DNA of 64,000 nt from Loktanella sp. GTDB lineage: Bacteria > Pseudomonadota > Alphaproteobacteria > Rhodobacterales > Rhodobacteraceae. Positions 1-64,000 of this stretch are shown piece after piece. The position numbers were made by a program, and so were the translations under genes. Under the pieces are notes generated by a model. It was not told the DNA's origin. It made no database searches and saw nothing but the letters and a program-made list of their open reading frames with translations. Each line of letters starts with the position of its first letter. Within the stretch, counting starts at the first letter, position 1. Location: positions 1-64,000 of the forward strand of contig JAFPBO010000008.1 in assembly GCA_017390475.1 (NCBI GenBank). Direction: 5' to 3'.

Positions 1-216
1 CCAACCCACACAGCACCCGATCACCAACAACGTCTGATGCAAAATCAGGGCGCAGATCAGCCGTGCGCTACTGAAACAAGAGAGGCTGCCAACAACTCAT
101 CAAGTGCCAAAACAGGGCGATCATGAATTATTGCGGCTAAAGACGCAACTGGCAGAAAGACAATGTGAACCTGCCGAAACTCTCAATTTTCATTAAATTT
201 TCAGGCTGATCGGTAT
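1..216. other. No gene recognised
   Basis: I see no convincing gene here. Frame 1 of the plus strand is open to about position 126, and short frames exist on the minus strand, but none has a start, ribosome-binding site or recognisable motif. The stretch is AT-richer than most of the window and lies outside the presumed terminal repeat of the IS remnant that follows, so it may be further decayed accessory DNA. Confidence 0.4.
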
Positions 217-456
217 TGATCCTATTCCCAACCTCGGACCGCCCCAAGGCAGCATTTTCCGGCTGTGATCAGAGTGACCGGCTGGTGACACCCTCCGATT
301 TCGTCAGCCTGATAGGGACTTGTTGCATGTCGCGCCGTAAGGCCGTTCTTCGTTGTCGTACTTACGCCAAGCCTCCAACTTTTCGGCTGCATCTGCAAGC
401 GTCAAGAACCAGTGCGTATGCAGGCATTCCGCTTTGCACCGGTCAGCGATGTAACA
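217..456 (-). pseudogene. Remnant of an IS3-family transposase (C-terminus and IS end)
   Basis: On the minus strand, positions about 453 to 304 encode AECLHTHWFLTLADA, then EAWRKYDNEERPYG. This closely resembles the C-terminal end of the rve integrase domain of IS3-family transposases (usual pattern AECLNxHWF...EAWRxxYNExRPH). The frame ends early near 304. A one-base frame change continues as VPIRLTKSEGVTSRSL and stops at 269-271, the usual length of the family tail. The non-coding edge near 217-243 reads TGATCCTATTCCCAACC and resembles an IS3-type terminal inverted repeat. The rest of the element (orfA, catalytic DDE core, other terminal repeat) is not visible, so it cannot move by itself. 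Confidence 0.7.
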
Positions 457-729
457 CGTGACGCAGCTGCCAGTTTTCGCCATCCGGCACCGAGCTGAGC
501 GCCTGACATTATCGCCGATTTTCAACAACGAACAATTTTTTTGACGACAGTTCGAAAACTGAGGCTCAAAGCTGCCTTTCAGTTTGTGTGTTCCATACGC
601 AAATTCACCGACTGTGGTTAAATCATTGTGCTGCAACAAAGTGTTCAGCCCGCACCGACGCAAGAAAACCGCGCAACACAGCAGGTACAAACTGTGCAAA
701 GGCTACTTTATTGATTTTGTCATTTTAAA
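457..729. other. No gene recognised
   Basis: This stretch lies between the transposase remnant and tRNA-Phe. The minus frame of the transposase tail stays open up to 699, but its residues there (Cys- and Arg-rich, no family pattern) do not resemble the upstream part of an IS3 integrase. I treat it as decayed or unrelated DNA. Confidence 0.4.
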
Positions 730-804
730 TGGTGCCCAGGGGCGGAATCGAACCACCGACACGAGGATTTTCAATCCACTGCTCTACCCCTGAGCTACCC
801 GGGC
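730..804 (-). tRNA. tRNA-Phe (anticodon GAA)
   Basis: The minus strand folds as a complete cloverleaf. The 7-bp acceptor stem GCCCGGG pairs with CCTGGGC (one G-U), the D arm contains AGCTCAGGGGTAGAGC, and the anticodon loop is TTGAAAA with anticodon GAA. The T arm contains GGTTCGATTCC, and the 3' CCA is encoded. Length is 75 nt. It follows the yacG end of the housekeeping run on the same strand, with about 75 nt between them. Confidence 0.97.
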
Positions 805-878
805 ACCGGGATAGATATTTCCATCGGGTAGCGGCGTTCTAGACGCAGCCCGCGCGGGTGTCCAGAGGGAAATCAGGG

Positions 879-1061
879 TTAATGTCGTTTCCCGTCATCA
901 TCTTGGATAGGGTCGGTTTCACCATCTTCGGCATCGTCCTGCCCGGCAGGAATGGCGTAGCTGCCGGTCAGCCATTTGCCCAGATCGACATCTGCGCAGC
1001 GTTTGGAACAGAACGGGCGAAACGCCTTGTCGGTTGGCCGGTCGCAGATCGGGCAGGCCAT
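879..1061 (-). CDS. yacG: DNA gyrase inhibitor YacG-type zinc-finger protein
   Basis: This 60-residue protein has four cysteines arranged as CPIC near the N-terminus and CSKRC about 12 residues later, which is the zinc-binding pattern of YacG (DUF329). E. coli YacG binds the GyrB subunit and blocks DNA binding by gyrase; that role is known for the family and inferred here. The C-terminal half is acidic and probably disordered. The ATG at 1061 overlaps the stop of the upstream RNase gene as ATGA, so the two are translationally coupled. A GTG one codon earlier is an alternative start. Confidence 0.9.
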   Translation of the reverse strand: MACPICDRPTDKAFRPFCSKRCADVDLGKWLTGSYAIPAGQDDAEDGETDPIQDDDGKRH

Positions 1062-2095
1062 CACAGACGCCTTAACAGATCAGCGGGCAGGGGCAGGCGT
1101 TCGCGTTTGCGCTGCAATTCGAACAGGCCCATCGGGGTCCAGCCGACCAAGGATGTTTCGACCGGATCGTTCTTGAACGACGCGCGCAAAGATTGTTCCA
1201 CCTGTTTGCGATGCGCCTTGGAGATTGAGACGAAATCGACGCTGATCTGTCCGCCAAGACCGCGCAGCCGCAAAGCACGGGGCAGGGCGCGGGCGGCGGC
1301 CAGATTGGCCTTGAGTGCAGCAGCAGGCGATGTGTCGCTGCCGGTGTTCACATCCACGGCCACCAGCGCGCGGGTTGGTTCGACATACATCTGGCCTTCG
1401 CCCAATGGCACCAGCGCCTGCCCCAGCGCGGCGATCTGATCCAACACGCCGCGCGCGGCAAAACTGCCTGCCTCCGTCACAATCTCGCTTGCGCCGGTCC
1501 AGTCGCGCCAGGCGAGCACATGCGGGCTGTCGCCTTCGGTCAGCGCCTCGGGCTGGTCGCCGGTCGCATCGGCCAGCACCGCATCCGCCAGATCCAGCAT
1601 CGCGGTGATGTCATCGGCAATCTCTGCCGGATCGGCCCCTTCGCAGGAAGATCGCAGGATCAGACCATGGTCGCCCTCATGCACCTCATGCGCGATGGCC
1701 AGCAGATTGTCTCGGATATCCTCATCCACGATCTGGCGCGAGATATTCAGCCCCGGCTTGCCTGGCGTGACGATGGCGTAGCGGCTTTTGAATAGCACCC
1801 GGTCGGTGACTGGCACGGCCTTGGCACCTTCGGCATAGCCCGTGACCTGCACCAGCAACGGCTGACCCTGCCGCAGACCTTTGCCCGCGCGCAGAAAGGC
1901 GGTGCCGCCTTCGGGCAGGCGCAGCATCATGCCGCCTTGCCCCTTGATCGGGCGGTCGCAGATCGCGCGGTAGATCGCGCCGGGGCGCGGCGCGTCGGGC
2001 TGGTCGATCAGCAGATCGTCTAACTGGCCATCGACCAGATAGGCCGCGGCTTCCAGCCCGTTGATATGGTCGAGGATGATGCTGCGGCCCTTCAT
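1061..2095 (-). CDS. Ribonuclease E/G family protein (short form)
   Basis: This 344-residue protein matches the catalytic RNase E/G module without the long C-terminal scaffold of full RNase E. It begins [10 protein letters not shown]. The C-terminal half contains [13 protein letters not shown], which carries the catalytic magnesium-binding aspartate of the family, then [15 protein letters not shown] (usual form LRGLGGIIVIDFI). The Cys pair of the RNase E/G zinc link is not visible, as in other short alphaproteobacterial forms. The start is the ATG at 2095, overlapping the maf stop as ATGA. The predicted role is single-strand RNA cleavage in rRNA or mRNA processing. The order maf, RNase, yacG recurs in Rhodobacterales as I recall. 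Confidence 0.85.
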
Positions 2096-2697
2096 GGGAT
2101 ATCCTTGTAAAGCGGGTAACCGGCGGCTGTCAAAAGCCCGGCGGTTTCGGTCAATGGCAGGCCGACGATGCCGGTATAGGACCCGTTGATCCACGGGATG
2201 AACGCGCCTGCGGGGCCTTGTATGGCATAGCCGCCTGCCTTGCCCTGCCAGTCATTGCTGGCCAGATAGGCATTCACTTCGGCGTCCGAGAGTTGTTTGA
2301 AGGCCACCGTGCTTTGCACATCGCGCAGCCATGTCTTGTCGCCACGTTTGACAGCGATGGCAGTGATCACCTTATGCCGCCTGCCGGACAGCGCATAAAG
2401 AAATGCCGCCGCTTCGCCCGCGTCACTGGGTTTGCCCATGATCCGGCGACCCAAAGCCACGGTGGTATCGGCGCAAAGCACCACGGTATCGTCACCCGCC
2501 GGGATCGCCGCCAGCTTTTCCGCCGCGATCCGTTTGACGTAATCGCGGGGCAATTCGGCCTTGCGGACGTCTTCGTCAATATCGGGGGGCTGCACAGCAT
2601 CGGGGGTGACGCCAAGCTGCGCCAACAATTCCAGCCGCCGGGGCGAGCCGGAGCCGAGGATCAGTCTCAGCGTGTTATTCGGGGGCAGGGTGGTCAT
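2092..2697 (-). CDS. maf: Maf family nucleoside triphosphate pyrophosphatase
   Basis: This 201-residue protein carries the Maf signature [11 protein letters not shown] close to the N-terminus, the catalytic segment CADTTVAL, the [10 protein letters not shown] segment and KAGGYAIQG. Maf proteins hydrolyse non-canonical or excess nucleoside triphosphates to monophosphate and pyrophosphate and are linked to arrest of septum formation. I chose the ATG at 2697 (MTTLPPNN) because an 11-residue N-terminal extension in the same frame shows no family features. The stop overlaps the downstream RNase start as ATGA. Confidence 0.92.
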
Positions 2698-2780
2698 GGC
2701 ATAATATCCGCAACCGCGGCAGGGCCGCATTTTGCTGTTGGCAAAACGCTTACCCCTGCGGCGTGAAACCGCGTTTCACG

Positions 2781-2999
2781 CTATTTGAACCGGTAATTGA
2801 TCCGACCTTTGGTCAAATCATAGGGGGTCATTTCGACCTGCACCTTGTCGCCTGCCAGAACCCGGATGCGGTTCTTGCGCATCTTGCCTGCCGTATGCGC
2901 GATGATCTCATGGCCGTTTTCCAGCTCGACCCGAAACGTCGCGTTTGGCAGAAGTTCTTTCACGACACCTGGGAATTCGAGCAGTTCTTCCTTGGCCAT
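2781..2999 (-). CDS. infA: Translation initiation factor IF-1
   Basis: This 72-residue single S1/OB-fold protein begins [19 protein letters not shown] and ends [10 protein letters not shown], the very conserved IF-1 pattern and length. IF-1 blocks the ribosomal A site during 30S initiation and aids IF-2 and IF-3. The start at 2999 is preceded by AGGAGATCAC, a strong ribosome-binding site. Spacing from the phosphatase gene upstream is about 110 nt, so it may have its own promoter within the housekeeping run. Confidence 0.98.
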
Positions 3000-3108
3000 G
3001 TGATCTCCTGTATATCTCATCCGCTGTTTGCGGACCGCTGCTAAATGCGCCTCTGCGCGCCGATTTTCAAGGGGAAATATGGGGCTGCGGCGAATGCGGC
3101 CGGTCTTA

Positions 3109-3588
3109 TCATGCGGATGCGTCGATTGCGGGGCCAAAACGTGCGGTCAGCCGGTCATAAATCTGATCGCGGGCCTGCCGGTACAGGGCCAATCGCGCTT
3201 CGCGGCTGTCGCCCATGCCGGTCGGGTCAAGGATCGGCCAATATTCGACCTCCATGTGAAAGAACTGCGTCAGATCCAGCGCCCGGCGCTGGCTGGCGGG
3301 GGACAAGGCCAGCACCAGATCGAAGGACGACAGATCATCGCCCCATTGTTCCATCTCATCGAAAGAGCGGGAGCGGTGGCGCGAGACTTCTACCCCGATC
3401 TCAGAACAGACGGTGATGGCAAAACCGTCGATTTCCATGTCGTTCTTGACGCCGACCGACTGGACATAGCAGCGGGTGCCGTAGAGTTTCTTCATGATCC
3501 CCTCGGCCATTGGGGATCTGACAGAATTATGGTCGCAACAAAACAGCACCGACTGGGGCAGGGGGGCGAATGTGGCGTCTGTCGGCAC
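3109..3588 (-). CDS. Low-molecular-weight phosphotyrosine phosphatase-like protein
   Basis: The N-terminal loop CDHNSVRS has the C-x5-R-S form of the low-molecular-weight phosphatase and arsenate-reductase fold, with the nucleophilic cysteine and phosphate-binding arginine present. The late segment PILDPTGMG holds a candidate general-acid Asp. It is about 159 residues, usual for the family. The start is uncertain. I chose the GTG at 3588, just after a GGGGG run; a TTG at 3600 would overlap the UPF0262 stop. The substrate is unknown. Its fixed place between UPF0262 and infA appears to be conserved in Rhodobacterales and suggests a housekeeping role rather than arsenate resistance. Confidence 0.85.
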
Positions 3589-3589
3589 A

Positions 3590-4069
3590 TCAGCCCCCAA
3601 AATGCAGCACGCAGATCAGGGTGAACAGCCGCCGCGCGGTGTCATTGTCAACCACGGCCTTGCCGTCCAGCCGTTCCTGCAAGACCCGCGCGCCTTCGTT
3701 ATGGATGCCGCGCCGCGCCATATCGATGGTTTCGATCTGGCTGGGGGGCAGGGTTTTGACCGCGTCGAAATAGCTTTCGCAGATCTGGAAATAATCCTTC
3801 ACCACCTGCCGGAACGGACCCAGCGACAGATGGAACGCGCCGGCGGGGCTGCCATCCTCTTGCTGGATATCGAACACCAGCCGCTTTTCGCGGATCGACA
3901 GGCCGAGTTGATAGGGGCCGGGCGGCACCTCGCGGTCGTCGCGCGGCGGCATGGCAAAGCTGTTGTTTTCCAGCAGATCGAACAGCGCGACCTTGCGTTC
4001 CTGATCTATCTCTGGCGTCGGCGCGGGCAGGCCGCTGTCGTCGAGGATGATATTGATGATGCGTGGCAT
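3590..4069 (-). CDS. UPF0262 family protein
   Basis: This is a 159-residue protein with no membrane segment and no known catalytic motif. It matches the alphaproteobacterial family UPF0262, with an acidic start RIINIILDDSGLP and a C-terminal segment resembling ARRGIHNEGARVLQERL. Function is unknown. It starts one nucleotide after the hisD stop and runs into the phosphatase gene, so the three genes are almost certainly cotranscribed. Confidence 0.85.
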   Translation of the reverse strand: MPRIINIILDDSGLPAPTPEIDQERKVALFDLLENNSFAMPPRDDREVPPGPYQLGLSIREKRLVFDIQQEDGSPAGAFHLSLGPFRQVVKDYFQICESYFDAVKTLPPSQIETIDMARRGIHNEGARVLQERLDGKAVVDNDTARRLFTLICVLHFGG

Positions 4070-4070
4070 C

Positions 4071-5378
4071 TCAATCTCCCCGGTTCAGCCGGTCAAGCCG
4101 GGCGCGCACGGATAACCCATGCGCTTGCAGGCTTTCGGATTGCGCCAGCCGTTCGGCGGCGGGGCCGATGGCGGCCAGCGCCTCGGGCGTCATGCGCGAC
4201 AAGGTCGTACGTTTGATAAAGTCCATCACTGATAACCCGCTTGAAAAACGCGCCGACCGGGCGGTCGGCAAAACATGGTTCGGCCCGCCTATGTAATCGC
4301 CGATTGCTTCGGGTGTCCAACTGCCAATGAAAATCGCGCCCGCATGGGTGATTTTTGTGGCCAGACCTTCGGCATCCGCTGTGCAAAGTTCCAGATGTTC
4401 TGGCGCGATCCGGTCGGACAGGATCACCGCCTCGTCCATATCCTTGACCGTGATGATCGCGCCAAAATCGCGCCAGCTTGCCCCCGCAATCGCGCGGCGT
4501 TCCAGCGTTTGCAGGCGCTTGTCGACGGCTTCGGCCACTTTGCGCCCGAAATCGGCATCGTCGGTGATCAGCAGCGATTGCGCGCTTTCGTCATGTTCTG
4601 CCTGCGACAGCAGGTCGAGCGCGATCCAGTCAGGATCATTGTCGCGATCCGCGATCACCAGAATTTCTGAAGGCCCCGCGATCATATCAATCCCGACTTT
4701 GCCAAATACCCGCCGTTTCGCGGCAGCGACAAAGGCATTGCCGGGTCCTGTGATCTTATCCACTGGCGGGATCGTCTGGGTGCCATAGGCCAGCGCCGCA
4801 ATCGCCTGCGCGCCGCCGATACGGTATACTTCGTCCACACCTGCAATCTGTGCGGCCATCAGGACCAGCGGATTGGTCACGCCATCCGGTGTCGGCACGA
4901 CAATCGCAAGTCGCTGCACCCCCGCCACCTTGGCCGGGATCGCATTCATCAGCACCGATGACGGATAGCTGGCCAACCCGCCGGGCACATAAAGCCCCGC
5001 CGCCGATACCGGCGTCCAGCGCCAGCCCAGCATTGCACCGGTCGCATCCGTCCATTGCGCATCATCCGGCATCTGGCGGCTGTGATAGGCGCGGATACGG
5101 TCGGCGGCCAGTTCCAGCGCGGCGCGGTCCTCGTCCGAAACCAGCGCGCATTCGGCGGCGATTTCCTCGGGGGTGAACCGCAATGTGTCCGGCGTCAGAT
5201 CCAGCCGGTCAAAACGCGAGGTCAGTTCAATGACCGCCGCATCACCGCGCGCGCGCACATCGGCGATGATATCCGCCACAATATGATCCACGTCAGGGCT
5301 GTCTTCGCGTTTGGCACCCAGCAGGGCGGTAAAGCGGGCCTCGAAATCGGAATCACTCGTGGACAGGAATTGCGGCAT
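4071..5378 (-). CDS. hisD: Histidinol dehydrogenase
   Basis: This 435-residue enzyme carries out the last two oxidation steps of histidine synthesis, histidinol to histidine, using NAD and zinc. The family motifs are present in order: GPGNAFVAAAKRRVFGKVGID, IAGPSEILVIAD, QAEHDESAQ with the zinc-binding Gln and His, PEHLEL with the catalytic Glu-His, and GPNHVLPT. The start at 5378 follows AAAGGAGACATCC, a good ribosome-binding site; a 17-residue upstream extension lacks support. No other his gene lies in the window. Confidence 0.97.
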   Translation of the reverse strand: MPQFLSTSDSDFEARFTALLGAKREDSPDVDHIVADIIADVRARGDAAVIELTSRFDRLDLTPDTLRFTPEEIAAECALVSDEDRAALELAADRIRAYHSRQMPDDAQWTDATGAMLGWRWTPVSAAGLYVPGGLASYPSSVLMNAIPAKVAGVQRLAIVVPTPDGVTNPLVLMAAQIAGVDEVYRIGGAQAIAALAYGTQTIPPVDKITGPGNAFVAAAKRRVFGKVGIDMIAGPSEILVIADRDNDPDWIALDLLSQAEHDESAQSLLITDDADFGRKVAEAVDKRLQTLERRAIAGASWRDFGAIITVKDMDEAVILSDRIAPEHLELCTADAEGLATKITHAGAIFIGSWTPEAIGDYIGGPNHVLPTARSARFSSGLSVMDFIKRTTLSRMTPEALAAIGPAAERLAQSESLQAHGLSVRARLDRLNRGD

Positions 5379-5434
5379 GGATGTCTCCTTTATCGCAAGG
5401 GACATAGCGGGGTCACCGCGCCGCTTCAATGGTG

Positions 5435-5896
5435 TCAGTCAGGGTGACGTGGGGCTTTGCCCGATGGGGCGGCATAGGGGCGGGTCACATCGCGCAGCAA
5501 AACCTCTAACGCTTCGACCTGTAGCGCGATGGCACCATCACCGGCCAGCACCAGTTCGATGCGGCCAGCGCCATCGGCACCGGGGGCAAAACTGATCGAC
5601 AGCAGCGAGCAGATCAGATCAGGATCGGCCTTGTTGATCCCCTGACTTTGCACCGCGATCACATCCTCGAACGCCAGCACAGATTGCACGCGTTCGGCCT
5701 GTTGCTGGCCATTTTCCCAACGGAACCGGTTGATCAGCAAGCCAAAACGCCGCGCCTTGCGGTCCCAGCGGATTTCGGCGGCGGGAAACACCGCATCCTG
5801 CGTGATCGCCGCGATCACGGCCAGATCATCAGCATCCAGCGCGCGCAGGCGCAGCGGCCGTTCAGCGCCATCCTTGAAGCTGGCATCCTGTGTCAT
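5435..5896 (-). CDS. DUF2948 family protein
   Basis: This 153-residue soluble protein matches DUF2948, a family found next to murA and hisD in Rhodobacterales and relatives. Features visible are [21 protein letters not shown] and RFRWE. No catalytic motif is evident. Its ATG overlaps the murA stop as ATGA, showing translational coupling. Function is unknown; the conserved neighbourhood is the only hint. Confidence 0.85.
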
Positions 5897-7158
5897 GCTG
5901 AAACCCGTTCAATATTGGCACCAACGGCGCGCAACTTTTCCTCGACATGTTCATAACCGCGATCAAGGTGATAAACCCGGCTGACCAGCGTTTCCCCCTC
6001 TGCCGCCAACCCAGCCAGAATCAACGACACCGACGCGCGCAGATCAGTCGCCATCACCGGCGCGCCTTTCAGACGGTCAACGCCCGTCACGGTGGCGGTG
6101 CCGCCCTGCACATCAATCCGCGCACCCATGCGGATCAGTTCGGGGGCATGCATGAACCGGTTTTCAAAAATCTTTTCTTCCAGCACCGATGTGCCATCTG
6201 CGGTGCAAAGCATCGCCATCATCTGCGCTTGCAGATCGGTGGGGAAACCGGGGAACACGGCGGTGGTGACATCAACCGCGCGCGCCCGGCTGCCGTTGCG
6301 TTTCACCAGAATACCGTTCGGCGTCTCCGACACATCGACACCCGCCTCGGCCAGTTTTTCGGCAAAACTAGCGACCAGATCCATCCGGCCCCCCAGACAT
6401 TCCACCTCGCCCCCGGCAAAGACCGGGGCCAGCATATAGGTGCCCAGTTCGATCCGGTCGGTCACGACGGGATGGGTCGCAGCCCCCAGACGGTCTACGC
6501 CATCAATGGTGATCGTGCTGGTGCCTTCGCCCTCGATCTGCGCACCCATGCGGCGCAGACATTGGGCAAGATCGACAATCTCCGGCTCGCGCGCGGCGTT
6601 TTCGATGATCGTGGTGCCTTTGGCCAAAGTCGCTGCCATCAGCACATTCTCGGTCGCGCCGACGCTAGGGAACCGCAGCGCCACCCGCGCGCCTTTCAGC
6701 CCACCTTTGGCAGTGGCATGCAGATAGCCGTCTTTCAGCTCAATCGTCGCACCCATCGTTTCCAAGGCAGTCACGTGAATATCCATCGGACGCGCGCCAA
6801 TCGCACAGCCACCGGGCAGGGACACAATCGCCTGATGATGCCGCGCCAGCAGTGGCCCCAGCACCAGATTGGACGCACGCATCTTGCGCACGATCTCATA
6901 ATCCGCGCGGGTGGATGTCATCGCATGCGACGACAGCACCTGCACCTTGCCATCCTGCATGGACGTGACTTCCACGCCCAAAGATTGCAGCAGCGCCGTC
7001 ATCGTCTTGATATCCGACAGGCGCGGCGCATTGGTCAGGGTCAGCGGTTCCTCGGACAGCAATGTCGCGGGCATCAACGCAAGGGCGGCATTCTTGGCCC
7101 CGGCAATCTGAATCTTCCCATGCAGCTTGGTGCCGCCTTTGACCAAAATTGAATCCAT
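5893..7158 (-). CDS. murA: UDP-N-acetylglucosamine 1-carboxyvinyltransferase
   Basis: MurA transfers enolpyruvate from PEP to UDP-GlcNAc, the first committed step of peptidoglycan synthesis in the cytoplasm. The 421-residue protein has the N-terminal [19 protein letters not shown] with the substrate-binding Lys-Asn, the loop GGCAIGARP carrying the catalytic cysteine that fosfomycin attacks, [11 protein letters not shown], and [17 protein letters not shown]. The start at 7158 lies six nucleotides after the stop of a 49-residue ORF, and AGGAAG lies upstream. It is the second gene of the minus-strand housekeeping run. Confidence 0.98.
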
Positions 7159-7164
7159 GCTGCT

Positions 7165-7314
7165 TTATTCTTCCTGTTTGCTGCCCGCTGCCGCGGCCTT
7201 TGCGCGCGCCTGTGCCTTGCGTTTGGCCATATTGGCCTTGAGCGCGGCTTTCAACCGCTCTTCGCGGGCCGTGGCGGGCTTGGCGGGTTGCGGCTTATCG
7301 TTTTTGTTGTCCAT
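7165..7314 (-). CDS. Small Lys/Ala-rich conserved-type protein upstream of murA
   Basis: This 49-residue ORF begins MDNKNDKPQPAKPATARE and ends AGSKQEE. It is strongly basic, rich in Ala and Lys, and predicted to be one helix after a Pro-rich start; it has no membrane segment. Codon use is like its neighbours (third-position GC), and its stop lies six nucleotides before the murA start, which supports a real gene in the murA operon. No clear ribosome-binding site precedes the ATG. I do not recognise a named family, and the function is unknown. Confidence 0.65.
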   Translation of the reverse strand: MDNKNDKPQPAKPATAREERLKAALKANMAKRKAQARAKAAAAGSKQEE

Positions 7315-7401
7315 GCCGACTGTGTTAGCAAACGGCGCAAAAAGCGTCCAGAGAGGGCTTGCACCAGCCTGCGATTGCCGCTAATCCCCCGCCTCACGGA
7401 T

Positions 7402-7476
7402 GCTGTGGTAGCTCAGTGGCAGAGCACACCCTTGGTAAGGGTGAGGTCGAGAGTTCAATCCTCTCTCACAGCACCA
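7402..7476 (+). tRNA. tRNA-Thr (anticodon GGT)
   Basis: This is a complete cloverleaf on the plus strand. The acceptor stem GCTGTGG pairs with TCACAGC, the D arm is AGCTCAGTGGCAGAGC, the anticodon loop is TTGGTAA with anticodon GGT, and the T arm contains GAGTTCAATCC. CCA is encoded. It lies between the divergent murA operon and the convergent PfpI-family gene. Confidence 0.97.
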
Positions 7477-7573
7477 TCCTAAGTCCTTGATATTGCTTTG
7501 CGCGCAGATCCTTTGTGGGATCGTCGGCATTGGCATGACTGGGGCAGCCAGATCACCGCCCCGATCAGATCGT

Positions 7574-8248
7574 TCAGAGCAGGGCCAGCAGCTTTTGCGC
7601 TGCCTCTTCCGATGATGCCGGGTTCTGACCGGTCACCAGCTTGCCGTCCACCACGACGAAAGACGCCCAGTCGGGGCCTTTTTCATAGCGGCCGCCATTG
7701 GCCTTCAGCATGTCCTCGACCAGGAATGGTACGATGTCGGTCAGGCCGACGCCGTCTTCTTCGGTGTTGGTAAATCCGGTGACGGTCTTGTCTGCGACGA
7801 TGGATTTGCCATCCGTACCCTTGACATGTTTGAACACGCCGGGCGCATGGCAGACCGCGCCGACCGGGCGGTCATGCGCGGCAAAGGCTTCGATCAGCGC
7901 GATGCTGTCACGGTCTTCGGCCAGGTCCCACAAGGGGCCATGTCCGCCGGGATAGAACACCGCGTCAAAATCAACGGCAGAAACAGCAGACAGCAAAACG
8001 GTCTGTGCCAGTGCATCCTGCGCCGACGGGTCAGTCTTGAACCGTTTGGTCGCTGCGGTCTGGCTGTCATCGCCATCGCTGGCAGGATCAAGCGGCGGCT
8101 GCCCCCCTTTGGGAGAGGCCAGGGTGATTTCCGCCCCTGCGTCTTTGAAGACGTAATAGGGCGCGGCGAATTCTTCCAGCCAAAAACCGGTCTTCTTGCC
8201 GGTCTCACCCAGCTGATCATGTGATGTGAGTATCATCAGTATTTTCAT
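7574..8248 (-). CDS. DJ-1/PfpI family protein (type 1 glutamine amidotransferase fold, Hsp31-like)
   Basis: This 224-residue protein has the DJ-1/PfpI fold. GAVCHAPGVF holds the nucleophilic cysteine in the elbow, and FYPGGHGPLWDL holds the glycine-rich loop. An early acidic residue in GFWLEEF is in the place of the Glu that tunes the cysteine in the Hsp31/YajL group. Relatives act as glutathione-independent glyoxalases or holding chaperones; which applies cannot be told from sequence. The start at 8248 follows GGAAGATAACACT. The acetyltransferase gene lies 30 nt upstream, so the two are probably an operon. Confidence 0.9.
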   Translation of the reverse strand: MKILMILTSHDQLGETGKKTGFWLEEFAAPYYVFKDAGAEITLASPKGGQPPLDPASDGDDSQTAATKRFKTDPSAQDALAQTVLLSAVSAVDFDAVFYPGGHGPLWDLAEDRDSIALIEAFAAHDRPVGAVCHAPGVFKHVKGTDGKSIVADKTVTGFTNTEEDGVGLTDIVPFLVEDMLKANGGRYEKGPDWASFVVVDGKLVTGQNPASSEEAAQKLLALL

Positions 8249-8278
8249 AGTGTTATCTTCCTTTATGAATGTGGGTGG

Positions 8279-8767
8279 TCAGGTTGACAACCGGTGGCAC
8301 CGGTCGATGTCGATATGGGCCTCGCAATCGGCCCCATGCTGGATGATCTGGCCGCCTGCCGATTGCACCAGATGGCGGATGCCGGTGTTTTCGCTGGCAA
8401 AATACAGATCGGCCGTCTGCACACCGATCCGGGCGGCGGCGGCCAGCCCGTCGATAAACAGCGCCTTGCCAAAGCCGCGTCCCTGATAAGCATCCTCGAC
8501 AGAAATGCCGATCTCGGCATGCCGGGCGGCAGCGGCAAAGATTTCCAGCACGCCCACGACACGGCCATCGGCCTTGATCGCCAGCACGATATCGGGGCCA
8601 GCGCTGTCGGCGATCAGGCGGACCGACCGGTCCGGCAGGGCTGCCATGAACCGCCGCTGTCGCGACGCCCGCCCCAGCCGCAGGTAATGCGCCTGCAGCG
8701 TTTGCCGCCAATCGGCCAAGGTGCCGGTCAGCACGGCAGGGTTGGGTGGCAAGGCGACATGCGCCAT
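8279..8767 (-). CDS. GNAT family N-acetyltransferase
   Basis: This 162-residue protein carries the acetyl-CoA-binding loop QGRGFGKALF of GNAT motif A (Q/R-x-x-G-x-G/A), preceded by the strand EIGISVEDAY and followed by ASENTGIRHLVQSAGG, the usual motif B region. The substrate is unknown. The start at 8767 has GGAAAGGATACCCG before it. It is probably the first gene of a two-gene unit with the PfpI-like gene. A PhaR-box-like sequence lies about 45 nt upstream (8810-8825). Confidence 0.85.
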   Translation of the reverse strand: MAHVALPPNPAVLTGTLADWRQTLQAHYLRLGRASRQRRFMAALPDRSVRLIADSAGPDIVLAIKADGRVVGVLEIFAAAARHAEIGISVEDAYQGRGFGKALFIDGLAAAARIGVQTADLYFASENTGIRHLVQSAGGQIIQHGADCEAHIDIDRCHRLST

Positions 8768-9006
8768 CGGGTATCCTTTCCAGCGACGGTTTCTCTGATC
8801 TTTATGTAGTGCCGCATTGCAGCATTTTGAGAGGGGGGAACGCAGCGTCAGTCCCGACCGGCGGATCAGGGTGAGGCTCTCTGGCCTGCGCTGTTATCGG
8901 CTAGCAATGGGCTGATATTGTCTGAACCGGGATGTCGGATCATCGTGTTTGCAAATGGCGGGGCAGAGGTGCTGCCGCTGCGATCTTTCAGAAGGATGAT
9001 GGGATC

Positions 9007-9987
9007 ATGTCGGGTTTCGGTCTTGGGAATGACAATTGGGGCTTGCCGCGGCTTTGTCGCATGATGGCTGTGGCAATGGGCCTGACGGTGCTTGCACCGG
9101 CGGCCTGGGCGGTGAACCCCGCCTGCGGTGATGCGATTCGTATCGCGCCGGGCGATACTTTGCTGCGGGTGGCCAGCTATTGCGATACCACCATCCCTGC
9201 CTTGCTGGCGGCCAATCCCGACATCAGCCATCCCAACCGCATCCATGTCGGGCAGCTGATCTACATGCCGGGGCGCAATGCGGTCACACCCGTCTATCGC
9301 CCGCCAGTGGCGGCGGCACCACCCCCCGCGACCTCATGGGGGCGCGACGCGTTTGCGCACTGTGGCGCAACGGTGCAGGTCCGCCGTGGCGATACATTCG
9401 GTGGCATTGCCCGGCGCTGTGGCGTCAGCGTGGCGCAGCTGCGGGCCGAAAATCCGCAACTGCGTAACCCCAACCTGATCGTTGCGGGCATGACCTTGCG
9501 GGTGCCATCGTCTCTGGCACCGCAGCCGTCGCGGCCCGTTCCGGCCCCGGTTGCGCAAAACCTGCGGGTGATCGGCACCATCACCGGCGAGGGCGTGACC
9601 TGTCAGGCGCTGCGCGGCGATGACGGCAGGCTGTATACGATTGCAGGTACCGCCACCCGGCCGCTGCGCCCCGGTGACCGGGTCGAGGTAACCGGCACGG
9701 CTGCTGCCACCTCGGTCTGCCAGCAGGGGGTCGCGATCAGCGCCAGCCAGATCCTGTTGCTTGATCCTGTCGTGCGTCCGGCCATCGACGTCACCGGCAC
9801 GATCACCCGCGAAGGTGTGACCTGCACGGCTTTGCGTGGGGATGACGGGCGGCTTTACACGCTGGCCGGTCAGACGGCGGGTTTTCAGCCGGGCGACCGG
9901 GTCCGGGTCACCGGCGATCAGGCGCAGACATCATTCTGCCAGCAGGGCACAACGGTGAACCTGCTGTCGATCCGATCGGCCTGGTAA
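9007..9987 (+). CDS. Secreted LysM protein with duplicated C-terminal domain
   Basis: This 326-residue protein has a hydrophobic leader ending near LTVLAPAAWAVN, so it is predicted to be exported. Two LysM domains follow, the first with GDTLLRVASYCDTTIPALL and the second with GDTFGGIARRCGVSVAQL; LysM binds peptidoglycan glycans. After a Pro-rich linker come two copies of a roughly 60-residue unit starting GTITGEGVTC and GTITREGVTC. Each has RGDDGRLYT, PGDRV and a second cysteine in SVCQQG or SFCQQG; these look like small beta-barrel repeats, each perhaps with one disulfide. I chose the ATG at 9007, with AGAAGG upstream. No catalytic domain is seen. Confidence 0.8.
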   Translation: MSGFGLGNDNWGLPRLCRMMAVAMGLTVLAPAAWAVNPACGDAIRIAPGDTLLRVASYCDTTIPALLAANPDISHPNRIHVGQLIYMPGRNAVTPVYRPPVAAAPPPATSWGRDAFAHCGATVQVRRGDTFGGIARRCGVSVAQLRAENPQLRNPNLIVAGMTLRVPSSLAPQPSRPVPAPVAQNLRVIGTITGEGVTCQALRGDDGRLYTIAGTATRPLRPGDRVEVTGTAAATSVCQQGVAISASQILLLDPVVRPAIDVTGTITREGVTCTALRGDDGRLYTLAGQTAGFQPGDRVRVTGDQAQTSFCQQGTTVNLLSIRSAW

Positions 9988-9999
9988 TGGGTTTGTCGG

Positions 10000-11370
10000 T
10001 CAGAATTCCGATCTGATCGACAGCCCCGCCGACAGCGCATCGCGGGTAAAGCGGCTGACATTGCTGTCGGTGGTCGTGGCGGTGATCGTCAGCAGCGGGG
10101 TGAAACCGGCATAGCTGACCTGCGGAAACCCGATGTTGAGCGTGGAGAACAGGCTTGTATCCTGCCGCCCGCCCGCCACCGGCAACAACAGCTGGTAATC
10201 GGGATAATCCGCCCAGGTCACGCCTGCCGCCATCGCCAATGTCACCGGCCCGACCGGATCAGCGATGGCATAGCTGAACTGCGCTGTCCAATCGGTCATG
10301 GTATAATTGAGGTTATCCCCGTCGCTGCTGCCATAGATCAAAGTGGCGCGGACAAGGTCCTCATTGGGCAGCAGGTAAGCCAGCGAGCTGCCGAGTGTGG
10401 TGCGGGTGACCTGCCCGATACGGGTGATGTCGTATTCTGTCCAACTGCGGCCCAGCGACAGGCTGAGTTCGGCCTTGTCACCCAGCGGCAGGCGGCGGTC
10501 GATGTCGACCCGCCAGATATCGTATTTCTGCACCTCGGTCTGTAGGGTGACGCTGTCAAGATCGCGGTAATCGACCATCGTATAGGCCAGTTGCCCGGAG
10601 ATGCTGCCGTTGCCCAGCAGCCGGTCATGGCGCAGGCTCAGCTCTGCGACATTGGTCGCCAGCGCCTCGTCGGGGACATCGACATCATCGGTGATCCGCA
10701 CCCGGGCTGCCTGATATTGCGCGCCGATCAGCGTGCGGCTGGTCGCGTTTTCCTGCAAACGATAGGTCGCGCCCAAGGTCAATGATCCGCGCCAGCCTGC
10801 CAGTGCCAGCGCATCATCAGACAACGTGCCGGTGGGATTGCCGGGGGCAGAGGCCACGTTATTTGCCGCCCCGCCATTCACATTTGACGACGGCGCCAAA
10901 GTGGCCGCGATATCAAAGATCCAAGGGTTCTGCTGTTGCAGAAGACGGGCATCGGCGCGGGTCTGGGCGCGGTCTTCGTCGCTGCCCGCCACGATCAGGG
11001 CGCGGCGCAGCCAGAATGTGCCCAGTGTGAACCGCTGTTCATTGGCTGCGGCCAGTGCGGTCAGGCGGGCGGCCTCGTATCGCTGGGCATTGGTCTGCGA
11101 CAGCGCATAGGCCTGCGCCCCGGCAATGCGACCCGCGCGTGGATCGCCCTGTTGCGGTGCCGCAGCGGCGACAATGGCCAAAGCGTCGCGATCATCGGGG
11201 GCCTGCGCCAGGATCGCGCGGGCGATATCCAACGCGAGGCCGGTTTCGCCCGCAAACAATGCCTCTGCCGCGAGGCTGCGCGCCTCGCTCAGCGGCAGAT
11301 CAAGGCTGGTCTGGGCACTGGCCGCGCTGCCCAGAAGGCATGCCGCCATCGCAATAATCTTGCTATTCAT
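10000..11370 (-). CDS. Slam-like surface lipoprotein assembly modifier (DUF560-type outer-membrane protein)
   Basis: This 456-residue protein has a signal peptide ending ACLLGSAASAQ, then about 120 residues of Ala-rich helical pairs resembling TPR repeats (EALFAGETGLALDIARAIL, FTLGTFWLRRALI). A long beta-rich C-terminal barrel follows and ends in the outer-membrane-type Phe (IRSEF). This is the architecture of Slam, which moves lipoproteins such as TbpB to the outer face of the outer membrane in Neisseria. Its ATG overlaps the stop of the TbpB-like lipoprotein gene as ATGA, which strongly supports the assignment. A generic TPR outer-membrane protein is the alternative. Confidence 0.75.
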   Translation of the reverse strand: MNSKIIAMAACLLGSAASAQTSLDLPLSEARSLAAEALFAGETGLALDIARAILAQAPDDRDALAIVAAAAPQQGDPRAGRIAGAQAYALSQTNAQRYEAARLTALAAANEQRFTLGTFWLRRALIVAGSDEDRAQTRADARLLQQQNPWIFDIAATLAPSSNVNGGAANNVASAPGNPTGTLSDDALALAGWRGSLTLGATYRLQENATSRTLIGAQYQAARVRITDDVDVPDEALATNVAELSLRHDRLLGNGSISGQLAYTMVDYRDLDSVTLQTEVQKYDIWRVDIDRRLPLGDKAELSLSLGRSWTEYDITRIGQVTRTTLGSSLAYLLPNEDLVRATLIYGSSDGDNLNYTMTDWTAQFSYAIADPVGPVTLAMAAGVTWADYPDYQLLLPVAGGRQDTSLFSTLNIGFPQVSYAGFTPLLTITATTTDSNVSRFTRDALSAGLSIRSEF

Positions 11371-12263
11371 AAGTCGTTTAAAGGCTCGCAGATCGATGGC
11401 ACGCCTGCTGTGCCGCAACGGCCAAGCACGAAAATACCGGTTTCATCCTCAATATCAGTGCCCGGAACGAAATCACCGTCCAGTCGAATCGCGCCTGCAA
11501 CAGAGGATGCATTCACACCGCCAAATGTTCCGCCATAGCTGCCGATACCATCTTCGTTGCGATCCTCTGCCACGCCGGTAAATGCACCATTCGGCTGAAT
11601 TTCGGTTGGGATCAAGAATACGGTATCCAGCAAAATGCCGGTCCCGTCCTGATAAACACGGTTATAGATCGCTCCGTTCACCTTATTTGTCGCAAAGCTG
11701 GCGTTGAGAAAAACATCGCCTGAAATGCGTCCGGATCGAAATGGCAGAATGTCAGCATTGACACCGGGGGCCGGCGCGGTGCCTTGACGGGTCGACAGGT
11801 TGATCAGGCCAGCATAGGTGCCGGCATAGGTCACAAGACCTTCCGTTGGTGCGGTGTAGGTCCCTGTTTGTTCATAGGTGGCCCCGCCGAAAAACTTGGT
11901 AAACTGGCCGCCATCGGCAACAACAGCGGCCCGCGCCGATCCGTCAGCAGATTGTGCGGCAAATCCGGTAAAGAACCGGTCCAACCGGTCATCCTGCGTG
12001 GTAAAGGCCAGATAGCCGGGCAGGTCATAGGCGGCATTGCGGGCATAGACCGCCTCTACCACACCGGCATCCAGCGTAATCGAGACGGTCAGACTGCCCG
12101 ATCCGTCAGCCAGACTGGCGGCGCTCAGGTTATTGGCGATTGGTGCGGGCACGGTGATCCCTGCCATCGGTGGCGCCGGTTCCGGCGGCGCATCTGCTTC
12201 GCCGACAGCATCGCATGCGGCAACAAAGGTCAGTGACATCATGGCATAGAAAAATCTGATCAC
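11367..12263 (-). CDS. TbpB-like surface lipoprotein (candidate Slam cargo)
   Basis: This 298-residue protein begins with a lipoprotein signal peptide whose lipobox is V-A-A-C, with the lipidated Cys at residue 17. The rest is rich in Gly, Thr and Asn, with a C-terminal region GAIYNR, then GTFGGVNASSVAGAI. This resembles the final eight-strand barrel of transferrin-binding protein B (usual pattern GxFYGPxAxExGG). A C-terminal Cys pair (GRCGTAGVPSICEP) could form a disulfide. Residue +2 is Asp, an inner-membrane retention signal in E. coli, but that rule may not hold here. What it binds is unknown; transferrin is unlikely in a free-living marine-type bacterium. Confidence 0.7.
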   Translation of the reverse strand: MIRFFYAMMSLTFVAACDAVGEADAPPEPAPPMAGITVPAPIANNLSAASLADGSGSLTVSITLDAGVVEAVYARNAAYDLPGYLAFTTQDDRLDRFFTGFAAQSADGSARAAVVADGGQFTKFFGGATYEQTGTYTAPTEGLVTYAGTYAGLINLSTRQGTAPAPGVNADILPFRSGRISGDVFLNASFATNKVNGAIYNRVYQDGTGILLDTVFLIPTEIQPNGAFTGVAEDRNEDGIGSYGGTFGGVNASSVAGAIRLDGDFVPGTDIEDETGIFVLGRCGTAGVPSICEPLNDL

Positions 12264-12432
12264 AACATCCGCCCCCCTTACCAGCTACCAGCCCAACCAT
12301 TCCGACACAACCTTGCGCTGTCAACGGCGGGGCGGGGGTCCGGCTTCTTTGATCTGGCGCTATGGAGGTTTTGCCACACCGTCGCTTTGCCTATAGTGCG
12401 GCAAGACTCATCTCAGCGAACCGGAGACCGCA

Positions 12433-13338
12433 ATGCCCATCACCCCCGACCAGCAGGCCGAAATCGACATCTTGCGCGCCAATCCGCAACCCACTCTGCG
12501 CGCTGTAGCGCCGGGGATGGAGGCGCATCTTTACAAGGCCTATGATGTGCTGGATCACGGATTTATCCGGGTGATCGATTATATGGGCGACGATGCCGCC
12601 ATCTGTCAGGCGGCGCGTGTGTCTTACGGCAAAGGCACCAAATCGGTGCAGAATGACGAAGGGCTGATCCGCTATCTGATGCGGCACTGGCATTCCACCC
12701 CGTTCGAGATGTGCGAGATCAAGCTGCATGTGAAACTGCCGGTCTTTGTCGCCCGGCAATGGATCCGGCACCGGACCGCGAATGTGAACGAATATTCTGC
12801 GCGCTATTCGATCCTTGACCGGGAGTTTTATATTCCGGCCCCCGAACATCTCGCCGCGCAATCGGTGATCAATAATCAGGGCCGGGGTGAGGCCTTGACG
12901 GGCGAAGAGGCGGCGCGGGTGCTGGCCTATCTGAAAGACGATGCGGCGCGGTGCTATGATCATTACGCCGAGATGATTTCCGATGACGGCCAACAGGGTC
13001 TGGCGCGCGAATTGGCGCGGATGAACCTGCCGGCAAATATCTATACGCAATGGTATTGGAAAGTCGATCTGCACAATCTGTTCCATTTCCTGCGGCTACG
13101 CGCGGATGCCCATGCGCAATATGAAATCCGGGTTTATGCGGAGGAGATCTGCAAGGTTGTGGCCGATTGGGTGCCTGCGGCTTATGGTGCGTTCGAGGAT
13201 TACCGGATGGGCGGGGCCACGCTGTCGGGCAAGGCGATAGACTGCGTGCGGATGATGCTCAGGGGGGAAGAGGTGACGCAGGAGACGAGCGGCATGAGCA
13301 AGGGGGAATGGCGGGAGTTTATGGGGGTGATTGGGTGA
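12433..13338 (+). CDS. thyX: Flavin-dependent thymidylate synthase
   Basis: ThyX makes dTMP from dUMP using methylenetetrahydrofolate and FAD/NADPH. The 301-residue protein contains the ThyX signature as [15 protein letters not shown] (usual RHRxxSxNExSxRY, with Ala in place of the first Ser) and a C-terminal [10 protein letters not shown] region. The start at 12433 follows AACCGGAGACCGCA, with GGAG as ribosome-binding site. A DUF3800 gene starts about 37 nt after the stop but looks unrelated in base composition. Confidence 0.97.
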
Positions 13339-13375
13339 AAGGTAGTTTAAGTGGCGTTTTCGTTGAGAACACGGA

Positions 13376-14182
13376 GTGAAGTTTAATATCTACATTGACG
13401 AAAGCGGCGAGGCGGGCATCGGTAAAGTACGCGTCGGCTCATCTGTAGGTGCGTCTCCGTACTTTGTCATGGCCGCGGTAGTTTGTCAGCCAACAGCGGA
13501 GGTTCTTGCAAAAAACGCCCTTTCTGACGCAAAAGATAAAATTGGCAAGAAGAGCTGGAAACACGCAACTGAACTTGGCCATACTCAAAAAGTATTTTTA
13601 GCCCGTGAACTGAATAGACTTCCAGTGCGATTTTTTGCAGTGATCTCAAGGAAGCAGACCCTTGGAAGTTATAAATCAGAAATCAAAGGAAATGCTCACA
13701 AGTTTTACAATAAGTGTGCCCAGTATTTGCTTGAAAGCATCTGTTCCTACCTAGCGCCGCATTTGACATCCGAAAAAGACCTAAATATTTATTTTGAGAA
13801 AATGAATCATGACTACGATGCTATGCGGCGATTTCTTATGAAAGTGAGAGATAAGCCAGTTTACTCACACTCTCTATCCCTTAGGAGCTTAAATCCATTT
13901 GGAATTTCGACTTTAAAAAAAGGTGAGAATGATATGCTGGAGATTGCTGATTTTGTTGCCCACGCGGTCTATCAGTGTGCAAACCTAACTGACTCAAATT
14001 TTGGAATTCCAGAGCCAAGATATTTTTTGGAAATTTCGTCCAGATTTGCCGGAGATGAACGCAACTGCCCAAATGGGGTTGGGCTGAAGTTTATTCACGA
14101 CTTGAAAAGCATGAAGTTTGAGCCTGAAATTGAGACCATGTTCCGGAGTGTAAAGGTTACACCACCGGTGAAGTTAAGGTAG
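13376..14182 (+). CDS. DUF3800 domain-containing protein
   Basis: This 268-residue protein begins KFNIYIDESGEAG. The Asp-Glu pair of YIDESG is the first acidic motif of DUF3800, a family with an RNase H-like core, and EIADFVAHAVYQ supplies the later conserved Asp. DUF3800 proteins are often found in variable regions with defence or mobile genes, but no partner gene lies beside this one. The DNA is clearly AT-richer than its neighbours, with AAA/TTT runs and A/T third positions, so recent transfer is likely. The start is a GTG at 13376 without a well-spaced ribosome-binding site, so the 5' end is uncertain. Confidence 0.8.
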   Translation: MKFNIYIDESGEAGIGKVRVGSSVGASPYFVMAAVVCQPTAEVLAKNALSDAKDKIGKKSWKHATELGHTQKVFLARELNRLPVRFFAVISRKQTLGSYKSEIKGNAHKFYNKCAQYLLESICSYLAPHLTSEKDLNIYFEKMNHDYDAMRRFLMKVRDKPVYSHSLSLRSLNPFGISTLKKGENDMLEIADFVAHAVYQCANLTDSNFGIPEPRYFLEISSRFAGDERNCPNGVGLKFIHDLKSMKFEPEIETMFRSVKVTPPVKLR

Positions 14183-14266
14183 ATGTTTGCGCCTGGTCTG
14201 GAGGTCGGTGTTCTTCCCGCCCTTCCGCAATATTTTCACTACTGATTGCGCCTATCGTGGCACTGG

Positions 14267-14288
14267 CGGGGTGAACCCCGCCCTACGG
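14267..14288 (+). repeat. REP-like inverted repeat, type B, copy 1
   Basis: The unit CGGGGTGAACCCCG followed by CCCTACGG forms a short hairpin (GGCGGGG, loop TGAA, CCCCGCC). The same unit occurs at 14627-14648 in the same orientation, inside the neighbouring RAYT gene. Confidence 0.75.
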
Positions 14289-14292
14289 CGAT

Positions 14293-14308
14293 CTTCCCCG
14301 CGGGGAAG
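14293..14308. repeat. REP palindrome, type A, copy 1
   Basis: This is the perfect palindrome CTTCCCCGCGGGGAAG followed by GTT. An identical sequence occurs at 14364-14379 and again at 63739-63756. The position just 3' of a RAYT transposase gene fits a REP element mobilised by that enzyme. Confidence 0.8.
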
Positions 14309-14363
14309 GTTTGGTGGATTGTGGTGCGCAGGATGCGCACCCGACGTTGCGGAAAATTGTGAT

Positions 14364-14379
14364 CTTCCCCGCGGGGAAG
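14364..14379. repeat. REP palindrome, type A, copy 2
   Basis: This second perfect copy of CTTCCCCGCGGGGAAG, again preceded by GAT and followed by GGTT, lies directly at the 3' end of the RAYT gene. With copy 1 it makes a direct pair about 71 nt apart, the arrangement of a REP doublet. Confidence 0.8.
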
Positions 14380-14383
14380 GTTT

Positions 14384-14911
14384 TCATTGCGCACCGCCCC
14401 GGTTCCGGAATGATGTGTAGGGCCAATCGGCGGGGTCATCGACAAGGCCGTGTTTGACGGGGTTGATCCGGCAATATTCCATATGGGCGGCGAAATCCCG
14501 GTCGTCGCGGATGTGATGTTCCCAGAAACGTTTCTGCCAGATCGGTGCTTCGGCGCGTCGGTCGGGGTTTTCCCCGACCCGGATACGGCCAGCGACGACG
14601 CCATGGGGGTTGTGAGGGTGGGGTGTCGGGGTGAACCCCGACCTACGGATGATGCGGGAAAAGCGGCCTTTGATGGCGCCCATGCGGGTGGAATAATCGG
14701 AATCGCCGTCGGGCAGGGTCCAGATGCAATGCATGTGATCCGGCAAGACGACCCAGGCGTTGACGGTAAACGGGCGCTCGGCCCGGGTTTGGGTGACAGC
14801 CTGACGCAGCGCCGCCACCTCGCGCACAAGCAAGGCAGCGGAACGGTCCGCCAGATTGACGGTAAATAATATGGTTGCGCCGGGGCGCTGGGGGCGGTGA
14901 TAACGGGGCAT
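14384..14911 (-). CDS. REP-associated tyrosine transposase (RAYT, Y1/IS200-like)
   Basis: This 175-residue protein has the single-stranded-DNA transposase signatures of the RAYT group: the HUH-type metal motif in VVLPDHMHCIWTLP, GAIKGRFSR, WQKRFWEHHIRDD, and the catalytic tyrosine in EYCRINPVKHGLV. RAYTs cut and join REP hairpins and are usually single-copy domesticated genes. I chose the ATG at 14911 (MPRYHRPQRPG) by family likeness; another ATG lies six codons earlier. Its 3' side carries two REP palindromes. About 30 residues between the N-terminal half and the WQKRFWEH motif are encoded partly by a type B repeat, which keeps the frame open. Confidence 0.9.
   Translation of the reverse strand: MPRYHRPQRPGATILFTVNLADRSAALLVREVAALRQAVTQTRAERPFTVNAWVVLPDHMHCIWTLPDGDSDYSTRMGAIKGRFSRIIRRSGFTPTPHPHNPHGVVAGRIRVGENPDRRAEAPIWQKRFWEHHIRDDRDFAAHMEYCRINPVKHGLVDDPADWPYTSFRNRGGAQ
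14627..14648 (+). repeat. REP-like inverted repeat, type B, copy 2 (inside the RAYT gene)
   Basis: The unit CGGGGTGAACCCCG followed by ACCTACGG is the same as at 14267-14288 apart from one base. Here it lies within the coding sequence of the RAYT gene, read in frame on the minus strand as part of SGFTPTPHPHNPHG. Confidence 0.75.
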
Positions 14912-14966
14912 AGCGCAATATCGCGCCACAGGATGAAGATCCGGTTAATCGCAAGGACGTTGCTCT

Positions 14967-15287
14967 ATGATCCTCTATGGCCTGCCGACCTGTTCGGATT
15001 GCAAGGCGGCGCTGAAGGCGCTTGCGGATCAGGGCGTGACGTTTCGTGATATCCGCGCTGATCCGCTGAGTGCCGCAGAATGGGCACCGTTGATTGCGGA
15101 ATTTGGTGATAATCTGATCGACCGCAAATCGCAGACCTATCGCAACCTCAACGCCTGGCTGCGGGAATCGGAGGCGGAGGCGCAGTTGGAGGCGCAGCCC
15201 GCGCTTATGGCCCGTCCGGTGATCACGGACGGGACGCGCTGGACGCTGGGTTGGGGCGCCGAGGCGCAGGCGGTCTGGCTGGGTTAA
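14967..15287 (+). CDS. ArsC/Spx family reductase-like protein (copy 1)
   Basis: This 106-residue thioredoxin-fold protein has PTCSDCKAAL near the N-terminus, so it keeps two cysteines in a C-x2-C arrangement, and late ALMARPVITDG, the ArsC/YffB-type LMKRPV segment. The usual single-Cys ArsC motif is Cys followed by Arg; here the second Cys and Lys take those places, so arsenate reduction is uncertain. Its stop overlaps the cold-shock gene stop on the other strand (TTAA). A second family member lies at 15610-15939. Confidence 0.85.
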   Translation: MILYGLPTCSDCKAALKALADQGVTFRDIRADPLSAAEWAPLIAEFGDNLIDRKSQTYRNLNAWLRESEAEAQLEAQPALMARPVITDGTRWTLGWGAEAQAVWLG

Positions 15288-15493
15288 TCGGCTTTCGCCA
15301 GATTGCCGGCCATCTTGCGGCCATCGCGGCCTTCGATCAGGTCGAAGCTGACCTTTTGGTTATCGGCAAGCCCGGTCAGCCCGGATTGTTCCACGGCGGA
15401 AATGTGGACGAAAATATCGTTGCCGCCGTCATCGGGCGCGATAAAACCGAACCCTTTGGTGGTGTTGAACCATTTCACTGTGCCGCTTGGCAT
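15284..15493 (-). CDS. Cold-shock domain protein
   Basis: This 69-residue protein consists of a single cold-shock domain with RNP1 KGFGFI and RNP2 DIFVHISA, beginning MPSGTVKWFN. It binds single-stranded RNA and DNA and acts as an RNA chaperone. The start at 15493 has GGAAGGGAGTAAAGACA upstream. About 115 nt of untranslated sequence separate it from the divergent ArsC-like gene, room for a regulatory 5' leader, though no specific element was recognised. Confidence 0.95.
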   Translation of the reverse strand: MPSGTVKWFNTTKGFGFIAPDDGGNDIFVHISAVEQSGLTGLADNQKVSFDLIEGRDGRKMAGNLAKAD

Positions 15494-15609
15494 TGTCTTT
15501 ACTCCCTTCCTTGGCCCATTACAGACCTATTGCTCTTCTAACCTTGTCGCTTTTATGCAAAAGGCAATTGACATGTCGTCGCAGCAGATCGGTGAAGGAG
15601 AGAGACAGA

Positions 15610-15939
15610 ATGCGATTTTTCGGGCTGAAAACCTGTGACACCTGCCGCAAGGCGCTGGCGGCGCTCAAGGCCAAGGGTATCACGCCAGAGGTGGTGGATG
15701 TTCGTGCCGACGGGCTGAGCGTCGATGACATCACCGCGATTGTGCAGGCCTTTGGGGATACCGCGATCAATCGGGCCTCGACCACATGGCGCGGGTTGTC
15801 GGAAGAGGCGCGGGGGCAGGATACGGCTGCATTACTGGCGACCTATCCGACGCTGATGAAACGCCCGGTGATTGCTGGCGATGATGGCTGGACCATCGGC
15901 TGGAAAGCGGTTGTGCAGGCGAAATACCTTGGCAGTTGA
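15610..15939 (+). CDS. ArsC/Spx family reductase-like protein (copy 2)
   Basis: This 109-residue protein begins MRFFGLKTCDTCRKALAAL, giving the C-x2-C-R form of the YffB/Spx/ArsC group, and keeps TLMKRPVIAGDDGWTIGW near the C-terminus. It shares length and layout with copy 1 at 14967 but differs in sequence, so the two are old paralogues. The start at 15610 follows GGAGAGAGACAGA. Physiological electron donor and substrate are unknown. Confidence 0.88.
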   Translation: MRFFGLKTCDTCRKALAALKAKGITPEVVDVRADGLSVDDITAIVQAFGDTAINRASTTWRGLSEEARGQDTAALLATYPTLMKRPVIAGDDGWTIGWKAVVQAKYLGS

Positions 15940-15982
15940 GGCGCGAATGCCTATCTGACCCCGACAGTTGAAGGAATATAAA

Positions 15983-16351
15983 ATGCGTAACGCTGCCGCC
16001 ATGTTGGGCCTGATCGCCGGGCTGATCGGGATTGTCGTGGGGATGTTTGGCTATGGGTTTGCCGAACTGTCCGAACGCAACGCTGAATTGAGCCGGATCA
16101 TCGGGGTATTCGACAATCCCGGTTTTATCCGCTTTGCGAGCTTTATCGCGCCCTTGCTGGCGATTGCGGGCGGGGCGATGGCCAAGACCCGCGCGCTGTG
16201 GGGCGGTATCCTGATGCTGCTGGCCTGTGGGTTCTTCTATACCGCGTTCGGGTTTAACGTCGGCACGATGTTCCCGATTGGCTTTGCCGGGTTGGGCGGT
16301 ATCCTTGCCATTGCGGCGGGCAAGCCGGATGAGGAAAAGGCGCACTTTTAA
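15983..16351 (+). CDS. Small four-helix membrane protein
   Basis: This 122-residue protein has four hydrophobic segments: MLGLIAGLIGIVVGMFGYG, IRFASFIAPLLAIAGGAMA, WGGILMLLACGFFYTAFGF and FPIGFAGLGGILAIAAG. It ends in a charged tail. The ATG at 15983 has GAAGGA seven nucleotides upstream; a TTG at 15968 is the alternative. I do not recognise a named family; the pattern resembles DUF4064-like small membrane proteins. It is 44 nt after the ArsC-like gene and may be cotranscribed. Confidence 0.75.
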   Translation: MRNAAAMLGLIAGLIGIVVGMFGYGFAELSERNAELSRIIGVFDNPGFIRFASFIAPLLAIAGGAMAKTRALWGGILMLLACGFFYTAFGFNVGTMFPIGFAGLGGILAIAAGKPDEEKAHF

Positions 16352-16363
16352 AGCGCGCCTTTT
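16335..16363. terminator. Bidirectional hairpin terminator
   Basis: A perfect 9-bp stem, AAAAGGCGC and GCGCCTTTT with an 11-nt loop, lies between two convergent genes. A T run ends the stem on either strand, so it can stop transcription from the small membrane-protein gene and from thrS. It overlaps the end of the membrane-protein gene. Confidence 0.8.
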
Positions 16364-16368
16364 CAAGT

Positions 16369-18315
16369 TTACAGCAGATCAGGCGGCGTGGCGCGGGTTT
16401 TGAGTTCGGCCACGATCTCATCCATCGTCACCACGCGGGTCTGGTTTTCGCCCAGTTGACGGGCGGTTGCGGTGCGTTCTTCGACCTCGCGCGCGCCGAC
16501 GGCCAAGATCACTGGCACCTTCCCGACGGAATGTTCGCGGACCTTGTAGTTGATCTTTTCGTTGCGGGTATCGGCCTCTGCCCGCACACCAGCCGCCGTC
16601 AACGCGGCGACCAGTTCATGCGCGTAATCATCGGCGTCGGACACGATTGTCGCGACGACGACCTGACGCGGGGCGAGCCAGAAGGGGAGCTTGCCGGCGT
16701 GTTCTTCGATCAGAATGCCGATGAAACGCTCGAATGATCCCAAAGTCGCGCGGTGCAGCATGACAGGGCGGTGTTTTTCGCCGTCCATGCCGACATATTC
16801 CGCATCAAGCCGTTCGGGCAGGTTGGCGTCGACCTGCAAGGTGCCGCATTGCCAGTTCCGGCCAATGGCGTCGGTCAGGGTGAATTCCAGTTTCGGGCCG
16901 TAGAATGCGCCTTCGCCTTCGAGCAGTTCAAAATCATAGCCTGCTGCGCGACAGGCATCGCCGAGGGCTTTTTCCATCATGTCCCAAGTCTCATCTGAGC
17001 CGATCCGTTGTTCGGGGCGGGTGGAGAGTTTGATGGTCCAGTCGTGGAAACCCAGATCGGCATAGATTTTTGAAAGGAAGGCGATGAAGCGGGCGGTTTC
17101 GGGTTCGGTCTGGTCTTCGCGGCAGAAGATATGGCCGTCATCCTGCGTGAAACCCCGCACCCGCATGATGCCATGCAAAGCACCCGAGGGTTCATAGCGT
17201 GCGCAAGAGCCGAATTCGGCCATGCGCAGGGGCAGGTCGCGGTAGGATTTCAGGCCTTGATTGAAGATCTGGACGTGGCAGGGGCAGTTCATCGGTTTCA
17301 GGGCGTTGACCGCTTTTTCGCGGGCGTGGTCTTCGTCCACTTCGACGATGAACATGTTTTCCTGATATTTGTCCCAATGGCCGGAGGCTTCCCACAATTT
17401 GCGGTCGACGACCTGCGGTGTGTTCACCTCCACATAGCCACCAGCGCGTTGGCGGCGGCGCATGTAATCCTGCAATTCGGTGTAGATCGTCCAGCCGTTG
17501 GGGTGCCAGAAGATTTGGCCGGGGGCCTCTTCCTGCATGTGGAACAGGTTCATTTCGCGGCCCAGTTTGCGGTGGTCGCGTTTGGCGGCCTCTTCCAAGC
17601 GGTGCAGGTGTTCCTTGAGGCCTTCCTTGTTGGTGAAGGCGGTGCCGTAGATCCGTTGCAGCATCGCGCGGCTGCTGTCACCGCGCCAATAGGCCCCGGC
17701 GATGGACATCAGTTTGAAGGCATCGGCAGGGACCTGGCCGGTGTTCTGCAAATGTGGACCACGGCAGAGGTCCTGCCAGTCGCCGTGCCAATACATGCGC
17801 AGGGGCTCATTGCCTGGGATGGATTCGATCAGTTCGACCTTATAGGGTTCGCCACGGTCCTGATAATATTGCACGGCGCGGGCGCGGTCCCAGATTTCGG
17901 TGCGGACATCATCGCGTTTGTTGATGATTTCCTTCATCTTTTTCTCGATCAACCCGAGGTCTTCGGGCGTGAACGGTTCCTTGCGGTCGAAATCGTAATA
18001 CCAGCCGTCCTTGATCACGGGGCCGATTGTCACCTGTGTGTCGGGCCAGATTTCCTGCACGGCGCGGGCCATGATATGCGCCAGATCGTGGCGGACGAGT
18101 TCCAGCGCGGGGCCTTCATCCTTCATCGTGTTGATGGAGATCTGGGCGTCGGCGTCGATGGGCCATTGCAGGTCCCAATGCGCGCCGTTGACGGTGGCGG
18201 AAATCGCCTTTTTGCGCAGGGATGTGGAAATGTCGCTGGCGACATCGGCGGCGGTGATGCCGGCGTCATATTGGCGGCTATTGCCATCGGGAAATGTCAG
18301 GGAAATCTGTGCCAT
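16369..18315 (-). CDS. thrS: Threonyl-tRNA synthetase
   Basis: This 648-residue class II synthetase charges tRNA-Thr. It has an N-terminal TGS domain ([20 protein letters not shown]), the editing-domain helix [17 protein letters not shown], the catalytic core with zinc ligands in [35 protein letters not shown], and a C-terminal anticodon-binding domain. The start at 18315 has CGAGGAGCTTGCCA upstream. The ORF upstream extension of ten codons is unsupported. No T-box-like leader was recognised. Confidence 0.98.
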
Positions 18316-18506
18316 TGGCAAGCTCCTCGTCGGTTTGGCGCCCACGGAACGCCCGGTTGCGGGTTATGATGGCGGTGTGATGCCGCCAGTGGGGCCTATC
18401 GTCAAGAGGATTGCGCCTGTATGCCCAGATATACGTTGACTGCGACCAGTTGCAGGATAAAACCGACCTTAGTTTCCGATACGAAACCATGGCGCGAGGA
18501 TACACG

Positions 18507-18752
18507 ATGCCCAGTTACAACCGCAGCTTTGACCTGACCATCGCCGATATCGACCTGATCGAGGAGGCGCTGCGCGCCCGTGGGCGGGAATTGTCACGGA
18601 TGCGGCTGGCGCTGACGGCGGAAAACCCGGCCCATGTCGAGCAGATCCGCGTCATCGAAGAAGATCAGCGCGCGGGCGAGGCTTTGCTGGGGCGCTTGCA
18701 TGACCAGAAAATCTTTTACCGTCCGCGCAAAGCGGTCTATGTCGGCGGGTAA
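18507..18752 (+). CDS. Small conserved-type protein, function unknown
   Basis: This 81-residue protein begins MPSYNRSFDLTIADIDLIEEAL and is predicted to be an alpha-helical hairpin (two long charged helices, RARGRELSRMRLALTAENP and VEQIRVIEEDQRAGEALLGRL), ending in a basic tail. No membrane segment or catalytic motif is seen. The ATG at 18507 follows GAGGATACACG; another in-frame ATG lies at 18489. Length and style match small hypothetical proteins of Rhodobacterales. It is divergent from thrS. Confidence 0.7.
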   Translation: MPSYNRSFDLTIADIDLIEEALRARGRELSRMRLALTAENPAHVEQIRVIEEDQRAGEALLGRLHDQKIFYRPRKAVYVGG

Positions 18753-18807
18753 GTCCCTTTCATAGCCACTTTGATGCCTGACCCTGCCGTCCGGCAGGAG
18801 CCAGCCA

Positions 18808-20082
18808 TTGTTCGACAGCGCCACGCGAAAGATTTTCGACAGCCTTACCCGTAAAACTGACCCTGACCCTGATTTGCCCGATGCCGCGCATAAGGCTGAA
18901 CCGGGGAATTTTCTGCGCCATATCTGGTCGCTGGGGGCGAGCAAGCTGGCGGATGGGTTGATTGACCCCAAGCTGGTGCTGAGTTGGTTGTTGACCAATC
19001 TGGGGGCCGGGGCGTTCTGGGTCGGCCTGCTGGTGCCGGTGCGCGAATCCGGTGCGCTGATGCCGCAGCTTTTGGTCACGCCGATGATTTCGCGCGCGAA
19101 ACTGCGCAAGTTTTTCTGGGCCGCTGGTTCTGCTGTGCAGGGGCTGGCGGCAGGAGGGATCGGGCTTGTCGGCTTGACACAGGAAGGCGCGGTCGCGGGT
19201 GGCTTGATCATCGCGCTGCTGGCATTGCTGGCGGTCGCGCGGTCGGTCTGTTCGGCGAGTTACAAGGATGTGCTGGGCAAGACGGTCGGCAATTCACGCC
19301 GTGGCACCGCAATGGGGGTGGCCAGTTCGGCGGGCGCGGTGGGCGTGATCCTGTTCGCGCTTGTCCTGATGACCGGCTGGGGCGACCGCTATACCATCGT
19401 GATTGCGGCGATCTTTCTGGCGGCGGCATGCTGGCTGGTCGCGGCCGCGGTGTTTTTCCGGCTGGATGAGACGCCGTCAGAACCGGTGGAAACCGATCTG
19501 AAACGCGCGTCATTCGGTCTTTTGCGGGATGAACCGCAATTGCGCCGGTTTATCCTGACCCGGTCCCTGCTGATCGGCACTGCGCTTGCGCCGCCCTATC
19601 TGGTGCTGCTGGACAGCGCCAGCGGGCTGGGGGAACTGGGGGCCTTGGTGCTGGCCTCTGCGCTGGCGTCCCTGTTGTCATCATTCGTCTGGGGGCGGTT
19701 GTCGGATAAATCATCGCGGCTAGTACTGATCCTTGCAGGATGCGGTGGCGGCGGGGTGATGTTGGCCACGGTGGCGCTGCATCTGGCGGGGTGGACAGCG
19801 GTGCCTTTGGTGCCGCCTGCCATGCTGTTTGGCGTGATGATCGCGCATCACGGCGTGCGGCAGGGGCGCAACACGCAATTGGTCGATATGGCTGATGCGG
19901 ATCAGCGCACGGCGTTCACAGCGTTGTCCAATACGATCGTCGGGTTGGTGCTGATCGCGGGCGGGGCGCTGTTTGCAGGGATCGCGGCGTTCAGCGTGCC
20001 GCTTGTGCTTGGCCTTTTCGGGATGATGTGTTTTGGTGCGGCTATCCTATCGACCGGACTGGAACAGGTGCAAAATGATTGA
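18808..20082 (+). CDS. MFS-type membrane transporter
   Basis: This 424-residue protein has about twelve hydrophobic segments. The first half contains the loop SRAKLRKFFWAAGSA and the second half GRLSDKSSRLVLI, which resembles the MFS cytoplasmic-loop motif between helices. The N-terminal 40 residues are polar and cytoplasmic. The start is a TTG at 18808 with AGGAG seven nucleotides upstream. Its end overlaps the start of the next hydrolase gene by eight nucleotides, so they are cotranscribed. The substrate is unknown. Confidence 0.8.
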   Translation: MFDSATRKIFDSLTRKTDPDPDLPDAAHKAEPGNFLRHIWSLGASKLADGLIDPKLVLSWLLTNLGAGAFWVGLLVPVRESGALMPQLLVTPMISRAKLRKFFWAAGSAVQGLAAGGIGLVGLTQEGAVAGGLIIALLALLAVARSVCSASYKDVLGKTVGNSRRGTAMGVASSAGAVGVILFALVLMTGWGDRYTIVIAAIFLAAACWLVAAAVFFRLDETPSEPVETDLKRASFGLLRDEPQLRRFILTRSLLIGTALAPPYLVLLDSASGLGELGALVLASALASLLSSFVWGRLSDKSSRLVLILAGCGGGGVMLATVALHLAGWTAVPLVPPAMLFGVMIAHHGVRQGRNTQLVDMADADQRTAFTALSNTIVGLVLIAGGALFAGIAAFSVPLVLGLFGMMCFGAAILSTGLEQVQND

Positions 20083-20818
20083 CAATTTCATCACCCCGCA
20101 GGGGCGCAGGATTGCCTATCACCTGACTGGTGGGACTGGCCCTGCGGTGGTATTCCTCGGCGGGTTCAAATCCGACATGGGCGGCACCAAGGCGGTGTTT
20201 CTGGAAGATTGGGCGCGCCAACAGGGCCGGGCGTTTCTGCGGTTCGATTATTCCGGCCATGGTGACAGTGGTGGTGAATTTACCGATGGCGCGATTGGTG
20301 ACTGGTTCGAAGATGCGCAGGCCGCGCTTGGCCTGATCGCAGGGCCGGTCATTCTGGTCGGGTCCAGCATGGGGGGCTGGATATCGCTGTTGCTTGCGCG
20401 CGCGATGCCGGACCGGGTGGCGGGGCTGGTAACCATCGCCGCCGCGCCTGATTTTACCGAAGACAGCATGTGGGCCGGGGCCACTGCCGCACAGCGCCAG
20501 GCGTTGATGACCGATGGCCAGATCGCCCTGCCATCGGACTATGGCGACCCTTACATCATCACCCGCCGCCTGATCGAAGATGGGCGCGGCCATCTGGTGC
20601 TGCGTGATCCGTTGCATCTGCCGTTTCCGGTGCGGTTTCTGCAAGGCACGGCAGATCGCGATGTCGATATGGCGGTGGCGCTGCGACTGCTGGATCATGC
20701 ACAGGGGCCGGATATGCGGCTGACGTTGGTTGATGGCGCTGATCACCGTTTCTCGGACGATACCTGCCTCGACCTGATCGTCGCCAGTATTGCAGAGCTG
20801 GATCGCCGTATCGGTTAG
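20075..20818 (+). CDS. Alpha/beta hydrolase
   Basis: This 247-residue serine hydrolase has the nucleophile elbow G-S-S-M-G-G with Ser near residue 98, an oxyanion region FLGGFKSDMGG, FDYSGHGDSGG, and the catalytic His in GADHRFSDD. It resembles the ABHD10/palmitoyl-thioesterase-like group. It overlaps the MFS gene by eight nucleotides (ATG at 20075), so the two may act on related compounds. The substrate is not known. Confidence 0.88.
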   Translation: MIDNFITPQGRRIAYHLTGGTGPAVVFLGGFKSDMGGTKAVFLEDWARQQGRAFLRFDYSGHGDSGGEFTDGAIGDWFEDAQAALGLIAGPVILVGSSMGGWISLLLARAMPDRVAGLVTIAAAPDFTEDSMWAGATAAQRQALMTDGQIALPSDYGDPYIITRRLIEDGRGHLVLRDPLHLPFPVRFLQGTADRDVDMAVALRLLDHAQGPDMRLTLVDGADHRFSDDTCLDLIVASIAELDRRIG

Positions 20819-20922
20819 GTTGCGCGCGGCTTTGCGCCTATGGCCCTTGTGATGCAGCGGCAGAGCGGTCAAAAGGGGGTGCCGCCAGAAAATGGTGCCC
20901 AAACAATCAGGTCAGGTCTTGA

Positions 20923-21642
20923 ATGCCGCATGAAACACTTGTCTTCATTCCCCCGATGCTTTGCGATGCAGGTGTTTTCGGCCCGCAGATGCTGGCCTTG
21001 GGCAATGATCACGCGGTAATGTTCGCGCCCACGACGCAGGGTGAACGGATGGAGGAAATCGCCTCTCAGATCCTGACCTGGGCACCGGGGAAATTCGCGC
21101 TGGCCGGTATGGGCATGGGCGGTATCGTCGCGCTGGAGGTGCTGCGCCGCGCGTCCGAACGTGTGACCCGGATCGCGCTGATCGCCAGTATCGCGCAGCC
21201 TGAAACGCCGGATGCCGCGGCGGCGCGGGAGCCTCATATCGTGGCCGCAAAAAGTGGCGGGCGCTGGCATGAGGTGCTGCAAGACGAGATCAAACCGGCA
21301 TGGATGGCGCCGACCAGTGACCGTGTCGGGCTGGTCCGGCAATTGACGCAGATGGGGCAGGCTTTGGGGCCAGCGGTCTATGTCAGCCAATCGCGCGCCA
21401 TGCAGCGCCGCAAGGATCAGCAGGCCACGCTCAGCCAGATCAGACAGCCCGCGACCGTGATCTGCGGCCGTCACGACGGGCAATATCCGGTCAAGCGTCA
21501 GGAGTTCATGGCCGAACTGATCCCCTATGCAACGCTGGAAGTTATCGAGAACGCTGGCTATCTGCCGACGCTGGAAGCACCGGATCAGGTGACAATGGCA
21601 CTGCGGCGCTGGATGAATGCGCCGCAGGCAGCGCGGGTCTGA
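20923..21642 (+). CDS. Alpha/beta hydrolase homologue lacking the catalytic Ser and His
   Basis: This 239-residue protein has the alpha/beta-hydrolase layout: FIPPMLCDAGVF, the elbow region LAGMGMGGIVALEVL, the acid loop VICGRHDGQYPV, and a late loop ENAGYLPTLEAP. In active relatives the elbow reads G-H-S-M-G-G and the late loop GHLPTLE. Here the nucleophile position (about 64) is Gly and the His position (about 213) is Tyr, while Asp 185 is kept. It is therefore probably not a serine hydrolase. It ends convergently three nucleotides from phaZ. Confidence 0.8.
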   Translation: MPHETLVFIPPMLCDAGVFGPQMLALGNDHAVMFAPTTQGERMEEIASQILTWAPGKFALAGMGMGGIVALEVLRRASERVTRIALIASIAQPETPDAAAAREPHIVAAKSGGRWHEVLQDEIKPAWMAPTSDRVGLVRQLTQMGQALGPAVYVSQSRAMQRRKDQQATLSQIRQPATVICGRHDGQYPVKRQEFMAELIPYATLEVIENAGYLPTLEAPDQVTMALRRWMNAPQAARV

Positions 21643-21644
21643 GA

Positions 21645-22913
21645 TCAGGCCGCAGCGTTTTTGTTGGCCGGTTTGGCGCTGTCGCCGACATTGGCATCAA
21701 TGAAAGCCAGCACCAAGGGCCGGATATTGTTGCGCCAGCTGCCGCCCGCGAATATCCCGTAATGCCCGGCACCGGGTTCCAGATGTGCGAATTTCTTGTT
21801 GTCCGGCAGGCCCGTCAGCAGATCAAGCGCGGCAAGGCATTGGCCGGGGGCGGATATATCGTCTTTCTCACCCTCGACAATCTTGACGGCGACGGTGGTG
21901 ATCTTGCCCATATCGACAGGTTTGCCGTTCACGGTAAAGCAATTGCGCGCGATATCGCGGTCTTTGAAGATGCGTTCCACCGTGGACAGATAAAATTCGG
22001 CGGTCATGTCCATCACTGCCAGATATTCATCATAGAACAGGTTATGTTTGTCGTGCTCAGAGGCTTCGCCTTTGGCGGTGCGGATGATCTGATCCTGAAA
22101 CGCCTTGCTGTGGGTTTCCAGGTTCATCGAGATGAAAGAGGACAGCTGCAACAGGCCGGGATAGACCTGACGCCCGACGCCCGAATATTTGAAACCGACG
22201 CGCTGGATCATCGTCTGTTCAAGCTGACCCATGGTGACAGAACGGCCAAAATCGGTAACTTCGGTCGGGTTGGCATCAGGATCAACCGGACCGCCGATCA
22301 GGGTCAGCGAACGCGGCTGCGCCTTGGGGTCTTCTTCGGCCAGATAAGCGGTCGCTGCCAGGGCAAGCGGTACCGGCTGGCAGACGGCGATCACATGGAT
22401 ATCCGCGCCAAGCTCGCGCATGAAATCGACCAGATACAGCGTGTAATCATCGACATCGAACTTGCCGGCGCTGACGGGAATGTCGCGGGCATTGTGCCAG
22501 TCGGTGATATAGACATCTGCATCGGGCAACAGGCTGATCACTGTCTTGCGCAGCAATGTGGCGTAATGGCCCGACATCGGCGCGACCAGCAGAACGCGGC
22601 GTTTGCTGGCTTTTCGTCCGGGTGTGGTGAAATGCAACAGATCGCCGAACGGGCGTTGCAGCACGCGTTCGATCACGACCGGGTGATCGCGGCCCTTGTC
22701 GTCGGAAATCGGTGGCAGGTTCCAGTCTGGTTTGACCACCATCCGCGCGAAGGTCCGTTCGGTCACTTCGCCCCAGGCCTTGAGCCAGTCCATCGCCGGG
22801 TTCACCGCCAGCGACATCATCGGATAGGATGCAAAAGCCCGCGCCGTGGCACCAAGCCACTGATTGGTGTTACGCGTGCTTTCCATCAGGTCATAGGTCA
22901 TCATATACTTCAT
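21645..22913 (-). CDS. phaZ: Intracellular poly(3-hydroxyalkanoate) depolymerase
   Basis: This enzyme hydrolyses stored PHB granules in the cytoplasm. The 422-residue protein has the PhaZ1-type lipase-like box VIAVCQPVPLA with nucleophilic Cys near residue 178, the acid loop EGEKDDISAPGQC, and the His in PGAGHYGIFAG. The start at 22913 (MKYMMTYDLMEST) is chosen by family likeness. It is divergent from phaC across about 63 nt that contain a palindrome fitting a PhaR operator, so both are probably under PhaR control. Confidence 0.95.
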   Translation of the reverse strand: MKYMMTYDLMESTRNTNQWLGATARAFASYPMMSLAVNPAMDWLKAWGEVTERTFARMVVKPDWNLPPISDDKGRDHPVVIERVLQRPFGDLLHFTTPGRKASKRRVLLVAPMSGHYATLLRKTVISLLPDADVYITDWHNARDIPVSAGKFDVDDYTLYLVDFMRELGADIHVIAVCQPVPLALAATAYLAEEDPKAQPRSLTLIGGPVDPDANPTEVTDFGRSVTMGQLEQTMIQRVGFKYSGVGRQVYPGLLQLSSFISMNLETHSKAFQDQIIRTAKGEASEHDKHNLFYDEYLAVMDMTAEFYLSTVERIFKDRDIARNCFTVNGKPVDMGKITTVAVKIVEGEKDDISAPGQCLAALDLLTGLPDNKKFAHLEPGAGHYGIFAGGSWRNNIRPLVLAFIDANVGDSAKPANKNAAA

Positions 22914-22943
22914 CACAGAACTCCGATGGTTCACGCAGAAATG

Positions 22944-22955
22944 CTGCACTGGCAG
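22944..22955. promoter_or_regulatory. Candidate PhaR operator between phaZ and phaC
   Basis: CTGC-ACTG-GCAG lies in the centre of the perfect inverted repeat ATGCTGC-ACTG-GCAGCAT (22941-22958). The PhaR of Rhodobacter sphaeroides has been reported to bind CTGC-N3 or N4-GCAG. It is 12 to 36 nt upstream of phaC and 28 to 45 nt upstream of phaZ, in reach of both promoters. Confidence 0.75.
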
Positions 22956-22976
22956 CATAGGCATAGGTGAGGGAAC

Positions 22977-24776
22977 ATGACAACAAACGATTTAGAGTCC
23001 GCAAAAGAAACGGGCGAGGGTGTTGCAAAGCTTGAGGCCAACCTTGCCAAGGTCGAAGAACTGACCCAGCGTTTGCTAAAGGTGATGGGCCAGTCCCGCA
23101 AAGTGCCGCCCGCGCTGCAAGGGCCCAGTCAGGAGCTTTATGTCAAGGCGGCCAGCGCCTATATGAGTGAGATGATGCAGAACCCGGCCAAGCTGATCGA
23201 GCATCAGCTAGCGTTCTGGGGGAAATCCGTCAAACATTACGTCGCCGCCCAGCATCTGCTGGTGCAGGGCAAGCTGACCCCGCCAGACGATGACACGCCA
23301 AAGGACCGTCGTTTTGCGCATGAGTTGTGGGACACCAACCCCTATTTCAATTTCATCAAGCAGCAATATCTGATCAATGCCGCTGCCGTGCAGCAAGCGG
23401 TGGAAGATATCGACACGCTGGACGAGGGCGAGAAAAAGCGCCTGCGCTATTTCAGCCAGCAAATGGTCGATATGATCAGCCCGACCAATTTCCTGCCGAC
23501 CAATCCCGAAGCCTTGGCCCTGGCCGCAGAGACGGAAGGCGAAAGTCTGGTCGCCGGTCTGGAAAACATGATCGCCGATCTGGAGGCCAATGGCGGCGAT
23601 CTGGTGGTGACATTGGCGGATAAGAAGGCGTTCAAACTGGGTGAAAATCTGGCCACAACGCCCGGTTCGGTGGTGTTCCGTAACCATCTGTTCGAGCTGA
23701 TCCAATATGCGCCCAGCACGGATGAGGTGCATGAAATCCCGCTGCTGATCTTTCCGCCTTGGATCAACAAATTTTACATCCTTGATCTGAAACCACAAAA
23801 CAGTCTGATCAAATGGGCCGTTGATCAAGGTTACACAGTTTTCGTCGTGTCATGGGTGAACCCCGATGCATCCTATGCCGATACATCGCTGTCCGATTAC
23901 ATCGAGAGCGGCTATCTGACCGCCATCGAAGAGGTCAAAAAGATCTGCGGTGTCAAAAAGATCAATGCGGTCGGTTATTGCATTGCCGGGACCACGCTGT
24001 CGCTGACGCTGGCGCTGATGAAACAGCGCAAGGATACGTCGGTGAATGCCGCCACCTTCTTTACCACGCTGACGGATTTTTCCGACCGGGGCGAGGTGGG
24101 CGTGTTCCTGAACGATGATTTCATCGACGGGATCGAGGCGGAAGTGGCCGAGAATGGCATCCTCGATTCCTTTTTCATGTCGCGGACGTTTTCGTTTCTG
24201 CGCTCTAACGACCTGATCTATGGCCCGGCGATCAAAAGCTATATGATGGGCAAGGCACCGCCGGCCTTTGACCTGCTGTATTGGAACGGGGATGGCACCA
24301 ACCTGCCTGCGAAGATGGCAGTCGAATATCTGCGGGGGCTTTGTCAGGACGACCGTTTCGCCAATGGTGACGGGTTCGAGATTTGCGGCACCACGGTCCG
24401 TCTGAAAGATGTGACCGTACCGCTGTGCGCCATCGCCTGCGAGACGGATCACATCGCCGCGTGGAAAAGCAGCTATGCCGGTATTCAAAAGATGGGATCA
24501 AAGGACAAGACTTTCATCCTGTCGGAATCCGGTCATATCGCAGGGATCATCAATCCGCCGAGCAAGCAGAAATATGGCCACTACCTGAACCCCGATATGG
24601 GGCTGACGGTGGATGACTGGCGCGAATCTGCAACCCGGCAGGACGGGTCATGGTGGCCGCGCTGGGATGCGTGGCTGGCCCCGAAATCCGGCAAGTCGGT
24701 GCCTGCGCGCACAGCAGGTGATGATGAACACCCGGTCCTTGCCCCGGCACCCGGAACTTATGTTTCCGCTAAGTAA
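22977..24776 (+). CDS. phaC: Class I poly(3-hydroxyalkanoate) synthase
   Basis: PhaC polymerises 3-hydroxyacyl-CoA on the surface of PHB granules. The 599-residue protein has the synthase box VGYCIAGTT with catalytic Cys near residue 335, the family segment LIFPPWINKFYILDL, VSWVNPD, and later the His in SGHIAGIINPP. Length fits class I enzymes. The start at 22977 follows GTGAGGGAAC. The phasin gene lies about 145 nt downstream with its own promoter-like region. Confidence 0.98.
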   Translation: MTTNDLESAKETGEGVAKLEANLAKVEELTQRLLKVMGQSRKVPPALQGPSQELYVKAASAYMSEMMQNPAKLIEHQLAFWGKSVKHYVAAQHLLVQGKLTPPDDDTPKDRRFAHELWDTNPYFNFIKQQYLINAAAVQQAVEDIDTLDEGEKKRLRYFSQQMVDMISPTNFLPTNPEALALAAETEGESLVAGLENMIADLEANGGDLVVTLADKKAFKLGENLATTPGSVVFRNHLFELIQYAPSTDEVHEIPLLIFPPWINKFYILDLKPQNSLIKWAVDQGYTVFVVSWVNPDASYADTSLSDYIESGYLTAIEEVKKICGVKKINAVGYCIAGTTLSLTLALMKQRKDTSVNAATFFTTLTDFSDRGEVGVFLNDDFIDGIEAEVAENGILDSFFMSRTFSFLRSNDLIYGPAIKSYMMGKAPPAFDLLYWNGDGTNLPAKMAVEYLRGLCQDDRFANGDGFEICGTTVRLKDVTVPLCAIACETDHIAAWKSSYAGIQKMGSKDKTFILSESGHIAGIINPPSKQKYGHYLNPDMGLTVDDWRESATRQDGSWWPRWDAWLAPKSGKSVPARTAGDDEHPVLAPAPGTYVSAK

Positions 24777-24817
24777 CCTGTATTGCAGCACTTTTAGTGC
24801 TTTACAAAAAATTCATG

Positions 24818-24828
24818 CTGCAATGCAG
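24818..24828. promoter_or_regulatory. Candidate PhaR operator upstream of phaP, site 1
   Basis: CTGC-AAT-GCAG fits the reported PhaR half-site pattern CTGC-N3-GCAG. It lies just upstream of the -35-like element of the phasin promoter, about 22 nt before the stronger site 2. Confidence 0.7.
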
Positions 24829-24836
24829 AAAAATAC

Positions 24837-24865
24837 TTGAAATGCTGCAGTGCAGCATTCATATT
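24837..24865 (+). promoter_or_regulatory. phaP promoter with PhaR operator in the spacer
   Basis: TTGAAA at 24837-24842 and CATATT at 24860-24865 are separated by 17 nt, the best sigma-70 spacing. The spacer is filled by the perfect palindrome AATGCTGCAGTGCAGCATT (24841-24859), which contains CTGC-AGT-GCAG. Bound PhaR would block RNA polymerase directly, fitting the known repression of phasin genes when no PHB is present. Confidence 0.7.
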
Positions 24866-24920
24866 GGTGTCAGACGAAAACAGCGGATGTTGATCCGCAA
24901 ACACATAAAGGATTACTCCA

Positions 24921-25367
24921 ATGGCTAAGACCCAAGATTTCACCGCCGTGTTCAAAGACATGATGGGTTCATTCCCAGTCGATACAAAATCGATGGAAGA
25001 CAGCTTCAAGAACCAGACTGCTCTGGCTGAAAAAATGTCTGGCGTCGCGATCGACGCTGCCACCAAATCGACCGAGCTGTCGGCGAAATGGGCACAGGAC
25101 ACGCTGACCAAGCTGCAAGCGATGACAACTGCCAAGACCGAGCCTGCTGATTACGCCAAGGCAATGACCGATTTCGCAACTGCGACATCCGAATCCGCAG
25201 CAGAACATATGGCCGCTTTCGCTGAGATCGCGAAAAAAGTGCAGACACAGACCATGGAACTGGTTCTGGCTGCTGGCAAAGACATGTCCGAAGAAATGTC
25301 CGCCGCTGCCAAAAAAGCCACAGACGAAGTGACATCTGCTGCGAAAAAAGCGTCGGCTGCAAAGTAA
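24921..25367 (+). CDS. phaP: Phasin (PHB granule-associated protein)
   Basis: This 148-residue amphipathic helical protein, rich in Ala, Lys and Thr, contains a phasin-2-like core (SMEDSFKNQTALAEKMSGVA through FAEIAKKVQTQTMEL) and a tail of AAKKA repeats. Phasins coat PHB granules and set their size and number. The start at 24921 has AAAGGATTACTCCA upstream. It is preceded by two PhaR-type operators and followed by a strong terminator. Confidence 0.93.
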   Translation: MAKTQDFTAVFKDMMGSFPVDTKSMEDSFKNQTALAEKMSGVAIDAATKSTELSAKWAQDTLTKLQAMTTAKTEPADYAKAMTDFATATSESAAEHMAAFAEIAKKVQTQTMELVLAAGKDMSEEMSAAAKKATDEVTSAAKKASAAK

Positions 25368-25408
25368 ACGGCAAGACAGATTGACAGCTTGATCTGTCGA
25401 TTTTTCCG

Positions 25409-25440
25409 GAACGGCTCGCCATTGGCGGGCCGTTTTTTTT
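25409..25440 (+). terminator. Rho-independent terminator after phaP
   Basis: A 10-bp stem ACGGCTCGCC / GGCGGGCCGT (one G-T pair) with an ATT loop is followed by eight T residues. This would give the very abundant phaP message its own end before phaR. Confidence 0.92.
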
Positions 25441-25518
25441 GACAGAGGTTATGCTTTCCTTTTTCGTAGGCGCGGCCTAGGCTTGCCGCATTGCAACATA
25501 TCCCTTGGAGGGCGCGTT

Positions 25519-26055
25519 TTGGCTGACACCAATAAACCATTGCTGATCAAACGATATGCAAGCCGCCGTCTGTATAACACCGAAACCAGCGATTATGTGA
25601 CGCTGGAAGATATCGCGCTGTTCATCCGCGAAGGCCGTGAAGTGCAGATCGTCGATCTGAAATCCGGTGACGATCTGACCCGTCAATATCTTCTGCAAAT
25701 CATCGCCGAACACGAAAGCCGCGGCGAAAGCGTTTTGCCCGTTGATGTGCTGACTGATCTGGTGCGCAGCTATACGACGCAGGCCGCATCCGTGGTGCCG
25801 CAATTCCTGCAAGCAAGTTTCGAGATGCTGCGCGATGGCCAGTCCAAGGCGATGGAAAACATGACCAAGGCCAGCCCGATGACGGCAATGCCCGGCTTTG
25901 ACGCGATGCGCGCACAGCAGGCGGCGTTTTTCAAGGCGATGACCGGCGGTCTTGTCGGTGCCGGTACTGGCCCGACAAAGGAAGGCGATGAACTGACCGA
26001 GATCAAGACACAGCTGGCAGAACTTCAGGCGAAACTTGCCAAGCTGAACAAGTAA
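25519..26055 (+). CDS. phaR: PHB synthesis repressor PhaR
   Basis: PhaR senses PHB and represses phaP and itself. The 178-residue protein begins ADTNKPLLIKRYASRRLYNTE, the conserved DNA-binding N-terminal domain with the YNT motif, followed by YVTLEDIALFIREG and the PHB-accumulation domain RQYLLQIIAEHES. The C-terminus is helical (ELTEIKTQLAELQAKLAKLN) and could be a coiled coil. I chose the TTG at 25519 because GGAGG lies eight nucleotides upstream and the domain begins there. A degenerate PhaR-box-like sequence (25484-25499) lies just before it. Confidence 0.95.
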   Translation: MADTNKPLLIKRYASRRLYNTETSDYVTLEDIALFIREGREVQIVDLKSGDDLTRQYLLQIIAEHESRGESVLPVDVLTDLVRSYTTQAASVVPQFLQASFEMLRDGQSKAMENMTKASPMTAMPGFDAMRAQQAAFFKAMTGGLVGAGTGPTKEGDELTEIKTQLAELQAKLAKLNK

Positions 26056-26059
26056 TGCG

Positions 26060-27364
26060 TCAGATCCCCAACCGGTCGCGCAGGGCATACCATGTCATCG
26101 CCAAGGTCAGCAGCGGGGCACGGAATGCCGGGCCACCGGGGAAATTGGGGACTTTCAGCCCTGATAATGTGTCGAACCGCCCGGTCTGACCGGCGACAGC
26201 CTCGGCCATGACCTTGCCGGCCAGACCGGACAGGGCGACGCCATGGCCAGAAAATCCTGCCCCTGACAAAATATTGGGGGCTACCTTCTGGATGGCGGGC
26301 AGGCGGGTCATGGTGATACCAAGCGTGCCGCCCCAGACATAATCGATTTTCACGCCTTTGAGCTGCGGGAACAGATTGGTCATCCGCTGGATCAGCGCGG
26401 TGCTGATATCGCTGGGATAGCCCAGCGAATAACTTTCGCGCCCGCCGAACAGGAACCGGTTGTCTTCGGACATGCGGTAGTAGTTCACCACGAATTTGCT
26501 GTCTGCCACCGCGATATCGCGCGCCAGCACGTCGCGCGCCCGGTCACCCAAAGGTTCGGTCGCACAGATGAAGCTGTTGATCGGCATCACCTTGGCTGCG
26601 ACGGCCCGGTTGAGATTAGGCATATAGCCATTACCGGCCATGATCACATGCCGCGCTTTGACCTGCCCCTTGGCGGTGCGGATCGTCGCAGGGTCCCCGG
26701 CGGTCATTTCGGTCACTTCGGATAAATCAAACAGCCGCGCACCTGCGCCTTCGGCCAGCCGCGCCAGGCCCAAAGCGTAACGCAGCGGATGAATATGGCC
26801 TGCGCCCAGATCCAGTATCCCGCCCCGATACAGTGGCGATTTCACCAGATCGCGCATCGCGTCGGGGTCGAGTTTCTCGATCTGGTCGTAACCATAATGC
26901 TGCGCCAGATAATCAGCATCGGCGTTGTAATCGCGTGCTTCGCTGGCGGAATAGAACCCATGTGCGACACCGGGGCGATAGCGCGCCTCTGGCACATGAT
27001 TGGCGCAGGTCTGACGGACATCTTCCTTGGCCTCTTCAGCCAACGCCCATAGTGCTGCCGCCTGATCCTTGCCCAGTTTGCGCGCAAGAATCTGTTGGCT
27101 GGCATTATAGCCAGACCCGACCTGCCCGCCATTGCGCCCGGATGCCCCGAACCCTGCGCGATGGGCATCCAGCACGACAACATCCAGCCCCTTTTGCGCC
27201 AGATGCCAGGCAGCGGACAGGCCGGTATAGCCCGCGCCGATCACGCAGACATCGGCGGTGGTATCGCCGGTCAGGGCAGGGCGCAGGGGCGGCAGGTCGC
27301 TGCTGGCGGTGTACCAGCTTTGCGGCATCTCGCCGGCGCGGTCGTTGCGATACAGCGGGTTCAT
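26060..27364 (-). CDS. FAD-dependent amine oxidase, PuuB-like (DAO family)
   Basis: This 434-residue DAO-family flavoprotein has the N-terminal dinucleotide-binding motif VIGAGYTGLSAAWHLAQKG with the acidic end of the strand VVVLDA, then GFGASGRNGGQVGSGY. The same region occurs in gamma-glutamylputrescine oxidase. It is the last gene of the minus-strand cluster, and its ATG overlaps the stop of the upstream glutamine-synthetase-like gene. In a Puu-type pathway it would oxidise a gamma-glutamylated amine to the aldehyde. The true substrate is inferred from context only. Confidence 0.85.
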   Translation of the reverse strand: MNPLYRNDRAGEMPQSWYTASSDLPPLRPALTGDTTADVCVIGAGYTGLSAAWHLAQKGLDVVVLDAHRAGFGASGRNGGQVGSGYNASQQILARKLGKDQAAALWALAEEAKEDVRQTCANHVPEARYRPGVAHGFYSASEARDYNADADYLAQHYGYDQIEKLDPDAMRDLVKSPLYRGGILDLGAGHIHPLRYALGLARLAEGAGARLFDLSEVTEMTAGDPATIRTAKGQVKARHVIMAGNGYMPNLNRAVAAKVMPINSFICATEPLGDRARDVLARDIAVADSKFVVNYYRMSEDNRFLFGGRESYSLGYPSDISTALIQRMTNLFPQLKGVKIDYVWGGTLGITMTRLPAIQKVAPNILSGAGFSGHGVALSGLAGKVMAEAVAGQTGRFDTLSGLKVPNFPGGPAFRAPLLTLAMTWYALRDRLGI

Positions 27365-28713
27365 ACGTTCAACAACAAATGTTCACGCTCCCATGGGCTG
27401 ATGACTTGCAGGAATTCCTTGTACTCCAGCCGCTTGACGATGGAATAGACCCGCGCGAAATCTTCGCCTAAAACCTCGCGCAGTTCCTTGGCTTCGTCAA
27501 ACAGGTCAAGCGCGTCGGACAATGAGCCTGCAATTTCGGAATCAGAGTCATAGGCTTCGCCCACCCAGCGTTTATCCGGGCGGATTTCATTCTTCAGCCC
27601 CAGATAACCACAAGCCAGCGAGGCGGCGATACACAGGTAAGGATTGCAATCCATCCCCGGCAGGCGGTTTTCGATCCGTCGCGCATCGGGGTCAGATATC
27701 GGAATGCGGATGCCAGTTGTGCGATTGTCGCGGCCCCATTCAAGGTTCACGGGGGCCGCTGAATCCGGCACATAACGGCGGTAGCTGTTCACATAGGGCG
27801 CGATCACGGCAATGGCGCTGGGCATATGTTCCTGCAAGCCGCCGATAAAGTGGAAGAACGCATCTGTTTCGCCGCCACCCGGGCCGGTGAACATATTGCG
27901 GCCTTTGCTGTCCAGCACTGAATGGTGGACATGCATGGCGGAACCCGGTTCACCCTCGATCGGTTTGGCCATGAACGTGGCGAAACAATTGTGTTTCAGC
28001 GCCGCTTCGCGGATCAGGCGTTTGAAGAAGAAGACTTCATCCGCCAGTTTGATCGGGTTGCCATGGCGCAGGTTGATTTCCAACTGGCCTGCGCCGCCTT
28101 CCTGCGCGATGCCGTCAATTTCAAACCCCTGAATTTCGGCAAATTCATAGATATCGTCGATCACCGGGCCGTAATCATCCACTGCGGTCATCGAATAGGC
28201 CTGCCGTCCGGCGGCAGGGCGTCCGGTGCGGCCCATCATCGGTTCAATCGCCTTGGCCGGGTCGATGTTGCGGCCGACAAGGTAGAATTCCATCTCTGGC
28301 GCGACGACGGGGGTCCAGCCTTCGGCCTTATACAGATCAACCACCCGGCGCAGCACGTTGCGCGGTGAAAAAGGCACCGGATTGCCCTTTTGGTCATAGG
28401 CGTCGTGGATCACCTGCAAGGTGCCATCGGCAGCCCAAGGGGCGGCGGTCGCGGTGGACAGATCGGGGCGCAGGATCATGTCGGGTTCAAGGAAACCGTC
28501 CGGCCCGGATGCTTCGCCCCATTCGCCGGTGATGGTCTGGAAAAAAATCGAATTGGGCAGGTGGAAATGGCCCTGTTTTTCCCATTTGCCTGCAGGCACC
28601 GCCTTACCACGCGCGATGCCGGGCAGGTCGGCGATGACGCATTCGACCTCGTCCAGACGGTTTGCCTCCAGATAGGCGGCGGCGGCGGCGGGGATTTTTG
28701 TGGTCCAGCTCAT
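27361..28713 (-). CDS. Glutamine synthetase family ligase (PuuA-like), copy 1
   Basis: This 450-residue enzyme of the glutamine synthetase fold has the catalytic-barrel segments APEMEFYLVG, DGIAQEGGAGQLEINLRHGNP, SAMHVHHSVLD, APYVNSYRRYVPDSAAPVN and NRTTGIRIP. Like gamma-glutamylputrescine synthetases it lacks the adenylylation loop of GlnA. It would couple glutamate to an amine using ATP. It overlaps both neighbours as ATGA. A second paralogue (29462-30793) lies two genes upstream in the same cluster. Confidence 0.88.
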   Translation of the reverse strand: MSWTTKIPAAAAAYLEANRLDEVECVIADLPGIARGKAVPAGKWEKQGHFHLPNSIFFQTITGEWGEASGPDGFLEPDMILRPDLSTATAAPWAADGTLQVIHDAYDQKGNPVPFSPRNVLRRVVDLYKAEGWTPVVAPEMEFYLVGRNIDPAKAIEPMMGRTGRPAAGRQAYSMTAVDDYGPVIDDIYEFAEIQGFEIDGIAQEGGAGQLEINLRHGNPIKLADEVFFFKRLIREAALKHNCFATFMAKPIEGEPGSAMHVHHSVLDSKGRNMFTGPGGGETDAFFHFIGGLQEHMPSAIAVIAPYVNSYRRYVPDSAAPVNLEWGRDNRTTGIRIPISDPDARRIENRLPGMDCNPYLCIAASLACGYLGLKNEIRPDKRWVGEAYDSDSEIAGSLSDALDLFDEAKELREVLGEDFARVYSIVKRLEYKEFLQVISPWEREHLLLNV

Positions 28714-29393
28714 GCCAATGTTCTTTCTTTGAAAAAGCGCGCGATCTGCGCCGCAAGCCGGGGGCTGTCGACCGGTTTGTCCAGATCGTCGCGCACTTGT
28801 TCCAGCTGTGCATCCGGCACATTGCCGGGGCCGCGATATTTCAGCAGCCCGTCAATGACCGGCGTGTCGAATTCAGGATGTGGCTGCACGGTGAAAATCC
28901 GGTTGCCATAGACCAGCGCGGCATTGGTGCAGAAATCATTGCTGCCCACAACGGTCGCATCATCGGGGCGGGTGACCACCTGATCCTGATGCCAGGCGTT
29001 CAACGCATATGCCTGCCCGTTGATCCTGTATTGCTGCCGCCCGACGGCCCAGCCGCCATCGAATTTCGCGACCTTTCCACCCAAGGCCTGCGCAATGATC
29101 TGATGGCCGAAACAGATACCGACCAGCGGCAGATCAGCGGCATAGATATCGCGGATCAGGGTTTCCAGCGGGGGGATAAAGGGATGGTCTTCATAAGCGC
29201 CATGTTTGGACCCGGTGATCAGCCAGCCGTCGCAATCGCTGACCGCCTGCGGGAATTCCATATCGACGACATTATAGACGACAAAGTCAAAACCATTGCC
29301 GCCCAGAAGCCGTTGGAACAGGTCCGCAAAATCGCCTGTGGTCGGGCGCAATTCGTCCGGCGCGTGCCCTGTTTGCAGGATGCCGATTTTCAT
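28710..29393 (-). CDS. Class I glutamine amidotransferase-like hydrolase
   Basis: This 227-residue protein has the GATase class I triad: Cys in PLVGICFGHQIIAQALGGKV, and His and Glu in FTVQPHPEFD. In polyamine clusters a GATase-fold hydrolase (PuuD) releases glutamate from gamma-glutamyl-aminobutyrate. This one resembles the GMP-synthase-like GATase subgroup more than PuuD (no PuuD-type GGxN pattern seen), so its hydrolytic role here is inferred. It overlaps the glutamine-synthetase-like gene downstream. Confidence 0.85.
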   Translation of the reverse strand: MKIGILQTGHAPDELRPTTGDFADLFQRLLGGNGFDFVVYNVVDMEFPQAVSDCDGWLITGSKHGAYEDHPFIPPLETLIRDIYAADLPLVGICFGHQIIAQALGGKVAKFDGGWAVGRQQYRINGQAYALNAWHQDQVVTRPDDATVVGSNDFCTNAALVYGNRIFTVQPHPEFDTPVIDGLLKYRGPGNVPDAQLEQVRDDLDKPVDSPRLAAQIARFFKERTLA

Positions 29394-29461
29394 AATTTCA
29401 CCATGTGTTGGGTTTCACGGCCAAACTAACCTGCGAACCCAACCGCTGCAAGCGGGCAGGC

Positions 29462-30793
29462 TCAGACAGTGTCGAGATAAAGTTCCAGCTGCTCTTCTTC
29501 GGACAATTCGGCGAAATAATGCAATTCCTGCCGCTTGGTCATCACGAGATTTTCTACCAATGTCGGGTCAAAGATGCGCCGCGCCAGCGGGCTGTGTTCA
29601 AAGGCATCAATCGCGGCTGACCATGTGTCCGGGATCTGGGCAAGATCCTGATCATAGGCATTGCCGGAAATCGGTTTTGGTGGGGTCAGATCATCCTCGA
29701 TCCCGATCAGGGCCGATCCCAGCACGGCGGCGAGGAACAGATAGGGGTTCACATCGCCCCCTGCGACGCGGTGTTCGACGCGCCGCGCCTTGAAACTGCC
29801 GCCCGGCACCCGGACCGATGCGGTGCGGTTGTCATAGGCCCAGCAAACACCTGTGGGTGCGTGGCTTTCGGGGACCAGCCGTTGATAGGAATTGCCATGC
29901 GGCGCGAAGATCAGCGCGAGGTCAGGAATACCCTTCAAGCAGCCTGCAATCGCGTTGTGCAGCAACCGCGTGCCTTCAAATGTGTCATTGGCCATCAGAT
30001 TGTTGCCTTCGGCATCGACCACCGAAAAATGCGTATGCAGGCCGCTGCCGGCATATTCTTCGTAGGGTTTGGCCATGAAACTGGCAGCCATCCCGTGGTT
30101 GCGGGCGAGGCCACGCACCAGCATTTTGAAGAGCCAGGCGTCATCAGCCGCTTTCAGTGCGTCGGGGACATGTTCAAGGTTGATTTCGAACTGGCCCATG
30201 CCGACTTCGGATATCGCGGCCTCTGCGGGGATATTCATCGCGTCGCAGGCATCGTAAAGGTCGTTGAAGAACATATCAAAGGCGTCAAGCGCGCGCAAAG
30301 ACAGGATTTCCGCACCGGGGCGGCGTTTGCCCGACCGGGGTGAGCGGGGCTGGCGGATGCCGTCGCCGCTGTCATCGACCAGATAGAATTCCATTTCCGT
30401 GGCGACCACAGGCGTCAGCCCACGCGCCTCGAACCGTTCGACGACGCGGGCCAGCGCCTGACGCGGGTCACCGGCGAAGGGCGTGCCGTCTTCGTGAAAC
30501 ATCCACATCGGCAGCAGGGCGGATGGGCTGGACAGCCAGGGCATCGGGACATAGCCACGTTCGGTGGGCATCAGCAGACCGTCGGGATCGCCTGCTTCGA
30601 ACACCAGCGGGCTGTCTTCGACATCTTCGCCCCAGATATCGAGGTTGAGGATGGAAAACGGGAACCTTGTGCCTTCTTCTTCCAGCTTGGCGGCGAATTT
30701 GCGCGGCACGCGTTTGCCCCGTGCCTGACCGTTCAGGTCAGCGGCACCACAACGCACATTGCGCACTTCGGGACGATCGTCGATCCAGCTCAT
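29462..30793 (-). CDS. Glutamine synthetase family ligase (PuuA-like), copy 2
   Basis: This 443-residue paralogue of the ligase at 27361-28713 has ATEMEFYLVDDSGDG, SEVGMGQFEINLEHVPD, SGLHTHFSVVD, FAPHGNSYQRLVPESHAPTG and NRTASVRVPGG. The N-terminal domain begins MSWIDDRPEVRNVRC. The two copies differ clearly throughout, so they probably use different amines or act together. It overlaps the permease gene upstream as ATGA, tying synthesis of the ligase to uptake. Confidence 0.88.
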   Translation of the reverse strand: MSWIDDRPEVRNVRCGAADLNGQARGKRVPRKFAAKLEEEGTRFPFSILNLDIWGEDVEDSPLVFEAGDPDGLLMPTERGYVPMPWLSSPSALLPMWMFHEDGTPFAGDPRQALARVVERFEARGLTPVVATEMEFYLVDDSGDGIRQPRSPRSGKRRPGAEILSLRALDAFDMFFNDLYDACDAMNIPAEAAISEVGMGQFEINLEHVPDALKAADDAWLFKMLVRGLARNHGMAASFMAKPYEEYAGSGLHTHFSVVDAEGNNLMANDTFEGTRLLHNAIAGCLKGIPDLALIFAPHGNSYQRLVPESHAPTGVCWAYDNRTASVRVPGGSFKARRVEHRVAGGDVNPYLFLAAVLGSALIGIEDDLTPPKPISGNAYDQDLAQIPDTWSAAIDAFEHSPLARRIFDPTLVENLVMTKRQELHYFAELSEEEQLELYLDTV

Positions 30794-31596
30794 CTGATTA
30801 CCTGTGGTTTGAAACGCAGCTTTGCGCGGACGTTCTGCGGAAGATGGCGGTTCAACCGATTATTGACCAGCCCGAATATGGCAATAATCACAAGCGTCAG
30901 CAGAATGAAATAGCCCGCGAGGATCGGATAGGGGATGAAGGGGTTGAACGTCTTGTCCGCGAAATAGCGGGCGTAATACAGCGCATCGCCCTTTTGCTGG
31001 ATCGCCGGAAAGCCGGTAAAGAACACCAATGTCGTGGCGTGGAACAGAAAGATCGCTTCATTCGTATAGGCGGGCCAGGCAAGGCGCAGCATCGTGGGCC
31101 AGGTGATCCGCCGGAACCGCGCCCAGCCGGACAGGCCATAGGCATCGGCGGCGTCCAGATCGCCTTTGGGAATGGATTGCAGCGCGCCATGGAAAATCTC
31201 GCCCGAATAGGCGGCGGTGTTCAGGAACAAAACCACCAGCGCACCGGCCCAGGCGGAGGTGAACGGGTCAAAGAAAGGCGAAACATTCTTGAGGCTGAGA
31301 AACAGGAAATAGGCAAAGAAGAATTGGATGAACAAGGGCGATCCGCGGAAGACGAAGATGAACCATGTCGATGCTTTGCGGATCACCTTGTTCTGCGCCG
31401 CCTTGCCCAGGGCCACAGCATTGGCCAGAAAGAACCCGGTGCAGAGCGCGAAAAAGCCGAAATAGATGTTCCAGATCATCCCTGACCCGATCAGGGTGAA
31501 TTGCTGGCAAAGCGTAAAATCGCGCTGCGGCAACAGCCGTTCGCCGATGCCCTGACTGCGCAACCCGTAATCGAGGATGGTTTCCCAACAGCTCAT
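30790..31596 (-). CDS. ABC transporter permease (polar amino acid/amine type), subunit 2
   Basis: This 268-residue inner-membrane permease of the HAAT family has several hydrophobic segments and the cytoplasmic coupling loop QSIPKGDLDAADAYGLSGW, matching the EAA motif that docks on the ATPase. It begins with about 35 polar residues before the first helix. It overlaps the other permease gene and the downstream ligase gene by ATGA. With its partner it would form the heterodimeric channel. Confidence 0.9.
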   Translation of the reverse strand: MSCWETILDYGLRSQGIGERLLPQRDFTLCQQFTLIGSGMIWNIYFGFFALCTGFFLANAVALGKAAQNKVIRKASTWFIFVFRGSPLFIQFFFAYFLFLSLKNVSPFFDPFTSAWAGALVVLFLNTAAYSGEIFHGALQSIPKGDLDAADAYGLSGWARFRRITWPTMLRLAWPAYTNEAIFLFHATTLVFFTGFPAIQQKGDALYYARYFADKTFNPFIPYPILAGYFILLTLVIIAIFGLVNNRLNRHLPQNVRAKLRFKPQVIR

Positions 31597-32399
31597 ATCT
31601 GCGCCTTGCGTTGGGCTTCACCGGCTGCGGTCGCCTGACCGAAAGTCAGGCGTGCCATGATCCGGTCCAGCACGATCTCTGACACTTTGGTGAAGCAAAG
31701 GTAAAAGACGAGCAGGGCAAGAAAATACCACATCCGCCAGTCGGGATGCGGGTAGGCGGTGAAGCGGGGCTGTGCTGCACCGCCCAGTTCGCGCGCCCAA
31801 TAGACGATGTCTTGAATGCCGAGCAGGAACAGCAGGGGTGTCGCCTTGATCAGCACCATCCACAGGTTGGACAAGCCGGGCAGGGCAAAGACCCACATCT
31901 GCGGCACCAGCACGCGCCAGAAGGTCTGGCGCTGGCTCATCCCGTAGGCTTCTGCGGTTTCCAGCTGGCCGCGCGGCACGGCGCGCATGGCACCGAACAA
32001 GACATTTCCGGCGAAAGCCCCAAAGACGATGGCAAAAGTGAATGTGGCGACAAGAAAGCTATAGCTGTCATGCACCCATTGCGGCGAATTGTTCAGGGGT
32101 AATTTCGCAGCGGAACAGACGACAAAATCATTGCCTCGCCAGACCGGCCCATCCCAATCGGGGCATTTGATCCGGTGGCGGATATATTCGAGTGCCTGAT
32201 CAAGTGCGATCACGAAGAACAGGAAAAATGCGATATCGGGCACGCCGCGCACGATGGCGATATAGGTTTTGCCGATCCATCGAAAAGGCGCGATGGCAGA
32301 CCTGGCCAAAGCCGCCGCGCCAAAGCCGAAACCCAGCGCCAATGGGGCAGTCAGCGCCAACAGCAGCAACACGGTGCCGACCGCGTAATAGATCTGCAT
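31593..32399 (-). CDS. ABC transporter permease (polar amino acid/amine type), subunit 1
   Basis: This 268-residue permease has an EAA-type loop RAVPRGQLETAEAYGMSQRQ, an early membrane helix VGTVLLLLALTAPLALGFG, and the segment AIVRGVPDIAFFLFF usual for amino-acid permeases (RGTPLLVQ type). A long periplasmic loop with two Cys residues (IKCPD, VVCSAA) is present between the early helices. It is coupled with the second permease gene through an ATGA overlap. Confidence 0.9.
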   Translation of the reverse strand: MQIYYAVGTVLLLLALTAPLALGFGFGAAALARSAIAPFRWIGKTYIAIVRGVPDIAFFLFFVIALDQALEYIRHRIKCPDWDGPVWRGNDFVVCSAAKLPLNNSPQWVHDSYSFLVATFTFAIVFGAFAGNVLFGAMRAVPRGQLETAEAYGMSQRQTFWRVLVPQMWVFALPGLSNLWMVLIKATPLLFLLGIQDIVYWARELGGAAQPRFTAYPHPDWRMWYFLALLVFYLCFTKVSEIVLDRIMARLTFGQATAAGEAQRKAQI

Positions 32400-32509
32400 A
32401 TGTCTGCCGGTTGTCAGATAACAGGCAAACCATTGCAGGCGCTCCAGGGTCGCGGGATCTGTGCAAAAGCTGAAAATGGCGGGACCCGCGTGTCATGGGT
32501 GGGGGAGAG

Positions 32510-32531
32510 GCCCCGGCGCGGTGGCCGGGGC
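32510..32531 (-). terminator. Intercistronic hairpin after the binding-protein gene
   Basis: An 8-bp perfect GC stem GCCCCGGC / GCCGGGGC with a 6-nt loop lies in the 141-nt gap between the binding-protein gene and the first permease gene. There is no T run, so it probably protects the upstream message or causes partial termination, giving more binding protein than permease. Confidence 0.6.
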
Positions 32532-32540
32532 GTTAGATGT

Positions 32541-33260
32541 TCAGAACGTGGCCGAACCGGGAAGCCATTCGGTGATCAATTCGTTCAATGTGCCGTCATC
32601 CTTCATCGACTGGATCGCGGCGCTGAATGTGTCACGCAATTCGGTGTCAGACTGGCGCACGCCCAGACCGATACCGCCACCGATCAGGATATCCTCGCCG
32701 ATGAAAGACAGCTCTCCACCTTCGGAGTCGATGGGTTCCAGAAATGCCTTATCGGCCAGAACGGCATCCGCTTCGCCATTGCGCACGGCAGAGATGGTTT
32801 CATCGGGCGTGGCGAATTCCAGCAAGGTCGCACCTTCCATCGAGGTCACATAGCTGGCTTGAATAGTGCCGGTCTGTGCCGCGATCACGGCATTTTCCAG
32901 ATCAACCTCGCCAAGTGCGAGGAAGGCAGATGGATCGGGCTGCGTATAGGGGTCGGTGAAATCGATGACCTCTTTGCGTTCATCCGTAATCGACATGCCC
33001 GCGATGATGGCGTCATAATTGCCGGACACGAGGTTCGGAATGATGCTGTCCCAGTCGGTGACGACCCAGGTGCAGTTCAGTTCGGCGCGCAGGCAAAGTT
33101 CATCGCCCAGGGCACGTTCGAACCCGTCGACTTCACCGGCATCGTTGATGAAATTGTACGGAGGGTAGGCACCTTCGGTCCCCAGACGGATCACGTCCTG
33201 GGCCATGGCGGCGCTGCCCAGAAGGGCGGCAGTTACACTTGTCATGATCAGTTTGTTCAT
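32541..33260 (-). CDS. Periplasmic substrate-binding protein (family 3, polar amino acid/amine type)
   Basis: This 239-residue protein has a signal peptide MNKLIMTSVTAALLGSAAMA, followed by the family 3 binding fold: IRLGTEGAYPPYNFIND, ELNCTWVVTDWDSIIPNL, and YDAIIAGMSITDERKEVIDFTDPY. The pair of Cys residues in LCLRAELNC may form a disulfide. It would deliver an amino acid, opine or polyamine to the two permeases. The ligand cannot be read from sequence. Confidence 0.92.
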   Translation of the reverse strand: MNKLIMTSVTAALLGSAAMAQDVIRLGTEGAYPPYNFINDAGEVDGFERALGDELCLRAELNCTWVVTDWDSIIPNLVSGNYDAIIAGMSITDERKEVIDFTDPYTQPDPSAFLALGEVDLENAVIAAQTGTIQASYVTSMEGATLLEFATPDETISAVRNGEADAVLADKAFLEPIDSEGGELSFIGEDILIGGGIGLGVRQSDTELRDTFSAAIQSMKDDGTLNELITEWLPGSATF

Positions 33261-33282
33261 CTTGATACTCCCGTTAGATGAT

Positions 33283-34056
33283 TTAAGCGGCTGTCGCGGA
33301 AAGAAATCCGCGCAGACGGTCGGTTTTTGGGCTGCCGAACAGATCGGACGGCGCGCCTTGTTCTTCGATTACACCTTGGTGCAGGAATACGACATGGTCG
33401 CTGACATCTGCGGCAAGGCGCATATCATGTGTAACAATGATCATGGTGCGGCCTTCGCTGGCCAGATCCTTGATCACGCGGATCACCTCTTGTTCCAGTT
33501 CAGGGTCCAGCGCGCTGGTTGGTTCATCGAACAACAGCGCCTTGGGTTCCATACAGAGCGCCCGCGCGATCGCGGCGCGTTGTTGCTGGCCACCCGATAA
33601 TTGCGCGGGATAAGCGTCGCATTTGTCGCCGATGCCGACCTTGTTCAGATAGGCGCGCGCCGATGCCTCGACCTCTGCCTTGGGGCGTTTGAGGACGGTG
33701 ACAGGTGCTTCCATGACGTTCTGCAGAATCGTCATATGCGCCCAGAGGTTGAATTGCTGGAACACCATCGACAGGTTCGTGCGGATGCGGATCATCTGCG
33801 CGTGGTCGCCGGGGCGGCGATTCAGGCCGGTGCCTTTCCATGTCACAGCTTCACCACAAAACAGCACATCGCCTTGCTGGCTGTCTTCCAGCAGGTTGGC
33901 ACAGCGCAGCAATGTTGATTTGCCAGAGCCTGAAGACCCGATCAAGGACACGACATGCCCGGCAGGCGCGGTGATATCGACACCCTTGAGCACTTCGAGC
34001 GCGCCATAGGATTTATGCAGGTCGCGGATTTCAATCACAGGGATAGTGTTGGACAC
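33283..34056 (-). CDS. ABC transporter ATP-binding protein (polar amino acid/amine type)
   Basis: This 257-residue ATPase has Walker A GSSGSGKST, the signature LSGGQQQR, Walker B ALLFDEPTSALDPEL and the switch His in IIVTHDM. The overall pattern matches the GlnQ/HisP group. It is the first gene of the minus-strand uptake and degradation cluster, and about 84 nt separate it from the PhnD-like gene upstream, where its promoter is expected. Confidence 0.95.
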   Translation of the reverse strand: MSNTIPVIEIRDLHKSYGALEVLKGVDITAPAGHVVSLIGSSGSGKSTLLRCANLLEDSQQGDVLFCGEAVTWKGTGLNRRPGDHAQMIRIRTNLSMVFQQFNLWAHMTILQNVMEAPVTVLKRPKAEVEASARAYLNKVGIGDKCDAYPAQLSGGQQQRAAIARALCMEPKALLFDEPTSALDPELEQEVIRVIKDLASEGRTMIIVTHDMRLAADVSDHVVFLHQGVIEEQGAPSDLFGSPKTDRLRGFLSATAA

Positions 34057-34140
34057 GTTGGTGCTTCTTTTCTTGTTCTGTCTGTGATTAGGCCCGGTTT
34101 TTGTACGATTTGCAACGCTTTGGTGACGGATGACCCTGCG

Positions 34141-34899
34141 TTAATTGGCAAGTGCCTGCGGTTCGGGCGGCAGAGGGATATCATAGGCATCCGGCGAAAG
34201 CGCGACGACCCCGCGCAGGCCAAGCGTCTGGCGCAACGGCTCTGGCAGAGTCTCGACCGCCGCAGTGACAGCGGCGAGATAAGGCGCGGGGTCCTGACCG
34301 GCGCGGGTGATCAGCGTCATGCAGGGGCTGGCGGGGGTGGTTCCGATCACCTTGACCAGATCTGTCGCCGGATGATCCTGCTGCGCCATCCGCCATGTCT
34401 GTGCATCAATCGTGGCAAAATCGGCCTGACCTGTGGCAACAGCGGTGATGCTGGCAGCATGGCTGCCGGTGATCAGCGGCATCGTGAAATGAAATCCCTG
34501 ATCGGCGGCCCATTGTTGTGCTGCGCCATAGCCCGATTGCGACAGCAAAGCATTTGTCGCCATACGCGAGTTTCTGAGATCCTGTGGATCAGAAATGGTG
34601 CTGTCGCGATGGACGATAAAGACGCTGTTGTAAAACCCCGGCGCACAGCCCGGCAGGCCGTAATCCATCGCGGCAATCGGTGTCACATGGTCGCGAAACC
34701 GGGCGCGATAGGGCAGGTTGCAGATCTGGCCCAGCACCAGATCGGGCTGCGCCCAGCTTTGCTCGAACTCAATTGTTTCATTCAGGTCATCGGGTGCGCG
34801 CAGTCCATAGGCGTGTAGCCCGTCCCGGATCAGATACCAAAATGCCTGATGCGCCGCCCGGTTGGCTGGGCGGGCATACATCGGCAGGCTGGCGATCAT
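34141..34899 (-). CDS. PhnD-like substrate-binding-fold protein without a signal peptide
   Basis: This 252-residue protein resembles phosphate/phosphite/phosphonate binding proteins: ASLPMYARPANRAAH start, a cleft segment PGFYNSVFIVHRDSTI, LRNSRMATN, SGYGAAQQWAAD, GSHAASITAVATGQADFATIDAQTW. No signal peptide precedes the fold, and the upstream frame is Arg-rich and not leader-like, so it is probably cytoplasmic. The ATG at 34899 overlaps the stop of the TerB-domain gene as ATGA. No matching permease or ATPase is adjacent. Ligand and role are unknown. Confidence 0.7.
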   Translation of the reverse strand: MIASLPMYARPANRAAHQAFWYLIRDGLHAYGLRAPDDLNETIEFEQSWAQPDLVLGQICNLPYRARFRDHVTPIAAMDYGLPGCAPGFYNSVFIVHRDSTISDPQDLRNSRMATNALLSQSGYGAAQQWAADQGFHFTMPLITGSHAASITAVATGQADFATIDAQTWRMAQQDHPATDLVKVIGTTPASPCMTLITRAGQDPAPYLAAVTAAVETLPEPLRQTLGLRGVVALSPDAYDIPLPPEPQALAN

Positions 34900-35339
34900 G
34901 GACGGCCCGCGCCGACCCGCAACCTCGCGGCATTGCTGTCCTGATCCGACACGCCCAGCAACGACGCGGTCATACGCATCATGCTGTCCTCGGCATCGTC
35001 GCGGATACCGTCGGCCATGGCGACGCGCCAAAGCGCCTCGATCACGGCAAGGCGGTTGTCGTAATCCACCGCTTCTTTGATAGCCCTTGTAAATCGGACG
35101 GTGTCAGGCGCTTCGGATTCCAGCACCTCGCAATCGCGGCGCAGGGTGGTGGCCTCTGCCTCGGTCAGGCCGTAGCGGTCCATCAGCGTGTGGTCGATCT
35201 GGGCCTTCTCGGCCGGATCGTAGCTGCCATCGGTGCGCGCGATACGCACCAGAAGCGCCCCAAGCGCCAGTCGCGCATCGGGGTCAGGCAGGATTTGTGG
35301 GGCGGGGGCGGTCATGCGCCGGATCAGATCTGCAAACAT
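34896..35339 (-). CDS. TerB-domain (tellurite-resistance-like) protein
   Basis: This 147-residue helical protein contains ALGALLVRIARTDGSYDPAEKAQID and VIEALWRVAMADGIRDDAEDSMMR, two Asp-rich helix-turn-helix-like metal-site segments characteristic of TerB domains. The name comes from tellurite resistance, but single TerB proteins usually have unknown cellular roles. It starts at 35339 after the rlmJ stop and overlaps the PhnD-like gene, giving rlmJ - terB-like - phnD-like as one unit. Confidence 0.8.
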   Translation of the reverse strand: MFADLIRRMTAPAPQILPDPDARLALGALLVRIARTDGSYDPAEKAQIDHTLMDRYGLTEAEATTLRRDCEVLESEAPDTVRFTRAIKEAVDYDNRLAVIEALWRVAMADGIRDDAEDSMMRMTASLLGVSDQDSNAARLRVGAGRP

Positions 35340-35376
35340 GGCTTTGACATAATCCCTTTGCGCGCCAGAACAAACA

Positions 35377-36165
35377 TCAATTCTGCTTGAGCCTGGCGTC
35401 AAACAACGCTGATAATGCGGCGGCTTCCAGTTCCAGCCCATAAGGCGGGTTCACCACAAACAGCCCTGACCCTATCATCCGGTGACCGGGACGGGCCGGG
35501 GGAAAGCTGACCTCGTGCCGTAAACCGTCGGGGAACGCATCCTGCAGGGCGCGGACCATTGGCAGATGTGGTCCGTCAGTCAGCAGCGGATACCACAGCA
35601 CCAAAATCCCTACACCCCATTTGCGATGCACTTTCGCCAGCAAGGGGGGGATCGTGTCGTAATCTGCCTTTACCTCGAAACTGGGATCGACCAGCATCAA
35701 ACCCCTGCGGGGATCAGGTGGACAGACCGACAGCGCCATCTCGAACCCGTCGCGTTGGCGGAATACGCCGCCATAGGGGGCCATGTGGGTCGCAAGTGCC
35801 TGATATTCCTGCGGGTGCAATTCGGACAATTGGATACTGTCGATGGGACGGAGGGATTCAGCGGCGACGATGGGTGAACCAGGATAGGCATTGCGGCCAT
35901 ATTTGGCGCTGATCCGCGCCAGAACCTGCGCATAGGGATGATCCGGTGCAAACCAATCAGCCGCAATGGCGATGCCTTTCGCGGCTTCACCGGTCTTGAT
36001 TGCGGCGTCATCTGTCAGATCATAAAGCCCGCGCCCGGCATGGGTTTCCAGATAGGACAGGGCTTTGTCCTTTTGCGTCAGATAGGCCAGCATCCAGGCC
36101 AACAGGCTGTGTTTATGCACATCGGCCAGATTTCCGGCATGATAGGCGTGTTGATAAGACAGCAT
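35377..36165 (-). CDS. rlmJ: 23S rRNA (adenine(2030)-N6)-methyltransferase
   Basis: RlmJ methylates A2030 of 23S rRNA using SAM. The 262-residue protein begins MLSYQHAYHAGNLADVHKHSLL, very like other RlmJ proteins, then has ETHAGRGLYDLTD at the SAM site and the catalytic loop LMLVDPSFE. The loop is D-P-S-F rather than the D-P-P-Y/F of E. coli, a change I recall in other alphaproteobacterial members. The start at 36165 follows AAAGGTTTCGTCTC. Confidence 0.93.
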   Translation of the reverse strand: MLSYQHAYHAGNLADVHKHSLLAWMLAYLTQKDKALSYLETHAGRGLYDLTDDAAIKTGEAAKGIAIAADWFAPDHPYAQVLARISAKYGRNAYPGSPIVAAESLRPIDSIQLSELHPQEYQALATHMAPYGGVFRQRDGFEMALSVCPPDPRRGLMLVDPSFEVKADYDTIPPLLAKVHRKWGVGILVLWYPLLTDGPHLPMVRALQDAFPDGLRHEVSFPPARPGHRMIGSGLFVVNPPYGLELEAAALSALFDARLKQN

Positions 36166-36284
36166 GAGACGAAACCTTTGCTTGGGCTGATGCGTGCCTA
36201 CCTTTGTGCGACGGCGGTGCCAAGTCACTTGCCTCTGGGCTTGGGTCGTTTATCAGTGAGGCAGGCTTTGACGAAAGGTAGATT

Positions 36285-37022
36285 ATGCGTGGAATTTTGA
36301 TCGCGGCCCTGTGCTGTCCGACATTGGGCCTTGCCCAGGCAGCCAATGAGGTCGGTGTGGCCGTGGGGCTGGGCGTGCAATCGGCCCCGTCCTATTTCGG
36401 GGCGGACAGCAATGAACTGGGGCCTGATGGCAGCTTTTCGCTGGAACAGCTGGATTACAACGGGTTATCGATGGGCGGGGGGGATGCCGTCGGTTTCGGC
36501 TTTGGCGGATCATTGCGCTATATCGGTGCGCGCAAGGCGTCTGATTACAGCGAATTGGAAGGGCTGAATGATATCGACGCCGCGCTGGAATTGGGCGGCG
36601 GTCTGCGTTTTGCCACACCCGGTTTCCGGGCTTTCGCCAATCTGCGCTATGGAATCGGTGGTCATGAAAGCCTTGTCGCCGATTTCGGCGGTGATTTCAT
36701 CCAGCCATTGTCGGCGCAATGGGAATTGCGGGCCGGTCCGCGCGCGCTCTGGGGCAGTGAAGATTACGCCCAGACCTATTTCGGTGTCACCGCAGCAGAA
36801 GCGATGAATAGCGATTTCGCGGCCTATGACGCTGGCGCGGGGCTGATCAGTGCGGGTTTGCAGGCCAGTCTGGCCTATCAGGTCACGCCCGACTGGGGCA
36901 TTGTCGGCACGATCCGCTATGACGAATTGCAAGGCGATGCGGCTGACAGCCCGATCGTGCAGAACAAGGATCAGGTGACCGCAGGCGTCGTCGTGACCCG
37001 GCGGGTCAGTTTCCGTTTCTGA
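36285..37022 (+). CDS. MipA/OmpV family outer-membrane protein
   Basis: This 245-residue protein has a short signal peptide (MRGILIAALCCPTLGLAQAA) and a beta-barrel body starting VGVAVGLGVQSAPSYFGAD, the typical MipA/OmpV first strand, and ending in an aromatic outer-membrane signature RVSFRF. Family members sit in the outer membrane and link to the murein synthesis machinery or act as porins; the role here is not defined. Start ATG at 36285 with GAAAGG upstream. Confidence 0.9.
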   Translation: MRGILIAALCCPTLGLAQAANEVGVAVGLGVQSAPSYFGADSNELGPDGSFSLEQLDYNGLSMGGGDAVGFGFGGSLRYIGARKASDYSELEGLNDIDAALELGGGLRFATPGFRAFANLRYGIGGHESLVADFGGDFIQPLSAQWELRAGPRALWGSEDYAQTYFGVTAAEAMNSDFAAYDAGAGLISAGLQASLAYQVTPDWGIVGTIRYDELQGDAADSPIVQNKDQVTAGVVVTRRVSFRF

Positions 37023-37042
37023 ACGGCGGAAGTGTTGTTGAT

Positions 37043-37070
37043 CTCTGCGCCACCGGCTGGCGGCGCAGAG
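37043..37070. terminator. Hairpin between convergent genes
   Basis: A perfect 9-bp stem CTCTGCGCC / GGCGCAGAG with a 10-nt loop lies between the ends of the MipA-like gene and the sugar dehydrogenase gene. No T run follows on either side, so it may be a weak bidirectional terminator or a message-stabilising structure. Confidence 0.5.
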
Positions 37071-37079
37071 ACGTCTGGA

Positions 37080-38363
37080 TCAGGGTTCCAGTTTGATGAT
37101 CTCGCCGGAATCCAGCGATGTATAAAGGCTGCCGTCCGGCCCCTGCACCAATGACCGGAACCGGCCCGGCTCGACCGGCAGGGTCATTTCGATGACATCC
37201 TCGACGGCGCTGCCATCATTGCTGAGCGTCAGGACATCGATCCGCTGACCCAGCGCGGTGCCGCCAAAGCCGATGCCCATCAGGCCGACCACCAGCGCGC
37301 CATCCCAGTCACCCCATTGTTCGCCGGTCAGAAATGCGGCGGATGACGTGCCTTGCGAATAGCCGTTGTTGTCCCAGATCGGCAGCATCGCATCGGGATA
37401 GGTTTCCACATCGGTCATCGGCATATAGGCCGCGCGTTCATAGCGGTTCATGCCGTCCATCTGGTTCGGGCTGTAGCCGCAGTAATCATCGGGGCAATCG
37501 TCACGTCCGGCCATGTCCGGGCGCGGGTCCCAGCCGCCATTGCCGCCGTTTTCCAGCACGGTGATTTCATCCGAATGCCATGGCCCGTGTTCGGCAACGA
37601 TGGGCGTATTGGTTTCGGGATGAAAGGCGATACCCTGCACATTGCGGTGGCCATAGGTATAGATCCGCGCGTCAAACCCGTCGGGCGGCGTATTGCCCTC
37701 GGCTGCATTGCCGTCCGTATCGATGCGTAACACTTTGCCGCCAAGGCTGGTCGGGCTTTGCGGCAGTTCTGCGTTATGGTTGTCGCCGGTGGTGACATAA
37801 AGGAACCCATCGCCCGGATTGAACCGGATGCGCCCGCCGTTGTGCGCGCCGGTATCGCCGAAAGGATGGTCGGACGGGTCAGTTTTGTAAGGGATATCAT
37901 CGACAATATCGGTCCGGTCGGCGACTGCCGTGAAATCATCGCTGACGGTCAGGCGCATGACGCGGTTGGTCTGCGGGTCGGACATTTCCGACAGGGAATA
38001 GACATAGATCCGGCGATTATTTTCAAAGTCCGGGTCGAGCGCGACACCATTCATCCCGCCTTGTCCGTCACAGAACAGGTCACTGGCGGTGCTGTCATAG
38101 CCTTCGCTGTCTTTCATGCCGATCAGCTTGTTAACCTCTCCCGAGGGCAGCATCACAGACAGGCCAAGGCATTTTTCGGTGAAAAACATCGTGCCATCAT
38201 CAAGAAAGGCCATGTCCCAAGGATTATCCAGCCCTTCGAGCACATAGGTTTCGGTCAGGCTGGTGGTATTGGTCTGCGCGAAGGCCGGTGCGGTCAACGC
38301 GGTCGTCGCGGCCAGAACGGCGGCGATGATCGCGGCATTGCCTTTGGTGGTGCGGGTCTGCAT
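37080..38363 (-). CDS. PQQ-dependent sugar dehydrogenase (soluble aldose/sorbosone type)
   Basis: This 427-residue periplasmic protein has a cleaved-type signal peptide ending LTAPAFAQ. The six-bladed propeller fold of soluble glucose dehydrogenase is suggested by YVLEGLDNPWDMAFLDDG, GDTGAHNGGRIRFNPGDG with the catalytic-type His, YVTTGDNHN, LGGKVLRIDTDGNA, and AFHPETNTPIVAEHG. It would oxidise an aldose with PQQ as cofactor; no pqq genes are in the window. The start at 38363 has GGGAGGATACGAC upstream. Confidence 0.88.
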   Translation of the reverse strand: MQTRTTKGNAAIIAAVLAATTALTAPAFAQTNTTSLTETYVLEGLDNPWDMAFLDDGTMFFTEKCLGLSVMLPSGEVNKLIGMKDSEGYDSTASDLFCDGQGGMNGVALDPDFENNRRIYVYSLSEMSDPQTNRVMRLTVSDDFTAVADRTDIVDDIPYKTDPSDHPFGDTGAHNGGRIRFNPGDGFLYVTTGDNHNAELPQSPTSLGGKVLRIDTDGNAAEGNTPPDGFDARIYTYGHRNVQGIAFHPETNTPIVAEHGPWHSDEITVLENGGNGGWDPRPDMAGRDDCPDDYCGYSPNQMDGMNRYERAAYMPMTDVETYPDAMLPIWDNNGYSQGTSSAAFLTGEQWGDWDGALVVGLMGIGFGGTALGQRIDVLTLSNDGSAVEDVIEMTLPVEPGRFRSLVQGPDGSLYTSLDSGEIIKLEP

Positions 38364-38528
38364 GTCGTATCCTCCCATTGATAAGTCATGACTTTTTGTG
38401 CCGCCGCATGTTGTGGCGGTCACATAGTGGCAGCATGATCCCGACATGTGAGGATCGCAACAAAATTCGAAATGAATTGCGCTGGGCGAAAATTTTCTGA
38501 TGGAGCGTTTGCGATCCGCGCTGACGCC

Positions 38529-38999
38529 TTAGACGGAGGCGAGGGACCTCTGATAGAGATGTGCCGCCATCGGCACGCCCATTTCGCTGGACGTGTAAGT
38601 CTTTGATCGCTGCCAGCCCCTGTTTTCATAAAACCGGATCGCGTCAGTGTTGAATGCGCGGACTTCCAGTTGGGTCGCACCGCGGTTTTCGGCATCTTGC
38701 ATCATATCGGAGCCGATGCCCTGTCCTTTCAGGTCTGGATCGACATGCAGCGCCGCCAAATGATCATCAGAGATATGCATCGCGGCGACCAGACGTTCAC
38801 CGATCAATCCGATATCGATCTGATCAAGGCAGGCATCAAGATAAGCGCGAACCGGGTCATCTTGCAAAAAATTGGCCACAGCTTCCGGCGGACATGCGGG
38901 TGCCCATGTCGTCATCCACGACCGATATAGAAGGTCATAAAGTGCTGCGTCGTCGGCGGCGGCCGCACGCCTGATCGTTATGTCGTTTGCTTTCTGCAT
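38529..38999 (-). CDS. GNAT family N-acetyltransferase
   Basis: This 156-residue GNAT protein has LAALHVDPDLKGQGIGSDMM, the acetyl-CoA loop (Q-G-I-G) after the central strand, and NTDAIRFYENRGWQ, the typical C-terminal motif B. It begins DITIRRAAAADDAAL. The start at 38999 is chosen because it gives the usual N-terminal strand; an upstream extension overlaps the pyrG 3' end. The substrate is unknown. Confidence 0.85.
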   Translation of the reverse strand: MQKANDITIRRAAAADDAALYDLLYRSWMTTWAPACPPEAVANFLQDDPVRAYLDACLDQIDIGLIGERLVAAMHISDDHLAALHVDPDLKGQGIGSDMMQDAENRGATQLEVRAFNTDAIRFYENRGWQRSKTYTSSEMGVPMAAHLYQRSLASV

Positions 39000-39036
39000 A
39001 TCCGGTATCTGATCGCTCAACACGTGACGCTGATGG

Positions 39037-40680
39037 TCACACCAGCCGCGACATTTCAACCGCTGCGCGCACGAAATCGGCAAAAAGCGGATGTGGCGCG
39101 AAGGGTTTCGATTTCAGTTCGGGGTGGAACTGCACCCCGATGAACCAGGGATGGTCTTTCCATTCCACGATTTCCGGCAATTTGCCGTCCGGCGACATGC
39201 CCGAAAACATCAGCCCGCTTTGTTGCAGCACATCGCGGTATTTGACATCGACCTCATAGCGGTGCCGGTGCCGTTCTTCGATCGCGGTGCCGCCATAGAT
39301 ACCTGCGACGCGTGACCCTTCGGTCAGGGTCGCGCTATAGGCGCCTAGCCGCATTGTGCCGCCCTTGTCGTCATCGGTTTTGCGCGCCACTTTGTGGTTG
39401 CCCTGCACCCATTCCTTGAGGTGATAGACAACGGGTTCAAACCGTTTGCCACCGGCCTCGTGGTCAAATTCCTCTGACCCGGCGGTGGTTAGCCCCGCGA
39501 CATTGCGCGCGGCTTCGATCACGGCCATTTGCATGCCCAGACAGATACCCAGATAGGGGATTTGCTTTTCACGGGCGAATTGCGCCGCCTTGATTTTGCC
39601 TTCTGTCCCACGTTCGCCAAAGCCGCCGGGGACCAGAATGGCATGATAGCCTTCCAGATAGGGGGCGGCATCTTCGCGGTCGAAGAGTTCGGCATCGACC
39701 CATTCGATCTTGACCTTGACCCGGTTGGCCATCCCGCCGTGGGTCAGCGCCTCTGCAATGGATTTATAGGCGTCTTCCAACTGGGTGTATTTGCCGACGA
39801 TGGCGATTTTCACATGGCCTTCGGGGTTGTGGATACGGTCATAGACATCGTGCCACATTGCCAGATTGGGGGCAGGAGCAGGCGAGATGTCGAAGGCATC
39901 CAGTACCGCCTGATCAAGGCCTTGTTCGTGATAGGCAAGCGGTGCCTCATAGATCGATTTCAGATCATAGGCGGCGACAACGGATTCCTTGCGCACATTG
40001 CAGAACAGCGCGATCTTTTCGCGTTCCTTGTCGGGGATCGGATGTTCCGACCGGCAGACAAGGATATCAGGCGCGATGCCGATGGATTGCAATTCCTTGA
40101 CGCTGTGCTGGGTCGGTTTGGTTTTCAATTCACCGCTGGCCGCCAGATAGGGCAGCAGGGTCAGATGCATGAAGATGCATTGGCCGCGTTTCTTGTCATG
40201 GGAAAACTGGCGGATCGCCTCGAAAAACGGCAAGCCTTCGATATCGCCGACGGTGCCGCCGATTTCGCAGAGCATGAAATCAACCTCATCCTCGCCGATA
40301 TGCAGGAAATCCTTGATCTCATTGGTGACATGGGGGACGACCTGAATCGTCTTTCCCAGATAATCGCCGCGGCGTTCCTTTTCCAGAACGTTAGAATAGA
40401 TGCGCCCGGAACTGACCGAATCCGTCTTGCGCGCTGGCACGCCGGTGAAACGTTCGTAATGACCAAGGTCCAGATCGGTTTCGGCACCATCGTCGGTAAC
40501 GAACACCTCGCCATGTTCAAAGGGCGACATCGTGCCCGGATCGACGTTCAGATAGGGGTCAAGTTTACGCAGCCGCACCGAAAATCCGCGTGCCTGCAAC
40601 AGCGCCCCAAGCGCAGCGGATGCCAGCCCCTTGCCAAGCGAAGACACAACGCCACCGGTAATGAAAATGTAACGCGCCAT
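39037..40680 (-). CDS. pyrG: CTP synthase
   Basis: CTP synthase converts UTP to CTP with glutamine as ammonia donor. The 547-residue protein has the synthetase domain beginning [34 protein letters not shown] and the GATase domain with Cys in [18 protein letters not shown] and His-Glu in [13 protein letters not shown]. The start at 40680 follows the ATG used in most PyrG proteins. Upstream on the same strand lies secG, a common pairing in alphaproteobacteria. Confidence 0.98.
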
Positions 40681-40838
40681 CGGCGAATGCCCCCGTGAAA
40701 AGTCCAAAAATTGTGGGAAAGCGACTCGTTAAAATCGCATCATCACGGGGTTTGACCCATAGCGGATTCGGCGCTGCTGCGCAACCTCGTGACGCAAGAT
40801 CATGTTGCTGATTGTTGCCAATCAGCCATCTATTGTGG

Positions 40839-41189
40839 TCAGTCGCCTGATGGGATCAAAGGTTCATCGTTTGCCGTCGGCGGCAAGAGGCTGTCGCCAA
40901 GGCCCGGCGCGGTGACTGGTGCGGTCAGATCGGCACCGCCGACACGGTCCGCAACGGATGATCCTGTGGTACTGCCCGCCGCGATCAATGTCAGTGTGAT
41001 CGAGGTCGCAATGAACGCCGCCGCCAGCATCCAGGTGAATTTGCTGATCGCCGAGGCCGGTGGCCGGCTGTTCGCCGTGCTGCCACCGCCGCCCATGCCC
41101 AACCCACCACCTTCGGACCGTTGCAAAAGAACGGTGCCGATCAGGCTCAGCGCCAGGATCAGGTGGATGATAAGGACGACGTTTTCCAT
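40839..41189 (-). CDS. secG: Protein translocase subunit SecG
   Basis: This 116-residue protein has two membrane helices, VLIIHLILALSLIGTVLLQ and MLAAAFIATSITLTLIAAG, joined by the SecG loop RSEGGGLGMGGGGS. It assists SecYE protein export. The C-terminal 35 residues are acidic and Pro-rich, and they are not part of the core. It precedes pyrG in the direction of transcription. Confidence 0.95.
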   Translation of the reverse strand: MENVVLIIHLILALSLIGTVLLQRSEGGGLGMGGGGSTANSRPPASAISKFTWMLAAAFIATSITLTLIAAGSTTGSSVADRVGGADLTAPVTAPGLGDSLLPPTANDEPLIPSGD

Positions 41190-41272
41190 AATGGGCCTTT
41201 CGGGGCTTTCAGCGCTTGGGCGTATCTAAAAGCTGTCTGGCCGCGCTGCAACCCCTGATGCGTGGCAGATAC

Positions 41273-41674
41273 CTATTCATCGATATCATCTTCATAGACA
41301 TCATCCGGTTCGGCCAGCCGCTGTCGCAGCTGCGCCCAGCTTTGCCCGAATGCCAGCATCAGCGATACCGCCGCAAGGGCGGTCCATGTTTTCAGCGCCG
41401 GGTCCTGCAGGCTGATCAACCCCTGATCCGTCAGCACCCACAGGATTGTGCCGATCACCGCCAGCCCAAGAGCAAAGCCATAGAGTCCGATGGATTGCAA
41501 CGTGGACCGCAGAAAAATGATATATCCTGTCAAAAGTACCAGTCCGAAACCAAGAACCAGTATGGGCTGACTGTCATATTGCGTGATGCCCCGGCGCAGG
41601 AAATCCTGCCCGCTCGGATTATAGGTCGCCGCCAGCAGGGCAAAGGCGAAAATCCAGCGCATGATAAATTTCAT
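41273..41674 (-). CDS. DUF6524-like four-helix membrane protein
   Basis: This 133-residue protein has four predicted membrane helices (IFAFALLAATYNP, ILVLGFGLVLLTGYIIFL, YGFALGLAVIGTILWVL, TALAAVSLMLAFGQSWA) and an acidic tail EPDDVYEDDIDE. The early segment NPSGQDF fits DUF6524. The start at 41674 is preceded by AAAGGGGGTGTC. Function unknown. Divergent from purA. Confidence 0.75.
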   Translation of the reverse strand: MKFIMRWIFAFALLAATYNPSGQDFLRRGITQYDSQPILVLGFGLVLLTGYIIFLRSTLQSIGLYGFALGLAVIGTILWVLTDQGLISLQDPALKTWTALAAVSLMLAFGQSWAQLRQRLAEPDDVYEDDIDE

Positions 41675-41811
41675 GACACCCCCTTTGGTCGCGTTGCGCA
41701 AGGATGGCAAGCCATCCGGCAAAGGTCCAGATCGTGCCACCCCCAACTTTCCGGTTTCGCGCCCGCCCGCGCGTCGTTATAGGGGGCATGGGTCAAACAA
41801 GGACAAGATTT

Positions 41812-43104
41812 ATGGCAAATGTGGTGGTCGTCGGCGCGCAATGGGGCGATGAAGGCAAAGGCAAGATTGTGGACTGGCTGTCCGAACGGGCCGATGTGAT
41901 CGCCCGTTTTCAAGGCGGCCACAACGCGGGCCATACTCTGGTCATCGACGGCACGGTTTACAAACTGCATGCGCTGCCATCAGGCGTCGTGCGCCGGGGC
42001 AAGCTGTCTGTCATCGGCAACGGCGTGGTGCTTGACCCTTGGCATCTGCTGAAAGAGATCGACACATTGCGCGCCCAAGGCGTTGAAATCACACCGGACA
42101 CCTTGATGGTAGCCGAAAACACATCGCTGATCCTGCCCTTCCATGGCGAATTGGACCGCGCCCGCGAAAGCCAGAATTCCGTCGCCAAGATCGGGACGAC
42201 CGGGCGCGGCATCGGGCCGTGCTATGAAGACAAGGTCGGCCGCCGCGTGATCCGTGTCGCCGATCTGGCCGATGATGCGACGCTGGAACTGCGGCTGGAC
42301 CGCGCGCTGGTGCATCACGATGCCTTGCGCCGTGGTCTGGGGCTGGAGCCGATCGACCGCGACGCCGTGCTGGCACAATTGCGCGAGGTGGCACCTTTGC
42401 TGTTGCCCTATGCCGCCCCGGTCTGGAAAGTGCTGAATGAAAAGCGCAAGGCAGGCAAACGCATCTTGTTTGAAGGCGCGCAGGGCGCGCTGCTGGATAT
42501 TGATTTCGGCACCTATCCCTATGTCACCTCTTCCAACGTGATCGCGGGGCAGGCGGCGACAGGTGTGGGCATGGGGCCGGGCGCGATTGATTTCGTGCTG
42601 GGGATCGTCAAAGCCTATACCACCCGCGTCGGCGAAGGGCCGTTCCCGACCGAATTGCATGATGCCGATGGCGAACGTCTGGGCACGCGCGGCCATGAAT
42701 TCGGCACCACCACCGGGCGCAAGCGGCGCTGCGGTTGGTTCGATGCCTGCCTGTTGCGGCAGACCTGCGCGACATCAGGTGTGAACGGTATCGCATTGAC
42801 AAAGCTTGATGTTCTGGACGGTTTTGACGTTCTGAAGATCTGTGTCGGCTACGATCTGGATGGTGAGCGTCTGGACTATCTGCCGACAGCCGCCGATCAA
42901 CAGGCGCGTTGCACCCCGATCTATGAGGAAATCGAAGGCTGGTCGCAATCGACCGAAGGCGCGCGGTCCTGGGCTGATCTGCCGGCACAGGCGATCAAAT
43001 ATGTCCGCCGCATTGAAGAGTTGATCGATTGCCCGGTCGCCCTAGTTTCCACCTCACCAGAGCGCGAGGATACGATCCTTGTGACGGATCCATTTGCTGA
43101 TTGA
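41812..43104 (+). CDS. purA: Adenylosuccinate synthetase
   Basis: PurA links IMP and aspartate using GTP in AMP synthesis. The 430-residue protein begins [20 protein letters not shown], with the P-loop-like GDEGKGK containing the catalytic Asp, then GGHNAGHT with the catalytic His, [17 protein letters not shown], and [11 protein letters not shown]. The start at 41812 is the canonical one; a long upstream extension is unsupported. The DUF2842 gene follows directly. Confidence 0.98.
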
Positions 43105-43109
43105 GAGTG

Positions 43110-43322
43110 ATGACCTATAAAAACCGCAAACGACTGGCCTTGTTTGTACTTGTCGTCGGCTTGCCGATCTACATCGTGATCGCCGCCACAATCATGAGCC
43201 AGGCGAGCCGGTTTCCGCTGGTGCTTGAATTTTTGACCTATGTCGTTCTGGGCATCGGTTGGGTGTTTCCGCTGAAATGGATCTTTGTGGGCATTGGTCA
43301 GCCTGACCCTGACAGTAAATAG
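43110..43322 (+). CDS. DUF2842 family small membrane protein
   Basis: This 70-residue protein has two membrane helices (LALFVLVVGLPIYIVIAATI and FLTYVVLGIGWVFPLKWIF) and matches DUF2842 of alphaproteobacteria, often next to purA. The ATG at 43110 lies five nucleotides after the purA stop; a TTG at 43101 overlapping purA is possible. Function is unknown. Confidence 0.82.
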   Translation: MTYKNRKRLALFVLVVGLPIYIVIAATIMSQASRFPLVLEFLTYVVLGIGWVFPLKWIFVGIGQPDPDSK

Positions 43323-43331
43323 GGCCCGGCG

Positions 43332-44135
43332 ATGCAATTGCAGATGTATCAGGTCGATGCGTTCACCGACCGGGTTTTTGCCGGGAACCCAGCCGCCGTG
43401 CTGGTGCTGGACGAGTGGCTGACAGATGATCTGCTGCTGGCGATCACGCAGGAAAACAACCTGTCCGAAACCGCCTTTGTCAAACCGCGCGGTGATGGCA
43501 GCTGGGATCTGCGCTGGTTCGCCCCGGCGCATGAGGTGGATTTTTGTGGCCATGCCACCTTGGCAACAGCACATATCCTGTTCACCACGCAGGCCGTGCC
43601 AGCGCCGCTGACCTTTCATACCCGTGTCGGCCTGCTCCATGCCACGCAGGTGGCCGGGGGCTATCAGCTTGACCTGCCGCGACTGAACCCGCAGGCATTG
43701 GACCATCTGCCCGATGCGCTGTTGGCGATGTTTGACACGCCGCCGGTGGCGATATTCTGCAATTTCGAAAACATCTTTGTTGATCTGGGCGATGCAGCAA
43801 AAGTGCATGATTTTCAGCCCGATCTGCCCGCGATTGCCACGCTCGACACCGGTGGTCTGGTGGTGACGGGGCAGGGCGCGCCGGGCGACAAGGCTGCTAT
43901 CGTTTCGCGCTATTTCGCACCCGGTGCCGGTATCCCAGAGGACCCGGTCACCGGATCGATCCATGCCACGCTGGTGCCCTATTGGGCGCAAAAGCTGGGG
44001 TCCGACAAGCTGCTGGCCTATCAGGCCTCGGCGCGCGGTGGTTGGCTGGACTGCACATTGACCGACGACCGTGTGCTGATCGTCGGGCAGGCCGTCACCT
44101 ATATGCAGGCAAGCATCGTGCTCCCCACGACCTGA
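43332..44135 (+). CDS. PhzF family isomerase-like protein
   Basis: This 267-residue protein has the PhzF pattern MYQVDAFTDRVFAGNPAAVL, NNLSETAFV with the catalytic-type Glu, RWFAPAHEVDFCGHATLATA, and a second half with EDPVTGSIHATLVPYW. PhzF enzymes are two-domain diaminopimelate-epimerase-like isomerases; only some make phenazine, and no phenazine genes lie nearby. Function is therefore open. It follows the DUF2842 gene by nine nucleotides, so it probably belongs to the purA transcript. Confidence 0.92.
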   Translation: MQLQMYQVDAFTDRVFAGNPAAVLVLDEWLTDDLLLAITQENNLSETAFVKPRGDGSWDLRWFAPAHEVDFCGHATLATAHILFTTQAVPAPLTFHTRVGLLHATQVAGGYQLDLPRLNPQALDHLPDALLAMFDTPPVAIFCNFENIFVDLGDAAKVHDFQPDLPAIATLDTGGLVVTGQGAPGDKAAIVSRYFAPGAGIPEDPVTGSIHATLVPYWAQKLGSDKLLAYQASARGGWLDCTLTDDRVLIVGQAVTYMQASIVLPTT

Positions 44136-44146
44136 TTCTGTGGTCT

Positions 44147-45484
44147 TCAGCCTTTTGCAGATATGTCATTTGGGCGATAGCCAGTATCCGGGGCGATCTG
44201 AAACCGGCCATTGTCCAGCTGGATAATCCGGCCTTCATGGACCAGCCGCCCGAATACCTGAACACCTTTGGCGCGCATCACGGCCTCTCTGGCGTGATCG
44301 CGGACGATACGCATTACCTCTGGGCGGGAAAAATCCGCCTTGTTCTGGATGAAAGTCAGATAGGCGGCAGCGGCTTCGATCATCTCCGGCACTTCGACGA
44401 CCGCGTGATCCGAGGCGAATTGCGCAAATGATGCCGGTTGCGCCACGGGGGCTTCAAATTGCGCTGCGATCTGGCGCAGGCGCTGTTCGGCGCTGCCAAT
44501 TGGCTTGACCGGGTCAACAACCCGTTGTGACGCGATCAGCCGCAGGGGCGGCAGCGGCATATTTGTGTGGGCCGCGGGCGATGCCGGATCGGACGGTGCT
44601 TTCGCGCTCTCGTCCTGGTCATCATCATCCACAAAATCGACCTTTGCGGATTGTGGTTGTGGTGTGGGTTGTACCGCGTCGATTTCGTCCAGATCATTGC
44701 GATAGATATCATCCGGCTGCGTGTCATCCGCGCCGTCATCGCCCATGTGCCGGGCGGCGTCGGTGGCGACCGAGGCCGCCTTGATCTGCGCAAAGGAATC
44801 ACGCTGGTGGCGCAAATCCGGCGCGTTCAGATGATCATCGGTCTGCGACAAAATCCGCTGCACCGCCAGATCTGCCGGATGTGACAATTCCTGCCGTTTC
44901 TGGCGTGTGGCCGGCGCCAGTTCATCCGGTGTGTTCAGATCATCAGCAATGGCAAAACCGGTCGTATTCAGCGCGCTGTCATCCGGCGCGGCGGCCTCTG
45001 GCGGCGTGTCCGCCCCGTCACCTGTCGCTGGCGACAGGCTGCTCGCCTTGCGCTGCGCCAGTTCTGCCAGACGCTGCGCCAAAGGGGTCATGCCTGTCGG
45101 GGTTTGTTCTGTATCTGCGGGATCTTCGGAAAATTCACCATCAGTGGCGGGTGCCGCCTGTTCGGCCACGGACTGGATGCGGTCAAACCTGCTGGTCAGC
45201 GTTCCGGCGGTTTCATCATCTTCGGCCTGTGGTTTCAGGCGGCGCAGCCGCAATTGCATCTTGCCGTCACTGCCGCCCAGATGATCGACCGCCCCGTCGG
45301 TCAGCGCCGCCAATGCGGCCATGTCATCGGCACCGGTTCTGGCATCTGCGTCGCATCCCCGGTCAGCCAGGCCATGTAGATAATCCGCCACCAGTTTCAT
45401 CGTGGCCACGCTGTCGTCAAAGCCTTCAAGCCGACAGGAGAACGTGCCATAAGTCACGTCAAGGATTTGTCTGTTTTCGCTCAT
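44147..45484 (-). CDS. Conserved-type protein with N- and C-terminal domains and an acidic, low-complexity middle
   Basis: This 445-residue protein has an ordered N-terminus (RQILDVTYGTFSCRLEGFDD, then a helical segment with MKLVADYLHGLADRG), a long central region rich in Asp, Ala, Pro and Gln, and an ordered C-terminus (YLTFIQNKADFSRPEVMRIV, then EGRIIQLDNGRFQIAPDTGY). No signal peptide or membrane segment is seen. Similar proteins occur in Rhodobacterales as I recall, without known function. I chose ATG 45484 because the ordered domain starts there. Confidence 0.7.
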   Translation of the reverse strand: MSENRQILDVTYGTFSCRLEGFDDSVATMKLVADYLHGLADRGCDADARTGADDMAALAALTDGAVDHLGGSDGKMQLRLRRLKPQAEDDETAGTLTSRFDRIQSVAEQAAPATDGEFSEDPADTEQTPTGMTPLAQRLAELAQRKASSLSPATGDGADTPPEAAAPDDSALNTTGFAIADDLNTPDELAPATRQKRQELSHPADLAVQRILSQTDDHLNAPDLRHQRDSFAQIKAASVATDAARHMGDDGADDTQPDDIYRNDLDEIDAVQPTPQPQSAKVDFVDDDDQDESAKAPSDPASPAAHTNMPLPPLRLIASQRVVDPVKPIGSAEQRLRQIAAQFEAPVAQPASFAQFASDHAVVEVPEMIEAAAAYLTFIQNKADFSRPEVMRIVRDHAREAVMRAKGVQVFGRLVHEGRIIQLDNGRFQIAPDTGYRPNDISAKG

Positions 45485-45616
45485 CCGGCGGGTCCTTTTG
45501 AAAATCGCCTGATCACGCATGACGGGCACCACAGCGACAGCGATTCTGCGATCGTGCCGAAGGCATCACAAGATTATGTCGGTATTGAGGAATGATTATG
45601 AAAAGACCCGTTGCCT

Positions 45617-46282
45617 ATGTCTAATTTTGAAATCGTCACCTGTGACACCGCGCTCTGCCTGATCGGGGGTGCTGCGGTGGCTGATATCGCCTTTGCTGCG
45701 GTGTTGCCGTTGGTTGGGGGCTTTGTCGGGGTGGATGGCGGTGCCGATCACTTGTTGGCACGTGATATCAGGCCACATCGGGTGATCGGTGATCTGGACA
45801 GCCTGTCTGACGCAGCCCGGACCCGGTTCGCCGATTGTCTTTGGCATATTGCCGAACAGGACAGCACCGATTTTGAAAAGGCGCTGACACGAGTCACAGC
45901 ACCGCAGGTGATCGCGCTGGGTTTTACCGGCGGGCGGATGGATCATGCTTTGTCGGTGCTCAATGTCATGGCGCGGCATCCTGACAGGACAGTGTTGCTA
46001 GTCGATGCCGATGATGTGTCCTATCTCGCGCCGCAAGGCGACAGCATCATCACCATGCCGGTGGGCGCGCGGGTATCGCTGATGCCGTTGGGGGATGTGC
46101 GCGCCTCTGTCACCGGTGTCAGATGGGCGTTCACAGATTGGGATCTGCATCCGACCGGGCGCAATTCAGCCTCCAACATGGCAACGGGCGGTCCGGTGCA
46201 GATATCAGCACAGGGCCCGCTTTTGGTCACACTCCCGCTGGCACATCTGGTGGAGGCCGCGACAAACGGCGTTCGCGGATAA
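45617..46282 (+). CDS. Thiamine diphosphokinase
   Basis: This 221-residue enzyme transfers pyrophosphate from ATP to thiamine. Visible features are FVGVDGGADHLL, VIGDLDSLSDAARTRF with the conserved GDxDS, EQDSTDFEKALT, and GFTGGRMDHALSVL (GGRxDH), then the C-terminal LHPTGRNSASN, where LxxxGxSN is usual. The start at 45617 is ATG; a TTG two codons earlier is possible. Its 3' end overlaps the 3' end of the opposite EamA gene by 56 nt. Confidence 0.9.
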   Translation: MSNFEIVTCDTALCLIGGAAVADIAFAAVLPLVGGFVGVDGGADHLLARDIRPHRVIGDLDSLSDAARTRFADCLWHIAEQDSTDFEKALTRVTAPQVIALGFTGGRMDHALSVLNVMARHPDRTVLLVDADDVSYLAPQGDSIITMPVGARVSLMPLGDVRASVTGVRWAFTDWDLHPTGRNSASNMATGGPVQISAQGPLLVTLPLAHLVEAATNGVRG

Positions 46283-47138
46283 TCACGTATAGCCCCGCTG
46301 CAATCGTGATGCAGATCCCCAGCGCGGCAAGCCCGTTGGGCAGATCGCGAAAGATCAGCCAGCCGATCACCGTGCCGACCGGAATTTCCAGATATTGCAT
46401 CGGCGCAAGGGTAGAGGCCGGGGCAAACCGCAGGCTCCATGTCATGAACAGATGCGCCAGCGTGCCGATCGCGCCCAGCGCGACGAGCAGGCCCCAGCCA
46501 TAGGCATCCAGCCCGAAATCGAAATCGCCGCGCGCGACTGGCAGCAGCGCCAGCACGGGCACCATGATCAGCACCGCCTGCATGCCGCTGATCGCCTGCA
46601 GGCGGATCGGGTCAAGCTCACGGGCGACCTTGCGGGTGACCATCATGAACAGAGCAAAGACGACCGCCACCCCCAAAGGCAACAGCGCAGGTGCGCCGAC
46701 ATCGACGAAATTCGGCTGGATCACCAGCAAAGTCCCGATAAAGCCGATGGCACAGGCGGCCAAGCGGTGGCGGCCCACCTCTTCGCCCATAAAGAAATGG
46801 CCGAGGATCAGCATGATGAAGGGCATCACAAAGGCAATCGCCAGCGCATCAGCCAAGGGCAGATAACGCAGGGCGGAAAACATCAGCCCGATCCCACAGA
46901 TATGCAGCACAGTGCGCAGCAGCGTCAGACCCAGCAACCCGTGCGGCAGGCGCAGGCTTTGTCCACCTGCCCAGACCAGCGGCACCAGCATCACCGCCTG
47001 AATTGCAAAGCGGGCAAATACCAGCACGCCAAGCGCCACAACCCCGCCCAGCAGCTTCGCCACGCTGTCACCCAAAGGCGCAAGCACGCAGAATCCAAGC
47101 ATCAAGAGAATGCCCAGAAAGGGCCGGTCTTCATTCAT
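46227..47138 (-). CDS. DMT (EamA) family exporter
   Basis: This 303-residue protein has ten hydrophobic segments and two EamA-like halves. Features include MLGFCVLAPLGDSVAKLLG, YLPLADALAIAFVMPFIM, SMRFAPASTLAPMQYLEIPV-like segment near the second half, and WLIFRDLPNGLAALGI. It probably exports a metabolite; the substrate is unknown. Its last 56 nt lie opposite the end of the thiamine diphosphokinase gene. The start at 47138 is an ATG; a second ATG lies 4 nt away out of frame. Confidence 0.88.
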   Translation of the reverse strand: MNEDRPFLGILLMLGFCVLAPLGDSVAKLLGGVVALGVLVFARFAIQAVMLVPLVWAGGQSLRLPHGLLGLTLLRTVLHICGIGLMFSALRYLPLADALAIAFVMPFIMLILGHFFMGEEVGRHRLAACAIGFIGTLLVIQPNFVDVGAPALLPLGVAVVFALFMMVTRKVARELDPIRLQAISGMQAVLIMVPVLALLPVARGDFDFGLDAYGWGLLVALGAIGTLAHLFMTWSLRFAPASTLAPMQYLEIPVGTVIGWLIFRDLPNGLAALGICITIAAGLYVIIRERRLSRPPPDVPAGV

Positions 47139-47188
47139 GGCCGCACGCTAGCCCGCAGCCAATCACAAGACAACACCATCTTCAGAGT

Positions 47189-47235
47189 AAAAATATCCCC
47201 GCCGGAGGCTTTCCCAATTGTTTAACAATTGGGAA
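47189..47235 (-). terminator. Double hairpin terminator after sdaA
   Basis: Read on the minus strand, a perfect 10-bp stem TTCCCAATTG / CAATTGGGAA with a 5-nt loop overlaps the sdaA stop. It is followed by CCTCCGGCGGGG, a short hairpin, then ATATTTTTA. The second element with its T run is a terminator form I recall as common in Rhodobacterales. Confidence 0.75.
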
Positions 47236-48595
47236 CATTTACCGCCAAACCACCCAATGCGGTTTCTTTGTATTTCTCGCTCATATCCGCGCCCGTCTGG
47301 CGCATGGTTTCAATCGCGACATCCAGCGCCACCAGATGCTGCCCATCTCCGCGCAAGGCAAGCGAGGCGGCAGAGACCGCCTTGATCGCGCCCAATCCGT
47401 TGCGTTCGATGCAGGGCACCTGCACTAGCCCTTTGACCGGGTCACAGGTCATGCCCAGATGATGTTCGAGCGCGATCTCTGCGGCATTCTCTACCTGCTC
47501 CGGCGACCCGCCCAACACAGCCGCAAAACCTGCCGCTGCCATGGCCGCGGCACTGCCGACCTCGGCCTGACAGCCGCATTCCGCGCCGGAAATTGATGCA
47601 TTTGTTTTGATCAGCCCGCCAATTGCCGCTGCTGTCAGCAAAAACTCGGGCACGCGGGTGGCTGTCGCCCCCGGCACGTGATCCAGCCAATAGCGGATCG
47701 TCGCTGGCACCACGCCTGCCGCCCCATTGGTCGGTGCGGTTACGACCTGCCCACCGGCGGCGTTTTCCTCATTCACGGCCATCGCATAGGTGGACATGTA
47801 ATCATTGATCGTATGGGGTGCTGTCAGGTTCAGCCCGCGTTCGGCCAGAAGTGCGGTATAGATCCCTTTCGCACGCCGGCGAACCTGCAATCCGCCGGGC
47901 AGGATACCGTCGGTTTCCAGCCCGCGATCGATACAGGCATTCATCGCCTCCCAGATCCGCATCAGGCCCTTGTCCAGATCAGGCCCGGACATCCGGGTCA
48001 GCTCATTGGCGCGTTTCATCGCGGCGATGGTCTTGCCGCTTGACTGCGCCATCTGCAACATCTGCGCTGCAGTACGAAACGGATAGGGGACGGCGGGGCC
48101 GGTATCAGGCGTCGCGCCCTGGGCCAGTTCCTCTGCCGTGACAACAAAACCGCCACCGATGGAATAATAGGTGACCTCGGTGATCACATCGCCTTGGGCA
48201 TCGACGCCGCGCAGGATCAGCCCATTGGCATGGCCGGGCAGGGCGGGGCCGTAATCGAACAGGATATCACCCGCCGGATCAAAGCGCAGCTTGCCCAGCC
48301 CGTCTGGCTGAACATTGCGCGCGTCTTTGATCCGCGCCAGTTCCGCCTCGGCCAGTGTGGCGTCATAGTCATCCGCACGCATCCCGGCCAGCCCCAGAAT
48401 GACGGCGCGGTCGGTGGCATGGCCGACGCCGGTAAAGGCCAGCGATCCATGGAGCGACGCCCGCAATCCCGTCACCGCAAAGGGCAGGGCGCGCAGATGG
48501 TCCAGAAAACGCGCGGCTGCCACCATCGGGCCGATCGTATGCGATGATGACGGACCGATGCCGACCTTGAACATATCGAAGACGGACAGGAACAT
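47222..48595 (-). CDS. sdaA: L-serine ammonia-lyase (iron-sulfur type)
   Basis: This 457-residue enzyme deaminates L-serine to pyruvate. It begins [24 protein letters not shown], the conserved start with the SSSHT segment, and has the cluster cysteines in [20 protein letters not shown] and [17 protein letters not shown]. Both the alpha and beta parts are in one chain, as in E. coli SdaA. A long upstream open frame in the same frame is antisense to rpiA and is rejected. The start at 48595 follows AAAGGGTGAAGTG. Confidence 0.97.
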
Positions 48596-48770
48596 CACTT
48601 CACCCTTTCGCGGCCTGTGATCATCGGTAGGCGGATCACCTTGACAGCGGACCGCCAAAAACGACCGCCGCCCTGCGGCTAGCGGCAAACCGGAACAATT
48701 GCGGCATTTGTGGTCTCGCACCTTGCGGCCAAAGCGCCTATAAGCGCGGCAACAAATCGGAGCCGCGCCC

Positions 48771-49559
48771 ATGACCCAAGAATTGTCACCGATCGAAACC
48801 GCCAAATTTGTCGCCGCGAAACAGGCGACGCAATATGTGAAATCGGGTATGAAGGTCGGGCTGGGCACCGGGTCCACCGCCGCATGGCTGGTGCAATGTC
48901 TGGGCGAAATGGTCCGCGACCACGGCTTGCAGATCAAAGGTGTGCCGACCTCGACCCGCACTGCCGATCTGGCCCGCGATGTCGGGATCGAGATCATCAC
49001 CCTGGACGAGGCGAAATGGCTTGATCTGACCATTGACGGCACTGACGAATACGACAACGACCTGAACCTGATCAAAGGCGGCGGCGGCGCGCATCTGCGC
49101 GAAAAGGTGGTCGCAACTGCCAGTGACCGGATGATCGTGATCGCCGATGCCTCTAAACAGGTTGCCAATCTGGGGGCTTTTCCGCTGCCGGTCGAAGTGT
49201 TGCCCTTCGGCATGCAGACCACCCGTAGCCTGATCACGGATGTGCTGACCGGGGCAGATGTGCTGGGTCGCGAGGTGACGCAGCGGCTGCAGGATGGTGC
49301 GCCCTATATCACCGACGAGGGGAATTTCATCCTTGATCTGCATCTCAAGCGGATCGGCAATCCGCAGCATCTGTCGATTGCGCTGAACCAGATCCCCGGT
49401 GTGGTTGAAAACGGATTGTTTATAGACATCTGTGATATGGTCATCGTCGGCCATGGCACCGGCAAGGTCGAGGTGCGCGACATCAGCAATAATGCCAGTC
49501 AGGTGCTGCAGTACGACGTGCGCGACGATGACAATATTTTTGCGCGGCTGGCTGACTGA
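48771..49559 (+). CDS. rpiA: Ribose-5-phosphate isomerase A
   Basis: RpiA interconverts ribose 5-phosphate and ribulose 5-phosphate. The 262-residue protein has KVGLGTGSTAAWLVQCL, the phosphate loop, LTIDGTDEYDNDLNLIKGGGGAHLREKVVA with the catalytic Asp and Lys, and DEGNFILDLHL. The start ATG at 48771 begins MTQELSPIETAKFVAAKQA. Downstream lies the glutathione reductase gene at 34 nt, probably cotranscribed. Confidence 0.97.
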   Translation: MTQELSPIETAKFVAAKQATQYVKSGMKVGLGTGSTAAWLVQCLGEMVRDHGLQIKGVPTSTRTADLARDVGIEIITLDEAKWLDLTIDGTDEYDNDLNLIKGGGGAHLREKVVATASDRMIVIADASKQVANLGAFPLPVEVLPFGMQTTRSLITDVLTGADVLGREVTQRLQDGAPYITDEGNFILDLHLKRIGNPQHLSIALNQIPGVVENGLFIDICDMVIVGHGTGKVEVRDISNNASQVLQYDVRDDDNIFARLAD

Positions 49560-49592
49560 CCAAGGGGCCTGGCTGCAACCCAAGGAATGATG

Positions 49593-51029
49593 ATGACTTT
49601 TGACTATGATCTTTTTGTAATCGGCGGCGGCTCTGGTGGGGTGCGTGCCGCGCGGGTTACGGCGGCCACCGGTGCCAAGGTCGCCCTGGCAGAGGAATTC
49701 CGCATGGGCGGGACCTGCGTGATCCGTGGCTGCGTGCCGAAGAAACTGATGGTTTTCGCCTCGGGCTATTCGGAAATGTTCGACGATGCCCGTGCCTATG
49801 GCTGGGATGTCACCGATGGGCCGTTCAACTGGCCCCGGTTTCGGACGCAATTGCACAATGAATTGGACCGGCTTGAAGGTATCTATCGCAAATTACTGAC
49901 CACATCAGGGGTCGAGATTTTCGATGCCCGCGCCAGCTTGAAAGACGCACATACGATTACCCTGTCCACCGGGCAGCAGGTCACCGCCAAACATATCCTG
50001 ATCGCCACAGGTGGTCGTCCGGTGCTGCCTGATATCCCGGGGGCAGAGCTGGGGATCACCTCGAACGATATTTTCCTGCTGGATGAATTGCCCAAATCGA
50101 TCCTGATTATCGGTGGCGGCTACATCGCATCTGAATTCGCCGGTATCCTCAATGGGTTGGGCGTCAAGGTCACGCAATTCTACCGCGGCGCACAGATCCT
50201 GCGGGGCTTTGACGACGAAGCCCGCGGGCTGGTTGCCGAAGGGATGCGCGACAAAGGCGTGAACCTGCATCTGGGCACCAATATCGTCGAAATGCGCGCC
50301 GCCACCGAGGATGATCTGCAAGGTGAAGGGATGAGCGCCCCGATTGAAGAGGGGAAACCCACCTCGGTCGCATCCGGCAAACCCGCCAAGGGGATCTGGG
50401 TCAAGGCGACCAATGGCAAGGAAGCGATTTATGATCAGGTGATGTTTGCCACTGGCCGCGCCCCCAATACCGGCGATATCGGGCTGGAACAGGTCGGAGT
50501 AAAAACCGGGCGGCACGGCGAAATCATCGTTGATGATTACAGTCAGACCGGGGTGCCATCGATCTATGCTGTCGGAGATGTGACAGATCGTGTCCAACTG
50601 ACCCCTGTCGCAATACGCGAAGCCATGGCATTTGTAGAGACAGTGTTCAAAGGCAACCCTACCAAGGTCGATCATAAACTGATCCCATCGGCGGTCTTTA
50701 CCCAGCCTGAACTGGGCACGATCGGCCTGACCGAAGAACAGGCACGCGAGATTGAACCGGTCGAAATTTACTGTACGTCTTTTAAACCGATGAACCATGC
50801 CTTTGCCGGACGCACAGATCGTGTCATGATGAAATTGGTCGTCAGCCGTGAAACCCGCAAGGTTCTGGGCTGTCATATCGTCGCAGATCACGCGGGCGAG
50901 ATGATCCAGCTGGCAGGTATCGCCATCAAGATGGGCGCAACAAAAGAAGACTTTGACCGCACCGTCGCTGTCCATCCGACAATGGCAGAAGAGCTGGTCA
51001 CGATGAAGGACCCCGTCCGCAGCGCTTGA
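49593..51029 (+). CDS. gor: Glutathione-disulfide reductase
   Basis: This 478-residue flavoprotein reduces glutathione disulfide with NADPH. It has FVIGGGSGGVRAARVTA for FAD, the redox-active pair in GGTCVIRGCVPKKLM, the NAD(P) loop ILIIGGGYIASEFAGIL, DQVMFATGRAPNT, and the C-terminal His-Glu in VAVHPTMAEELVT. Three ATGs occur in a row; the third (49593) has AGGA at the best spacing. About 15 extra residues (around DLQGEGMSAPIEEGKPTSV) lie between the NADPH domain strands, longer than most relatives. Confidence 0.95.
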   Translation: MTFDYDLFVIGGGSGGVRAARVTAATGAKVALAEEFRMGGTCVIRGCVPKKLMVFASGYSEMFDDARAYGWDVTDGPFNWPRFRTQLHNELDRLEGIYRKLLTTSGVEIFDARASLKDAHTITLSTGQQVTAKHILIATGGRPVLPDIPGAELGITSNDIFLLDELPKSILIIGGGYIASEFAGILNGLGVKVTQFYRGAQILRGFDDEARGLVAEGMRDKGVNLHLGTNIVEMRAATEDDLQGEGMSAPIEEGKPTSVASGKPAKGIWVKATNGKEAIYDQVMFATGRAPNTGDIGLEQVGVKTGRHGEIIVDDYSQTGVPSIYAVGDVTDRVQLTPVAIREAMAFVETVFKGNPTKVDHKLIPSAVFTQPELGTIGLTEEQAREIEPVEIYCTSFKPMNHAFAGRTDRVMMKLVVSRETRKVLGCHIVADHAGEMIQLAGIAIKMGATKEDFDRTVAVHPTMAEELVTMKDPVRSA

Positions 51030-51105
51030 ATTAAGGCTGTATGGACACACATTTCGAACGAGGCCCGGCTTGCCGGGCAAGGCTGAAAGGAAGCATAGGG
51101 AAACA

Positions 51106-52263
51106 ATGGCAGGAAATTCAGGAGGCCCCTGGGGCGGTAGTGGAAACAATGGCGGGGGCGGCAATGACGGTGGTCGCAACACCGGTGGCGGGCGCAAGCC
51201 CGGCAATGATGGTCCCAACATTCCCGAGATTGACGATCTCGTCAACAAGGGCCGCGAACAGCTGCGCGTCCTGATGGGCGGCGGTGGTCGTGGGGGTGCG
51301 AACGGCTCTGGCGGCGGTGGCGGCGGCGGCAATGGCCCGCAACTGACACGCGGCACCGTCGGGATCGGTATTCTGGCGCTGGTGGCATTGTGGTTGTTTG
51401 CCTCTTTCTACACCGTGCGTCCCGAAGAACGGTCCGTCGAATTGTTTCTGGGCAGCTATTACAAAACCGGCGAACCGGGTCTGAACTTCGCCCCATGGCC
51501 GGTTGTCACACGTGAAGTACTGGCCGTTTCGACCGAACGTACCGTGGATATCGGTGAAAATGCGGCACGCCGCGATCCCGGCCTGATGCTGACCGGTGAT
51601 GAAAACATCGTTGATATCGACTTCCAGATCGTCTGGAACATCGTTGATCCGCAATTGTTCCTGTTCAGCTTGGCTGATCCGCCCCAGACGATCGCGGCTG
51701 TGTCGGAATCGGCGATGCGTGAAATCATCTCGCAATCGGCACTGGCACCTATTCTGAACCGTGACCGTGGTGCGATTGCTGATCGTCTGCGCGACGATAT
51801 TCAGTCGTCGCTCGACAGCTTTGAATCGGGCGTGAACATCATCCGTGTCAACTTTGACAAGGCCGATCCGCCGGAACCTGTTATCGCCGCGTTCCGTCAG
51901 GTGCAGGACGCCCGCCAGGAACGTGACCGGGTGCAGAACGTCGCCGACGCCTATGCCAACCGTGTGGTCGCCGAAGCGCGCGGTCAATCCGCGCAAATTC
52001 TGGAACAGGCCGAAGGCTATCGCGCCCGCGTCGTGAACGAAGCGGTCGGTGAAGCCAGCCGTTTCACCTCGGTGCTTGCCGAATATCTTGAGGCCCCCGA
52101 TGTGACACGCAAGCGGATCTATCTTGAAACGCTCGAAGGCGTGCTGGGTGACGTCGATATCATCATGATGGACGAAAGCGCAGCAGGCAGCCAGGGCGTC
52201 GTGCCTTATCTGCCGCTCAATGAAATGCGGCGTACACCCGTCGCTGCAGGAGGGAACAACTAA
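51106..52263 (+). CDS. hflK: FtsH protease modulator HflK
   Basis: This 385-residue protein has a long Gly/Asn-rich N-terminus (SGGPWGGSGNNGG and similar), one membrane helix VGIGILALVALWLFASFYTV, and an SPFH/band 7 domain with EERSVELFLGSYYKTGEPGL and ANRVVAEARGQSAQILEQA coiled-coil. HflK and HflC form a large cage around FtsH. The stop TAA shares its A with the hflC ATG (TAATG), so synthesis is coupled. Start at 51106 after AGGGAAACA. Confidence 0.96.
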   Translation: MAGNSGGPWGGSGNNGGGGNDGGRNTGGGRKPGNDGPNIPEIDDLVNKGREQLRVLMGGGGRGGANGSGGGGGGGNGPQLTRGTVGIGILALVALWLFASFYTVRPEERSVELFLGSYYKTGEPGLNFAPWPVVTREVLAVSTERTVDIGENAARRDPGLMLTGDENIVDIDFQIVWNIVDPQLFLFSLADPPQTIAAVSESAMREIISQSALAPILNRDRGAIADRLRDDIQSSLDSFESGVNIIRVNFDKADPPEPVIAAFRQVQDARQERDRVQNVADAYANRVVAEARGQSAQILEQAEGYRARVVNEAVGEASRFTSVLAEYLEAPDVTRKRIYLETLEGVLGDVDIIMMDESAAGSQGVVPYLPLNEMRRTPVAAGGNN

Positions 52264-53222
52264 TGCGGAAAACAGCTCTACTTATCCCCGCGTTGGTCGT
52301 GATCATTGTCGTCGGTTTCTCGTCGATCTTTATCGTCGACGAACGCGAAAAAGCTCTGGTGCTTCAGTTCGGTCAGATCGTCACGGTGAAGGAAGAACCC
52401 GGTCTGGGTTTCAAGATTCCGCTGATTCAGGAAGTCGTGAAATATGATGACCGTATCCTCAGCCGCGATCTTGAACCAATCGAAGTCACCCCTGCCGATG
52501 ACCGGCGTCTGGTTGTCGATGCTTTCGCCCGGTTCCGGATCTCTGATGTTGAACAGTTCCGCCGCGCCGTCGGTGCCGGTGGCCTGCCAGCCGCATCGCA
52601 ACGGCTTGACAGCATTCTGCGGGCCGGTACCCGTGAAGTGTTGGGTTCGGTCACCTCGAATGACATCCTGTCCACCGACCGTGCCGCGCTGATGCTGCGG
52701 ATTCGGAACGGTGCCATCACCGAAGCCCGGTCTTTGGGTCTGCAGGTGCTGGATGTGCGTCTGAAACGGACCGATCTGCCAGAGGCCAACCTCAACGCCA
52801 CCTATGAGCGGATGAAAGCCGAACGTGAACGTGAAGCCGCCGATGAGATCGCCCGTGGTCGTGAAGCCGCGCAGCGGATTCAGGCACAGGCCGACCGGAC
52901 CGTGATCGAACTGGTGTCCGAAGCAGAACGCGAATCCCAGATCATTCAGGGTGAGGCGGACGCTTTGCGCAACGAAATCTTTGCAACAGCCTTTGGCGCG
53001 GATCCTGAATTCTTTGAATTCTACCGTTCGATGACCGCCTATCAGCGGGCGTTGCAAGGGGGGAATACGATGATGGTGATGTCGCCGGAAAGCGAATTCT
53101 TCAACTATTTGCGTTCGGCCGAAGGTGCGTCATCGCTGCGCGCCGGTGCCAATGGCGGAACCGGGACCGGAACAACGCTCCCCGGCCTGCCACAGCCCGA
53201 AGACGAAGCCGCCCTGCGCTGA
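52263..53222 (+). CDS. hflC: FtsH protease modulator HflC
   Basis: This 319-residue partner of HflK has an N-terminal membrane helix ALLIPALVVIIVVGFSSIFIV and an SPFH domain with DEREKALVLQFGQIVTVKEEPGLGF-type start, LNATYERMKAEREREAADEI and the coiled coil that follows. Starts on the A of the hflK stop. A good terminator follows, so the pair is a unit separate from degP. Confidence 0.96.
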   Translation: MRKTALLIPALVVIIVVGFSSIFIVDEREKALVLQFGQIVTVKEEPGLGFKIPLIQEVVKYDDRILSRDLEPIEVTPADDRRLVVDAFARFRISDVEQFRRAVGAGGLPAASQRLDSILRAGTREVLGSVTSNDILSTDRAALMLRIRNGAITEARSLGLQVLDVRLKRTDLPEANLNATYERMKAEREREAADEIARGREAAQRIQAQADRTVIELVSEAERESQIIQGEADALRNEIFATAFGADPEFFEFYRSMTAYQRALQGGNTMMVMSPESEFFNYLRSAEGASSLRAGANGGTGTGTTLPGLPQPEDEAALR

Positions 53223-53242
53223 ATTTTTCAACCAGACGCGTG

Positions 53243-53269
53243 AAAGGCCAGCCATTGCGCTGGCCTTTT
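53243..53269 (+). terminator. Terminator after hflC
   Basis: A perfect 10-bp stem AAAGGCCAGC / GCTGGCCTTT with a 6-nt loop (CATTGC) ends in four T residues, 20 nt after the hflC stop. It separates hflKC from degP. Confidence 0.85.
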
Positions 53270-53397
53270 GCTTATGCGCTGCCCGGATGATCACTTGGCA
53301 GTGAAGGGGATTGCACAGTTAAATTCCCGCTTTAACTTTAGATCAGGAAATCGGTGGGACACTGATACTGTCCCGCACACCATGAGGGAGATTTTTC

Positions 53398-54870
53398 GTG
53401 AAATCCAAGGCCGTCGCTATCGAACAAGACTTAGGGCGCCTGCGCATCGCCGCAGCCGCTTTTTTCACGTCGCTGGCGCTTGCGCTTGCGTTTGTGCTGA
53501 TGCAGGCCAGCGCCGCGCTGTCACAGGAACGCCCGCCGTCATTTGCCGATCTGGCAGAACAGGTCAGCCCGTCAGTGGTAAATATCACCACCAGCACCAC
53601 CGTGGCCGGGCGCGTCGGACCTCCTGGCCTGTTGCCCGATGGCTCTCCGTTCGAGGAATTTTTTAATCAGGGCCCGCGCGGTGGGCCGCAGCGCTCTTCT
53701 GCATTGGGGTCGGGTTTCGTGATTTCGGCAGATGGGTTCATCGTGACCAATAACCACGTGATCGAAGGCGCGGATGAAATCCAGATTGAATTCTATTCCG
53801 GCGTGGAATTGCCTGCCGAGCTGATCGGCACCGACCCGAATACCGATATCGCCGTGCTTAAAGTTGATGCCACCGATCTGCCATTCGTCACTTTCGGTGA
53901 CAGCAACGGTGAAGGCGCGCGCGTCGGTGACTGGGTCATGGCCATGGGCAACCCGCTGGGGCAGGGCTTTTCCGTGTCCGCCGGGATCGTTTCCGCCCGC
54001 AACCGTGCACTGTCAGGCACCTATGACGATTACATCCAGACCGATGCCGCGATCAACCGGGGCAATTCCGGCGGCCCGCTGTTCAACATGGATGGTGAAG
54101 TCATCGGCGTGAATACCGCGATCCTGTCGCCTACTGGCGGGTCGATCGGTATCGGTTTTGCGATGTCATCCGGCGTTGTGACAAATGTCGTCGATCAACT
54201 GATTGAATTCGGCGAAACCCGCCGCGGCTGGCTGGGCGTGCGTATTCAGGATGTCACACCTGACATGGTCGCTGCGATTGACGGGCTGGATGGCGCACGC
54301 GGCGCGTTGGTCACTGATGTGCCCGCTGGCCCGGCAGAGGATTCGGGGATGCTGTCCGGCGACGTCATCCTGATCTTTGAAGGGATCGAGATCGAGGATA
54401 CCCGCGAACTGGTCCGTATCGTCGGCAATTCGCCCGTTGGCAAAGAAGTCCCGGTGACTGTCCTGCGCGACGGCGAAATGGAAGAACTGACCGTGGTGTT
54501 GGGCCGCCGTGAAACGTCCGAAGCGACAGCTTTCCCTGCTGCCGCCCCGGAAGAAGCACCCGCCGAGCCATCCGAAGTGCTGGGCCTGTCGCTGTCCCCG
54601 ATCACACCGGAGCTGAGCGAGCAATTCTCGCTGAGTGTCGAGGAGGGGCTGGTTATTACTGGTATCTCGCCCGAATCGGACGCTGCATCGAAAGGTCTGA
54701 TCGAAGGAGATGTGATCACCGAAGCATCGCGTCAGCCAGTCAGCTCGATCACGGATCTGCAAGAACAGATCGAGATTGCGACAGAAGCCGGGCGCACCTC
54801 GATCCTGATGCTGGTGCGGCGCGGTGGCGATCCTCGTTTCGTCGCATTGGTGCTGGATCAGCAAGAGTAA
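53398..54870 (+). CDS. DegP/HtrA family (Do) serine protease
   Basis: This 490-residue periplasmic protease has an N-terminal signal/anchor (AAAAFFTSLALALAFVLMQA), then the trypsin-like domain with catalytic His in VTNNHVIEGADEI, Asp in PNTDIAVLKV and Ser in INRGNSGGPLFN, followed by two PDZ domains (GWLGVRIQDVTPDM and the GLSLSPITPELSEQF region). It degrades or refolds damaged envelope proteins. Start is a GTG at 53398 with GGGAG upstream. Known in other bacteria to complement HflKC-FtsH in envelope quality control. Confidence 0.95.
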   Translation: MKSKAVAIEQDLGRLRIAAAAFFTSLALALAFVLMQASAALSQERPPSFADLAEQVSPSVVNITTSTTVAGRVGPPGLLPDGSPFEEFFNQGPRGGPQRSSALGSGFVISADGFIVTNNHVIEGADEIQIEFYSGVELPAELIGTDPNTDIAVLKVDATDLPFVTFGDSNGEGARVGDWVMAMGNPLGQGFSVSAGIVSARNRALSGTYDDYIQTDAAINRGNSGGPLFNMDGEVIGVNTAILSPTGGSIGIGFAMSSGVVTNVVDQLIEFGETRRGWLGVRIQDVTPDMVAAIDGLDGARGALVTDVPAGPAEDSGMLSGDVILIFEGIEIEDTRELVRIVGNSPVGKEVPVTVLRDGEMEELTVVLGRRETSEATAFPAAAPEEAPAEPSEVLGLSLSPITPELSEQFSLSVEEGLVITGISPESDAASKGLIEGDVITEASRQPVSSITDLQEQIEIATEAGRTSILMLVRRGGDPRFVALVLDQQE

Positions 54871-54895
54871 ACGCTAAGTCTTGCTCTATATGGCG

Positions 54896-54928
54896 CAAAG
54901 GGCGGTCCGCTGGGCCGCCCTTTGGTTT
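54896..54928 (+). terminator. Terminator after the DegP-family gene
   Basis: A 10-bp stem CAAAGGGCGG / CCGCCCTTTG with a 9-nt loop is followed by GTTTTG. It lies 26 nt after the stop codon. Confidence 0.8.
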
Positions 54929-55017
54929 TGGCGTTGTGTAAACTCTTGCGTTGGCGCTATCCAAGCCTTTGATGACCAAGTACAAGCAAGGCAATGATGA
55001 AATGACAGGCGCGCACC

Positions 55018-56788
<1,771 letters not shown>

Positions 56789-56865
56789 GGTGCTGCCCCT
56801 TGCGGCTCTTTCCATCTGTGATCTGATCGTTAGACAGTGAGGGCAACTTTCGCAACGAGGACCTG

Positions 56866-57876
56866 ATGCCCGCAGCTTTCACCACCCTGTCCGATTTCCG
56901 CAATCTGCTGGCGCAGATGCCCGTCGCCGATACCGCCGCAGCCGCACAGGCGGCTGACCGCAACGGCCAGTTGACCAAACCCCCTGGCGCCTTGGGCCGG
57001 TTAGAGGATCTGGCGATCTGGTATGCCGGCTGGCGCGGCACGCCGCGTCCGGTGATTGCCGCACCGCAGGTGATCATCTTTGCGGGCAATCACGGCGTTT
57101 GTGCGCAGGGAGTCTCGGCCTTTCCGGCAGAGGTGACGGCGCAGATGGTGGCGAATTTTGACCAAGGCGGGGCAGCGATCAATCAATTGGCCAAGGCAGC
57201 GGGCGCGCGGATGGATGTGCATGCCCTGTCGCTTGACCGACCGACGGCGGATTTCACCCAAGCGCCCGCGATGACCGAACCAGAATTGCTGAGCGCACTG
57301 CAAACCGGCTGGGATGCCGTCGATCCGCAGACCGATCTGTTGGTGACCGGCGAAATGGGTATTGGCAACACCACATCCGCGGCGGCGCTGGCGGCGGCGT
57401 TGTTCGGTGGCACCGGGGCCGATTGGGCCGGGCGCGGCACCGGCGTGGATGACGCAGGCCTTGCGCGCAAGATTGCCGCAGTGGATGCCGGGCTGGCCCT
57501 GCACGCGCCGACAGACCCGCTGGAGGCTTTGCGCTGTCTTGGCGGGCGCGAGCTCGCCGCGATGGCGGGGGCGATGGCGGCGGCGCGGCACTATCGGATT
57601 CCGGTGATCCTTGACGGTTTCATCTGCTCGGCGGCAGCGGCGGTGCTGGCACGGCTGCAACCCGGTGCGCTGGATCATGCCGTGGCCGGGCATCTGAGTC
57701 TGGAGGGCGCGCATCAACGCCTGCTGGACGCATTGGACAAAAAGCCCTTGCTGTCGCTCGGGCTGCGGCTGGGCGAAGGGTCGGGTGCGGCGCTGGCGAT
57801 TGGCATTCTGCAGGGCGCGGTCGCCTGCCATTCCGGGATGGCCAGCTTTACCGAGGCGGGCGTCAGCGACGCCTGA
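56866..57876 (+). CDS. cobT: Nicotinate-nucleotide--dimethylbenzimidazole phosphoribosyltransferase
   Basis: CobT makes alpha-ribazole 5'-phosphate, the substrate used after dephosphorylation by CobS. The 336-residue protein has [63 protein letters not shown], and late [17 protein letters not shown] with the catalytic Glu. Start at 56866 follows CGAGGACCTG. The only cob genes in the window are this and cobS, so the rest of the pathway is elsewhere or cobinamide is salvaged. Confidence 0.96.
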
Positions 57877-57884
57877 CCTGCCGG

Positions 57885-60185
57885 TCAGCCCTGCGGGATC
57901 TGCAACGCATAGGTGGTACCGCGTTTGACATAGTTCAACGCGTTTTCCCCGATTGCGGTCACCTGACCGCCGTCAAGCTCGCTGCCAACCTGCACCCGCA
58001 CATATTGTCCATTGCCCAGCCGGACCAGCGCGCGGCGGGCATTGGCCTGACCATAGACACCGATCAGATTGACATCGCGCAGCCGGATCGCGTTTTCCTG
58101 TGTCGCTGCGCGGGCCACCCCACCGGGCACCGGGGCATAGTTCTGCGGAGCCACAGGTGCTGCGACCTGCGCCGGTGGCGGCGGTGCGGGCGCAGGTGCC
58201 GGGGCGGCAGGCTCTGGCGTGGCGACAGGTGCTGCGGCAGCGACAGTCGGGGCTGGCTCCGGCTCTGGTTCCGGTGCGGTGGCGGGTTGCTGACGGCTGC
58301 GGGCCGCAGCAATCACCTGATCAAAATTGCCGGGCCTGATTGCCGGGCGCAGCGATGACGCGACTGCCAGCGCTGATGCACCTTCCAGCGGATCAGGTTC
58401 GGCCAGGGCGATCCCGCCCAGCACGGCATTCACTTCGTCATTGCTGCTGGCGACCTCTGGCAGGGCGGGCCGGACGCGTGGCCGGATTGCACCGGGCGGT
58501 GGGGTCAAGCTGGCGGTAGCCGTTTCTGTGCTTTCGGCACCCGATTGCAAACCGGTCAAGGCGACACCACCCGGCGTGGTTTCGGCTGCGGCGGCATCAG
58601 GGGGGGCAGGGCGCACTGGCGGCACCACCGGCGGTGGTCCGGCAATCACGGTAATCTCGCCATCGCGCAAATCTGGGGTGGCATCCTCTGCCAGCGTGTC
58701 CTCTGCCACGGGTTCGTCGACGGTAGCGGTCTCTTCCACGGGTTGCGGGCGTTCCTGAAACGGCAGATCGGGCAGCCCGGCATAGACCACGGCACCCTCT
58801 GGCGTTACGGCACCGTCAGCGGTGGCGCGGACGAAACCATCCTCGTCCAGATCAAAGACAGCATCGGCAGCAGGCGGGTTAACCAGCGGCACAAAGCTCA
58901 GGTCGGTGGACAATGCCCTGACCGACGGCAGCGCGGGCAAGGCCATCCGTTCCGGCGGGACGGCGCTGACCGGCCAGATCACGCTGTCATTTGCAACAGC
59001 ACGCGGCAGATCGACAAACCGTGGTGACCGCTGCCAGACGCCGGTTGCGGCATAGGCGGCTGCCGCTTCATCCGGGCTCAGCACCTGACCGGGCAGGTCC
59101 GTGTTGCGCGGTGTGTCCGGCAGATCGGCCAGTACCGCATCAGCATTATCGCTGATCAGCGGCGGAGGCGGCGTAGTCGTGGCGACGGCGCTGTCATCCT
59201 CTGTCGGGGTCAGGGCGGGCAAGCTCACGTCCGGCGCGGCAATCGCAATGTCAACGACAGCCGGGGACGGGCTTTGGTCCGTGCTGACCGGTGCAATCTC
59301 TGCGACCGTTTCAACCGGGTCTGTCGGGCTGTAGAGCGCCCATAACAACAGGCTGAGCGCGGCGATGCTGGCCGCCATCGCCCCCGGCACCACATAGGAC
59401 CGGCGCTGTCTGGCGGGCGGGGGCGGCGCATCGACCACGCCACCCAGCACGACCGGGCGCGGCGATCCGGCCATCGGCACCGCGATCAGCGGCACTTCGG
59501 TCTGCACCGGCATCGGGTGATATTCCGCAATCACCGCGTCAAGATGCGCTGGGGCCACTGCCACGGGCAGCGGGCGGTCGTTGACAACGGCAGGCTGATC
59601 CGTCGTGGGCGCATCGTCCGTGTCCATCACCAGCACATGTGATTTGATCCTTGTGCCCGCCAGCAGCACTGGCAAGCGGTCACGGTCAATGGTCACATCC
59701 GCGCCAAGAATTGTACCGGCAACCGATGTCGGCCCGAAAAAGATTTCCTGCCGAAAGGTGAATGGCTCTGGCACGGCAACAAAGCAGACCGGATTAAACC
59801 CATGGCTATGGGCAAATTCTTCGGCCTCTTTCAGCGTTTCACGGGCGACCGCGGCAATATGGGTGCGCCCGCCAAAACGTTCAAAATCAATCGCCAGTTC
59901 CTCTGGCCGATAGGGCGTGGCCCCGTCAAGCACGGTCTGGATATCGTTCAGCGTCGTCTGGGTGGTGTCTATCGCCAGATATTTGATCTGTTCCGACGGA
60001 ATAACGATCTTGGTCGTCAGCCCGGCAGGGGCAAGCGCCTCGCCCTTGGCGCGCAACCGCGCCAATTCACCGGCCAGATCGGCCGACAGCAAAGAGGCCG
60101 TGCCAACGCGGCGCCAGCCGTCATCAACACGTTGCAACAGGTCGATACCTGCATAGGAAAGCGAAAGCGCAAAATTGATTGTCAT
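57885..60185 (-). CDS. Large membrane protein with PilM/GspL-like N-domain and PilP/GspC-like C-domain
   Basis: This 766-residue protein begins with an actin-like-type domain: TKIVIPSEQIKYLAIDTTQT, GATPYRPEELAIDFERFGGR and IAAVARETLKEAEEFAHSHGF over residues about 60 to 135, which resembles PilM/GspL. One membrane helix lies near 268-286 (AMAASIAALSLLLWALY). A Pro/Ala-rich disordered linker runs to about 690. The last 70 residues (LRDVNLIGVYGQANARRALV, YVRVQVGSELDGGQVTAI) resemble the PilP/GspC homology region. The single helix would place the N-domain in the cytoplasm and the C-domain in the periplasm. Function is unknown; start at 60185 or 60194. Confidence 0.65.
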   Translation of the reverse strand: MTINFALSLSYAGIDLLQRVDDGWRRVGTASLLSADLAGELARLRAKGEALAPAGLTTKIVIPSEQIKYLAIDTTQTTLNDIQTVLDGATPYRPEELAIDFERFGGRTHIAAVARETLKEAEEFAHSHGFNPVCFVAVPEPFTFRQEIFFGPTSVAGTILGADVTIDRDRLPVLLAGTRIKSHVLVMDTDDAPTTDQPAVVNDRPLPVAVAPAHLDAVIAEYHPMPVQTEVPLIAVPMAGSPRPVVLGGVVDAPPPPARQRRSYVVPGAMAASIAALSLLLWALYSPTDPVETVAEIAPVSTDQSPSPAVVDIAIAAPDVSLPALTPTEDDSAVATTTPPPPLISDNADAVLADLPDTPRNTDLPGQVLSPDEAAAAYAATGVWQRSPRFVDLPRAVANDSVIWPVSAVPPERMALPALPSVRALSTDLSFVPLVNPPAADAVFDLDEDGFVRATADGAVTPEGAVVYAGLPDLPFQERPQPVEETATVDEPVAEDTLAEDATPDLRDGEITVIAGPPPVVPPVRPAPPDAAAAETTPGGVALTGLQSGAESTETATASLTPPPGAIRPRVRPALPEVASSNDEVNAVLGGIALAEPDPLEGASALAVASSLRPAIRPGNFDQVIAAARSRQQPATAPEPEPEPAPTVAAAAPVATPEPAAPAPAPAPPPPAQVAAPVAPQNYAPVPGGVARAATQENAIRLRDVNLIGVYGQANARRALVRLGNGQYVRVQVGSELDGGQVTAIGENALNYVKRGTTYALQIPQG

Positions 60186-60255
60186 AATTCGCATCTAGCA
60201 GGGTTCGGGGGTGCATCAAAACCGATTTCTGCCTTGCGGCAATACTATAGCATAA

Positions 60256-60284
60256 TCCCGCCCACGCCAAGGGCATGGGCGGGA
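60256..60284 (-). terminator. Terminator-like hairpin after metY
   Basis: A perfect 9-bp stem TCCCGCCCA / TGGGCGGGA with an inner GCC/GGC extension lies eight nucleotides after the metY stop, followed on the minus strand by TTATGCTATAG. The T content is low, so termination may be partial. Confidence 0.6.
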
Positions 60285-60291
60285 CAGGACC

Positions 60292-61584
60292 TTAGCCGAC
60301 AGCTTTGGCCAGCGCCTGATCCAGATCGGCGATCAGATCTTTGGCATCCTCGATCCCGATGGACAGGCGCACGATATTGGGGCCAGCACCTGCTGCCTTT
60401 TGTTGTTCGGGTGACAATTGGCGGTGTGTCGTGCTGGCGGAATGGATTACCAGGCTACGGGTATCGCCAAGATTGGCGACATGGCTGAAGATTTCCAGAC
60501 TATCGACCAGTTTTACACAGGCATCATAGCCGCCCTTGACCGCGATGGTGAACAGGCCGCCCGCGCCCTTGGGGCAGATTTTCGGCACCAGATGCGCATA
60601 GGGCGAAGTTGGCAGCCCGGCATAGGTCACATCATCAATGCGCGGATCATCCTTGAGCCATTGAGCAATGGTCATGGCGTTCTGCACATGCCGGTCCATC
60701 CGCAGCGACAGGGTTTCGATCCCCATCAGCGTGTAATGCGCCGCCTGCGGGTTCATCGTCATGCCCAGATCGCGCAGACCGATGGCGATACCGTGGAAGG
60801 TAAAGGCCATTGGGCCAAAGGTATCGGCAAAGACCAGCCCGTGATAAGCAGGCTCTGGCTGCGACAGCGACGGGAATTTGTCATTTGCGGCCCAGTCGAA
60901 TTTGCCGGAATCCACGATGCAGCCGCCAGTGACGGTACCGTTGCCGGTCAGGTACTTTGTCGTGGAATGCACGACCAGCGTCGCGCCATGTTCGATTGGG
61001 CGGCAGAGATAGGGCGTCGCAGAGGTGTTATCGACGATCAGCGGAATGCCCGCCGCGTCGGAAATGGCCGAAATCGCATCCAGATCGGTGATATGTCCGC
61101 CGGGGTTGGCGATGGCTTCGCAGAACACGGCGCGGGTGTCATCGTCTATGGCGGCGGCGACCGCGTCGTGATCGTCGAAATCAACGAATTTCGCCGACCA
61201 GCCAAAGCGTTTGATCGTCTGACTGAACTGGGTGACCGTCCCACCATAGAGGCGGCTGGAGGCGACGATATTGCGCCCCGGCTGCATCAACGGAAACAGC
61301 GCCATGATCTGCGCTGCATGCCCCGAAGAACAGCAGACACCGCCGACGCCGCCTTCGAGCGTGGCAATCCGTTCCTGCAAGGCCGCGACCGTCGGGTTGG
61401 TCAGGCGCGAATAGATGTAACCGACTTCCTGCAGGTTGAACAAAGCCGCCGCATGTTCGGCATCGCGGAAGACATAGGCGGTGGTCTGGCAAATCGGAAC
61501 CTGCCGCGCGCCGGTCGCCGGATCAGGCCGCGCACCAGCATGAACCTGCAATGTGTCAAAGCCAAGTTGGGGTGTATCTGTCAT
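60292..61584 (-). CDS. metY: O-acetylhomoserine aminocarboxypropyltransferase / sulfhydrylase
   Basis: This PLP enzyme makes homocysteine (or methionine) from O-acetylhomoserine and sulfide or methanethiol. The 430-residue protein has GFDTLQVHAGARPDPATGA, YSRLTNPTVAALQERIATLEGG, and the PLP lysine in LVVHSTTKYLTGNGT, then a long C-terminal domain ending SIGIEDAKDLIADLDQAL. The start at 61584 has GGGAGAGAGAAA upstream. Length and the mid segment fit MetY rather than MetZ. Confidence 0.95.
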   Translation of the reverse strand: MTDTPQLGFDTLQVHAGARPDPATGARQVPICQTTAYVFRDAEHAAALFNLQEVGYIYSRLTNPTVAALQERIATLEGGVGGVCCSSGHAAQIMALFPLMQPGRNIVASSRLYGGTVTQFSQTIKRFGWSAKFVDFDDHDAVAAAIDDDTRAVFCEAIANPGGHITDLDAISAISDAAGIPLIVDNTSATPYLCRPIEHGATLVVHSTTKYLTGNGTVTGGCIVDSGKFDWAANDKFPSLSQPEPAYHGLVFADTFGPMAFTFHGIAIGLRDLGMTMNPQAAHYTLMGIETLSLRMDRHVQNAMTIAQWLKDDPRIDDVTYAGLPTSPYAHLVPKICPKGAGGLFTIAVKGGYDACVKLVDSLEIFSHVANLGDTRSLVIHSASTTHRQLSPEQQKAAGAGPNIVRLSIGIEDAKDLIADLDQALAKAVG

Positions 61585-61683
61585 TTTCTCTCTCCCTTTG
61601 AACAAGATCGCCCCAAGGTGTAGGCAGAAATTCCCGCGCAAACAACATTGCGCAGGAACCGGGTTGCAAATCAGCCGATGGGG

Positions 61684-61945
61684 TCAACGTGCCAGAGGCT
61701 CTGGCTGATCGTCCTTGTGATCCGCGGCGGGGGTGGGCGTCTCTGCCTTCGGCGGCCTCGCGCGCGATCCGGGCGGTTTGTTCGTCGCGGTCAATCTCCA
61801 TCTTGGATTTGGCGATCACCTCGGCCAGTTTGCGCATACCGACAGCGTTGAAGGCGTTGTTTTCATCCAGCGCCTCGAATGGGGTCTGGTCAAGCGCGGT
61901 CAGCGAGACCGAAGTTCCCGCTGCGTGGATTTTCCGGGTTTGAAA
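61684..61945 (-). pseudogene. Broken gene fragment upstream of metY
   Basis: On the minus strand, an open stretch starting after a TGA at 61946-61948 reads TSVSLTALDQTPFEALDENN, then NAFNAVGMRKLAEVIAKSK, then MEIDRDEQTARIAREAAE. It looks coding in codon use. No start codon precedes it except an internal ATG at 61837. A one-base frame change then gives a natural-looking Ala/Pro/Asp-rich end, KAETPTPAADHKDDQPEPLA, and a stop at 61684. I take it as a frameshifted and 5'-truncated gene; family unknown. The rest of the 61585-62000 gap has no gene. Confidence 0.45.
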
Positions 61946-62000
61946 TCAGCTGGGGTAGGGTGTAGGCCATGGCCATCCCATATCGCCCAAGGAGATCATC

Positions 62001-62414
62001 ATGCCCGTACCGTTTCATTTTGCCTTTCACGTCACCGATCTGGATGAGGCGCGGGAATTCTACAGCGGTGCCTTGGGCGCTGTCGAAGGCCGCTCAACCG
62101 ACACCTGGGTTGATTTCGACTTTTTCGGTCATCAGTTGAGCCTGCATCTGGGCGAACCTTTCGCCAATGCACCCACGGGCAAGGTCGGCGATCACATGGT
62201 GCCAATGCCGCATTTCGGTGTCGTGCTGCCGCTGGAAGACTGGACTGCGCTGGCTGGACGGCTGGAGGAACGGCAGACCGATTTCATCCTCGCCCCCTCG
62301 GTCCGGTTCAAGGGCGAGCCAGGCGAGCAATGGACCATGTTCTTTCGCGACCCAGCGGGCAACCCGATCGAGGTCAAAGGCTTTGCTTCCGACAGCGGCA
62401 TCTTTGCTGCCTGA
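62001..62414 (+). CDS. VOC (glyoxalase/dioxygenase fold) family protein
   Basis: This 137-residue protein has two beta-alpha-beta-beta-beta modules: FHFAFHVTDLDEAREFYSGALG with a metal-type His in the first strand, and PHFGVVLPLEDWTALAGRLE, WTMFFRDPAGNPIEVKGF with the late Glu. This matches the VOC superfamily and possible metal ligands. Substrate unknown. Start at 62001 has AAGGAGATCATC, a strong ribosome-binding site. Confidence 0.9.
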   Translation: MPVPFHFAFHVTDLDEAREFYSGALGAVEGRSTDTWVDFDFFGHQLSLHLGEPFANAPTGKVGDHMVPMPHFGVVLPLEDWTALAGRLEERQTDFILAPSVRFKGEPGEQWTMFFRDPAGNPIEVKGFASDSGIFAA

Positions 62415-62488
62415 CAGTGCATCCACCATTGCAGGCTGCCGCAGCCGCGCTTACGCTTTGCGGATGAACCCCGCCTGAAGGCTGCCGC

Positions 62489-63733
62489 ATGACCAAGGCA
62501 TTGATCCGCACCAACCGTGACTATCGGCTGCTGTTATCGGCCAGTTCGGTGTCCAACCTGGGTGACGGGATCGCCATGGTGGCGCTGCCTTGGCTGGCGA
62601 CCCTGCTGACCCGCGATCCGCTGCTGATCGCGGCTGTCGCCACGGCGCAACGGCTGCCATGGTTGTTGTTCGCTTTGCCTGCCGGGGTCTGGACCGACCG
62701 TTCGGACCGGCGCTTGCTGATGCTGCGCGCCGATCTGATCCGCATGATCCTGATGATCTTTATCGTGTTGATGGTGGTGGCGCAGACCGGGTTGCCCTTG
62801 CCGCAAGATGCCGCCCCGACCGCGATCCTGTCATTGATCGTGATCGCCTTTCTGTTCGGCTCGGCCGAGGTGATCCGCGACAATGCCGCCCAGACCATGC
62901 TGCCCTCTATCGTGGCCCATGTCGATCTGGAACGCGCCAATGGCCAGATGTGGAGCGCGGAACAAGTGACCGGCCAGTTTATCGGGCCGCCCTTGGCCGG
63001 GGTGCTGATCGCGGCTGCGGTGGTCTGGCCGTTCGGCATTGATGCGTCGATCTATGCGCTGTCGGCTGTTTTGATCTGGATGATCGCGCTGCCGCCCCGC
63101 AAGGCCAAGGTGACCTCCCGGTTCTGGGCTGCACTGCGCGAGGGGCTGGGATGGATGCGCCGCAATCCGGTGATCCTGCGGCTGGCGATCATGCTGGGCG
63201 TGATCAATGCGGTCTTTATCGGTGGCATGACCATCCTGGTGCTTTATGCCCAAGAGGTGCTGGGCCTGTCCGCGACGGGCTATGGCCTGCTGCTGACCTT
63301 TGGCGCGATGGGCGGCGTGGCCGGTGGGGTGCTGGCCCCGGCAGTGGCGGCACGGCTGGGAATGCGGCGCAGCCTGCTGGTGGCGCTTGGCGGTTTTGTC
63401 ATCGTGCAGCTGATGATCGGGCTGTTCAGCACGCCTGCAATGGTGGCGACAGCGCTGTTTTTCGAGGCGGCGGCGGGGATGTTGTGGAATGTGGTCACCG
63501 TCAGCTATCGGCAGCGGCTGATCCCGGATGATCTGCTGGGCCGGGTCAATTCAGTTTACCGGTTCTTTGGCTGGGGCGCGATGCCTTTTGGCGCGATGGG
63601 GGCGGGGGTGCTGGTCACGGTGCTGACGCCGGTGCTGGGGCGGCAAGAGGCGCTGCATGCGCCCTATCTGTTCGCCGCGCTGATCTGCGCCCTTTTGACA
63701 ATCTATGCGATGGCCCGCCTGCGGTTCGACTGA
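62489..63733 (+). CDS. MFS transporter (EntS/MFS_3-like exporter)
   Basis: This 414-residue carrier has twelve hydrophobic segments. It begins YRLLLSASSVSNLGDGIAMVALPWLA, then LLFALPAGVWTDRSDRRLLM with the MFS signature loop, and DNAAQTMLPSIVAHVDLERANGQMW, a pattern of the EntS-like (enterobactin exporter) group. The second half repeats the layout. Substrate is unknown; no siderophore genes are near. A REP palindrome lies six nucleotides after its stop. Confidence 0.88.
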   Translation: MTKALIRTNRDYRLLLSASSVSNLGDGIAMVALPWLATLLTRDPLLIAAVATAQRLPWLLFALPAGVWTDRSDRRLLMLRADLIRMILMIFIVLMVVAQTGLPLPQDAAPTAILSLIVIAFLFGSAEVIRDNAAQTMLPSIVAHVDLERANGQMWSAEQVTGQFIGPPLAGVLIAAAVVWPFGIDASIYALSAVLIWMIALPPRKAKVTSRFWAALREGLGWMRRNPVILRLAIMLGVINAVFIGGMTILVLYAQEVLGLSATGYGLLLTFGAMGGVAGGVLAPAVAARLGMRRSLLVALGGFVIVQLMIGLFSTPAMVATALFFEAAAGMLWNVVTVSYRQRLIPDDLLGRVNSVYRFFGWGAMPFGAMGAGVLVTVLTPVLGRQEALHAPYLFAALICALLTIYAMARLRFD

Positions 63734-63738
63734 CTAGA

Positions 63739-63756
63739 CCTTCCCCGCGGGGAAGG
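63739..63756. repeat. REP palindrome, type A, copy 3
   Basis: CCTTCCCCGCGGGGAAGG is the same palindrome as at 14293 and 14364, here 49 kb away from the RAYT gene, directly after an MFS gene stop. As a perfect GC hairpin it may also act as a weak terminator or protect the message end. Confidence 0.8.
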
Positions 63757-63860
63757 TTCTGCGGCCACCAAAAAGCGGATCATCGCCGTAGCGGGCATTG
63801 TCGAACCCTGTCTTGTGTGTCATCCAATGCTGCCGCACAAGCGGGCATGCAAGACGGGAT

Positions 63861-64000
63861 ATGATGCTGATGCGGGAAATCTGGACAACGATTGTGGCAG
63901 AATTTTCAGACCTGCCGGACCTCGCGACGATCACCCTGATCACCGTGCGGCTGGTGATCGCGGCGGTGCTGGGCGGTGTGCTTGGCTATGAACGTGAACG
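63861..64000 (+). CDS. MgtC/SapB family membrane protein (5' part, runs off the window)
   Basis: The first 46 codons read MMLMREIWTTIVAEFSDLP, then LATITLITVRLVIAAVLGG and VLGYERER. The segment RLVIAAVLGGVLGYERE is the conserved N-terminal helix and GxERE motif of MgtC/SapB proteins. These are inner-membrane proteins linked to growth at low magnesium. The rest lies beyond the window. ATGs at 63861, 63864 and 63870 are all possible starts. Confidence 0.8.
   Translation, partial: MMLMREIWTTIVAEFSDLPDLATITLITVRLVIAAVLGGVLGYERE

Follow-up and report, generated by a model that had tools for sequence, protein, structure and literature searches.

A putative type 11 secretion (Slam) exporter and its adjacent lipoprotein in Loktanella sp. 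and related bacteria

An overlapping gene pair divergent from thyX

The window analyzed here is a stretch of 64,000 nucleotides from Loktanella sp. (contig JAFPBO010000008.1, positions 1 to 64,000). Its minus strand carries a lipoprotein gene (positions 12263-11367; 298 amino acids) followed by an outer-membrane protein gene (11370-10000; 456 amino acids), and the stop codon of the former and the ATG of the latter share the tetranucleotide ATGA (11367..11370), suggesting that their translation might be coupled. We refer to the two proteins as the cargo and the exporter. A preliminary description of this DNA had reported such an overlapping pair, and both genes are indeed present at these positions on the minus strand; because the pairing recurs across the family, it is not a matter of chance. 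An intergenic region (12264..12432) separates the cargo gene from the divergently oriented thyX on the plus strand (12433..13338; flavin-dependent thymidylate synthase, PF02511, 190.5 bits), and a LysM/DUF5818 gene (8932-9987) converges on the exporter side. The sequence TTGACA lies at -61 relative to the cargo start. At this place relatives have TTGACTTT, a box present in 90 of the 171 distinct stretches compared, at a median position of -68, and these boxes may have promoter function. On its other side, thyX is adjoined by a DUF3800 gene and a sub-threshold Y1-transposase-like gene (13376-14929), neither of which is among the conserved neighbor clusters listed for relatives, and which may therefore mark an insertion. 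Two ArsC-family genes also stand side by side in the window (14967-15287 and 15487-15939; 38.3 and 32.4 bits, cut-off 24).

The cargo gene starts with GTG at 12263, and its product has the signal sequence MIRFFYAMMSLTFVAAC, an SPII-type signal in which the lipobox V-A-A-C spans residues 14-17 and Cys17 is the lipobox cysteine. The lipobox, already noticed in the preliminary description, is borne out by the relatives, with Cys17 conserved in all 25 rows of alignment A2 and all 62 of alignment A5 (the window row is in both; A5 consists of 61 of the 77 cargos of the named loci described below plus the window, leaving out 15 with non-ATG or doubtful starts and 1 that is split). A strict lipobox pattern was matched by 71 of 76 named cargos, with start codons chosen by script. 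The split cargo (L102:241-1310) appears as two separate in-line ORFs, which could reflect either an interrupted gene or an assembly error. The predicted structure (pLDDT 89.2, pTM 0.84) comprises a linker of low confidence up to about residue 45, a handle of seven strands (residues 46-132), and a C-terminal barrel of eight strands (143-282) of the TbpB/fHbp type, close to whose end lie Cys283 and Cys292, which may form a disulfide. Handle and barrel are conserved to the same degree (mean majority fractions, 0.57 and 0.56), from which we infer that the handle probably has one job common to the whole lineage. The C terminus had earlier been called TbpB-like; this stands as far as the eight-strand barrel is concerned, but the likeness is a general one, since the best solved structural matches are fHbp, the C-domain of NHBA, and hemophilin/HphA, with TbpB ranking lower, and the protein is single-lobed, with one handle and one barrel, unlike the two-lobed TbpB proper. 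The NCBIfam profile slam_lipo matched the cargo with 25.9 bits (E 1e-5), below its curated cut-off of 80, and no Pfam profile matched it at E 1.

The exporter has a Sec-type signal at its N terminus, as judged by eye, and its predicted structure (pLDDT 91.7, pTM 0.83) shows a TPR-like region of seven helices (residues 27-147) and a barrel of 14 long strands (150-454); two short strands (172-175 and 178-182) were taken as loop and not as barrel strands. Its terminal residue, Phe456, is invariant in an alignment of 30 rows and in a thinned alignment of 51 rows (A6; the window with 50 of the 79 named exporters). The signal peptide, TPR-like helices, long barrel, and final Phe of the preliminary description thus all hold, and the structure prediction that it had recommended as a check returned both a TPR plus 14-strand barrel protein and a TbpB-type eight-strand barrel. 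The Pfam profile SlipAM gave 16.2 bits against the window exporter, under its cut-off of 22, and was found at E 0.01 in 21 of the 30 aligned exporter sequences; profile matches for both window proteins are weak, under the curated cut-offs, and better for their relatives. Because the SlipAM cut-off is missed, we class the exporter as Slam-like on the strength of its fold, its pairing, and its relatives and not of a curated profile. An exporter profile compared with PDB sequences found TPR chains, no Slam being recognized among the best 60 of 67 matches, and none was recognized among the 50 matches listed from the Foldseek and VIA-align structure searches. A second T11SS pair occurs in the same genome on another contig (C46; L186:10080-12549), in which, as in the window, a lipoprotein gene is followed by a SlipAM exporter gene; unlike the window pair, it has clear Pfam matches (SlipAM, 77.9 bits; TbpB_B_D in the lipoprotein, 42.1 bits).

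Pairing, neighbor genes, and co-divergence in relatives

A locus search that used just the window exporter as query gave no relatives, and a narrow three-row profile applied across the class at E 1e-20 matched 1 of 142 genomes, the window's own (2 of the 142 were of the same family); relatives at greater distance may exist. Within the family, single-sequence searches of 149 genomes detected the exporter in 82 and the lipoprotein in 33, and profile searches of 295 genomes at E 1e-3 detected them in 179 and 112, respectively. The 142 strongest exporter places (137 genomes) were kept and weaker or fragmentary rows dropped, among them one (G032) in which a cargo match adjoins the exporter fragment. 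At 102 of the 142 places, a cargo match preceded the exporter in the same orientation at a distance of up to 1.3 kb; of the remaining 40, 26 had a cargo at E <1e-6 when HMMER filters were switched off, 11 had none, 1 had a weak match at a contig edge, and 2 lay at contig edges. A second reading covered 140 of the 142 places (the window and G184 were left out), 136 of which had 1 kb of upstream sequence and were testable. In this reading, 122, 119, and 99 of the 136 exporters were paired at E 1e-3, 1e-6, and 1e-10, respectively, the count falling at stricter thresholds because the cargo is very divergent. Reexamination of the 14 misses showed that 3 do have a cargo, which raises the paired exporters to 125 of 136: in G253 and G050, it had been lost by the distance rule because the exporter frame was overextended, and in G113, it is detectable only with filters off. 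The other 11 of the 136 have no recognizable upstream cargo; some of these lie outside the conserved locus, without marker genes nearby, and others inside it.

A set of named loci was picked by exporter similarity, with a seven-row subset of the exporter alignment used in the locus search; it comprises the 80 top-ranking places (79 loci) among 148 that were confirmed. The cargo is present in 77 of the 79, the other two being cut at a contig edge; these counts and those of the family sample share some genomes and are not independent. Upstream of one other exporter (L301; G079:C65), a short lipoprotein of other sequence, with weak similarity to the cargo profile (E 0.046), occupies the cargo position. 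A record titled Nocardioides marinus (L091; JAHVJD010000002.1) carries a T11SS locus of Rhodobacteraceae type, the record probably being mislabeled or contaminated.

The pair has further constant neighbors. In the family sample, ThyX or ThyA is encoded upstream in 111 of 124 loci, GloA downstream in 111 of 130, and DUF1194 near the exporter in 84 of 130 (within 2.5 kb) or 81 of 127 (within 3.9 kb), the DUF1194 counts being the same at E 1e-3 and 1e-10. Clustering of the neighbors of the 79 named loci and the window, disregarding contig ends, placed GloA in 71, DUF1194 in 50, ThyX in 47, and ThyA in 22 of 80. Of the 124 loci, 93 have ThyX and 18 have ThyA as the divergently encoded thymidylate synthase, and none has both; these are unrelated enzymes that carry out the same reaction, encoded at the same position in the locus. 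GloA and DUF1194 are absent from positions 6000-14400 of the window, and the two DUF1194 matches in its genome are both on other contigs. In 43 to 46 of the 80 loci, genes of the MbnB/TglH/ChrH, DUF2063, and DoxX families are grouped about 4 to 6 kb upstream of the exporter, between ThrRS and ArsC (for example, L091:4237-5091 and L081:4842-6246), in what we take to resemble a copper-type RiPP cluster; no window gene falls into these three neighbor clusters.

Since a thymidylate synthase is about as constant a neighbor as the cargo, and GloA almost as constant, adjacency alone proves little and may be plain synteny. Over 135 distinct loci with ThyX, the distance correlations were r 0.62 for cargo and exporter, 0.14 for exporter and ThyX, and 0.05 for cargo and ThyX; the partial correlation of cargo and exporter was 0.618, compared with at most 0.066 in 500 permutations. 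Cargo and exporter thus appear to diverge together, unlike either with ThyX, which we take as support and not as proof because the distances approach saturation for exporter and cargo alike (medians, about 1.6).

A probable Slam-type unit and the alternatives

Gene order, overlap, lipobox, predicted folds, family matches, conserved pairing, and co-divergence together indicate that the pair is very probably a two-gene type 11 secretion (Slam) unit of putative exporter and cargo, a well-supported reading by homology in which the lipoprotein is most likely the protein that the exporter displays. The lipoprotein would be exported by Sec, lipidated at Cys17, and then carried to the outer membrane; in the periplasm, it would meet the TPR domain of the exporter, whose 14-strand barrel would pass it to the outer face, presumably after recognizing the eight-strand barrel of the cargo, so that the handle domain would end up facing the medium.

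Two other identities of the exporter can be considered. It might be a TPR-porin of the exopolysaccharide type (BcsC/PelB-like) with the lipoprotein as an unrelated partner, as the first three PDB matches from Foldseek (BcsC twice and PelBC) could suggest, along with the 16 strand elements that DSSP gives if the two short ones are counted. These matches are poor, however (TM 0.31-0.41, rmsd 13-18), and the barrel fits OmpG and CymA best in VIA-align. OmpG and CymA are barrels of 14 strands, while BcsC and PelB have 16. Together with a partner gene encoding a TbpB/fHbp-barrel lipoprotein, and with no polysaccharide gene recognized among 18 window genes in the first 23 kb or among 19 neighbor-cluster representatives of relatives, this makes a TPR-porin very improbable. 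Less probable still, to the point of being nearly negligible, is a two-partner secretion pore of the TpsB/ShlB kind with an unusual partner. ShlB is in fact the top Pfam match of the window exporter, slightly outscoring SlipAM (17.0 versus 16.2 bits), but both scores are sub-threshold (the ShlB cut-off is 22.7), and the ShlB match is confined to the window (1 of 30 aligned sequences, against 21 for SlipAM). Moreover, TpsB proteins have POTRA domains and 16 strands, and the N-terminal domain of the exporter is TPR-like. The true cargo could also be the DUF1194 proteins and not the barrel lipoprotein: Grossman et al. (2025; PMC12282271) propose DUF1194 as a possible cargo or partner because it is found in 102 of the 145 loci of their cluster 3. 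We consider this highly unlikely, as the lipoprotein accompanies the exporter more often (125 of 136) than DUF1194 does (84 of 130), though it reaches only 99 of 136 at E 1e-10, as it is the lipoprotein that co-diverges with the exporter, and as the window pair lacks a DUF1194 gene nearby.

Within the Slam-type reading, the preliminary description had proposed heme, a metal complex, or another nutrient as the ligand. The cargo has the overall architecture of hemophilin/HphA, in which heme is ligated by two His residues in HphA and one in hemophilin (PMC8560813). The window cargo contains no histidine at all, and its mature chain has a single Met, the linker residue Met33, and three Cys residues including the lipid anchor Cys17; it is thus unlikely to carry heme in the manner of its best-known relatives. 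At position 97, where the window has Phe, His is found in 56 of 62 rows of A5 and in 17 of 25 rows of A2, and heme is accordingly not dismissed for the family as a whole. No TonB-receptor or heme gene was recognized in a scan of 18 window genes between 1 and 23 kb or among the 19 neighbor-cluster representatives, the three TonB-receptor matches of the genome being on other contigs (C42, C56, and C8), and none of the iron-box patterns applied to 184 stretches ahead of the cargo showed enrichment (simple patterns with base-shuffled controls, hence weak evidence). The lack of His and of such genes among the scanned neighbors argues against a hemophore, and His-based heme binding is disfavored for the window cargo in this species; a Tyr-based site may exist. 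On the whole, a heme- or metal-binding nutrient cargo as first proposed appears unlikely.

Relation to known type 11 secretion systems

The proposal of a Slam-like pair in an alphaproteobacterium fits the folds, the weak-to-moderate profile matches, the adjacency, and the co-divergence. A heme ligand is disfavored for the window cargo, and neither the setting nor the kind of system is new, T11SS loci of this sort in Rhodobacteraceae and Roseobacteraceae having been published already (Grossman et al. 2025; PMC12282271). In that study, cluster 3 comes nearly entirely from these two families, and its 145 loci include DUF1194 in 102, a glyoxalase in 89, and a thymidylate synthase in 77. Only 8 have TbpB-barrel domains, and the study puts cargo at 0.21 per exporter. 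Eleven strains share a syntenic locus with ThyX, GloA, and DUF1194, and 10 of these 11 strains have an SPII lipoprotein with an eight-strand barrel; Ruegeria pomeroyi is shown there as a species with the locus. Our neighbor clustering recovered the same genes. Three reasons are offered there for the dearth of cargo, one of them sub-threshold similarity, which the pairing counts obtained here favor. All seven experimentally proven T11SS systems belong to the animal-associated cluster 1 of the same study, and titles and abstract openings of the open papers listed on DUF560/Slam, T11SS, and DUF1194 contained no experimental test in the Rhodobacteraceae group.

Taken together, the data allow the tentative reading that this "cargo-poor" marine cluster is not poor in cargo, nearly every exporter having a dedicated adjacent lipoprotein that was overlooked because it falls below the family cut-offs. 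This lipoprotein would be a surface protein of one function, with a handle conserved like the barrel, no classical hemophore and not tied to a neighboring TonB receptor, and DUF1194 would be a neighbor and not a substitute cargo. We hold this reading with a little less than balanced confidence because a thymidylate synthase is as constant a neighbor as the cargo. What is added to the published picture is the widespread pairing under family cut-offs, the co-divergence of cargo and exporter, the retention of the pair where GloA and DUF1194 are gone, the lesser constancy of DUF1194 (84 of 130), and the arguments against heme binding through His in this species. A widely kept pair in a common marine family offers a pathogen-free place to compare distant T11SS exporters and to ask how they recognize a cargo whose barrel has drifted under family cut-offs, and it raises the question of what role such a lipoprotein has on the surface of cells for which neither host transferrin nor hemoglobin is an obvious prize.

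Known systems compare with the window pair as follows. The hemophilin/HphA cargos with HsmA (PMC8560813) differ from it in that the window cargo has a lipobox and no His for heme, and no TonB-receptor or heme gene was recognized among its scanned neighbors. Neisseria Slam1 and Slam2, with TbpB, fHbp, and HpuA (PMC5449769), share the TPR plus 14-strand barrel exporter, a cargo with lipobox and TbpB-like barrel, and, for Slam2 and HpuA, the gene adjacency; the window pair is unlike them in its sub-threshold similarity, its single-lobe cargo, and the lack of a recognized TonB receptor alongside. The cluster 3 locus (PMC12282271) has in common with the window a T11SS protein, an SPII lipoprotein with an eight-strand barrel, ThyX, and related bacteria, with cargos of 282 to 375 amino acids there and 298 here; unlike that locus, the window has no GloA and DUF1194 beside the pair, and its exporter is under the SlipAM cut-off. 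Barrel cargos, described as rare in cluster 3, are present in most of the relatives sampled here. The ThyX neighbor ties the window pair to this published locus, to which we assign it from synteny and taxonomy, and the pair is well supported as an ordinary member of the system described there.
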